Shown piece after piece: positions 1 to 39,730 of a DNA stretch of 39,730 nucleotides. The stretch spans positions 1 to 39,730 of the forward strand of contig JAHDHZ010000005.1 of assembly GCA_020631045.1 (NCBI GenBank), read 5' to 3'. The notes under the pieces were generated by a model, which searched no databases, had not been told where the DNA came from, and saw nothing but the letters and a program-made list of their open reading frames with translations. A program made the translations under genes and the position numbers. The first letter of the stretch is position 1, and each line of letters starts with the position of its first letter. This DNA comes from Flavobacteriales bacterium. GTDB lineage: Bacteria > Bacteroidota > Bacteroidia > Flavobacteriales_G > JALEGO01.

Positions 1-288
1 AAGAGTAAACGTACGCCCAAAAATCGCGTTTGGCTCTATGCAAAACAATATGAGCATGTAGGAGAGAATGTCTTGAGTTATACTACGTCAAAAGATTACA
101 GCATAGATCAAATTACAGATAAAATGCTTAAACTGTGGGTAGGCTCTAAAGAGCATTATCAAAATATGTTACTGCCCTCTCATGTAAAATCAGCCATCGC
201 CATTAGCTACAATGCAAAAAAGCAGACCTACTTTGCGGTTCAAGTTTTTACAGGTAAGGCTATTTTGAATAGCGATAATGCCCAATGA
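1..288 (+). CDS. CAP (SCP/PR1-like) domain protein, C-terminal part
   Basis: The reading frame is open from the first base of the window, so the gene begins upstream; only the last 95 residues are visible. They contain GENVL near residue 22, then W-x-x-S-x-x-HYQNMLLPS and a final strand ending YFAVQVFTGK, which is the layout of the C-terminal half of CAP domains. Bacterial CAP proteins are usually secreted and their biochemical role is mostly unknown. An internal start at 73 would cut the domain, so it is not a real gene start. The 3' end overlaps the convergent DUF1287 gene by 29 bases. The family call rests on the motif pattern alone. Confidence 0.7.
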   Translation, partial: KSKRTPKNRVWLYAKQYEHVGENVLSYTTSKDYSIDQITDKMLKLWVGSKEHYQNMLLPSHVKSAIAISYNAKKQTYFAVQVFTGKAILNSDNAQ

Positions 289-843
289 TTGTAAAGTCAA
301 ATAAGCAATCTTCAAGAACTTGACCCGCTCCGATATTATGTACTACCAAGAATCTTTTTTGATCTTCAGATTTTTGCGTGCTCATAATACCAATGTGTGT
401 GGTCGCTCCCCCCAGATTAAAACATACAATGTCTCCAGGTAGGTAATCTTTTGCATGTTTGCTAATGGGCAGCACCTTACCATGTCTTTTAAAAAAGACC
501 ATCAAATTCGGTACGCGTCTGTGATCAATGTTTTTATCGGTAGAAGTTAACCCCCAAATTTTTGGATATATACCAAAGTGCTTTCGCATGTCTTCATGCA
601 CTTCTTTTTGAAGGTCGATGCCCATCTTTCTGTAGGCTCGAATTACTACATCGCGGTGCACACGCCTTTTTCACTGGGTACATCACCCATAGGGTAATCA
701 ATTGAAAAATAACTGGGGTCATAGGTGACATCATCAAAAGTGAGTAATTCAGCTTTTTGGGCCAATTGCTTGTAAAAGTCTTGCCCATGAACTCGAAAAA
801 CAAGCAATAACAATGCAATAAGAACAGGTAATCTAAAGTTCAT
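260..843 (-). pseudogene. DUF1287 family secreted protein, disrupted by one frameshift
   Basis: Two overlapping reverse-strand frames together make one DUF1287 protein. The first (843 down to about 650) has a signal peptide (MNFRLPVLIALLLLVFRVHG) followed by TYDPSYFSIDYPMGDVP and GVCT. The second (about 660 down to 260) continues with DVVIRAYRKMGIDLQ, the invariant-looking NIDHRRVPNL, GDIVCFNL, HIGIMS, VVHNIGAG and GHYRY, all in family order. The switch falls at about 650-660, just after GVCT, where one missing or two extra bases break the frame. Everything else is intact, so this is either a very recent inactivation or a sequencing/assembly error. No slippery heptamer is seen at the junction. 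DUF1287 proteins have an NlpC/P60-like cysteine-protease appearance, but their role is unknown. A -7-like TACGTTTA lies six bases before the ATG. Confidence 0.8.
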
Positions 844-879
844 ATTGTATAAACGTAAAAACGAAAGGTTTATTTTCTG

Positions 880-887
880 TAAATTTG
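880..887 (+). promoter_or_regulatory. -7 promoter box for the acs leader RNA
   Basis: TAAATTTG matches the Bacteroidota -7 consensus TAnnTTTG exactly and lies directly before the structured RNA, placing the start of transcription near 891-893. No clear TTG -33 element stands at the usual distance. It drives the RNA and probably acs. Confidence 0.55.
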
Positions 888-890
888 TAG

Positions 891-1080
891 CCCCGATAGT
901 AGCGGCATCCTTTTTAAATGAAGTGCCAGTTTGCTTGAGGTTTTAAGGGTGGCGCGATCAGCAAACCCGAAAAAGGCTTAGCAAACTGTGCCTGAGGGGT
1001 AAAAAGATAGAGCGGATAGCGGGAGAGGGTTGGCTAAGCGGAGTTTCGAAGAAATTCGGTTTAGCCGCCCGGGAGCTTAA
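891..1080 (+). ncRNA. Structured leader RNA upstream of acs, Flavo-1-like
   Basis: About 190 bases between a -7 box and the acs start carry conserved-looking signatures: GTAGCGGCATCCTTTTT (899-915) paired at distance with AAAAAGATAGAGCGGATAGC (1001-1020). From memory this resembles the Flavo-1 RNA class of flavobacteria; I could not check a covariance model. Visible pairings are CCCG 892-895 with CGGG 1020-1023, ATCCTTTTT 907-915 with AAAAAGAT 1001-1008 (one bulge), and a nine-base stem 927-935 with 980-988. A 3' domain holds GGCTAA 1032-1037 / TTAGCC 1061-1066 enclosing CGAA-GAAA-TTCG (1047-1058), a GNRA-capped stem. It ends eight bases before acs, so it is either a cis-regulatory 5' UTR or a separate small RNA whose transcript reads on. 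Confidence 0.6.
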
Positions 1081-1088
1081 AAAAGAAT

Positions 1089-2990
1089 ATGAAAAAAATT
1101 AATTCATTTGCAGAGTACAAAGACTGGTATCAAAAATCAGTAGAGCATCCACAAGATTTTTGGGCTGATATCGCTGAGACATTTACCTGGAAAAAGAAAT
1201 GGGATAGTGTGTTAGATTGGGATTTTAAAGGCCCAAATGTAAAGTGGTTTGATGGGGCTGAGCTAAACATTACTGAGAATTGTATCGACAGGCACCTAGC
1301 AGAGAAAGGCGATCAAACAGCCATTATTTGGGAGGCCAATGATCCAGACACTGAGCATAAAAAAGTCACCTATAAAGAGCTTTCTGTTCAGGTCAATAAA
1401 ACGGCAAATGCTTTAAAAAGTCTAGGGGTAAAAAAAGGCGATCGGGTATGTATTTATATGCCGATGAGCCTAGAGCTTTCTTACACAGTGCTGGCATGTG
1501 CCCGCATTGGAGCAATTCATTCTGTAGTGTTTGCTGGATTTTCTGCTAAGTCTTTAGCAGATCGCATCAATGATGCGACTTGCGAGTTGTTGGTCACTGC
1601 TGATGGATTCACTAGGGGCAGTAAGTACATTGATTTAAAAGCCATTGCAGACGAGGCCCTTAAAAGTTGTACATGCACTAAAAATGTATTGGTGTTAAAG
1701 CATTCTGGTAAATCAGTAAATTGGCAAGAGGGTAGAGATGTGTGGTATGGCGATATAGTAGACAAGCAATCTGATGTGTGCCCTGCTGAGACGATGCGTG
1801 CTGAAGATGAACTCTTTATTTTATACACTTCAGGCAGTACGGGAAAACCTAAAGGAGTGGTGCATACTACAGCGGGGTATATGGTATATGCTGAGTATTC
1901 TTTTAGAAACGTCTTTCAGTATAACCAAGGCGATATGTATTGGTGTACTGCTGATATTGGGTGGATTACAGGACATTCGTATATCATTTATGGCCCTTTA
2001 TTGGCAGGAACAACGACCATTATGTTTGAAGGTACACCGACGTTTCCGGATGCTGGGCGTTTTTGGCAAATTGTAGAGAAGTACAAGGTCAATATTTTCT
2101 ATACTGCACCCACTGCCATTCGTGCGTTGCAAGCAAAAGGCTTGGAATGGGTCGAAAAGTATGATTTGTCTTCTTTGCGCGTGTTAGGTTCTGTTGGAGA
2201 GCCCATTAATGAGGAGGCTTGGCAATGGTACCATACCAATATTGGTAAAGGTAAATGTGCCTTAGTAGATACGTGGTGGCAAACTGAGACGGGTGGAATT
2301 ATGATTTCTCCGCTAGCTGGTCTCACGAAAGAAAAGCCCACATTTGCGACTTACCCACTGCCAGGCATTCAACCAATGCTGGTCGATGCTGATGGCAATG
2401 AAATCAAAGGCAATGGGGTAGAGGGTAATTTATGTGTAAAGTTTCCTTGGCCTTCAATGATTAGAACCACTTGGGGTGATCATGAGCGCTGCAAGCAGGT
2501 GTATTTTTCAACTTATGAAAACAAGTATTTTACCGGTGATGGATGCAAAAGAGATGAAGATGGCATGTATCGTATTACCGGAAGGGTAGATGATGTGATC
2601 AATGTTTCGGGTCATAGAATAGGAACAGCAGAAGTTGAAGATGCCATCAATTCAAATGATGCAGTGGTTGAATCAGCTGTAGTTGGGTACCCGCATGACA
2701 TTAAAGGGCAAGGTATTTATGCCTACATCATTGCTGATCGCAAGATTGATAACCTAGAAGCTTTTGCAGCTGAGATTCGCTCAAGTGTAACCTCAGAAAT
2801 TGGCGCATTGGCCAAACCTGATAAAATTCAAGTGGTACAAGGGCTACCAAAAACACGTTCAGGTAAAATCATGCGTAGAATCTTAAGAAAAGTAGCTGAA
2901 GGAGTGACTGATCAGTTGGGAGACACTTCTACACTTTTAGACCCAACAGTGGTAGATAATATTGTGCAAACCAAAGATTTGGTAAATTAA
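1089..2990 (+). CDS. acs: Acetyl-CoA synthetase (AMP-forming)
   Basis: A 633-residue enzyme that activates acetate to acetyl-CoA through acetyl-AMP in the cytoplasm; the length is normal for Acs. The ANL-superfamily motifs are in order: YTSGSTGKPKG (phosphate loop), the WWQTETGG motif (adenine/acetate pocket), YFTGDGC, GRVDDVINVSGHRI (hinge) and near the end PKTRSGKIMRR. In that last motif Lys593 is the catalytic lysine and, in other bacteria, the site of reversible acetylation. The WWQTETGG tryptophans favour acetate over longer acyl substrates. ATG at 1089 gives the full family N-terminus. It is preceded by the structured RNA at 891-1080, which could control it, and its stop overlaps the next start by one base, so the two genes are translationally coupled. 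Confidence 0.97.
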   Translation: MKKINSFAEYKDWYQKSVEHPQDFWADIAETFTWKKKWDSVLDWDFKGPNVKWFDGAELNITENCIDRHLAEKGDQTAIIWEANDPDTEHKKVTYKELSVQVNKTANALKSLGVKKGDRVCIYMPMSLELSYTVLACARIGAIHSVVFAGFSAKSLADRINDATCELLVTADGFTRGSKYIDLKAIADEALKSCTCTKNVLVLKHSGKSVNWQEGRDVWYGDIVDKQSDVCPAETMRAEDELFILYTSGSTGKPKGVVHTTAGYMVYAEYSFRNVFQYNQGDMYWCTADIGWITGHSYIIYGPLLAGTTTIMFEGTPTFPDAGRFWQIVEKYKVNIFYTAPTAIRALQAKGLEWVEKYDLSSLRVLGSVGEPINEEAWQWYHTNIGKGKCALVDTWWQTETGGIMISPLAGLTKEKPTFATYPLPGIQPMLVDADGNEIKGNGVEGNLCVKFPWPSMIRTTWGDHERCKQVYFSTYENKYFTGDGCKRDEDGMYRITGRVDDVINVSGHRIGTAEVEDAINSNDAVVESAVVGYPHDIKGQGIYAYIIADRKIDNLEAFAAEIRSSVTSEIGALAKPDKIQVVQGLPKTRSGKIMRRILRKVAEGVTDQLGDTSTLLDPTVVDNIVQTKDLVN

Positions 2991-3709
2991 TGAGCGTAAC
3001 TTGCGATCGCATAGTGATTATTCCGACTTACAACGAGTCTGAAAACATAGAACGTATGATCAATACGGTCTTTGACCTAAGTCTCGATTTTCATATTTTG
3101 ATCATTGATGATGGCTCTCCTGACGGAACTGCTCAAATCGTAAAGAACCTTCAAAAAACCTATGCGGGCAGGCTGCATATGGTCGAGCGTGAAGGGAAGC
3201 TGGGGCTGGGTACGGCCTATATACGAGGTTTTCAGTGGGCTTTGCGGGGGGGGTATGAATACATCTTTGAGATGGATGCTGATTTCTCGCACAACCCCAA
3301 AGACTTAATTCGTTTGCACGAGGCTTGCGTAAATGGTGCAGATGTAAGCGTAGGGTCTCGTTATGTGAAAGGAGGTGATGTAAAGAATTGGGATTTCAAG
3401 CGCATCATGCTCTCTTACTGTGCTTCTTGGTACGTGCGCTTTATTTTATGGATCAGCATCAAAGACCCAACAGCAGGGTTTGTCTGTTACAGAAGAAGAG
3501 TGCTTGAAAAAATTGCCTTAAAAAAAATTCAATTCATCGGTTATGCCTTTCAAATTGAAATGAAATATACTGCTTTGCGTCACGGTTTTAAAATTGCTGA
3601 GGTGCCCATTACCTTTATCGATCGTGAGCTTGGAGTCTCTAAAATGAGCTCTAAGATTTTTAGAGAGGCTTTGCTTGGTGTTTTCATCATTAAAAACAAA
3701 GAGCTCTGA
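2990..3709 (+). CDS. Polyprenol-phosphate mannosyltransferase-like GT2 enzyme
   Basis: A 239-residue family-2 glycosyltransferase of the dolichol-phosphate mannose synthase type, expected to move a sugar from a nucleotide donor to a polyprenyl phosphate at the inner face of the membrane. Visible motifs are IIPTYNESENIERMI at the N-terminus, IDDGSPDGTAQIV, the metal-binding EMDADFSHNP, GSRYVKGG and DPTAGFVCYRR. It has no C-terminal membrane domain, as is usual for the short (Dpm1-like) form in Bacteroidota. The ATG shares its A with the acs stop (TAATG), which argues for co-expression although there is no metabolic link. The real sugar donor cannot be read from the sequence. Confidence 0.85.
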   Translation: MSVTCDRIVIIPTYNESENIERMINTVFDLSLDFHILIIDDGSPDGTAQIVKNLQKTYAGRLHMVEREGKLGLGTAYIRGFQWALRGGYEYIFEMDADFSHNPKDLIRLHEACVNGADVSVGSRYVKGGDVKNWDFKRIMLSYCASWYVRFILWISIKDPTAGFVCYRRRVLEKIALKKIQFIGYAFQIEMKYTALRHGFKIAEVPITFIDRELGVSKMSSKIFREALLGVFIIKNKEL

Positions 3710-3750
3710 TCTTCAGTTTTTTACCTGTAGGTTTTTTAAAATAACTTGTT

Positions 3751-3758
3751 TATGTTTG
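3751..3758 (+). promoter_or_regulatory. -7 promoter box for the secreted hydrolase
   Basis: TATGTTTG is an exact TAnnTTTG match 22 bases before the ATG at 3781, giving a leader of about 15 bases. The -33 region is T-rich without a clear TTG. Confidence 0.5.
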
Positions 3759-3780
3759 GTCAAACTTTAAATGAATAGTT

Positions 3781-5292
3781 ATGATTAAACGTTACTTTTT
3801 TGCAGCACTAGCTGCTTGCGCAACAATTGGGCTTTCTGCTCAAACGCGTTATGTTGATGAGGTATTCTCATCAGTTGATGTTACTCAGAATGTGTTATAT
3901 GGTCAAAATGTGACTGTGCTTCCTGCCCTACAAGGTCAACCGCCTGCCCTACAGCCTTTGATTGCTGATGTGTATGAGCCGACTGGTGATACCTTGAGTG
4001 CAAGACCACTTATGCTTTTTGTTCATACCGGAAACTTCTTGCCAAGAATCATTAATGGTTCTTTGGTTGGTACATTAAGAGATAGTACTGTAACTGAAAT
4101 TTGTACAAGACTTGCAAAAAGAGGTTATGTGGTAGCTTCTATTGACTACCGTACAGGTTGGAATCCGCTTGCCTCAACGCAAACTGAGCGTACAAAGCTT
4201 TTATTGCAAGCAGTATATAGAGCTGTACAAGACGGAAGAACTGCTGTGCGTTACTTTAGATTTGATGCTGACAACGGAAATACTTTCTCAATTGATCCAA
4301 ACCGTATTGGTGTAATGGGTGAAGGTTCGGGTGGATATGTTGCCTTAGCAATGGCGACTTTAAATAGACTCGATGAAGTACAATTAGATAAATTCATTGA
4401 CTTTACAGATCCTCAAAATCCAGTTCCTTTTGTTGATACAAATATTTTAGGAAACTTCGAAGGTCTTGGAAATGGTGCTCCGATTGATACCTTAGGCAAT
4501 ACGTTCAACAATCCAAACCATCCAGGTTACAGCTCAGAGATTTCTTTTTGTGTAAACATGGGAGGAGCTCTTGGAGATTCTTCATGGCTTGAAGGCGGAG
4601 AAGTGCCAATGGTATCATTTCATTGTCAGAGTGATCCGTTTGCACCCTATGAAATTGGTACAGTTGTTGTGCCTACAACGCAAGCAAATGTTGTTGAGGT
4701 AATTGGTAGCAAAAGAGTAATTGAAAGAGCAAATGACTTTGGAAATCAACCTGATGAGTGGTTTTCGATCAATGATGATTATACAACCAGAGCGTTTCAA
4801 TTGCATGGAAACGGATATGAAGGTTTATATACTTTCGTAACTGCATCACCTGAAGCAGGTCCTTGGCAATGGTGGAATCCAGCTGAAGATACGACTGCGA
4901 ATATGGATTTGCACAATAGTGGTTTGTTGACCAATCCAGGCATGTCAAAAGCCAAAGCAATGTTGTATTTAGATACTGTTTTTGGATACTTATCACCAAG
5001 ATTAGCTGAGAGTTTTGCAACAGCAGACATTGAGCCTACTTCAGTTGAGACTCTTCAGGCAAACGAAGGTGTAAGTGTTTATCCTAATCCAGTTTCTAAT
5101 GTGATGATGGTAGCTTCAAAACAAAACATTGAATCAGTAAAATTATTTGATTTAACCGGTGCTTTGGTTGAAACAATCAATGCAACATCAAGTATTGTTG
5201 AGATCAAAAGAGCTGATAAGCCAGCAGGCATTTACTTTGTAGAAGTTCAAACAGCAACTTCAAAACAAATTGTAAAAGTACTGTTCAATTAA
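3781..5292 (+). CDS. Secreted alpha/beta hydrolase with T9SS type-A sorting domain
   Basis: A 503-residue exported protein. Residues 1-20 are a signal peptide ending GLSAQ. The middle is an alpha/beta hydrolase: PLMLFVHTGN (oxyanion-hole strand, residues about 76-85), RGYVVASIDYRTGW, and the nucleophile elbow G-E-G-S-G-G with Ser183 as predicted nucleophile. The last about 75 residues (from VSVYPNPVSN to IVKVLFN) form a type-A T9SS C-terminal sorting domain, so the enzyme should be secreted or anchored on the outer surface. The HTGN element suggests an esterase or lipase-like activity, but the substrate is unknown. It is followed by a strong terminator and then a TonB-dependent receptor; the pair may serve uptake of a product made outside the cell, which is inference. 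Confidence 0.87.
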   Translation: MIKRYFFAALAACATIGLSAQTRYVDEVFSSVDVTQNVLYGQNVTVLPALQGQPPALQPLIADVYEPTGDTLSARPLMLFVHTGNFLPRIINGSLVGTLRDSTVTEICTRLAKRGYVVASIDYRTGWNPLASTQTERTKLLLQAVYRAVQDGRTAVRYFRFDADNGNTFSIDPNRIGVMGEGSGGYVALAMATLNRLDEVQLDKFIDFTDPQNPVPFVDTNILGNFEGLGNGAPIDTLGNTFNNPNHPGYSSEISFCVNMGGALGDSSWLEGGEVPMVSFHCQSDPFAPYEIGTVVVPTTQANVVEVIGSKRVIERANDFGNQPDEWFSINDDYTTRAFQLHGNGYEGLYTFVTASPEAGPWQWWNPAEDTTANMDLHNSGLLTNPGMSKAKAMLYLDTVFGYLSPRLAESFATADIEPTSVETLQANEGVSVYPNPVSNVMMVASKQNIESVKLFDLTGALVETINATSSIVEIKRADKPAGIYFVEVQTATSKQIVKVLFN

Positions 5293-5318
5293 GCAGACAA
5301 AATTTAATTGACACAAGT

Positions 5319-5355
5319 CCCCTCAAAGGCTACCTTTGAGGGGATTTTTATTTTT
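5319..5355 (+). terminator. Strong intrinsic terminator / leader hairpin
   Basis: CCCCTCAAAGG (5319-5329) pairs perfectly with CCTTTGAGGGG (5333-5343) around a three-base CTA loop, then ATTTTTATTTTT. It ends the hydrolase transcript. It also ends only seven bases before the start codon of the TonB receptor at 5363, so any message for that receptor starting upstream must pass through it. Confidence 0.92.
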
Positions 5356-5362
5356 AAAAACG

Positions 5363-8281
5363 ATGAGAAAGTTATTTTCAACACTGATGTTATGTGTAAG
5401 TTTCTGTGCTTTTATCTCAGCACAAGTTACTGTTTCAGGTCAAATTAAAGACAATCAGTCAGGCGAGCCTCTTTTTGGAACGGCTGTAGTAATTAAAGGC
5501 ACTACTGAAGGTGCTACTACAGACTTTGATGGTAACTTCTCTTTTCAAACCAACCAGCAGTTTCCCTTAACCTTAAGCATCTCATTTGTTGGCTACAACA
5601 CAAAAGAGGTTACATATACTTCAGAGGGGCAAAAACTCAAAATAAATCTAGAAACTACACAAATCAATCTAAAAGAGGTTAAGATTACAGATACAAGGCT
5701 ATCTGATAAGCTTAAAGAGTCGGCTCAAACCATTGAAAGTATGGATTTTGTAGCCATTAAAGAAACACCTTCTGCCGATTTTTATGAAGGATTAGGGCAT
5801 TTAAAGGGGGTGGACGTAACCTCGGCCTCAATTGGTTTTAAAGTGATTAACACAAGAGGGTTTAACTCAACCTCGCCGGTGCGTTCTTTGCAGCTGATTG
5901 ATGGTGTAGACAACCAATCACCAGGCTTAAATTTTTCATTGGGCAACTTCTTAGGGGCCTCAGAATTAGATGTACAGAAAGTAGATTTAGTAGTAGGGGC
6001 AAATGGCGCATTATATGGTCCTAATGCTTTCAATGGAGTGATCAATATGAAAACTAAAGATCCTTTCTTGTTCCCAGGTTTGAGTGTAATGGCAAAAGTG
6101 GGGGAGCGTAACTTAAGAGAAACGGCTTTGCGATATGCTCATGTATTTACCAATAAAGACAGTGTTGAGAAACTAGCGATCAAAGCCAACTTTTATTATA
6201 TGGAAGCGTATGACTGGGAGGCGACCAATCTTGATTCAGTATTTGGTTCTGAGTATGGCCCATCTAACCCAGGTAGATACGATGCAGTGAATAGGTATGG
6301 TGATGAGAACCTTTCTGCCTTTGCCAACAATGAAACAGATATAGCAGGGCGTATTGCTAACCCTGGATTGAACAGATGGTTTAGAAGTGGTTATGAAGAA
6401 AAAGACATTGTTGATTACAATACCAACAACTTAAAAGCAAACCTAGCATTACATTACAAGATTAATCCCAAAACACAGTTCATTGCCTCATCAAATTACG
6501 GTAAGGGTACTACAGTTTACCAGGGAGACAATAGATTTAGCTTAAAAAACATTCAGTTCTTTCAACATCGTTTAGAGGTCAATCAAAAAGATAAATATTT
6601 TGTACGCGCTTATGTGACTCATGAAGATGCAGGAGATTCTTACGATGCGGTATTTACCTCTTTGCTCTTACAAGATGTAGCTAAAGAAGACGCTCGTTGG
6701 TCACAAGATTACATCAACTACTGGTCATCTAACATCACACCTAAAATTGAGGCAATGCCTGGTTTCCCTGATTGGTCTTTTGGTCAAGGACCTTACCCTA
6801 TTGACCAACAAGATGCGTTTATTGCTTCAATTTCTGACTCACTATTTGTCTACCATCAACAAGCACTTGAACATGCAAACACAGCCAATCCATTGTTTCC
6901 CTCGCAAGACTTTCTTCAGCCAGGAACTGCTAGTTTTGATTCAGCATTTCAGTCTATTACATCCAAAAAATCGTTCACCCAAGGCGGCTCAGGATTTTTT
7001 GACAAGTCAGCTCTAGGTCATTTTCAGGCCCAGTACAAGTTTGAACCTCAAAAAGATTCTGTAAAGCTTTTTGATTTAATAGTAGGAGCAAGTTTTAGAG
7101 AATATAGACCAAATTCAAACGGTACAATTTTTAAAGAAACACCGATTTATGACTCCACCCAAATTGATTCAGGGGTTTATCAAATTGATACGAGTTTTAC
7201 CCGCATTAAAAACAGAGAATTTGGAGTATATACAGGTATTGAGAAAAACTTTTTACAAGATGAAAATTTAAAGGTATCAGCTACTGTGAGAATGGATAAA
7301 AATCAAAACTTTGATTACTTATTCTCTCCCGCAGCTTCTTTAGTATACGTACACCAAGACAATCATACGTATCGCTTGAGTTTCTCTTCAGCCATACGTA
7401 ATCCAACCCTAACAGATCAATATTTATTTTACAATGTAGGTAGAGCAATTTTATTGGGTAATATTGATGGAGTAGACTCATTGATTACTACTGAATCTAT
7501 GCTGAATTTCTTTGATAATCTAGATAAAGACTCTCTTGATTATTTTAATGTGGCACCCATCCGCCCAGAAAAAGTAAAGACTATTGAGATAGGCTATAGA
7601 GGCTCATTGGGTTCGAGTGTTTATATTGATGGAAGTTATTATTTTTCATCTTACAAAGACTTTATTGGTTATGAAGTAGGTGTCGATGCAGTATTTAATA
7701 ACGCTGGTACAAATATCCCTTCAAGTATTCAAGCTTATCGAGTGGCATCTAATGCAAAGTCAACTGTTACAACTCAAGGCTTTAGCATTGGTATTAACTA
7801 TTATTTTAAAGACAATTACACGCTACTTTCTAACTATTCATGGAACACTTTGAATAAGAAAGGAACTGATGATCCCATTATTCCAGCATTCAACACACCT
7901 GAGCACAAGTTCAACATTGGTGTGAATGGCAGTGATTTAAAAGTTGGCAATGTAAGAAATCTTGGTTTTGCAGTGAATTATAAATGGGTGCAAGGCTTTT
8001 TGTTTGAAGGCTCTCCTCAATTTACAGGTTTTGTGCCTACTTATGATGCAGTAGATATGCAAATCAATTATGCACCTAAGAAGCTCAAGACGACTTTTAA
8101 GTTAGGTGTCTCTAACTTATTTGGTGTTCGCCCACTTTTTGACAAAGAAATTGGTGGGTTTTCTGACCGTTTAGATCGCGCTTTTAGTAACAGAAACATG
8201 CAGGTGTATGGTGGCCCTTTTGTAGGGCGTATGGCATATGTATCTGTTTTGGTGGAGCTAGGTAAGCTATCTAAAAACTAA
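5363..8281 (+). CDS. TonB-dependent outer-membrane receptor with carboxypeptidase-regulatory-like domain
   Basis: A 972-residue outer-membrane transporter of the SusC/RagA-like style. Residues 1-20 are a signal peptide (MRKLFSTLMLCVSFCAFISA). Next is a carboxypeptidase D regulatory-like domain (VSGQIKDNQSGEPLFGTAVV, DFDGNFSF, SFVGYNTKEV), then a plug domain with RGFNSTSPVRSLQLIDGVD and LVVGANGALYGPNAFNGVI, then the barrel, ending in an aromatic-rich strand (MAYVSVLVELGKLSKN). ATG at 5363 is chosen because it begins the signal peptide; the longer frame starts inside the terminator hairpin. No SusD partner is adjacent. The preceding hydrolase suggests uptake of its product, but the ligand is unknown. 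Expression may be held down by the hairpin just before the start. Confidence 0.93.
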   Translation: MRKLFSTLMLCVSFCAFISAQVTVSGQIKDNQSGEPLFGTAVVIKGTTEGATTDFDGNFSFQTNQQFPLTLSISFVGYNTKEVTYTSEGQKLKINLETTQINLKEVKITDTRLSDKLKESAQTIESMDFVAIKETPSADFYEGLGHLKGVDVTSASIGFKVINTRGFNSTSPVRSLQLIDGVDNQSPGLNFSLGNFLGASELDVQKVDLVVGANGALYGPNAFNGVINMKTKDPFLFPGLSVMAKVGERNLRETALRYAHVFTNKDSVEKLAIKANFYYMEAYDWEATNLDSVFGSEYGPSNPGRYDAVNRYGDENLSAFANNETDIAGRIANPGLNRWFRSGYEEKDIVDYNTNNLKANLALHYKINPKTQFIASSNYGKGTTVYQGDNRFSLKNIQFFQHRLEVNQKDKYFVRAYVTHEDAGDSYDAVFTSLLLQDVAKEDARWSQDYINYWSSNITPKIEAMPGFPDWSFGQGPYPIDQQDAFIASISDSLFVYHQQALEHANTANPLFPSQDFLQPGTASFDSAFQSITSKKSFTQGGSGFFDKSALGHFQAQYKFEPQKDSVKLFDLIVGASFREYRPNSNGTIFKETPIYDSTQIDSGVYQIDTSFTRIKNREFGVYTGIEKNFLQDENLKVSATVRMDKNQNFDYLFSPAASLVYVHQDNHTYRLSFSSAIRNPTLTDQYLFYNVGRAILLGNIDGVDSLITTESMLNFFDNLDKDSLDYFNVAPIRPEKVKTIEIGYRGSLGSSVYIDGSYYFSSYKDFIGYEVGVDAVFNNAGTNIPSSIQAYRVASNAKSTVTTQGFSIGINYYFKDNYTLLSNYSWNTLNKKGTDDPIIPAFNTPEHKFNIGVNGSDLKVGNVRNLGFAVNYKWVQGFLFEGSPQFTGFVPTYDAVDMQINYAPKKLKTTFKLGVSNLFGVRPLFDKEIGGFSDRLDRAFSNRNMQVYGGPFVGRMAYVSVLVELGKLSKN

Positions 8282-8296
8282 TCATTTCTTTTTAGG

Positions 8297-8304
8297 TATC
8301 TTTG
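8297..8304 (+). promoter_or_regulatory. -7 promoter box, predicted leaderless start of dihydroorotase
   Basis: TATCTTTG is an exact -7 match only four bases before the GTG at 8309, so transcription would begin at or next to the start codon. No TTG stands 19-21 bases upstream. Confidence 0.5.
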
Positions 8305-8308
8305 TTGG

Positions 8309-9658
8309 GTGTTAATCTCAAATGCTAGAATAGTAAGTGAAGACCAAGACTTTTTGGGCCATGTGTTGATTAAAGACCAAAAAATTGAAAAAATTTTCAC
8401 TGCTCAAAATGCCGGTGCATTAGGCGAGCTTTTTAAGCAAAACATTGAGACCCTTGATGTAGGGCAAAAACTGCTTATTCCTGGAGTGATTGACGATCAA
8501 GTGCACTTCAGGGAGCCGGGTTTAACCCACAAAGGATCAATTTATTCAGAAAGTAGAGCTGCTGCTGCTGGAGGCATTACCTCATTTATGGAGATGCCTA
8601 ATACCAAGCCACAAACCACAAATTTTCAGGCACTTGAAGACAAGTTTGATCAGGCATCAAAAGATTCGTTGGTAAATTATTCTTTTTATTTTGGGGCAAC
8701 CAATGAAAATGCTGATTTGATTGCAGATGTTGATGTGAAGAACACCTGTGGTATTAAAGTTTTTATGGGCTCTTCAACGGGCAATATGTTGGTAGATAAA
8801 GAACAGGTTTTAGAGGCAATTTTTAAATCTGCCAAAACAATTGTTGCGACCCATTGCGAAGAAGAAGCCTTAGTAAGAGCAAACTTAAAGAAGCATATCG
8901 ATTTGTATGGAGATGAAATTCCGTATCATTTACATCCAGTGATTCGAGATCATCAGGCGTGCTTAGCCTCGAGTACAAAAGCTGTTGATTTGGCTAAAAA
9001 ATACGATGCTCGCTTGCATGTATTGCATATTTCTACAGCTCAAGAGTTAGAGTTATTTGAAAAACAAAAAGATGTAACTCAAAAACGCATTACTGCAGAG
9101 GCCTGTGTGCATCATTTGTTTTTCAATGACAATGATTATAAGCTTAAAAACCAATTTATCAAATGGAACCCAGCAGTAAAAACAGAGGCAGATCGCAAAG
9201 CAATTTTCTCAGCGCTTTTTGATGGAACAATTGATGTGATTGCAACTGATCATGCGCCACATACTTTAGAAGAGAAAAACAATCCTTATACATCTTGCCC
9301 TTCAGGTGGGCCTTTGGTGCAGCATAGTTTACAGGTTATGTTAGATTTTTATGAAAAAGGAGACATTTCTTTAGAGCGTGTGGTAGAGTTGATGTGCCAC
9401 AATCCTGCCAGGTTGTTTGAAGTTGAAAAGCGAGGGTTTATCAAAGAGGGGTATTTTGCAGATTTGGTGTTGGTAGATTTAGAAAAACCTGAAACAGTTA
9501 AAAAGTCAAATTTGTTGTATCATTGTGGATGGTCTCCTTTTGAGCATTATACTTTTTTGAATTCTATTCATAAAACCTATGTGAATGGTAAAGTAGTATA
9601 TGATCAAGGCAAAATTATTGAGCAAAATTGTGCTCAAAGTCTAACATTTAATAGATAG
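8309..9658 (+). CDS. pyrC: Dihydroorotase (catalytic form)
   Basis: A 449-residue amidohydrolase that closes carbamoyl-aspartate to dihydroorotate in pyrimidine synthesis. Active-site elements are complete apart from one change: D62-D-Q64-V-H66-F-R68 in place of the usual D-x-H-x-H-x-R, so the first metal histidine is glutamine. Lys150 (CGIKVFMGSS) is the expected carbamylated lysine, His182 (ATHCEEE) and His240 (VLHIST) are metal ligands, and Asp314 (IATDHAPH) is the catalytic base. I recall the DDQVHFREPG version as usual in Bacteroidota homologues. GTG at 8309 is the best start: it begins MLISNARIV, the normal strand, and no ATG is available. A DUF4296 lipoprotein follows after five bases, likely in the same transcript. 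A second, degenerate paralogue lies at 37170-38435. Confidence 0.93.
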   Translation: MLISNARIVSEDQDFLGHVLIKDQKIEKIFTAQNAGALGELFKQNIETLDVGQKLLIPGVIDDQVHFREPGLTHKGSIYSESRAAAAGGITSFMEMPNTKPQTTNFQALEDKFDQASKDSLVNYSFYFGATNENADLIADVDVKNTCGIKVFMGSSTGNMLVDKEQVLEAIFKSAKTIVATHCEEEALVRANLKKHIDLYGDEIPYHLHPVIRDHQACLASSTKAVDLAKKYDARLHVLHISTAQELELFEKQKDVTQKRITAEACVHHLFFNDNDYKLKNQFIKWNPAVKTEADRKAIFSALFDGTIDVIATDHAPHTLEEKNNPYTSCPSGGPLVQHSLQVMLDFYEKGDISLERVVELMCHNPARLFEVEKRGFIKEGYFADLVLVDLEKPETVKKSNLLYHCGWSPFEHYTFLNSIHKTYVNGKVVYDQGKIIEQNCAQSLTFNR

Positions 9659-9663
9659 ATAAG

Positions 9664-10062
9664 ATGGGTATTCAATGGTCTATAAATGTGTTGTTATTTT
9701 TGTTGGTATGCGCTCAATTCTCATGTAATTCAACTCCCATTGAGTCACAAACCAGTAAAGTGACAAGTGCAAATATTGATTTAGAACAATTTAAGATACT
9801 ACTTAAAGACTTATATGTGTTAGAGGGCATGTACTATAGAAACGAACTCAAATCATTTCATCCTGATACCTTTAATGCCTTACAGCTTGAAGTTTTTGAT
9901 AAACACAACATCACAAAGAAAGAATTCAGGCAAGCCTATCAATACTTTCATCAAAAACCAGAACTCATTGATGAGGTGTATCAAGAAATGATTAACGAGT
10001 TTGAAATAGAAAGAGAAAAAAAGAAAGATACAGTTGATTATTCTACAATCAAACAAGATTGA
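9664..10062 (+). CDS. DUF4296 lipoprotein
   Basis: A 132-residue protein of unknown function. The N-terminus is a lipoprotein signal: hydrophobic WSINVLLFLLVCAQFSC with Cys21 as the likely lipidated residue. The body contains LLKDLYVLEGMYY and FDKHNITKKEFRQAYQYFHQKPELIDEVYQEM, which fit the DUF4296 family (short, helical, Bacteroidota-restricted). The tail is charged. It begins five bases after the dihydroorotase stop, a neighbourhood I recall from other flavobacteria, and its 3' end overlaps the convergent small lipoprotein by 25 bases. Confidence 0.8.
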   Translation: MGIQWSINVLLFLLVCAQFSCNSTPIESQTSKVTSANIDLEQFKILLKDLYVLEGMYYRNELKSFHPDTFNALQLEVFDKHNITKKEFRQAYQYFHQKPELIDEVYQEMINEFEIEREKKKDTVDYSTIKQD

Positions 10063-10295
10063 TAAGCAAAATTTGTAGTTGAATCTTCTTCTAAGGTAAT
10101 TAATCCACACTTATAATCCGCCTCTTTTCTAGTTATGTTGTTGAAAGCTTGTGTGGTACTGTCTTGAGATCCGTCATGGTTTTTTTGAATACACATGCAG
10201 GTATAGTTACCAGATTCTAAAGCATCGCCCTCACAAGATGAGGTGAATAAAATTGAAAAAAAACAAAAAACAGCTATGATATAGATCTTGCTCAT
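10038..10295 (-). CDS. Small lipoprotein, function unknown
   Basis: An 85-residue predicted lipoprotein: residues 1-21 are a signal peptide with lipobox LFTSSC, followed by a short cysteine-containing domain (NYTCMCIQKNHDG, ADYKCGLITL, YQSCLIVE). With the lipid cysteine set aside, four cysteines remain, which would suit two disulfides in the periplasm or at the surface. I do not recognise a family. A perfect -7 match (TATTTTTG, reverse strand 10325-10318) lies upstream, 22 bases from the divergent rpsF promoter, which supports real expression. The end overlaps the DUF4296 gene tail to tail. Confidence 0.7.
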   Translation of the reverse strand: MSKIYIIAVFCFFSILFTSSCEGDALESGNYTCMCIQKNHDGSQDSTTQAFNNITRKEADYKCGLITLEEDSTTNFAYQSCLIVE

Positions 10296-10317
10296 TAGAT
10301 GGTTGAAATTATTTAAT

Positions 10318-10325
10318 CAAAAATA
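10318..10325 (-). promoter_or_regulatory. -7 promoter box for the small lipoprotein
   Basis: On the reverse strand this reads TATTTTTG, an exact TAnnTTTG match, 22 bases before the ATG. It is back-to-back with the rpsF promoter. Confidence 0.45.
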
Positions 10326-10347
10326 AAGTTTTTTCTTTAAAAACGAT

Positions 10348-10355
10348 TAACTTTG
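10348..10355 (+). promoter_or_regulatory. -7 promoter box of the rpsF-rpsR-rplI operon
   Basis: TAACTTTG, an exact consensus match, followed by GCACCC where transcription should start. The leader is then about 17 bases to the rpsF ATG. A T-rich stretch lies upstream but no clean TTG -33. Confidence 0.6.
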
Positions 10356-10377
10356 CACCCTAATTTAATGTATAATT

Positions 10378-10740
10378 ATGAATCGTTACGAAACTGTTTT
10401 CATTTTAACTCCCGTTTTGTCTGAAGCACAGGCAAAGGAAGCAGTCAAGAAGTACAAGAAGGTTATTTCTGATGCAAAGGGAAAGATTGTTCACCAAGAA
10501 CACTGGGGATTAAAAAAATTGGCTTATCCTATTCAGAAGAAAAACTCTGGATTCTATCAGCTTTTTGAGTTTGAAGCTGAGCCTGATTTCATTCAGACTT
10601 TAGAGACTCAATTCAGAAGAGATGAGATGGTTATTAGATACATGACCACTAAAATGGATAAAGATCATATTGCTTTCGCTGAAAGCAGAGAAACCCGATC
10701 TGGAAAAAAGAAAGTTAAACAGCAAGCTGCTGAAGCTTAA
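10378..10740 (+). CDS. rpsF: 30S ribosomal protein S6
   Basis: A 120-residue S6 protein beginning [16 protein letters not shown], the characteristic N-terminus, with [19 protein letters not shown] in the middle and a lysine-rich tail. S6 sits in the small-subunit platform, where it binds S18. It is the first gene of the conserved rpsF-rpsR-rplI operon. The tail ([11 protein letters not shown]) is the usual variable extension. Confidence 0.97.
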
Positions 10741-10754
10741 AAAAACACTGCATC

Positions 10755-11018
10755 ATGAGTAGAAATAACATCAGATACCTAGCACCTATTGATATAGAGC
10801 TAAAAAAGAATAAATTTTGTTGGTTTAAGAAGAATGGCATCAAATACATTGACTATAAAGATGCAGACTTCTTAAAATCTTTCATCAACGAACAAGGTAA
10901 AATTATGCCTAGAAGAATCACAGGCGTTTCATTGAAGTATCAAAAGAAATTATCTCAAGCAATCAAGAGAGCAAGACACATTGCAGTGCTTCCTTATGTT
11001 GGAGATATGTTAAAATAA
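10755..11018 (+). CDS. rpsR: 30S ribosomal protein S18
   Basis: An 87-residue S18 protein that binds 16S rRNA together with S6. The core [40 protein letters not shown] is unmistakable. A possible zinc site is missing; only one cysteine (KFCWFKK) is near the N-terminus. It lies 14 bases after rpsF and eight before rplI. Confidence 0.97.
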
Positions 11019-11025
11019 TCTAGTT

Positions 11026-11472
11026 ATGGAAGTAATTTTAAAGAAAGACGTTGAGCATCTAGGTTACAAAGATGAGTTGGTAACTGTCAAGCCTGGATAC
11101 GGAAGAAACTACTTAGTTCCTCAAGGACTTGCTGTTTTGGTGACTCCAGCTTTGAAGAAAATGCACAATGAAACATTGAAGCAAAGAGCACACAAAGAGG
11201 CTAAGCTCAAAGAAGAAGCAGAAAGCTTAGTAGCCAAGTTAATGAAAGAAAACTTAAGCATCGCTACCAAGGTAGGAGAGAAAGGTAAGATTTTTGGTTC
11301 TGTAGGTTCAATCCAATTAGCTGAAGCAATTGAGAAAGCTGGTTTTCAGGTTGATAGAAGGAGCATTAAAATTAAAGATGAGCCAATCAAAAATATTGGA
11401 GTATATGAGGCTGATGTAAAGTTTCACAAAGAAGTTACTGCAACAATTAAATTTGAGATTGTTGGAGAATAG
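11026..11472 (+). CDS. rplI: 50S ribosomal protein L9
   Basis: A 148-residue L9 protein, a normal length. The N-terminal rRNA-binding domain reads MEVILKKDVEHLGYKDE and VKPGYGRNYLVPQGLA; a connecting helix rich in Lys and Glu follows; the C-terminal domain contains GKIFGSVGSIQLAEAI and ends KFEIVGE. It closes the ribosomal operon and is followed by a terminator. Confidence 0.97.
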   Translation: MEVILKKDVEHLGYKDELVTVKPGYGRNYLVPQGLAVLVTPALKKMHNETLKQRAHKEAKLKEEAESLVAKLMKENLSIATKVGEKGKIFGSVGSIQLAEAIEKAGFQVDRRSIKIKDEPIKNIGVYEADVKFHKEVTATIKFEIVGE

Positions 11473-11502
11473 ATTTTTTATTTAGTTTTTTAATTTTAGA
11501 AA

Positions 11503-11536
11503 GGAGGGCTTCGATCATTTGTTGCCCTCTTTTTTT
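11503..11536 (+). terminator. Intrinsic terminator after rplI
   Basis: GAGGGC (11504-11509) pairs with GCCCTC (11524-11529) around a 14-base loop, and seven T's follow. It ends the ribosomal operon. Confidence 0.85.
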
Positions 11537-11584
11537 GTTAGACACATTATAAAGTATAATTTAGCTAAGCATAAATTTTAGAGT

Positions 11585-13855
11585 ATGATTTTCGATTTAG
11601 ACATGATCAAAAAGGTTTACGCTGCTTACCCTGAAAAAGTAGCAGCAGCAAGAAAGCTTTTAAACAAGCCCTTAACACTTGCAGAAAAAATTCTTTACAC
11701 GCATTTACATAATACACAAGAACTTCAAGCTTTTGAGCGCGGAAATTCATATGTTGACTTTGCGCCAGATCGTATTGCTTGTCAAGATGCAACAGCGCAA
11801 ATGGCTCTTCTGCAATTCATGCAAGCGGGTAAGAAAAAAGTAGCTGTTCCTACTACAGTGCACTGTGATCACCTGATTCAAGCCAAAGTTGGAGCTAAAA
11901 AAGATTTACAAGCAGCTATGAACTCAAGCAATGAGGTGTTTAATTTTTTGGCTTCAGTTTCAAATAAGTACGGCATTGGTTTTTGGAAGCCTGGAGCTGG
12001 GATTATTCACCAGGTAGTGCTAGAAAACTATGCTTTTCCAGGAGGTATGATGATCGGTACAGATTCTCATACGGTAAATGCTGGAGGTCTAGGAATGGTT
12101 GCTGTAGGTGTTGGTGGAGCTGATGCTGTTGATGTAATGGCCGATATGCCATGGGAGTTAAAAATGCCTAAATTAATAGGGGTTAAGCTAACAGGTAAAT
12201 TGAGTGGATGGACAGCACCTAAAGATGTAATTCTAAAAGTAGCAGGCATTGTTTCTGCCAAGGGAGGAACAGGAGCCATTGTTGAGTATTTCGGAGAAGG
12301 TGCAAAATCGATGTCTTGTACAGGCAAAGGTACCATTTGTAACATGGGTGCTGAGATTGGCGCAACAACCTCTACTTTTGGATATGATGAATCCATGGAA
12401 CGCTATTTGAGAGCAACAGGTAGAGCTGAGGTTGCAGATGCAGCAAATGAAATTAAAGAACACTTAACGGGTGATGATGCCGTATATGCTGATCCTGAAA
12501 AATATTTTGATCAAGTCATTGAGATTGATTTAACCACGTTAAAGCCTCATTTAAATGGTCCTTTTTCTCCTGATATTGCCACAGAAGCAGGCAGTGATAT
12601 GACCAAAAAAGCAAATGACAACAGCTGGCCTCTTGATGTAGAATGGGGCTTGATTGGTTCTTGTACTAATTCTTCTTATGAAGATTTATCTCGTGCAGCA
12701 TCTATTGCTAAACAAGCATTAGACAAAGGATTAGAAACCAAAGCAGAATTTGGTATCAATCCAGGTTCTGAACAAGTACGTTTTACAGCTGAGCGAGATG
12801 GATTGTTGCAAACCTTCGAAGATTTAGATGCAAGAATTTTCACCAATGCTTGCGGGCCTTGTATTGGGCAGTGGGCACGTTACGAAGATCCTAAGAATGC
12901 GCCTAAAAATTCGATTGTACATTCTTTTAATAGAAACTTTGCCAAGCGTGCTGATGGAAATCCCAACACACATGCTTTTGTAGCATCACCAGAAATGGTA
13001 GCAGCTATTGCAATTTCTGGCCGTTTAGATTTTAATCCCATAACAGACACGCTCACTAATAAAGACGGAGAACAAGTAAAGCTTGACGAGCCCACTGGCT
13101 TTGAATTGCCGCCTAAAGGATTTGATGTTGAAGACCCTGGTTTTGTAGCCCCGATGCAAGATGGTTCTTCTGTTGTAGTTGAGGTGAATGATGATTCTGA
13201 ACGATTAGAGCTTTTAACTCCTTTTACCCCTTGGAATGGGGATAACCTTAAAGGCGCTAAGTTGTTGATCAAAGCACATGGCAAATGTACTACTGATCAT
13301 ATTTCGATGGCAGGACCTTGGTTGCGCTATCGTGGCCATTTAGATAATATTTCAAACAACACCTTGACAGGAGCTGTAAATGCATTTAATAAAGAAACCA
13401 ACAAGGTGAAAAATCAACTAGATGGTTCTTATGGTGAAGTGCCAAAAGTACAAAGAGCTTACAAGGCTGCTGGAGTACCTACCATTGTAGTGGGTGATGT
13501 GAATTATGGAGAAGGTTCTTCACGTGAACATGCTGCCATGCAACCAAGACATTTAGGCGTTGCAGCAGTAATCGTGAAATCATTCGCGCGTATTCATGAG
13601 ACTAATCTAAAGAAGCAAGGCATGCTAGCCCTTACTTTTGACAATGAAGCTGATTATGATAAAATCAAAGAAGACGATACATTCAACTTCACTAACTTAA
13701 AAGATTTTGCTCCTGGTAAACCATTGACTATTGAAATTGATCATGCTGATGGCACTCAAGATACGATCAAGGTGAATCATACGTATAATGAATCTCAAAT
13801 TCAGTGGTACAGAGAAGGATCGGCTTTGAACTTGATTAAAAAGCAGAATGCTTAA
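11585..13855 (+). CDS. acn: Aconitate hydratase, mitochondrial-type
   Basis: A 756-residue [4Fe-4S] enzyme that converts citrate to isocitrate in the TCA cycle. The three cluster cysteines are Cys360 ([11 protein letters not shown]), Cys423 and Cys426 ([10 protein letters not shown]). Other marks are VHCDHLIQA near residue 95, [15 protein letters not shown], and the swivel-domain [17 protein letters not shown]. Length and the [11 protein letters not shown] opening fit the mitochondrial-like aconitase found in Bacteroidota rather than AcnA (IRP-like) or AcnB. It is monocistronic, with the rplI terminator before it and a bidirectional terminator after it. The promoter is only weakly visible (TAATTTAG at 11557-11564). 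Confidence 0.96.
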
Positions 13856-13878
13856 TTAAAAGATTCTACAAGTAATTT

Positions 13879-13907
13879 AAAAAAGGCGCTCTAAAGCGCC
13901 TTTTTTT
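13879..13907. terminator. Bidirectional terminator between acn and the metzincin gene
   Basis: GGCGCT (13885-13890) pairs with AGCGCC (13895-13900) around CTAA, with A's before and seven T's after, so it works on both strands. It overlaps the stop codon of the reverse-strand gene. Confidence 0.9.
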
Positions 13908-16900
13908 ATAGTTTGATAAAAGATTTTCTTAAGGTTTGATAATCTGTTTGAACCACTATAAAGTAACTACCTTCAGTAATCATAGGGTTTAATGTATAAT
14001 TTTTTACATCTAAGTCAATTATTTGATTGAATACACGCTGGCCATTGATGGCATAGATTTCAAGGCTTTTTACATGAGTGTTATTGCTAAAGTCAATGTG
14101 CAAACTTTCTTCTGTTAAAGGGTTAGGGTAGATGTTTAATTGAAGTTTTTCAATGTTTTGTACACTTAAAGGAGCTGCTGTGTATGTAACATTGCAACTT
14201 TCACTATAATTGCCCCATACGCCACTTACCATAGCTCTAACTTCAATGGAATAAGAAGTATTGTTTGTTAAATTTTGAACCCAGGCCAGTTGAAAATTAT
14301 TTAAGTGATTACTTCTCGTATACTCAGTAATTTGGCCATTTCCAGTATTGGTAATTTTCCACATATAATTGGTAGCATTTGCAACAGGTTGACAATATAA
14401 ATTTGTTGTTGCACTTACAGAAGTATTACACAAACTGTCTTCTAATTGGGTATTGTATAGTGTGTTATTTTGTTCAATGATGACAACACTGTTTACAGCA
14501 GTACAATTCTCAGCATCAGTAATGGTGACACTATAAGTACCTGCACTTAATGAGCCAATCATTTGAGTGGTTTGGCCGTTACTCCATACATAAGTATACG
14601 GTGCAGTGCCTGAGTTTGCAGTAGCTGTAGCTGCACCATCAGAAGCCCCAATATTTGCATTCTGCCCGCTAATGCTTACAGATAAACTGCATGTGCCAGA
14701 TCCGCTTGCGGCGTTGATCACTGCAAAACCAATTTCTTGACATCCATTATTGTCCGTTACTGTAACAACATAGGTAGAAGGAGCCAAGTTTTGAATTGAA
14801 GAACCTGTTTGATTATTACTCCATTGATAACTGTAAGGCGCTTGACCGTTAGCACTCACACTCGCACTACCATCATTTTGACCAGCTGAAGTTTCATCTT
14901 GTGTAGTGATGTTTAAGCTAAGGCTGCAATTTCCTGCATTAACAGTAGTGGTAGCCTGAACAGTACACCCATTTTGATCGGTAATAGTTAAAGAATAATT
15001 ACCAGGCGAGAGCCCGACAAGGTGTTGAGTAGAAGCATTGTTACTCCATGCATAATTATAAGGAGCAGCTCCTGAACTCACATTACTTGTAATGGTTCCG
15101 TCATTTGCCCCAGCTACACTTTCATGTTGAGCACTAAGACTTAAAGATAGATTACAAGAAACTCCAGCATTGATAGAAATACTTGAGACATCTGTACAGC
15201 CATTTGCATCTGTAACGGTTACAGTATAAGTTGCTGGTGGTAAATTCGAAATACTCGCTAAAGTTTGTCCGCTACTCCAAAGATAGGAGTAAGGAGTTGT
15301 GCCTCCTGTCACATTCACGACAGCTGCTCCGTCATTTGCTCCTTGAATGCTTTCATGATTGATTACTTGCGCTGTTGCACTTAACGTGCAGCTAGCCCCT
15401 TGAATAGTTGCGCTAGTAGTTGCGCTACAGTTCAATTGATCTGTAACTGTTACACTGTAGTTTCCTGGAGCCAGGTTAATAATGGTTTGTGTTGTAGCTC
15501 CGTTACTCCAAAAATAGGTATAAGGAGTTGTACCTCCGCTAGCCGCAGCAGAGATTGAACCATCATTTGCACCAGGACTTGATTCGTCTTGTGAGGTTGC
15601 ATTCACACTCATATTACAAGCTGCTCCTGCATTCACAGCTGTAGAACTCACCTCAGAACAACCTTGATTGTCAGTCACAGTGACTGTATAGGTAGCGGGT
15701 GCTAAATTTGTCACAGATTGACTGGTAGCTCCATTGCTCCACAAGTACGTATAAGGAGCGTATCCATTGGTAGCGTTAACAGTAACACTTCCATCGTTTG
15801 CTCCTGCAATGCTTTCATGTGCAGTAGTTGAAGCGCTTGCAGAAAGATTACAGGGATTTGCAACACCTACTACAGCAGTATCAATGTCTTGACATCCTGA
15901 AACATTAGCATCTGTAAGTGTTAAATAATAAGTGCCAGGAGCTAAATTAGAAATACTTGGTGTGTTCGCTCCATTCGACCAAGCAAAAGAATGAGATCCA
16001 CTACTGCCTGAAACATTTGCTACTGCACTTCCGTCATTGCTTGAATTACTAGTAGCATCTGTAACAGTAAGTAAAGCATCAATTGAGCAAGGATTACTTG
16101 GTGTACATGCTGATAAACAAGAAACACTAGCTAAATATGCTTCAATAGAGCTGACACTGGCAGAAGACCATGTACTTGACCCAGTATTTGACCCAGACAT
16201 AATTAGGTTTGCTGCACCATCGTGGCTAGCATTAAAGTTATGACCTATTTCATGAGAGGTTACAGCCCTTAAATCAGCCATACTAGAAGTAAAATTTTCA
16301 ATTACATTGTATCTAGAAAAGTTACATACAACCCCGACAAAGGCCATTCCCACAGTTGTATTGTTTAAATCATATCCAGTCCAAAGACTAGCCAAGTCAA
16401 AACTATTAGAAAATCCAGAAGTTCCCCAACTTGCAAAATCATTCAAAAGAATACTCATCTCAGTAGGAGCTCCATTTGAAAGCCAGTGATCTGTAGATAA
16501 ACTCGTCGAAACATATTGCTCTACAATTTGAAACTGAATTTCACTTGAAAAGTAATCGGTATCATAATCAGTATTGACTAAACTGGTCACTGCAATTACA
16601 TGATTTTCAACATTGCTCACTGAGTTTCCGTGTTGCATGTACATTTGATGATCTGAAGCAACGGCATATTCTACTTCATAGCATCCACTCGGAGCCTTCA
16701 CATTGCTCTGAGTGGCAGATTTTTTAGTTTCTATTTCATTGTGCGCACACTTAGCTTGCTTTGAAACCACGTTTTTTGGCTCATAAACAACAAATTGCTG
16801 TTTGTCTAAATTATCTTGAAATCTTGATAAAGACTCGATATAATACTCTTTATGATCAATTTTAATCCATCCCAATAAATAGTCTTTATCAATTGTAAAA

Positions 16901-17247
16901 TTGGCTCTAGAGTTAGCGCTGTTCTTTACATATCCTACTACATTTATAACAGAAGGGTTGGTTTGAGAGTAAGTTCCTTGATCAGTAGCAACAACCAATT
17001 TATAGTTTTCACTTAATACATTCTGTTTGAAAAGCTCTAGCTCATATTCATTGCCTTGAATCTCAACTGAAAACTCTAGTGCTCCATTTTTTTGCTTGCT
17101 CTGTTGAAAAAGCGTATTTGAATTGATTCTAACCAACTCATAGTCAGTGAATTGATTGCTTAATGTGTTTTGGGTAGCATGCGCTTTTTGAGCAGCCAAA
17201 GTACTCATGAAAAACGTGCCAAATATCAGTAGTAGTGTTTTTTGCAT
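13906..17247 (-). CDS. Secreted metzincin peptidase with seven SprB repeats and a T9SS type-A sorting domain
   Basis: A 1113-residue surface or secreted protein. Start at 17247 is chosen because MQKTLLLIFGTFFMSTLAAQ is a clean signal peptide; a longer frame to 17307 would overlap the neighbouring glycosyltransferase start. Residues about 25-170 are a propeptide-like region. The reprolysin-type metallopeptidase domain holds H332-E-I-G-H336-N-F-N-A-S-H342-D, with a Met-turn at Met350 (LIMSG). The glycine usual in HExxHxxGxxH is Asn339. Residues about 387-926 are seven tandem SprB repeats, each starting with Cys and containing YxWSNG and a GC pair. A fibronectin-like segment and a type-A sorting domain (LNIYPNPLTEES to KSFIKL) close the protein. 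It is likely exported by the T9SS; the substrate is unknown. Confidence 0.9.
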   Translation of the reverse strand: MQKTLLLIFGTFFMSTLAAQKAHATQNTLSNQFTDYELVRINSNTLFQQSKQKNGALEFSVEIQGNEYELELFKQNVLSENYKLVVATDQGTYSQTNPSVINVVGYVKNSANSRANFTIDKDYLLGWIKIDHKEYYIESLSRFQDNLDKQQFVVYEPKNVVSKQAKCAHNEIETKKSATQSNVKAPSGCYEVEYAVASDHQMYMQHGNSVSNVENHVIAVTSLVNTDYDTDYFSSEIQFQIVEQYVSTSLSTDHWLSNGAPTEMSILLNDFASWGTSGFSNSFDLASLWTGYDLNNTTVGMAFVGVVCNFSRYNVIENFTSSMADLRAVTSHEIGHNFNASHDGAANLIMSGSNTGSSTWSSASVSSIEAYLASVSCLSACTPSNPCSIDALLTVTDATSNSSNDGSAVANVSGSSGSHSFAWSNGANTPSISNLAPGTYYLTLTDANVSGCQDIDTAVVGVANPCNLSASASTTAHESIAGANDGSVTVNATNGYAPYTYLWSNGATSQSVTNLAPATYTVTVTDNQGCSEVSSTAVNAGAACNMSVNATSQDESSPGANDGSISAAASGGTTPYTYFWSNGATTQTIINLAPGNYSVTVTDQLNCSATTSATIQGASCTLSATAQVINHESIQGANDGAAVVNVTGGTTPYSYLWSSGQTLASISNLPPATYTVTVTDANGCTDVSSISINAGVSCNLSLSLSAQHESVAGANDGTITSNVSSGAAPYNYAWSNNASTQHLVGLSPGNYSLTITDQNGCTVQATTTVNAGNCSLSLNITTQDETSAGQNDGSASVSANGQAPYSYQWSNNQTGSSIQNLAPSTYVVTVTDNNGCQEIGFAVINAASGSGTCSLSVSISGQNANIGASDGAATATANSGTAPYTYVWSNGQTTQMIGSLSAGTYSVTITDAENCTAVNSVVIIEQNNTLYNTQLEDSLCNTSVSATTNLYCQPVANATNYMWKITNTGNGQITEYTRSNHLNNFQLAWVQNLTNNTSYSIEVRAMVSGVWGNYSESCNVTYTAAPLSVQNIEKLQLNIYPNPLTEESLHIDFSNNTHVKSLEIYAINGQRVFNQIIDLDVKNYTLNPMITEGSYFIVVQTDYQTLRKSFIKL
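14470..16089 (-). repeat. Seven tandem SprB repeats of about 231 bp
   Basis: Within the metzincin gene, units of about 77 residues recur. Each has C-x-L/M-S, GANDGS-like and APYxYxWSNG motifs, then LAPxTYxVTVTDxxGC. Units 2 to 5 are the most alike in protein; DNA identity is only partial, so this is an old, drifting array rather than a fresh duplication. The cysteine pattern (two per unit) suggests disulfide-stabilised beta modules forming a stalk. Confidence 0.9.
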
Positions 17248-17288
17248 AAAGTTTTGAACGCATATCTTCAATAAAAGTTTCAGCATCT

Positions 17289-17296
17289 TATCTTTG
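17289..17296 (+). promoter_or_regulatory. -7 promoter box, predicted leaderless start of the GT2 gene
   Basis: TATCTTTG is an exact -7 match with five bases between it and the GTG at 17302. The same octamer and nearly the same spacing occur before the dihydroorotase gene. Confidence 0.5.
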
Positions 17297-17301
17297 TATT
17301 T

Positions 17302-18291
17302 GTGCAAACTGCTATCGTTATACTGAATTACAATGGACTAGACTATTTGAAGAAATTTTTGCCAAAAGTTTTAAAATTTAGTGAGAGTGCTTCGGTAGTC
17401 GTTATTGACAATGCCTCAACAGATGCTTCGGTTGATTTTTTGAAAGAACAAAATGACATTCAGTTGGTTGAATTGTCAAAAAACTATGGTTTTGCGGGTG
17501 GATACAATCAAGGCTTAAAACACCTCACCGCTCAGCATTATATTTTACTCAATTCAGATGTTTTAGTGATCAAAGGGTGGATAGACCCCATGATTGAGCT
17601 TTTGAATTCTAGAGAAGATATAGCAATTGTACAGCCTAAAATATTGAGCTATCATGAGCCTGAAAAATTTGAACACGCCGGTGCAGCAGGAGGATTTGTT
17701 GATTTTTTAGGATATCCTTTTTGTCGCGGTAGAGTATTAGGTCATACCGAAAAAGATGATGGACAATACGATGATCAAGTGGAGATTTTTTGGGCAACAG
17801 GAGCTTGTTTTGCCATTAAAGCAGATGTCTTTCATGATTTGGGTGGATTTGACAATGCTTTTTTTGCACATATGGAAGAAATTGATTTGTGTTGGAGGGC
17901 TCAACAAAAAGGGCATAAGTGCATGTACACTTCAAAGAGTCATGTTTTTCACATTGGTGGAGGAACTCTTGAAATGAATAATCCTTTCAAGGTTTATTTA
18001 AACTTTAGAAACAATTTATGCATGTTGCTCAAAAATGCAGGTTTCACTACATTACTTTGGTTGTTGCCATTACGTATGCTTTTGGATGGATTGGCAGCTC
18101 TAAAATTTATCTCAGAAGGTAAGTTCAAAGCAGCTTTAAAAGTCTTGCATGCTCATCTGTCTTTTTATTATTTGTTTCCCAGTATGTTTAAGAAAAGAGT
18201 AGTTTCAAGCAAGAAGGTTAGATTGTTTGAAAAATCAATCATTTTAAATTTTTACTTGAGAAATAATAAGACTTTTCGGGCGCTTAAATAG
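17302..18291 (+). CDS. Family-2 glycosyltransferase (rhamnosyltransferase-like)
   Basis: A 329-residue GT-A fold enzyme. The N-terminus reads TAIVILNYNGLDYLKKFLP, then VVIDNASTDASVDFL (nucleotide binding), HYILLNSDVLV (DxD-type region), and ATGACFAIKADVFHDLGGFDNAFFAHMEEIDLCWRA, typical of the GT2 group that adds rhamnose or related sugars to cell-surface polysaccharides. The C-terminal third has hydrophobic stretches (TLLWLLPLRMLLDGLAAL) that may sit on the membrane. GTG at 17302 begins the first beta strand directly, and no ATG is available. The gene is divergent from the metzincin and overlaps the next convergent gene by eight bases. Confidence 0.9.
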   Translation: MQTAIVILNYNGLDYLKKFLPKVLKFSESASVVVIDNASTDASVDFLKEQNDIQLVELSKNYGFAGGYNQGLKHLTAQHYILLNSDVLVIKGWIDPMIELLNSREDIAIVQPKILSYHEPEKFEHAGAAGGFVDFLGYPFCRGRVLGHTEKDDGQYDDQVEIFWATGACFAIKADVFHDLGGFDNAFFAHMEEIDLCWRAQQKGHKCMYTSKSHVFHIGGGTLEMNNPFKVYLNFRNNLCMLLKNAGFTTLLWLLPLRMLLDGLAALKFISEGKFKAALKVLHAHLSFYYLFPSMFKKRVVSSKKVRLFEKSIILNFYLRNNKTFRALK

Positions 18292-20023
18292 CTTCTAGTA
18301 AACCATACTCATATTCATTCTCAAGGTATTTATACAGAGATATGCTCTTTATATAAATTGGGGAGCTTTCAGGATTGTACACATAGACTTTTAATTGGTA
18401 TTCATCTAATGCGTTATTTTCTTTGATGCGGTCTTTTGTTTTAAGGCTTAAGAATAATGTTTGAGTTGATAGGGTTGAGTCGGTGGTTTTAAGATCTAGA
18501 CTTTTATAAAGAACAGATTCGTTTTTATGCAGAAGCTCCATCACGAAATGTACTTTTTTTGATGTTTGGTCAAATTCTATCTTACCGATCAATTCTTCAT
18601 GCCTATTGTTTAGTATTTCTCCTAAATTAAAGGCATAAGTATAGTCATATAGATTTGAGCTGCTTGCATGAACTTCAATACTTTTAAATTCTTGCAAGAG
18701 TAGTTTTTTAGAAACAGAATCGTTGCTAAGTCTGTAGGTTGAAAAGGTAAATCCTTTATTTATTTGCTCAATAGAATTAAAGTACTGGCTTGTAAAAAGT
18801 ACTTTGTCTAAAGAAATTTTAGAAAGTATCAAACCCTGCTTTTGTGTTTTGTTGATCTGTTTTAGCCATTCTTGTGGTTTAAGTTTTTTATCATAAGTAG
18901 AGTTGGAGGGTTTTTTAAGATACCTATTTACATATAAAGGATTTGCTGCATGTATCACTTGTTCAAGCCCTTCATTAAAGGTATTTAAACTGTAATGCAC
19001 TTCATTTTTAAGCAATTGAAAATGCTTTCTATGCATGAAAAGCATGTATAGATTTAAAGTTAAAATCGCTATGCAAGTGATGTAATCTAAAGTTGTACGT
19101 GTTGAGAGCAATAGTCCTATGAAAAATAAAAATGGTGGCAGTGAAAAAAACAAAACAGAGTGCTGCAATAAGGGCTTAAAGTAAACTGAATAGGCAAATC
19201 CAACCAAGATCGGTAGTATAAACAAGAGGCACAACAAGAGGCTTTTGTAGAGAGTACTTTTTTTAATTGATGCATCTTGAAATACTTTGTACAAGACCAG
19301 AGCGATCAGTATAAAGTAAGCAGCAGAAAAATGAAAGATGTATTGAATGTGCCTTGAAAAAAAAGAAAAACTAGGTGCATCAAGCCAAGAAAGGCCTTTA
19401 GTTTCTAAGTGGGCAAGTGTAATGCTTAAGTGGGGAATAAAAAGCAAAGCAATCATTAAATTGATTAAACAAAAAGCAGTAAGTCTTTTGTGTTTAAGTG
19501 CCTGAATGAGATAAACAAAAGAAATCAGACAAAAGAAAAGAGCAGAGAAATAATGGGTATACAAACTCAAGGTCCCAAGTAAAATCCAAATGATTTGTAT
19601 TGATCTTTTTTTAGTTTTAGTTATTGAGTACAGTAAATGAAGCAAACCTAAACTTAAGATGATGCCAATAGCATAAGGCCTAGCCCAACAAGAATAAGTT
19701 AACGGAAATTGTAAGGTCGCAAAAAAACATAAGGCGATCAGACTTGCAGATTTGCTGATGTATTTTTTTGCAGCAGCGTAAAATAAAAAAAGACTTAGAA
19801 TTGAGCAGATGAAAAAAGGGAGTCGAATGGCAATCAAAGACTCACCAAAAAAAGAGCTTATTATGTAGAGCAAGGTTTGAACCAGGGCAGGGTGGCCATC
19901 TGGTTTGATGCCATATTCGATCAGTTCTGAAAATGCATCAACATCAAGCCTACTCAAAGCACTGAGTTCGTCATGAGAAAAAGGAGTGAAAAAACAGCTG
20001 TAAAACCTCAAGACCACACCCAC
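18284..20023 (-). CDS. GT-C membrane glycosyltransferase (GT39/ArnT-like)
   Basis: A polytopic membrane protein of at least 579 residues. Near the N-terminus are FSHDELSALSRL and KPDGHPALVQTLLY, matching the acidic first-loop motifs of GT-C enzymes that use lipid-linked sugar donors. Many hydrophobic segments fill residues about 60-350, followed by a soluble C-terminal domain with no known motif. The shown start is GTG at 20023, but it cuts into the first membrane helix. The frame stays open upstream through KKINTHTGIFCIIVLVG, back to a stop near 20090, without any ATG, GTG or TTG, so a rare ATT or ATC start (for example at 20071, touching the tsaD stop) is possible. It is the last gene of the PUR-alpha, proline dehydrogenase, tsaD run. 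The sugar and acceptor are unknown. Confidence 0.8.
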   Translation of the reverse strand: MGVVLRFYSCFFTPFSHDELSALSRLDVDAFSELIEYGIKPDGHPALVQTLLYIISSFFGESLIAIRLPFFICSILSLFLFYAAAKKYISKSASLIALCFFATLQFPLTYSCWARPYAIGIILSLGLLHLLYSITKTKKRSIQIIWILLGTLSLYTHYFSALFFCLISFVYLIQALKHKRLTAFCLINLMIALLFIPHLSITLAHLETKGLSWLDAPSFSFFSRHIQYIFHFSAAYFILIALVLYKVFQDASIKKSTLYKSLLLCLLFILPILVGFAYSVYFKPLLQHSVLFFSLPPFLFFIGLLLSTRTTLDYITCIAILTLNLYMLFMHRKHFQLLKNEVHYSLNTFNEGLEQVIHAANPLYVNRYLKKPSNSTYDKKLKPQEWLKQINKTQKQGLILSKISLDKVLFTSQYFNSIEQINKGFTFSTYRLSNDSVSKKLLLQEFKSIEVHASSSNLYDYTYAFNLGEILNNRHEELIGKIEFDQTSKKVHFVMELLHKNESVLYKSLDLKTTDSTLSTQTLFLSLKTKDRIKENNALDEYQLKVYVYNPESSPIYIKSISLYKYLENEYEYGLLEAI

Positions 20024-20066
20024 TAAAACAATGATGCAAAAAATGCCAGTATGCGTATTGATCTTT

Positions 20067-21077
20067 TTAATACAATCTGGCTTTAGCTGTCACACTTAAG
20101 TCGTCTTGATGGCCTTGTAAATATTTCAAATACCCAGCAATGGCAATCATAGCACCATTGTCAGTGCAATACTGAATTTTTGGGTAATAAGTGCGCAGGT
20201 TCTTTTGATGGGCCCATTGATCGACAAGAACTCTTAAATATGAGTTGGCAGATACTCCTCCTGCTAAGGCGATGTCTTTGATGTTGTAATCTTTAGCTGC
20301 TTTTTTAATTTTTAATAAAAGCATTTTGCAAATGGCATGCTGTGCGCTGGCGCAAATATCTGCCATGTGCTGCTCGATAAACCCTTTGGGTTGTTTATCT
20401 AAGAAATACATTACAGCGGTTTTAATTCCGCTAAAGCTAAAGGCATATTCATCTAAATTCGTAATTGGAAAATCAAATGCTAGCGGATTCCCTTTTTTGG
20501 CCATTTTATCTATTAAAGGCCCTCCAGGATAGCCAAGCTTCAACATTTTCGCGATTTTATCAAAGGCTTCTCCTGCAGCGTCATCTCTTGTTGAGCCAAT
20601 GATTTTAGTGTCAAAGTAATCTTTCACATGTACAATTTGAGTATGTCCTCCTGAAACAGTCAAACATAAAAAAGGGAATGACGGAGCCCTAAGCTCTTGG
20701 TTGGGTTCTTTGATAAAATGAGCAAGAATATGACCTTGCATGTGATCTATTCCGATAAGTGGTTTGTTCAGCGCAAGAGCGAGGCCTTTGGCAAAAGAAG
20801 TGCCAACATGCAATGACCCTAGCAGTCCAGGCCCTTTTGTGAAGGCGATTAAATCGATGTGCTCGATGCTGAGCTGCGCTTTTTCAAGTGCTTGATCCAG
20901 TGTGGGTAAAATATTTGCTTGATGTGCTCTAGAGGCTAGTTCAGGTACAACCCCTCCATAGTCATTGTGAATTTTTTGTGATGCTGTTAAGTTGGTTTGC
21001 ACCTCATTGTCAATAAATACAGCAACAGAGGTGTCGTCACAAGATGATTCTATGCCTAGGGTAACAATTTTAGTCAC
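20067..21077 (-). CDS. tsaD: tRNA N6-threonylcarbamoyladenosine synthase subunit TsaD
   Basis: A 336-residue ASKHA-fold protein that transfers threonylcarbamoyl to A37 of ANN-decoding tRNAs, with TsaB and TsaE. Motifs: GIESSCDDTSVAVF at the N-terminus, the metal-binding HMQGHILAH, VSGGHTQIV, STRDDAAGEAFDKIAKML and LAGGVSANSYLR. The start is GTG at 21077, overlapping the proline dehydrogenase stop by eight bases, so translation is probably coupled. Length is standard. Confidence 0.96.
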   Translation of the reverse strand: MTKIVTLGIESSCDDTSVAVFIDNEVQTNLTASQKIHNDYGGVVPELASRAHQANILPTLDQALEKAQLSIEHIDLIAFTKGPGLLGSLHVGTSFAKGLALALNKPLIGIDHMQGHILAHFIKEPNQELRAPSFPFLCLTVSGGHTQIVHVKDYFDTKIIGSTRDDAAGEAFDKIAKMLKLGYPGGPLIDKMAKKGNPLAFDFPITNLDEYAFSFSGIKTAVMYFLDKQPKGFIEQHMADICASAQHAICKMLLLKIKKAAKDYNIKDIALAGGVSANSYLRVLVDQWAHQKNLRTYYPKIQYCTDNGAMIAIAGYLKYLQGHQDDLSVTAKARLY

Positions 21078-22242
21078 GTGTTCTTCTATTAAGCTCTTTT
21101 TGAATCAGTGTTCTTTCTTGGCTCATTTGACCTGTAATGGCTGAGTTTTCATCAGCCCTTCTTTTTAGGTAAGGAATGGTTTGCTCAACAGGGCCAATAG
21201 GCAGGTATTTACTGACATTATACTGGTGCTTTGCAAGGTTAAACGAAAGGTGATCGCCCATGCCATAAAGTTGAGAAAACCAGATTTTAGTATTCGACTT
21301 TTCAATTTTATGAAGGTGCATTTCTTTGGCGGCAAGCTCGATACTTTTTTGGTTATGCGTACCCAAACAGATTTCAAAATCTTTAAGATGTTTGATACAG
21401 TATTCTACGGCTTGATTGTACTGCTTATCTGTATGTGTTTTTGAATCACACAAAACATGTTGAGTGTTGTTTTGCTGAGCATACAAAGCTTCTTTTTCAA
21501 TGTAGGCTCCTCTTACCAACTTTACTCCTAAGACCTTATGTTCTTTTTTAAATTTTTCGTGCAGTGCTTTTAAATAATCTAATCGATCTTTTCTATACAA
21601 TTGAATGGTTGTAAAGACAATGGCTTTAGAGCTGTTGTATTTGAGCATGTATTGCTCGCATATTTGATCAATAGCACCTTGTATCCAACTCTCTTCAGCA
21701 TCTACATAAACAGGCTTATTTAGCTTTTGAGCAGTTTCAAAAATTGAGGTGAGCCTATGGTGTAGGTTTTTTAAGGCTTGCTGTTCTGAAGTACTAAGTG
21801 TGTGGCCGAAATTAATTTTTTCTAGCAATTGGTTAGAAATCAGGCCACTAATTTTAATACAAGCAACAGGAATCAAGATATTGTCTTTAGAGAGTTCAAG
21901 CAATTCGATGACTTTATCTTGTACTTGCTGATAGCTTTCTTCAGATTCAGTCCCTTCTACAGAATAATCTAAGATCGTGTGTACATTGTATTTTCCTAAA
22001 TGCTCAATGACAGGTATAAACTCAGATTCAATTTCACCACCAACAAATTGTTTAAAAATGGTTTTTTTAATGATCCATTTTACAAACGGAAATCGAATTG
22101 ACAATAAGACTTGAGAAAGCTTTGCAAAAAAGTTGCCAGCACTTTTGTACTCTAAAAATTTAAATAAGTAGTTGGCAAATCGCAGTTCACCATTTGACTT
22201 GTGCCTGAAAGCGACTTCAGTATTTGAAAAATCAACCTTCAA
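21070..22242 (-). CDS. Proline dehydrogenase
   Basis: A 390-residue FAD enzyme that oxidises proline to pyrroline-5-carboxylate, the monofunctional form without a P5C dehydrogenase domain. Visible family motifs: VYVDAEESWIQGAID, QLYRKDRLDYL, GVKLVRGAYIEKE, LGTHNQKS, LYGMGDHLSF, and YLPIGPVEQTIPYLKRRADEN near the C-terminus, where the RRxxEN residues hold the substrate. It sits 14 bases after the PUR-alpha gene and overlaps tsaD, forming one reverse-strand transcript. Confidence 0.94.
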   Translation of the reverse strand: MKVDFSNTEVAFRHKSNGELRFANYLFKFLEYKSAGNFFAKLSQVLLSIRFPFVKWIIKKTIFKQFVGGEIESEFIPVIEHLGKYNVHTILDYSVEGTESEESYQQVQDKVIELLELSKDNILIPVACIKISGLISNQLLEKINFGHTLSTSEQQALKNLHHRLTSIFETAQKLNKPVYVDAEESWIQGAIDQICEQYMLKYNSSKAIVFTTIQLYRKDRLDYLKALHEKFKKEHKVLGVKLVRGAYIEKEALYAQQNNTQHVLCDSKTHTDKQYNQAVEYCIKHLKDFEICLGTHNQKSIELAAKEMHLHKIEKSNTKIWFSQLYGMGDHLSFNLAKHQYNVSKYLPIGPVEQTIPYLKRRADENSAITGQMSQERTLIQKELNRRTRD

Positions 22243-22256
22243 AATAAGAACTTGTT

Positions 22257-22580
22257 TTAAGCTTCTTTGTTGTAGTCTATGCCTGAAAGGTTGTCAGAGA
22301 TATTTTCAGCCATTGTATGGCCTGAGGCATTATTTAACTCAACAATCTTTTGAATGGCATCAGAAAGAGCACCAGTAAACTTTTCAAAATCTTCTTTATA
22401 CAAAAAGATTTTGTGTTTTTGATAATGAAAGGTTCCATCATCATTATACTTTCTTTTGCTTTCTGTCATGGTCAGGTAATGTTCTTCTCCTCTAGTCTTT
22501 CTTACATCGAAAAAGTAGGTTCTTTTACCTGCTCTTACTGCGTTTGAATATATTTCTTCTCGATCAGCGTAATCCTCCAT
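22257..22580 (-). CDS. PUR-alpha-like nucleic-acid-binding protein (DUF3276)
   Basis: A 107-residue protein of the PUR family. The pattern SNAVRAGKRTYFFDVRKTRGEEHYLTMTESKR followed by FHYQKHKIFLYKEDFEKFTGAL matches the bacterial single-PUR-repeat proteins, which bind single-stranded DNA or RNA (BpuR of Borrelia is the best known). It is common in Bacteroidota. Its target here is unknown. It leads the run PUR-alpha, proline dehydrogenase, tsaD, GT-C. Confidence 0.88.
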   Translation of the reverse strand: MEDYADREEIYSNAVRAGKRTYFFDVRKTRGEEHYLTMTESKRKYNDDGTFHYQKHKIFLYKEDFEKFTGALSDAIQKIVELNNASGHTMAENISDNLSGIDYNKEA

Positions 22581-22675
22581 CTTTAATTCAAATTATGAAT
22601 ATAAATTTAATAAAAAAAGATCAAAAACACCCTATTGATTTGCCTTGTCCGCTCAGAAGCCTTTGAGCCCGGCCT

Positions 22676-24424
22676 TTAGATTTGTTGTTTGTGATAAAGG
22701 TCTTGATAAAACCCTTTTGTTTTAATTAACTGCTCATGTGTGCCTTGTTGCACAATGCGACCTTCATCAAGAGTAATGATACAATCTGCATGCCGCACTG
22801 TAGATACTCTTTGAGCTATGATGATGCATGTTTTCTCTTTAGTCAAAGTTTTAATATTTTGTGTGATTTGATGTTCAGTTTCTGTGTCAACCGCTGAGAG
22901 ACAGTCATCTAAGATTAAAATATCTGCATCTTTAATCAGTGCTCTGGCAATAGAGATGCGTTGTTTTTGCCCTCCAGATAAATTCACACCTCGCTCTCCG
23001 AGCAAGGTTTGGTATTGGTCTTTAAGTTGTTTTATATTCTCATCAACACAGGCTTGTTGGGCAGCCCAGACAATTTCTTGATTCGTATATGATCTTTTGA
23101 GTCCGAACACGATATTCTGAGCAATGGTTTGAGAAAACAAAAACACATCTTGGTTGACCATAGCAATGTGATCTCTGAGTTGAAAAAGATTAATACTTGA
23201 AATGTTTTTCTGATCGATTTCAATGGTTCCTTCAGTGCAATCATACATTCTGCTGATTAAGGAGGCTAGGCTTGACTTACCAGAGCCAGTTTTGCCAACA
23301 ATACCAATGGTAGATCCTTTTGAAATCGTTAAGTTAATTTTTTTAAGCGCCTCAATGCCTGTATCTTGATATTTAAGCGAAACATTGTTGAGTTTGATGT
23401 CTCCAAAATTATATTGTTGAGCATTTTTTTGATTGACAATTTCTGGGTTAATTTTTAAGAAATAATCAATACGCTTATAAGAAGCTAAAGCTCTTTGGGT
23501 GAGTGAGGTGACCCATCCCAGAGAAGCTACTGGCCAGGTAAGCATATTGACATAAATGACAAATTCTGCAATGTTACCTGTTGAAACTTTACCCTCCGCA
23601 CAAAGCCTTCCTCCAATATAAATCGTCAAAATAGTACTCAATCCAATCAAAAGAATCATAAAGGGATGAAACAACGCATTGGTTTTTGCCAAAGAAAGAG
23701 AAGCAGAATAATAAGCTTGATTTTGATCTGTGAATTTAGACTTCATATAACTTGAGGTGTCAAATGATTTGATCACTCGAATGCCAGAAAAACTCTCTTG
23801 AGTATTGGTAGAAAGCCCAGCCAATTTAATTTGAACTTGCTCACTTTTTTGATGAATAGTTTTACTTACATAGTAAATTAAAAGTGCAAGAAAAGGCAAA
23901 GGGAGCAAAGTGTATAAAGTCAGTTCAATACTGATGCTAAGCATGGTGGCAATGACCAGAATAAATAAAACAGTAAGGTTCATCGAATACATAATGGCAG
24001 GGCCAAAATACATGCGAACTTTTGAAACATCTTCACCAATTCTACTCATCAAATCACCCGTGTTGTGTTTTTTGTAAAAAGATCTACTTAACTGTTGATA
24101 CTGCTCGTAAATGGTATTTTTGATGTCATATTCAATTTTTCGTGAGGCAACTATGATGGTTTGTCGAGTTAAGAAAAGAAAAAATCCATTGACTAGAGCA
24201 GCACCTACAATCATTAACGCGTAGTTGGTTATTTCTTTATAAATAGCTGAACTGTTTGATAGATGAGCAGTTTCTAAGGCTTGTTTTACCTCATCAAAAG
24301 CTTGGCTGATAAATCTGGCCGGAAAAATCGCGAAAATCTTAGAGAGTACAATAAACAGAAAACCTGCTAGAATGTACCATTTATAGGGTTTTAAAAACTG
24401 ATTTAACTGTATGAAATGCTTCAT
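22676..24424 (-). CDS. ABC exporter, fused membrane and ATPase domains
   Basis: A 582-residue half-transporter: six membrane helices in residues about 15-310, then the ATPase domain with Walker A GIVGKTGSGKSS, Q-loop MVNQDVFLFSQ, signature LSGGQKQRISIARAL and Walker B ILILDDCLSAVD. Asp507 stands where the catalytic Glu normally is (LDD rather than LDE). In the exporter family this change marks the non-canonical partner of heterodimers such as TM287/288, yet only one half-transporter is present here. Substrate unknown, probably lipid or drug. It is divergent from nusB, an arrangement I recall from other flavobacteria. Confidence 0.92.
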   Translation of the reverse strand: MKHFIQLNQFLKPYKWYILAGFLFIVLSKIFAIFPARFISQAFDEVKQALETAHLSNSSAIYKEITNYALMIVGAALVNGFFLFLTRQTIIVASRKIEYDIKNTIYEQYQQLSRSFYKKHNTGDLMSRIGEDVSKVRMYFGPAIMYSMNLTVLFILVIATMLSISIELTLYTLLPLPFLALLIYYVSKTIHQKSEQVQIKLAGLSTNTQESFSGIRVIKSFDTSSYMKSKFTDQNQAYYSASLSLAKTNALFHPFMILLIGLSTILTIYIGGRLCAEGKVSTGNIAEFVIYVNMLTWPVASLGWVTSLTQRALASYKRIDYFLKINPEIVNQKNAQQYNFGDIKLNNVSLKYQDTGIEALKKINLTISKGSTIGIVGKTGSGKSSLASLISRMYDCTEGTIEIDQKNISSINLFQLRDHIAMVNQDVFLFSQTIAQNIVFGLKRSYTNQEIVWAAQQACVDENIKQLKDQYQTLLGERGVNLSGGQKQRISIARALIKDADILILDDCLSAVDTETEHQITQNIKTLTKEKTCIIIAQRVSTVRHADCIITLDEGRIVQQGTHEQLIKTKGFYQDLYHKQQI

Positions 24425-24494
24425 TTTCTAAGGGCAGTAAAAATACTAAAATAAAAGAGGTATAAAAAACTTGATTTAGATACTTGTTCGTCTT

Positions 24495-24502
24495 TATATT
24501 TG
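24495..24502 (+). promoter_or_regulatory. Promoter of nusB
   Basis: TATATTTG is an exact -7 match. TTG at 24471-24473 stands 21 bases upstream, a fitting -33 element. The leader is about 12 bases. Confidence 0.6.
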
Positions 24503-24519
24503 CCCCTCAGTTCATTTGC

Positions 24520-25467
24520 ATGCTTACAAGAAGACACATACGTATTAAGGTTTTTCAGACATTGTATTCTTTTTTTCAAAATGATAAAAAGCAACTTGAT
24601 GTCATTCAAAAAAATGTATTAAATAGCTGCAATCAAATTCAGCATTTGTATGTTATGATTCTATCTGTTTTTGTAGAGGTATTACATCACAGTAGAATAC
24701 AGATTGAAAAAAATAAGCAAAAGCGTTTGCCTACAGAGCAGGATTTGAATCCGAATTTAAAGTTTGTCAACAACAAGCTCTTAAAGTTGATCGAAGAGAA
24801 TACTACACTTAAGAAAGTGAGAGATGTTAAAAAAATCAACTGGTTGGGCCACCATGGTGAGTTGATTCGAAATTTTTATAGAACGCTCATCATAAGTGAT
24901 GCCTACAAGAATTATATGCAAGAGCAGAGTGATGATTTTGAGCAAGATAGAGCAATTATTTTGTATTTATTTGAGCAAATTATAGCTACCTCTGAGCCTC
25001 TGTATGCTATTACTGATGAACAAAATATGTATTGGCACGATGATATCGACTTTGTAAATACTTTGATATTCAATACACTAAGTATTGTGAATGTGACCAA
25101 TAAAGAGAGTTTTTTGGTGCCGCTTGCTGCCTTTAAATCTGAACAAGACGAGCAATTTTTTAAGAAGCTTTTAAAACACAGTTTAAGCCTAGAAGAGCAA
25201 TCTGTAAAAGACATTAAAGCTTTGGCAGACAACTGGGATTATGATCGCATTGCTTTGAGCGATAGAATATTGATGATGATGGCTTTTACAGAATTTCAAA
25301 AGTTTGATTCGATTCCGACCAAAGCGTCTATCAATGAGTATTTAGATTTAGCAAAGCTTTACAGCACTGAAAAAAGTCATGTGTTTTTAAACGGAATCTT
25401 AGATAAAGCAACTAAAAAAATGAAGTCTGAGAATCGTTTGTTAAAACATGGTAGAGGTTTGTTGTAA
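24520..25467 (+). CDS. nusB: Transcription antitermination factor NusB (long form)
   Basis: A 315-residue protein. ATG at 24520 is chosen because MLTRRHIRIKVFQTLYSFFQ is the typical Bacteroidota NusB start; upstream frame sequence covers the promoter. The C-terminal NusB fold reads WDYDRIALSDRILMMMAFTEF, PTKASINEYLDLAKLYSTEKSHVFLNGILDK. Enterobacterial NusB is about 140 residues; the long middle region here is usual in this phylum. NusB binds boxA RNA with S10 in rRNA antitermination. Confidence 0.92.
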   Translation: MLTRRHIRIKVFQTLYSFFQNDKKQLDVIQKNVLNSCNQIQHLYVMILSVFVEVLHHSRIQIEKNKQKRLPTEQDLNPNLKFVNNKLLKLIEENTTLKKVRDVKKINWLGHHGELIRNFYRTLIISDAYKNYMQEQSDDFEQDRAIILYLFEQIIATSEPLYAITDEQNMYWHDDIDFVNTLIFNTLSIVNVTNKESFLVPLAAFKSEQDEQFFKKLLKHSLSLEEQSVKDIKALADNWDYDRIALSDRILMMMAFTEFQKFDSIPTKASINEYLDLAKLYSTEKSHVFLNGILDKATKKMKSENRLLKHGRGLL

Positions 25468-25489
25468 ACTTCTTTCTTTACTGGATATG

Positions 25490-27607
25490 CTACTCAACAA
25501 GATCTAATTCTTTGTAAATGTGTTCACATTCGCCAAATTCTTTGATCAGCAGTAGTACATATCGAACATCTACAGAAATGTTTCTGCAAATTTCAGGATT
25601 GAAATAAAAATCACTCATTGTACTTTGCCAGCTTCTGTCAAAATTGATGCCGATCAGTTCACCCTTGCTGTTGAGCACAGGACTACCTGAATTGCCACCT
25701 GTTGTGTGGTTTGAAGCAATAAAACAAGTTGGCGTTTCTTTGTTTTGGTTCATGATAAAGGCTTTGAACTCGTCAGTGAGTTCATAATCAGAGTGCTCAA
25801 GGTTTGATTGGTATTTTGTTTTTAAGGTCTCAGTCGTAGTTTGCCAGTGTTGAGTTTGGTTTTCATAATCGGTGTAAGGTTCTACATTGCCATAGGCCAA
25901 TCTGAGTGTTGAGTTGGCATCAGGGTAGAATTTCTCTTCAGGAAACAAATCAATTTGAGCTTGTAAATAAGCACTGTTCATAGACTGAGCAAGTGATTTG
26001 TTGCGGCGTAAGTTTTGATAGAGAAGGGGGTGGTTTTGATAAAAAGCCTGAATAAATTTAAAGAAAGGTTCATGTGTTGTTTTTTCAATCAAATCATCGA
26101 TAGATAAGCGCGCTAGTTTTTTATTTGTAATAGAATCTAAACTAGGCGATTGCATGATTGAAGTGTAGAGTTTCTCAATACTTTCATGTTGTTTTACAAA
26201 GTTTTTAAATGGTTTGTTGACAGCATTCTCTTTTGCATCCATATAAAGTTCAACAATTGATACAAAAGCCTCTTTTTCAAGATTTTGATTCACTTTTTCA
26301 GAGAATAAATGACGCTGTATTTTTTTGATGGATTCAAGGGCATTTTCTCTTTTTTGATCGCTGGTATCACTGAGCATCTTTTGCCAGTCTTTATAAAATG
26401 AAGCGTTTAACAAACGAATCATGGATCTAACCTCATAAGCAGATACGTTTTCTAAGGCGTATTCAGTGTTTTGTTTTGTAAGTACTTCAAGAGAGTCTAA
26501 CACTTCTGCTACGTTGGCTTTCTCAGCAGGCAAGTCTCTTTGCTTGCAATCTTGTTCTCTGTTGAGTTTCATTTCATAAGCATTGACTTGTTTTAGTCCC
26601 ATTTGTTGGCCCTTCATTTTCTTGTAATAGTTAGCCACTCTATTGTATTTAGAGGTATAGTTTAACACATCTTTTTTTGAGTTTTGCATGTGTTTTTTAA
26701 GAATATTTAAATAAGCTTCTCTATAAGTAATTCTCAAAGGATTAACCTGGTTGATGCGTTGGTTAAGTTCATATGATGAAACATACTGACTGGTTCTCCC
26801 TGGAAAGCCATAGACCATGGTTAAATCATTTTGAGAGACTCCTTTTGTTGAAATTTTAAAGTGTTTTTCAGCCTCGTAAGGAACATTCTTTTCACTGTAT
26901 TGTGCAGGATAATTATTGCTGTCAGCGTAGATTCTAAATACAGCAAAATCTCCTGTATGTCTTGGCCACATCCAATTGTCACTTTCTTTACCAAATTCAC
27001 CTACACATCTGGGTGGAGCACCTACCAATCGAACATCTTTAAATGTTTTTATTGAAATGGCATAAAACCTATTTGTGCCGTAAAACGGAACAACATGAGT
27101 TTCAGTAAAAGGCATTTTTCGAATGGCTCCCAGCATATTTTTAACGTTCACACTTGCAATAGAATCTTTTATATGTAAAGGCATTTCAGAATTTGTACCT
27201 TTTAAGATTTTATCAGTGCATTCTTCAATGGTCTCAACAATTGAAACCTGAAGACCTTGATTGATTTTTTCTTCTTTTAAGCTGTGTGCCCAAAATCCAT
27301 TGTCAAGCAAATTGTTTTCTAGTGAGCTGTGTTTAACCACGTATGAATACCCACAATGATAATTAGTAAACAGCAAGCCATTTTTTGAAACTACTTCTCC
27401 TGTACATCCACCCCCAAATAATACAACGGCATCTTTTAAGCTCACTTGATCATTTGAAAAAAGTGTGCTATAATTTATCTCAAGCCCTTTTAATTTCAAT
27501 AATGATGAATCTACTTGGGATGGAATCCACATGCCTTTTTCGGCAAGGTATTCTTGGCTCAGCAAACAAAAAGTTGAAAGAATTAAAAGGTTTTTTAACA
27601 AGCTCAT
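25490..27607 (-). CDS. S46 dipeptidyl peptidase, DPP11-like
   Basis: A 705-residue secreted or periplasmic serine peptidase that removes dipeptides from peptide N-termini. A signal peptide covers residues 1-22. The triad is visible: His84 (FTNYHCGY), Asp220 (WPRHTGDFAVF) and Ser640 (GGNSGSPV). NFDRSW places Arg658 exactly 18 residues after the nucleophile; in P. gingivalis DPP11 the same step (Ser655 to Arg673) gives Asp/Glu specificity, whereas DPP7 has Gly there. I therefore infer cleavage after acidic P1 residues. The gene is divergent from the T9SS type-B protein, with its own -7 box. It fits a peptide-scavenging lifestyle. Confidence 0.93.
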   Translation of the reverse strand: MSLLKNLLILSTFCLLSQEYLAEKGMWIPSQVDSSLLKLKGLEINYSTLFSNDQVSLKDAVVLFGGGCTGEVVSKNGLLFTNYHCGYSYVVKHSSLENNLLDNGFWAHSLKEEKINQGLQVSIVETIEECTDKILKGTNSEMPLHIKDSIASVNVKNMLGAIRKMPFTETHVVPFYGTNRFYAISIKTFKDVRLVGAPPRCVGEFGKESDNWMWPRHTGDFAVFRIYADSNNYPAQYSEKNVPYEAEKHFKISTKGVSQNDLTMVYGFPGRTSQYVSSYELNQRINQVNPLRITYREAYLNILKKHMQNSKKDVLNYTSKYNRVANYYKKMKGQQMGLKQVNAYEMKLNREQDCKQRDLPAEKANVAEVLDSLEVLTKQNTEYALENVSAYEVRSMIRLLNASFYKDWQKMLSDTSDQKRENALESIKKIQRHLFSEKVNQNLEKEAFVSIVELYMDAKENAVNKPFKNFVKQHESIEKLYTSIMQSPSLDSITNKKLARLSIDDLIEKTTHEPFFKFIQAFYQNHPLLYQNLRRNKSLAQSMNSAYLQAQIDLFPEEKFYPDANSTLRLAYGNVEPYTDYENQTQHWQTTTETLKTKYQSNLEHSDYELTDEFKAFIMNQNKETPTCFIASNHTTGGNSGSPVLNSKGELIGINFDRSWQSTMSDFYFNPEICRNISVDVRYVLLLIKEFGECEHIYKELDLVE

Positions 27608-27621
27608 TGTGAATTTTTTAG

Positions 27622-27629
27622 CAAAAATA
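27622..27629 (-). promoter_or_regulatory. -7 promoter box of the S46 peptidase gene
   Basis: On the reverse strand it reads TATTTTTG, an exact consensus match, 14 bases before the ATG at 27607. The sequence is A/T-rich, so the match is less specific. Confidence 0.4.
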
Positions 27630-27686
27630 AATAAAATAAAACCAGTTTTTGTTGCATATTGTTAACATAAGCTTAACAAAGCGCTC

Positions 27687-27717
27687 TTGACTTGTCTAAC
27701 CTCACATATTAACTTCG
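27687..27717 (+). promoter_or_regulatory. Promoter of the T9SS type-B protein
   Basis: TTG (27687-27689), 20 bases, then TAACTTCG (27710-27717), one base off consensus. The GTG start follows after eight bases. A perfect dyad ACTTCGC/GCGAAGT (27712-27718, 27721-27727) overlaps the -7 box and start codon. Confidence 0.5.
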
Positions 27718-27725
27718 CACGCGAA

Positions 27726-30137
27726 GTGCTTAGAGTTCTGGTCATAGTTTTCTTCTTCTTGACGAGCCAAATTATCGGTGCTCAGAATGCTTATTTGGCT
27801 ATTAACGAAATTTCTCAAGGTCAAGGTTTCGAAGAATACATTGAATTTGTTGTAGTTGGCACACCATTGTGTGGGCAGAATAATTGCAAAGATCTTAGAG
27901 GGATTATTGTAGATGACAACAATGGAAATTATGCTTCAGGTAGTGGTACAGGCATTGCCAAAGGAGCCATTCGTTTTGCAAATGATGCATTTTGGTCTTG
28001 TGTGCCGTTCGGAACCATTATAGTGCTTTACAACGATGCAGAACAAAACCCTGCGGTTTCTGGCCCTGATTTTGATGCTAGTGACTTCACTCTTTCAATT
28101 CCTGTAAGCTCTTCTTATCTTGAGGGGCATCAAGACCTGCCGAGCGCAAGTAGCAGTAATTACGCTTCAGTTGGGTGGATGGCTGGTCAAGCGATGTGGT
28201 CTTTTATTGGAATGAGTAATTCAAACGATTCGTTTCAAGTGATTGAAAATGGTCAAGTAACCAGTTCGGTAAGTTGGGGCAATAATTCAGGTCAAATTAA
28301 TTTTGTAAACGGAGCTTCTGGAGCCGTATTTAGTCAAACTTCAAATGATCCTTCTCTTAGCACTTCTTGGCAAGAAGGAACAGTTGGTAACAATGAGTCT
28401 GCAGGGAGTGCAAATTCTCAAGCTAATCAAGATTGGATTGAACAAATGAAAGCACAGGTGGGGCAAATTCAAGTTGACCTATTGATTCAACCTACTTGTG
28501 CAAATACATGTGATGGACAAATTGATGTTTTTGCTTCTGGAGGAGCTTCACCTTATGTCTTTTCATGGCAAACTGGTCAAAATTCTGATCAGATATCAGG
28601 CTTGTGTGTGGGTACTTATCAGTTGAAAGTGATTGATGCTTTGGGTTGTGAGCTTGATACTCAAATTGTTTTATCAGCCTCTTTTCAACAAAATATTCAA
28701 ATGAGTGTACAAGATGTTTCTTGTCAGGGCGGTGACGGTCAGATATGCATTGATAATTATGCTACTTATACAGGCGCATTTCAATGGCAATTGAACCAAA
28801 GTAATAGTTCGTGTTTGACGGGGCTTTCTGCAGGCAACTACACACTTGAGTATACTGATGATCAAGGTTGTGAGCAGTTGTATGACATTCCTGTACAAGC
28901 ACCTCAAAGCATGCAAATCAACTCAAATGTTACAGGCCAAACGCTTTGTGCAAATCAATGTGATGCAATCATTGATATGAGCGCGTCTTCATCAAATTTG
29001 ACTTTTCAATGGTCTGATGGTGCACAAGGATCTTTAAGAGATCAGCTATGCACCGGAACCTACCAGGTAACCGTTCAAGATGATATGGGCTGTACTTATA
29101 CAGAGTCTTTTGTGATTCAACAAGCCCCAGAGCCAACGATTGATTTTTTGAAGCAGGGGTCAGATTGCAATGCAGCTCAAGGAGAGATTTGTATCGATCA
29201 GCCCAATGCATTGCATCAATATCAATGGAATACAGGTGAAACATCAGCCTGTATTTCTGCATTAAATCAAGGGCAATATGATCTTACTTTGACAGATGCA
29301 TATGGATGTACTCATAATTTTAAACAAGAGGTAGAGTTGTTAGGAGCTCCTTCCCAAACCTTCTCATATAGTTCAGACCAAGGCTGTGCACCACATACCT
29401 TTCAAATTATTTCTTCAAATCCTACCAATCCACTAAATGTTGTTTGGGCGCTATCAAATGAGATGCAAGAAAATGCTGATGCTTCAATTACAATACACAC
29501 ACCAGGCACCTATCAGCTCAATGGTCAGATTACTGAAAATGGATGCATTTATAATCATCAAATTCAAGAAATCATTCAGGTAAGCGCATCTCCTTCAATT
29601 GATTTTTTCACTCAGCCTCAGTTGACAAATCCTCTAGATCACGAGCTCATTACAAGTCCTTTAGATGACATGCAACTCTCTTCAGCATTGTTGCTCATAA
29701 ATGGAGAGCCTGCAGATTTTTCTTTTCAAGATCCCATTGTTTCATTTGATGAGCAAGGCACTTACACCTTGTGTCTACAAACAGAGAATGATCAAGGTTG
29801 CTTGTCTGAATCATGTGATCGTGTTTTTGTTGATAAAGCAAAGTTTCAACACTATTTGCCCAATGCATTTTCACCCAACCAAGATGATTTTAAGTACAAT
29901 GAGTATTTTGAGCCTGTTTTCAATATAGCCCCAGAATTTAAAAGGTATTCGTTTGTGATTCTTGATCGTTGGGGCAATCGAATGTTTGAGTCAAATGATG
30001 CCAATCAAACATCTTGGGATGGGACTTATCAAGGAAATCAAGTTGCTGCTGGAGTTTACTTATGGCAGTTAGATTATTTTGAAAGCCAATCTAAATCAGC
30101 TAGTTCAACATCAGGAAAAGTTTTGGTCATTCGCTAA
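27726..30137 (+). CDS. Secreted multidomain protein with T9SS type-B (CHU_C) sorting domain
   Basis: An 803-residue exported protein. GTG at 27726 is chosen because VLRVLVIVFFFLTSQIIGAQ is then the signal peptide; the longer frame from 27687 would start at the -33 box. Residues about 21-240 resemble a lamin-tail-like beta domain (AINEISQGQGFEEYIEFVVVG). Four degenerate SprB-like modules follow, each with YxFxWxTG and GxYxLxxxDxxGC, then a PKD-like region. The last about 95 residues (LPNAFSPNQDDF, FVILDRWGNRMFES, WDGTYQGNQVAAGVYLWQLDY) are the gliding-type CHU_C sorting domain. A surface adhesin or structural role is likely but not proven. Confidence 0.88.
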   Translation: MLRVLVIVFFFLTSQIIGAQNAYLAINEISQGQGFEEYIEFVVVGTPLCGQNNCKDLRGIIVDDNNGNYASGSGTGIAKGAIRFANDAFWSCVPFGTIIVLYNDAEQNPAVSGPDFDASDFTLSIPVSSSYLEGHQDLPSASSSNYASVGWMAGQAMWSFIGMSNSNDSFQVIENGQVTSSVSWGNNSGQINFVNGASGAVFSQTSNDPSLSTSWQEGTVGNNESAGSANSQANQDWIEQMKAQVGQIQVDLLIQPTCANTCDGQIDVFASGGASPYVFSWQTGQNSDQISGLCVGTYQLKVIDALGCELDTQIVLSASFQQNIQMSVQDVSCQGGDGQICIDNYATYTGAFQWQLNQSNSSCLTGLSAGNYTLEYTDDQGCEQLYDIPVQAPQSMQINSNVTGQTLCANQCDAIIDMSASSSNLTFQWSDGAQGSLRDQLCTGTYQVTVQDDMGCTYTESFVIQQAPEPTIDFLKQGSDCNAAQGEICIDQPNALHQYQWNTGETSACISALNQGQYDLTLTDAYGCTHNFKQEVELLGAPSQTFSYSSDQGCAPHTFQIISSNPTNPLNVVWALSNEMQENADASITIHTPGTYQLNGQITENGCIYNHQIQEIIQVSASPSIDFFTQPQLTNPLDHELITSPLDDMQLSSALLLINGEPADFSFQDPIVSFDEQGTYTLCLQTENDQGCLSESCDRVFVDKAKFQHYLPNAFSPNQDDFKYNEYFEPVFNIAPEFKRYSFVILDRWGNRMFESNDANQTSWDGTYQGNQVAAGVYLWQLDYFESQSKSASSTSGKVLVIR

Positions 30138-30161
30138 GGCTAGTTCTTAGAGCTGCAATTT

Positions 30162-30476
30162 TTAAAGAGCACTTTCAATGAGTAGCTCAATTTTATCTAA
30201 AAGAGTCTTTTCTTGCGTATGATCCACTTCGATATCTTGAACATTTTCTAGAGCCTTTTCAGAAACGCTTGTCTTTAACAATTCAACTTTAGTTTTGAGT
30301 AAGGTCATCGAAAGAATATCTTGAGCATCTTTTGAGTTTTGGTAGATTCCTTGTAAGTCTGAGATTTCTTTATTGATTAGTTTTGAGGCCTCTAAAACAA
30401 CTTGCTCTTCATCTTCACTTACTGTGATAGGGTAGACTCTTGATCCAATTTTGATTTGAATTTTTTTCTCACTCAT
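30162..30476 (-). CDS. zapA: Cell division protein ZapA
   Basis: A 104-residue protein that cross-links FtsZ filaments. The N-terminal globular part reads KKIQIKIGSRVYPITVSEDEE and VLEASKLINKEISDL, matching ZapA; the rest is a coiled coil (KDAQDILSMTLLKTKVELL). Its ATG overlaps the stop of the upstream coiled-coil gene by four bases (ATGA), so the two proteins are made together. Confidence 0.88.
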   Translation of the reverse strand: MSEKKIQIKIGSRVYPITVSEDEEQVVLEASKLINKEISDLQGIYQNSKDAQDILSMTLLKTKVELLKTSVSEKALENVQDIEVDHTQEKTLLDKIELLIESAL

Positions 30477-30733
30477 GATTCAATACTTTGAATTTGCTCA
30501 ATACATCCATCAATTTTTTCAACAAGTTGATCAATCAATTGCTCAATAGAATTGTTTTCTGAGAGATCTTCTTGTGGCTGAAGATCATCAAATAAAGAGG
30601 TTTGATTTTTAGGCTTCATACTTAAAGTATCAATTTTTGCTTTTAAAAACTGATTTTCTTCTTTGAGTTTGTGATTTACTTCTATAAGTTTTAAAACCTT
30701 TTTTTCAATATTTTCAATGCGTTTTATCAACAT
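30473..30733 (-). CDS. Small coiled-coil protein coupled to zapA
   Basis: An 86-residue, charged, helical protein: heptads run through IENIEKKVLKLIEVNHKLKE and onward to about residue 40, then a linker (QTSLFDDLQPQ) and a second short helix. I chose ATG 30733 rather than the longer 30775 start because a perfect promoter (TTG, 20 bases, TAACTTTG) lies inside the longer frame and ends six bases before 30733. The tight coupling to zapA suggests a divisome or ZapA-partner role, similar in logic to ZapB, but I see no sequence proof. Confidence 0.7.
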   Translation of the reverse strand: MLIKRIENIEKKVLKLIEVNHKLKEENQFLKAKIDTLSMKPKNQTSLFDDLQPQEDLSENNSIEQLIDQLVEKIDGCIEQIQSIES

Positions 30734-30739
30734 GATACT

Positions 30740-30770
30740 CAAAGTTAAAAGAGGTAAATTACTATTCCAA
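30740..30770 (-). promoter_or_regulatory. Promoter of the coiled-coil protein and zapA
   Basis: Read on the reverse strand: TTG (30770-30768), 20 bases, TAACTTTG (30747-30740). It is followed after six bases by ATG, predicting a leaderless or nearly leaderless message. Confidence 0.6.
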
Positions 30771-30774
30771 GCCA

Positions 30775-30806
30775 TTGTTGATATCTAGAAAAAAATCATA
30801 AATTGC
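30775..30806 (+). promoter_or_regulatory. Promoter of the YbhN-like membrane protein gene
   Basis: TTG (30775-30777), 21 bases, TAAATTGC (30799-30806), then seven bases to a TTG start codon. Its -33 element is four bases from that of the divergent promoter. Confidence 0.4.
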
Positions 30807-30813
30807 AACTAGT

Positions 30814-31881
30814 TTGAGTAGAACAAAAAATATCAATCCGATTCGTATTTTACTTGATCCTAGAAAGTATGTTCTCATCTCGGCAATCACTCTAGCAATT
30901 GTAGGCTATATCATATTCAATGAAATTGACTTTGATGCTCTTAATAATTTAGATTTTGGTCAGAACTTTTTCTTTTTCTTGGCTTTGGCTGCATTTTGTG
31001 TAGTTATTAGGGTTGGGGCTTATGTTTATCGTATACATGTATTGACCGATAAGCAATTTAAGATCAAGCACCTCATTCAGGTCATTGTTATGTGGGAGTT
31101 CACTTCTGCCATTACTCCTTCAGCTGTAGGAGGAGCGCCAGTAGCCATTTACTACCTTTCAAAAGAAGGTCTCTCTGCAGGAAAAAGCACTTCTATTGTA
31201 ATGCTTACAGCTTTGATGGATCAGCTCTTTTTCATCATTATGACTACAATTTGCTATTTTACAGTCTCAGAAATGTTTCCTGATAACATAGAATTAGCCT
31301 ATTTGTCAGAAGGTATTAAAGTTATTTTTTTTACAAGTTTTTATCTTATTATTTTTTACGCCTCAATTATTTCATATGGTATTTTAGTAAAACCTAATGG
31401 ATTGAAAAATATGTTGTTGTTTGTTTTTAAACTGCCTTTATTGCGTAAGTTTCAAAGCAATATTTTAAAAGTGACTGATGATATTTTGATGGCTTCTCAA
31501 GAGCTTAAGCAACGCCCCTTATCGTATTGGCTGAAGGGGCTTATAGCAACCTTTATTGCTTGGAGTTCACGATTTATTTTGGTTAATTTTTTAATTCTTT
31601 CAATTGCAGGTCTTTCTGAACACTTTTTAGTTTATGCTAGGCAGCTGGTGATGTGGGTGGTCATGTTGATTAGCCCAACACCTGGCAGTAGTGGAGTAGC
31701 AGAGCTGGCTTTTAATGTTTATTTAAAAGAGTTTATTCCTCAAGGAGTGAGCGGAGCGATGGCACTTTTATGGAGAATATTAAGTTACTATGTTTACATT
31801 ATTGTAGGATTTATTGTTTTGCCAAGATGGTTGAAAAGAATTTTTGTGAAACGTAAGCTCATTAAGTTTAAATCAATATAA
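30814..31881 (+). CDS. YbhN/AglD-type (UPF0104) integral membrane protein
   Basis: A 355-residue polytopic membrane protein of the lysylphosphatidylglycerol-synthase membrane-domain / flippase-like superfamily. About eight hydrophobic segments are present. Superfamily marks are TSAITPSAVGGAPVAIYYL in the first half and SPTPGSSGVAELAF near the C-terminus. No aminoacyl-transferase domain is attached, so it is unlikely to make lysyl-lipid; lipid or lipid-linked sugar movement is the usual guess. TTG at 30814 is the only start in a sensible place. Next gene begins eight bases downstream. Confidence 0.85.
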   Translation: MSRTKNINPIRILLDPRKYVLISAITLAIVGYIIFNEIDFDALNNLDFGQNFFFFLALAAFCVVIRVGAYVYRIHVLTDKQFKIKHLIQVIVMWEFTSAITPSAVGGAPVAIYYLSKEGLSAGKSTSIVMLTALMDQLFFIIMTTICYFTVSEMFPDNIELAYLSEGIKVIFFTSFYLIIFYASIISYGILVKPNGLKNMLLFVFKLPLLRKFQSNILKVTDDILMASQELKQRPLSYWLKGLIATFIAWSSRFILVNFLILSIAGLSEHFLVYARQLVMWVVMLISPTPGSSGVAELAFNVYLKEFIPQGVSGAMALLWRILSYYVYIIVGFIVLPRWLKRIFVKRKLIKFKSI

Positions 31882-31889
31882 TTGTGATT

Positions 31890-33029
31890 ATGAATTTTGA
31901 TACTAAAGTAATTCACGCAGGTTTGCATCCAGATCCTCACACTGGGGCCATTATGACACCTATTTATCAAACCAGCACCTACGCTCAAAGCTCGCCAGGA
32001 AAACATAAAGGATTTGAGTATTCAAGAACACAGAATCCAACTCGAAAAGCATTAGAAGATAATTTAGCGCATTTAGAGTCTGCAAACTATGCCCTATGTT
32101 TTTCTTCAGGAATGGCAGCGATTGATTGTATCGTTAAATTGCTTAAGCCAGGCGATGAAATCATTTCTTCGTCAGATGTGTATGGAGGAACCTTTCGTTT
32201 ATTTACCAAAGTCTATGAAAATTATGGTATAGACTCAACATTTATTGATTTACAAGATGCTACTAGTTTAGAAAAATCTCTTTCAACTAAAACCAAAATG
32301 ATTTGGGTTGAAACACCCTCAAATCCTTTGTTACAAGTAATTGATATTCAGAAAATTGCTCAAATATGTAAAGAAAAAAATATCTTGTTGGTTGTTGACA
32401 ATACCTTTGCAACTCCTTGTGCTCAGAACCCCATCTTAATCGGAGCAGACATAGTAGTGCACTCAGCTACAAAATATTTAGCAGGCCATTCAGATGTTGT
32501 TTTAGGGGCTCTCATGCTTAACGATGAAAAACTATATGAACAATTGGCCTTTTATCAAAATTCTTGTGGAGCGACACCTGGCCCGATGGATTCATTTTTG
32601 ACTTTAAGAGGAATCAAGACCCTTCATTTAAGAGTGCAGCGACATAGTGAAAATGCGCAAAAAGTTGCCGAGTTTTTATTGAAACAAGACAAGGTTAAAA
32701 ATGTCTATTATCCAGGATTACAAATCCACCAGGGTCATGAAATTGCCCAAAAACAGATGAAATATTTTGGAGGGATGCTTTCTTTTGATTTAAAGGAAGA
32801 TACTCCTCAGCAAGCCTTTAAAATAGTTGAACGCTTTAAGTTGTTTACATTGGCTGAGTCTTTGGGTGGAGTTGAATCTCTTTCAGGTCATCCTTCAACA
32901 ATGACACATGCTTCAATTCCAAGAGAAGAGCGCTTAAAAACAGGAGTAACCGATTCTTTGATTCGTTTAAGTGTAGGCGTAGAACACATTGATGATTTGA
33001 TCAAAGATCTCACTCAAGCACTAAGGTAA
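31890..33029 (+). CDS. Trans-sulfuration PLP enzyme (cystathionine gamma-synthase-like)
   Basis: A 379-residue fold-type I PLP enzyme. Family marks: YSRTQNPTRKALEDNLAHLE, CFSSGMAAID, ETPSNPLLQVIDI, VVDNTFATP, and SATKYLAGHSDVV with Lys195 as the PLP lysine; the C-terminus reads SLGGVESLSGHPSTMTHASI and RLSVGVEHIDDLI. It joins an activated homoserine and cysteine, or splits cystathionine; the sequence does not separate gamma-synthase from gamma-lyase. ATG at 31890 is preferred over the GTG six bases earlier. It follows the YbhN-like gene closely and overlaps the convergent gene by nine bases. Confidence 0.92.
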   Translation: MNFDTKVIHAGLHPDPHTGAIMTPIYQTSTYAQSSPGKHKGFEYSRTQNPTRKALEDNLAHLESANYALCFSSGMAAIDCIVKLLKPGDEIISSSDVYGGTFRLFTKVYENYGIDSTFIDLQDATSLEKSLSTKTKMIWVETPSNPLLQVIDIQKIAQICKEKNILLVVDNTFATPCAQNPILIGADIVVHSATKYLAGHSDVVLGALMLNDEKLYEQLAFYQNSCGATPGPMDSFLTLRGIKTLHLRVQRHSENAQKVAEFLLKQDKVKNVYYPGLQIHQGHEIAQKQMKYFGGMLSFDLKEDTPQQAFKIVERFKLFTLAESLGGVESLSGHPSTMTHASIPREERLKTGVTDSLIRLSVGVEHIDDLIKDLTQALR

Positions 33030-35159
33030 GATACTACTCAAACTTTTTTTATAAATAGACCTGCCAAAGGTACTTAGATACAAGGTGCCTGTTACTTTAT
33101 TCAGGTCGATATCTGTCACGGGTACTTTGGGCAAACATTTAGAAACGTCAATCCAATTTTTTTGCCCTTCTAAAAGCAAGTAGATACCCTGGGCAGTGCC
33201 TGCAAATAAAATAGGGTGATCTTCATGGTAAATTTGTTTGAGACAATAAATTTCATGACCAGACAATCCATCAGAAATATCATAAAAATTTTGTCCTGCA
33301 TCTATACTTTTTAGAATGCGTTTTCTGTTTTCAATAAACCCATACTCGTTTTCACTTTGCCCGTTTAAGCCAATGTACAGTATGTTGGCGTTATATTGAT
33401 CAACTTCAACGCTTGAAATACCTGACCAAGCTGAACAATTGTTTAGAGTGCCTATGTATGTGTTTTTATGATATACTTTTGCCTCAGAAAGATCTATGAA
33501 AGATTTGCCTTGATCAATTGATTTAAGAAGTTTTGCTTTTTGATTTTTATTGTGTGCAATTCCTTGATTGGCTAAATAAATGATATGACCTTCAAGATTG
33601 TTAGAAGCAATTGACGAGGCGTATTTAAATTCTTTAAATTGAATGGGAGAAGATTTATGTGTTTTGGTGTTGATATTGAGCTGAATAAATGAAGAAAGTC
33701 TTGAACCTTGTTGTGATGAGGTGAAATGAAAAATAGAATCATTTTTGAGCTCAAATCCTGAATTTAAATACCAATAATTATTTGAATAAAGAACTTTATG
33801 ATCAAGCATCAAGCGATTGTTACAGCTATGTATAAATTGATCATTAACCTGAGCGCTGAGTCCGCCATCACCACAACCAATTTTTGACCACTTACCGTCT
33901 TTAAGTACAAATGAGTTGTTGTGCATGGCGCCCGTAATAATTTGTTCTTTTTCACTTTGAGCAACTGAAAGGCTCCACAATTCATGTAGACCTTGAGAAT
34001 TGGTTGAAAGAATATCATAAGAGCTTTCAAGGGTAGAGGTGTCAATTTTAACTAAAGAAACTCCTCCATCATTGGCAAAATAGATGTGTTCTTTGCCTGC
34101 AAAAACACCAATGCTTTGCATGTCTCTTACGTCATCATGCCCTTGATTGAAATTTTTTAATTGTTTGTTTCTTGGATTGTAGACACTGGGTTGAATGCCT
34201 GCTAAATAAACTAGTCCAGTATGTTTAGAATAGTAAATGCCTTTTTTGACAGCATCTTTTTTACGCACTTTTTTTAAAGTAATGGGGCTGAAATTTTCAG
34301 CTAAATCAGTACTTTCAAATAATTCAAGAGCAGTTCGAACATACAATGTTCGATCAAAAACTGAAGAAATAGTAAATGAATTGGTTGGTTTGCTTGTTTT
34401 AAGCTCAATAGATTGCCATTTAATACTTTTGAAAAAACGACTTTGTTTTCCGATCAAAAGCTTTGGTTTGTTGGCAAACTTATTGCTTAATGCAATTAAA
34501 AAAGTATTGTGATTTAACACTTTGAAATCGTTGATAACCATTCCACTTTCTGAAAGATAAGGAACGCTAAAGCTGTGGTTTCTCCATTTCTTTTGATCAA
34601 ATTCCCATAATTGGCTGTTGCCTTTTTTCTCTGAGACTACAAAAAAGTTTGAAAAATTTGTATCAGTTATTTTCTGCTGATTTAATTCTAAAATCTTAAG
34701 CGCATGAGTTTGATCAAATGAACGATACATTTTTTTAAATGCTGTGAATTTTTTTGAGTCTTCAGAATATAGTAGACCATATTTGTTACTGTGATTCACA
34801 TAAATGTCTTTTGAGATACCTGTTGCAACTAATATTTTTGAAGGGTTAGTGGGGTGATTCACAATCTCATTGATGCCTAAGCCAGGTAGATTTAATGAGT
34901 CAGACAAGCTGATGCAAGAGTCATTTTTTATGACAAACAAGCCTGAATATTCAGTGCCAAAAAGAACAGAAGGTGGGTAAGGTAAATTTGCTGAATCATT
35001 AGGAGTATAAATTTGATTGATAAAGCCACTCCATTGTCGATTGTTTTCAATATGCTGGTAAGGCCCTATGCATTGCCAATTTTTTTGACAAAAGCTTTGA
35101 GATAAAACAAAAAATTGTAAAAAAACTAATTTGAATCTAAGTATATTTGTGTAAGACAA
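33021..35159 (-). CDS. Secreted beta-propeller-like (BNR/sortilin-type) protein
   Basis: A 712-residue protein. Residues 1-25 are a signal peptide (FKLVFLQFFVLSQSFCQ). The body has repeated blade-like segments with Asp-box-like patterns: GLLYSEDSKKF, LLKSIDQGKSFIDLSE, RILKSIDAGQNFYDISDG, and VLFGTEYSGLFVI / LFAGTAQGIYLLL pairs. This matches the sortilin/VPS10-like propellers common in Bacteroidota secreted proteins. No C-terminal sorting domain is seen, so it may stay in the periplasm or at the membrane. The start is TTG at 35159, six bases after a -7-like TAAATTGC located inside the divergent gene. Function unknown. Confidence 0.78.
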   Translation of the reverse strand: MSYTNILRFKLVFLQFFVLSQSFCQKNWQCIGPYQHIENNRQWSGFINQIYTPNDSANLPYPPSVLFGTEYSGLFVIKNDSCISLSDSLNLPGLGINEIVNHPTNPSKILVATGISKDIYVNHSNKYGLLYSEDSKKFTAFKKMYRSFDQTHALKILELNQQKITDTNFSNFFVVSEKKGNSQLWEFDQKKWRNHSFSVPYLSESGMVINDFKVLNHNTFLIALSNKFANKPKLLIGKQSRFFKSIKWQSIELKTSKPTNSFTISSVFDRTLYVRTALELFESTDLAENFSPITLKKVRKKDAVKKGIYYSKHTGLVYLAGIQPSVYNPRNKQLKNFNQGHDDVRDMQSIGVFAGKEHIYFANDGGVSLVKIDTSTLESSYDILSTNSQGLHELWSLSVAQSEKEQIITGAMHNNSFVLKDGKWSKIGCGDGGLSAQVNDQFIHSCNNRLMLDHKVLYSNNYWYLNSGFELKNDSIFHFTSSQQGSRLSSFIQLNINTKTHKSSPIQFKEFKYASSIASNNLEGHIIYLANQGIAHNKNQKAKLLKSIDQGKSFIDLSEAKVYHKNTYIGTLNNCSAWSGISSVEVDQYNANILYIGLNGQSENEYGFIENRKRILKSIDAGQNFYDISDGLSGHEIYCLKQIYHEDHPILFAGTAQGIYLLLEGQKNWIDVSKCLPKVPVTDIDLNKVTGTLYLSTFGRSIYKKSLSSILP
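35142..35149 (+). promoter_or_regulatory. -7 promoter box of the BatA gene
   Basis: TATATTTG, exact consensus, 14 bases before the ATG at 35164, inside the N-terminal codons of the divergent propeller gene. Confidence 0.5.
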
Positions 35160-35163
35160 AGAG

Positions 35164-37170
35164 ATGCAATTTACAAATCCAACCTTTTTATTTGCGCTAT
35201 TTTTTCTCTTAATTCCTATTGTAATTCATTTTTTTAATTTTAGAAAATTCAAAAAAATAGAATTTTCTCAAGTCAAGTTTTTGCAGCAAGTCAAGCAACA
35301 AAGTACTTCTCAAAACAAAATTAAGCATATTTTAATTTTGATTTCTAGGTTACTGGCTTTAGGATTCTTGATTCTTGCATTTGCTCAACCTTTTAGACAA
35401 AAAGATGGTCGAATACAGTCAAAAGATAAAATTAAAACATATATATACATCGATCATTCTTTCAGTATGCAAGCCGAAAACACAAATGGATCGTTAATTG
35501 ATCAGGCTAAAGAAATTGCTTTAAAAATTGCAAAAGAATATGCCTCATCAGAAGTTTGTTTCATTTCAAATACATTTTTCTGTCAAGATGAATATCAAGC
35601 TATTCAAGACTATGTTCAAACAATTTCATGCAATGCATCTCACTTTGATTTTCAAAAGCTTAGGGCAAAGGTAAAGGCCCATCATTTAGACCAATCTGCA
35701 ACAGCTCAAGTATTTGTCTTGTCAGATTTTCAAACATCAGACTATTCATCGATTCAATCAGATTCTAACATGCTATGGAATTTTATACGCTTATCTGCTG
35801 AGAATCCTTCTAATGTGTATATCGATACTTGCTTTATCAGTCAGTCATTTTATTCAGATTACAATGCTGAGCAATTGAATTTTACCCTTATCAATGATTG
35901 TTCTGAACCTCTTGAAAATATTGAATTGAGTGTGAAGATCAATCAGAAGAAAAGAGCTTTGATGAACTTAAGCATACAATCACACGCTCAGTTAGATACA
36001 TCTATTGAGTTGACAACTGATCAGTCTGCCCAACAGTTTATCGAACTCTCTATTGAAGATGCTCCCTTGAGCTTTGACGATCACTACTATCTTGCCTTAA
36101 GTCAACAAACACATTCAAAAGTGGCTTGTATTTATCAAAATTCTGAGCGCCACATCAAAGAAGTTTTTGCATCTGACCTACAAGTTAAGTTTATCTCTAT
36201 GCCTTACAATCAGATCAATTACGATTCATTGGTAGATCAAGATTTCATCATCTTAAAAAACTTGACAGAACTTTCAACTGGGCTTCAAAAATTTATACTC
36301 AGACATGTCGAGCTTCACAAAAAACTCTTGGTGATTCCTGCTATGAATTCAAATGTAAAAACATACAATGATTTATACGCTTCAATGGGAGTTTCATCCA
36401 TCACAAAAAAAGAAGAAACCGAGTCTATGCAAATTGAAAAAGTTCATGCTCGCTCAAGTTTTTTTTATGGTATGTTTGACTTGATGCCAAAACTATCTAA
36501 GTATGCTCGCGTAGATCAGTATTTTAAATACTCAAATCAGACAAACTTAGAGCCTTTACTTTCATTGCAAAACAAAGATGTTTTTTTAGCTCGCCACATT
36601 GATTTAGACAAGCAAGTATACTTGATGAGTTCAGATTTAGCAAATAAAAACAATACCTTTCACAATAGTAATTTATTCGTAGCAGCACTGTATAGGATGC
36701 TGTATCTTAACGCAAAAGAAAAAGTATATGATTTTTCCATCAACGACCAAAGTGGGTATCCTTTAAATTTTGCAAATACTTTCACCATTTCTAATCTGAA
36801 ACTAAAAAACCTAGAAGGCACTTTTGATATGGTAGCGCAAACATATCAAACGCTCAATGAACATGGTCTGCATATGAGCGATCAAATACAGTTAGATGCA
36901 GGGCACTATATCTTAGAGAATAGCAACGAAGAGCAACTACCGCTTTCTTTTAATTATTCAAGAAAAGAGTCTGTTCAAGAATTTCTAGATTCAGATCAGC
37001 TCAATAGGCTGGCAGATCAATTTAACATAAGAATTATTGATGCAAATCAAATTACATCTGAAAATCAGTCTCTTCAAGAGGTAGGTCAAACAATTTCATA
37101 TTGGTGGATTTGTATTTTGCTGGCCCTTTTATTTTTAATTTTCGAAACACTTATTATTAAATTCTGGTGA
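35164..37170 (+). CDS. BatA-domain, VWA-like membrane protein
   Basis: A 668-residue inner-membrane protein. The N-terminus is the BatA signature: NPTFLFALFFLLIPIVIHFFNFRK followed by a second membrane helix (ILILISRLLALGFLILAFAQPF). Next comes a von Willebrand A-like domain with D-H-S-F-S as a MIDAS-type DxSxS site, and a large periplasmic region. A third helix (WWICILLALLFLIFETLII) ends the protein. Bat (aerotolerance) genes were named for a role in Bacteroides, but the biochemical job is unclear. The stop is joined to the next start (TGATG), coupling it to the degenerate dihydroorotase, a pairing I recall from other Bacteroidota. Confidence 0.88.
   Translation: MQFTNPTFLFALFFLLIPIVIHFFNFRKFKKIEFSQVKFLQQVKQQSTSQNKIKHILILISRLLALGFLILAFAQPFRQKDGRIQSKDKIKTYIYIDHSFSMQAENTNGSLIDQAKEIALKIAKEYASSEVCFISNTFFCQDEYQAIQDYVQTISCNASHFDFQKLRAKVKAHHLDQSATAQVFVLSDFQTSDYSSIQSDSNMLWNFIRLSAENPSNVYIDTCFISQSFYSDYNAEQLNFTLINDCSEPLENIELSVKINQKKRALMNLSIQSHAQLDTSIELTTDQSAQQFIELSIEDAPLSFDDHYYLALSQQTHSKVACIYQNSERHIKEVFASDLQVKFISMPYNQINYDSLVDQDFIILKNLTELSTGLQKFILRHVELHKKLLVIPAMNSNVKTYNDLYASMGVSSITKKEETESMQIEKVHARSSFFYGMFDLMPKLSKYARVDQYFKYSNQTNLEPLLSLQNKDVFLARHIDLDKQVYLMSSDLANKNNTFHNSNLFVAALYRMLYLNAKEKVYDFSINDQSGYPLNFANTFTISNLKLKNLEGTFDMVAQTYQTLNEHGLHMSDQIQLDAGHYILENSNEEQLPLSFNYSRKESVQEFLDSDQLNRLADQFNIRIIDANQITSENQSLQEVGQTISYWWICILLALLFLIFETLIIKFW
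35166..35173 (-). promoter_or_regulatory. -7-like box of the propeller gene
   Basis: Reverse strand TAAATTGC, the same octamer as at 30799-30806, six bases before the TTG start at 35159. It lies in the first codons of the BatA gene. No -33 element seen. Confidence 0.3.
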
Positions 37171-38435
37171 TGCTTTTAAAAAATCTATTACTTGTTGATA
37201 CAAAATCTAAAAAGGGTCCTGCTGAGTTTAAAAAAGTAGATATTTTAATTGAGCGTCAAAAAATCAAAAAGATTTCAAAACAGATTGCTTCTGGTAATTA
37301 TAAAGTGATGGATTGCAAAAAAGCACTTGTTTTTGAGGGTTTTTTTGATTTCTCAGCGCAATTAGGTGATCCTGGAAATCTTCAAGTAGAAGATTTTACT
37401 TCTCTGTCAAATGCTGCGTTACATGCAGGCTTTACTTCGGTTTGTGTTGAGCCTAATACACTGCCTAATATTGATCACCCACAGCTTTTAGAGGGTCAAA
37501 TTAAAAAAGCAGAGCACTTGCCCATCAACCTATTTTTCAAAGCAAATCTGAGCCTACAAGCTCAACCTGAAAAATTAGCTGAGTTATATAGAATGCATGC
37601 AAAAGGAGCAGTTGCATTTACTATGAAAGATAAAGGGATACAACAGGCATCTTTATTGGCAAAGGCATTAGAATACACCAAAGCTTTTGACGGACTGGTC
37701 ATTCAGCATGCCTTTGATCAGAGCATTTGTAAAACAGAATTTGTGGCTCAAGGAAAATACGCTACCAAAATAGGCTTAAAAGGCATGCCTGCTTATTTTG
37801 AAACCACAAGAGTTGCAAGAGATCTTGAATTGTTAAAGTATCATTCAGGGCGCTTGCATTTTAGCAACATCAGCAGACATGAAAGTGTGAAAATGATTGC
37901 AAAGGCAAAAAAACAAGGACTTAAAGTAAGTTGTGATGTCTCAATCTGGCATTTGATTTACGATGATCAAAGCATTGAGCAGCTTAATTCGAACCTCAAA
38001 GTTTTTCCTCCATTTTTTGACGCAACCAATAAGAAAAAGTTAATTCAAGCTGTAGAAGATCGGCTGGTAGATGTAGTTACATCAAGCCATACCCCTATTG
38101 CTAAACAAGATAAGATGCTTGAGATAGAACAAGCAAAGCCCGGTATTTCTTCTCTAGACTTTTTTTATGCCACTTACCAAACCTTCTTATCAGATAAGAT
38201 TTCGTGGGCAAGTTTTTTAGACGCTACAAGTGTTCAACCCCGATCAATTTTAGGGCTCATCCAACCCAAAATAAAAGAAGGTGCTCAAGCTAATTTTGTG
38301 ATTTTAGATCAAACAAGTTCGTTTAAAGCTACTGAGGATATGATGCATTCAAAATCGAAAAACACCCCGTTATTAGCCCAATCTTTAAAAGGTAAGGTGA
38401 TGGCGGTATTTCAGAACGCAAAGCGCTTGGTATAA
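37170..38435 (+). CDS. Degenerate dihydroorotase-like protein, predicted non-catalytic
   Basis: A 421-residue amidohydrolase-fold relative of dihydroorotase in which the active site is gone. D60-F-S62-A-Q64 replaces D-x-H-x-H; the carbamylated lysine position reads GAVAFTM; HVLHIS has become LHFSNIS; and the catalytic TDHAP is TS305-S-HTP. The fold landmarks GFTSVCVEPNTLPNID, ATSVQPRSILGL and ANFVILD remain. Inactive dihydroorotases are known to act as scaffold subunits for aspartate transcarbamoylase (PyrC' with PyrB in Pseudomonas); a similar role is my inference. The active paralogue is at 8309-9658. ATG 37170 is preferred over GTG 37167. Many databases would call it dihydroorotase, which is misleading. 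Confidence 0.9.
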   Translation: MLLKNLLLVDTKSKKGPAEFKKVDILIERQKIKKISKQIASGNYKVMDCKKALVFEGFFDFSAQLGDPGNLQVEDFTSLSNAALHAGFTSVCVEPNTLPNIDHPQLLEGQIKKAEHLPINLFFKANLSLQAQPEKLAELYRMHAKGAVAFTMKDKGIQQASLLAKALEYTKAFDGLVIQHAFDQSICKTEFVAQGKYATKIGLKGMPAYFETTRVARDLELLKYHSGRLHFSNISRHESVKMIAKAKKQGLKVSCDVSIWHLIYDDQSIEQLNSNLKVFPPFFDATNKKKLIQAVEDRLVDVVTSSHTPIAKQDKMLEIEQAKPGISSLDFFYATYQTFLSDKISWASFLDATSVQPRSILGLIQPKIKEGAQANFVILDQTSSFKATEDMMHSKSKNTPLLAQSLKGKVMAVFQNAKRLV

Positions 38436-38439
38436 TAGA

Positions 38440-39201
38440 TTAAAATTCTATAGTTAAGCCGTCATAGGCAACATAAACACCTTGGGGCAATTCTTCGCTC
38501 AACTTATCATGCTTGCCCATTAAATGAGAAAGATGTGTGAGGTAAGTTGTTTGTACGTTTAATTCTTTGCTCAATTCAATGGCTTGTTCAAGGGTAAAGT
38601 GAGAAATGTGTTGTGTTTTTCTCAAAGCATTTATAATCAATATCTCAGAGCCTTTGATTTTTTCTTTTTCTTCTGGCGAAATATAGTTTGCATCAGTGAT
38701 ATAGGTAAGTTTTCCGATGCGATAACCCATAACTTTAAGTTTGTGATGCATCACTTCAATGGGGGTTAGCTCAAGATCATTCACCTTAAAAGGTTGATTT
38801 GAAATTTCATGCAATTCAAGTCTTGGAATTCCGGGGTAGGGGTGCTTTGCAAAAGCATAATGAAATTCATTTCTTAGGGCCTCACAAACTCTCGGAGTAG
38901 CAAACAATGGCATGTCTTTTTGCTGCTTAAAATTAAATGCTCTCACATCATCAAGTCCTGCAACATGATCTTTGTGTTCATGAGTGAATACAACAGCATC
39001 TAATTGTTGAACATGCTCCCTTAACATCTGTGTTCTGAAATCTGGTCCTGTATCAATACAGATGGTTGTTTGTTGAGTATTGATGAGCACTGAGGTTCTA
39101 AGGCGTTTGTCTTTTGAGTTTAAAGAGTTGCAAACCTCACAATTACATGCAATTACCGGTACGCCTTGAGAAGTTCCTGTTCCTAAAAAAGTGAGTTGCA
39201 C
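38440..39201 (-). CDS. MBL-fold metallo-hydrolase, PhnP-like
   Basis: A 253-residue metallo-beta-lactamase-fold enzyme. The start reads TFLGTGTSQGVPVIACNCEVC, typical of the PhnP-like phosphodiesterase branch with a Cys/Cys site near the N-terminus. The metal motif is THEHKDHVAGLDD, with later ligands in IDTGPDF, MHHKLKVMGYRI, YITDANY and LTHLSH. Cyclic phosphodiester hydrolysis is the family activity; the substrate here is unknown. The start is GTG at 39201; it converges on the degenerate dihydroorotase gene with a four-base gap and is divergent from the next gene. Confidence 0.9.
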   Translation of the reverse strand: MQLTFLGTGTSQGVPVIACNCEVCNSLNSKDKRLRTSVLINTQQTTICIDTGPDFRTQMLREHVQQLDAVVFTHEHKDHVAGLDDVRAFNFKQQKDMPLFATPRVCEALRNEFHYAFAKHPYPGIPRLELHEISNQPFKVNDLELTPIEVMHHKLKVMGYRIGKLTYITDANYISPEEKEKIKGSEILIINALRKTQHISHFTLEQAIELSKELNVQTTYLTHLSHLMGKHDKLSEELPQGVYVAYDGLTIEF

Positions 39202-39281
39202 AGCCTTAATTTTTTAAAAGATACTCTAAGGTGTTGGCTTATCCAAGAAACTTATTTTATTTTGACGCGTTAAAGGTCATT

Positions 39282-39730
39282 ATGAGCGATTCAATACATA
39301 CGCTTAGTGCTAAAAAAAAGGCATTAAAACTCAACTTAGATTCTAGTATTTACGGAAGCTTTGCAGAGATTGGAGCAGGTCAAGAAGTAGTGCGATTTTT
39401 CTTTAGATCGGGTGGAGCATCAGGCACCATAGCCAATGCTATGTCTGCCTATGATAAAGAGTTTAGCGATGCCAAGTATGGCAAAGAACCTTCTGGAAGG
39501 TATGTCTGCCAATCACGTTTAACAAAGATGCTTGACTTTGAGTTCAATTTAATTGAGACGCGTTTAAAGCACTTAGAGAAGCATCAAGACAAGCGATTTT
39601 TTGCTTTTGCCAACACTGTGGCAACCATTAATTATTATAAGACATTCAAAGGACATGGTTGGCTGGGAGTTCGTTTTCAACTCAAGCAAGGTGGTCCTGA
39701 GAATGAGTTTATGATTCACATACGCATGCA
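39282..39730 (+). CDS. Conserved Bacteroidota protein of unknown function, N-terminal part
   Basis: The frame runs from ATG at 39282 (MSDSIHTLSAKKKALKLNLD) to the end of the window without a stop: at least 149 residues. The motifs YGSFAEIGAGQEVVRFFFR, GGASGTIANAMSAYD, GRYVCQSRLTKMLDFEFNL and GHGWLGVRFQL identify a protein widespread in Bacteroidota. It carries unreliable database names such as TonB-dependent receptor or nicotinate-nucleotide adenylyltransferase; neither fits what is visible (no signal peptide, no barrel, no nucleotidyltransferase HxGH). It is divergent from the MBL gene, a recurrent pairing as far as I recall. Confidence 0.85.
   Translation, partial: MSDSIHTLSAKKKALKLNLDSSIYGSFAEIGAGQEVVRFFFRSGGASGTIANAMSAYDKEFSDAKYGKEPSGRYVCQSRLTKMLDFEFNLIETRLKHLEKHQDKRFFAFANTVATINYYKTFKGHGWLGVRFQLKQGGPENEFMIHIRM

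Follow-up and report, generated by a model that had tools for sequence, protein, structure and literature searches.

Flavo-1 (Rfam RF01705) was listed by Weinberg in 2010 as a probable RNA that is probably not cis-regulatory (PMC2864571), and since then it has stood in the lists as a likely small RNA with no function assigned. In the transcriptome of Flavobacterium psychrophilum, Flavo-1 matches lie sense or antisense to transcripts, and many of them lie outside transcripts (PMC9723704). The acsA leader of F. psychrophilum is also a structured RNA in front of an acs gene; it was reported without an Rfam hit and so is not Flavo-1, a distinction that is drawn from its description and not from its sequence (PMC9723704). 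The third system for comparison is that of the REP/RAYT (TnpA-REP) repeats, especially those of the Bacteroidota subclass 2.6, which are, like Flavo-1, dispersed, intergenic and hairpin-forming, found in both orientations and equipped with genome-specific loops (PMC6006769). The Y1 genes of this subclass are reported to be flanked by 'atypical secondary structures', copies of which are found elsewhere in the genome (PMC6006769).

We analysed a window of 39,730 nucleotides (the whole stretch of DNA under study) from a Flavobacteriales assembly of 2.34 Mb in 86 contigs, in which a Flavo-1 copy precedes the acetyl-CoA synthetase gene acs. This copy shares with the published Flavo-1 (PMC2864571) a full-length match above the gathering score, the conserved halves and the core pairing, whereas the 83-nt apical insert, the 3' side hairpin and the position in a probable gene leader are additional. 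As Flavo-1 is dispersed in many genomes and in both orientations, we consider it probable (roughly 0.7) that the region upstream of acs belongs to a dispersed element and is not a switch dedicated to acs. The region is one copy of an intergenic Bacteroidota element that folds on one strand into a core stem, a variable apical hairpin and an optional side hairpin. Downstream of the -7 box of acs, it would account, with one stable fold, for the greater part of a leader of about 197 nt, and its effect on acs, if any, would be passive, through the stability of the leader (5'-end protection, distance or translation) and not through ligand switching.

The Flavo-1 copy between the likely promoter box and acs

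The features of the locus are as follows.

880-887, + strand: likely acs promoter box TAAATTTG, which fits the sigma-A -7 box TAnnTTTG of Bacteroidota
885-1030, + strand: Flavo-1 core, subtype A (52.8 bits with RF01705; 59.5 bits with our own model R1)
889-1077, + strand: possible full Flavo-1 unit, from the comparison of copies
889-891 (AGC) and 1075-1077 (GCT), + strand: putative outer arm, a weak pairing of three pairs proposed by analogy with other copies and absent from the lowest-energy fold
892-915, + strand: core stem, 5' strand, from the RF01705 match and the fold; its pairing pattern covaries in 49 copies
916-1000, + strand: extended apical hairpin, inserted in the loop, in a form common to all three Flavo-1 copies of the genome
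927-988, + strand: stem 927-935/980-988, a part of the apical hairpin
951-966, + strand: apical loop GGCGCGATCAGCAAAC
1001-1024, + strand: core stem, 3' strand (AAAAAGATAGAGCGGATAGCGGGA), from the RF01705 match, the fold and covariation
1027-1070, + strand: 3' side hairpin between the core and the outer arm (1027-1030/1067-1070, 1032-1039/1059-1066 and 1041-1047/1051-1057)
1089-2990, + strand: acs, acetyl-CoA synthetase (633 aa; ACAS_N, AMP-binding and AMP-binding_C domains)

The first-pass annotation had noted a resemblance of the conserved halves to the Flavo-1 class, and the covariance model agrees: the RF01705 match has an E-value of 8.5e-9 and a score above the cut-off of 42. At one site, the window copy has an 83-nt insert where the model has 13. 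The window was left out of the building set of R1. The acs protein shares 78% identity with the copy from the same genus, and its relatives are mostly from Bacteroidota, the nearest named ones being Flavobacteriales MAGs.

The box at 880-887 is the sole TAnnTTTG on the + strand between 600 and 1200, a single match being weak evidence as the + strand of the whole window has 36 of them versus 30.6 expected per shuffle. Because the Bacteroidota sigma-A -7 box is placed at -12 to -5 (PMC9723704), transcription of acs would begin at about 892, where the Flavo-1 core stem has its first base. No second TAnnTTTG box is found in the window between the element and the acs ATG, and scans for a sigma-70 promoter and an intrinsic terminator returned nothing. 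Since the promoter box precedes the element, the Flavo-1 copy probably makes up most of the acs leader, and the two are probably on one transcript in this genome. The region as a whole is more structured than its shuffles (z -3.38), in line with the structured RNA that had been proposed between the promoter and acs. On the other side of the box, a DUF1287 gene on the - strand (260-843) is split into two ORFs in different frames, which align with adjoining stretches of the profile (37-163 and 3-36), indicating a frameshift or an assembly error.

The core pairs of the window copy agree with the covariation pattern of the family. The 3' side hairpin is firm as well, the pairs 1032-1039/1059-1066 having an ensemble probability of about 1.0, and similar side hairpins are found in subtype B and in some subtype A copies. 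The sequence CGAA-GAAA-TTCG at 1047-1058, flanked by GGCTAA/TTAGCC, is present as first described; however, its GNRA cap belongs to an alternative fold only, and in the lowest-energy fold the pairs 1041-1047/1051-1057 close a loop of 3 nt.

The first-pass annotation also saw the logic of a two-state RNA in the heptamer AGCAAAC, which indeed occurs at 960-966 and 980-986, each copy being complementary to GTTTGCT at 929-935 and the outer one extending to nine pairs (927-935/980-988). The folding results speak against the switch. When each pairing is forced, the outer gives -71.4 and the inner -61.0 kcal/mol, a difference of 10.4 kcal/mol; in the ensemble, the outer pairs have probabilities of about 0.97-1.00 (0.53 for the last one) and the inner pairs 0.000. 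The motif itself is not above chance: of 5000 dinucleotide shuffles of 891-1080, 366 (7%) have some 7-mer in two copies along with its complement. A third pairing, of 976-982 with 1033-1039, was also tried and is costlier still (-55.5 kcal/mol).

Two further Flavo-1 copies exist in the same genome, L375 on contig C21 (48.4 bits) and L374 on contig C60 (27.3 bits, a partial match). By the translations of the neighbouring genes, L375 appears to be flanked by a lipoprotein-like and a thiC-like gene, and L374 to lie before prfB; a TAAATTTG box is found downstream of L374, ahead of prfB. All three copies fold alike, with a long apical hairpin that has the loop GGNGCRANCAGCAARC. The exact sequence GGNGCRANCAGCAARC occurs three times in the genome, each time inside a Flavo-1 loop, while its one-mismatch occurrences in the genome are without Flavo-1. 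In these three copies with a long insert, the TGCT/AGCA part of the outer pairing is kept and the inner 7-bp pairing is not. Given this shared form, the outer pairing belongs to an apical hairpin specific to the lineage, with the inner AGCAAAC falling mostly in the loop. The window thus holds a genuine Flavo-1 with a lineage-specific apical extension, in which a switch is not demonstrated.

A dispersed family that folds on one strand

By eye, Flavo-1 copies fall into two subtypes, A (TAGCCC ... GGGAnnTAGCT) and B (GCGTTAGGG ... AGCCCGACC-hairpin-GGTAACGCCC). A lack of covariation had been named at the outset as a reason to abandon the structure; the core covaries strongly. Over 49 copies and 15 pairs, 97% of the cells are paired and 11 of the 15 pairs show two-sided change, a covariation score reached by none of 500 shuffles. 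One core pair shows all four Watson-Crick types (64 A-T, 32 T-A, 23 G-C and 6 C-G). In subtype B, the outer arm pairs slightly better with its true partner than with reassigned ones (5.36/6 versus 5.04/6; 0/300), a small margin. Six core pairs contain 17 G-T and no A-C combinations, which indicates that folding takes place on the Flavo-1 strand, as would suit RNA and, less strictly, single-stranded DNA. The wobble lean is weaker in the more variable apical hairpins (88 versus 45).

At a threshold of 1e-5 and with 11 candidates scored per genome, Flavo-1 matches are found in 122 of 396 genomes of the class Bacteroidia, representing 60 of 199 genera. Deeper scoring of four genomes gave 93, 33, 29 and 20 copies. 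The search filters lose copies with long inserts, including those of the window's own genome, so that all copy numbers are lower bounds. The copy number, the two orientations, the wobble polarity and the conserved positions together make it possible to test whether Flavo-1 is an RNA, a single-stranded DNA or a mobile repeat.

For about 120 copies, we examined the surrounding 5 kb. Four are within a called ORF, and the flanking genes of the 112 intergenic ones have, relative to the element, the orientations -- (47), ++ (25), -+ (24) and +- (16), with no fixed sense. Since background pairs of neighbouring genes lean similarly (84 versus 52) and the ORFs were called by length only, we do not claim an antisense preference. 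Copies within 60 nt before a gene are sense in 14 cases and antisense in 30. Among 49 genes that start 3' of an element, 23 have a -7 box between element and gene and 8 have it before the element; the order seen at acs (box, element, gene) therefore occurs at other loci but is a minority. No clear promoter enrichment is seen before the element (7/116, versus 3 to 5 further away). By GC skew, which is noisy as sampled here, no replication-strand bias is seen, the copies of G410 and G211 each splitting 13:13. A consensus-like copy has no match among plasmids and phages. The recurrent neighbours, among the families examined, are housekeeping genes, many of them from corresponding loci across species, and include no transposase. 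Just 5' of many G410 copies (L235, L237, L241, L244, L246, L248 and L250), a TTTTGAAAATGA-like sequence is found outside the Rfam model.

At corresponding loci of different species, side and strand of the element agree in 33 of 40 gene comparisons (7 against), with paired changes, a pattern that speaks more for a function at the locus than for a passive repeat and weighs against the dispersed reading. Corresponding copies are also slightly more similar than random cross-genome pairs (0.758 versus 0.703; 12/2000), and their pairing is retained. This paired persistence points to selection on the structure or to exchange between copies.

How the dispersed element is maintained can be suggested only tentatively. 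Like REP repeats, Flavo-1 may owe its maintenance and spread to a trans factor that recognises its fold; we give this mechanism less than even odds, and the absence of a mobilising enzyme from the fetched surroundings of the copies, one IS200-like gene apart, like that of a replication-strand bias, counts against it and against the dispersed reading in general. It is possible, if somewhat unlikely, that each copy instead functions as an RNA element where it stands, for example as a protein binding site in any transcript that crosses it. The wobble polarity (17:0), the kept positions and orientations and the greater likeness of corresponding copies would fit such a role, whereas copies are antisense to both neighbours no less often than they are sense, many F. 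psychrophilum matches are outside transcripts (PMC9723704) and promoters are not clearly enriched. Flavo-1 might also form a separate class, that of a strand-specific folded element spread through the genome in up to about a hundred copies, whose place and orientation are fixed by paired mutations without a fixed relation to transcription, and of which one copy is now the acs leader in the window's family; we regard this as rather unlikely.

Flavo-1 at the acs loci of relatives

We scanned about 120 acs loci with R1, and the dispersed element is found sense in the acs leader in only two of them, the window and G003. The G003 genome, of another genus in the same family, has a subtype B copy (L114 1294-1439; 24.7 bits, E 1.7e-4), which is weak-scoring but recognisable and folds as a three-way junction. 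This copy sits between a TAAATTTG box (TTAAATTTG) and the acs ATG, matching the place of the window copy, and counts against the dispersed reading. No Flavo-1 is found before acs in G002, of the same genus, or in the family member G001. With four genomes in the family sample, two of which have Flavo-1 in the acs leader, the shared place is suggestive and may be ancestral or coincidental. In Pedobacter psychrophilus (L034), one Flavo-1 lies antisense before acs and a second one behind it; the two copies (2740-2817 and 5699-5786) have opposite orientations on either side of the gene. Weak R1 matches in L102 and L088 are not before acs. An RNA class tied to acs, the lead in the first-pass annotation, finds no support in these loci; Flavo-1 is a dispersed multicopy family.

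We find it quite unlikely that Flavo-1 was recruited in the window's family as a cis-regulatory acs leader acting on mRNA translation or stability. The window and G003 copies, of different subtypes, take the same sense position between box and ATG, with no other box between the element and the ATG in the window, and a structured leader, different in kind and Rfam-negative, precedes acsA in F. psychrophilum (PMC9723704). However, G002, G001 and nearly all of the acs loci scanned are without such a leader, and the other two copies of the window's genome lie before or beside unrelated genes. The acs case carries a caution: when a family is dispersed, a covariance match upstream of a gene does not show that the gene has a leader of that kind.

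Transposases, small RNAs and nested repeats

Compared with the REP/RAYT repeats, Flavo-1 is longer, branched and without an associated transposase among those we searched, and it generally lacks the GT[AG]G foot: the window reads TTTGTAGCCCC at the stem, but most copies have no GTAG there. In the fetched surroundings of the copies, no mobilising enzyme is found, one IS200-like gene apart. That gene (L148 of G001, 1453-1887) lies about 0.4 kb from a Flavo-1 copy (966-1032) that is adjoined by a tRNA gene, and its Y1 protein has a DHVH motif, not the class 2.6 motif.

That Flavo-1 is the REP-type partner of the subclass 2.6 Y1 transposases of Bacteroidota appears improbable, even though the published description of their flanks (PMC6006769) fits and Y1_Tnp occurs slightly more often in Flavo-1 genomes (74/122) than in those without (132/274), a weak association that ignores kinship (p 0.02). 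Y1_Tnp loci carrying the class 2.6 motif have no Flavo-1 beside them, and no Y1 motif is found in about 1.27 Mb of fetched sequence, mostly around Flavo-1 copies; the 1e-12 cut-off for Y1_Tnp may miss class 2.6. Reverse transcriptases (RVT_1) show no association with Flavo-1 genomes (odds 1.12, p 0.71). It is very improbable that the element is a separate small RNA, made from a promoter of its own and terminated ahead of acs: the -7 box exactly before the window's element and the Rfam family type (sRNA) would suit it, but a box right at the element boundary is seen in 1 of 116 other copies, the scan found no intrinsic terminator, and there is no room for a separate acs promoter between the element and the ATG.

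The apical loops of several copies of the dispersed element (L114 1294-1439, L338, L347 and L275) contain other palindromic repeats, CCTGAACTTGTTTCAGGATC-like or CACTTCGACAAGCTCAGTG, as if the Flavo-1 apical loop tolerated nested insertions.
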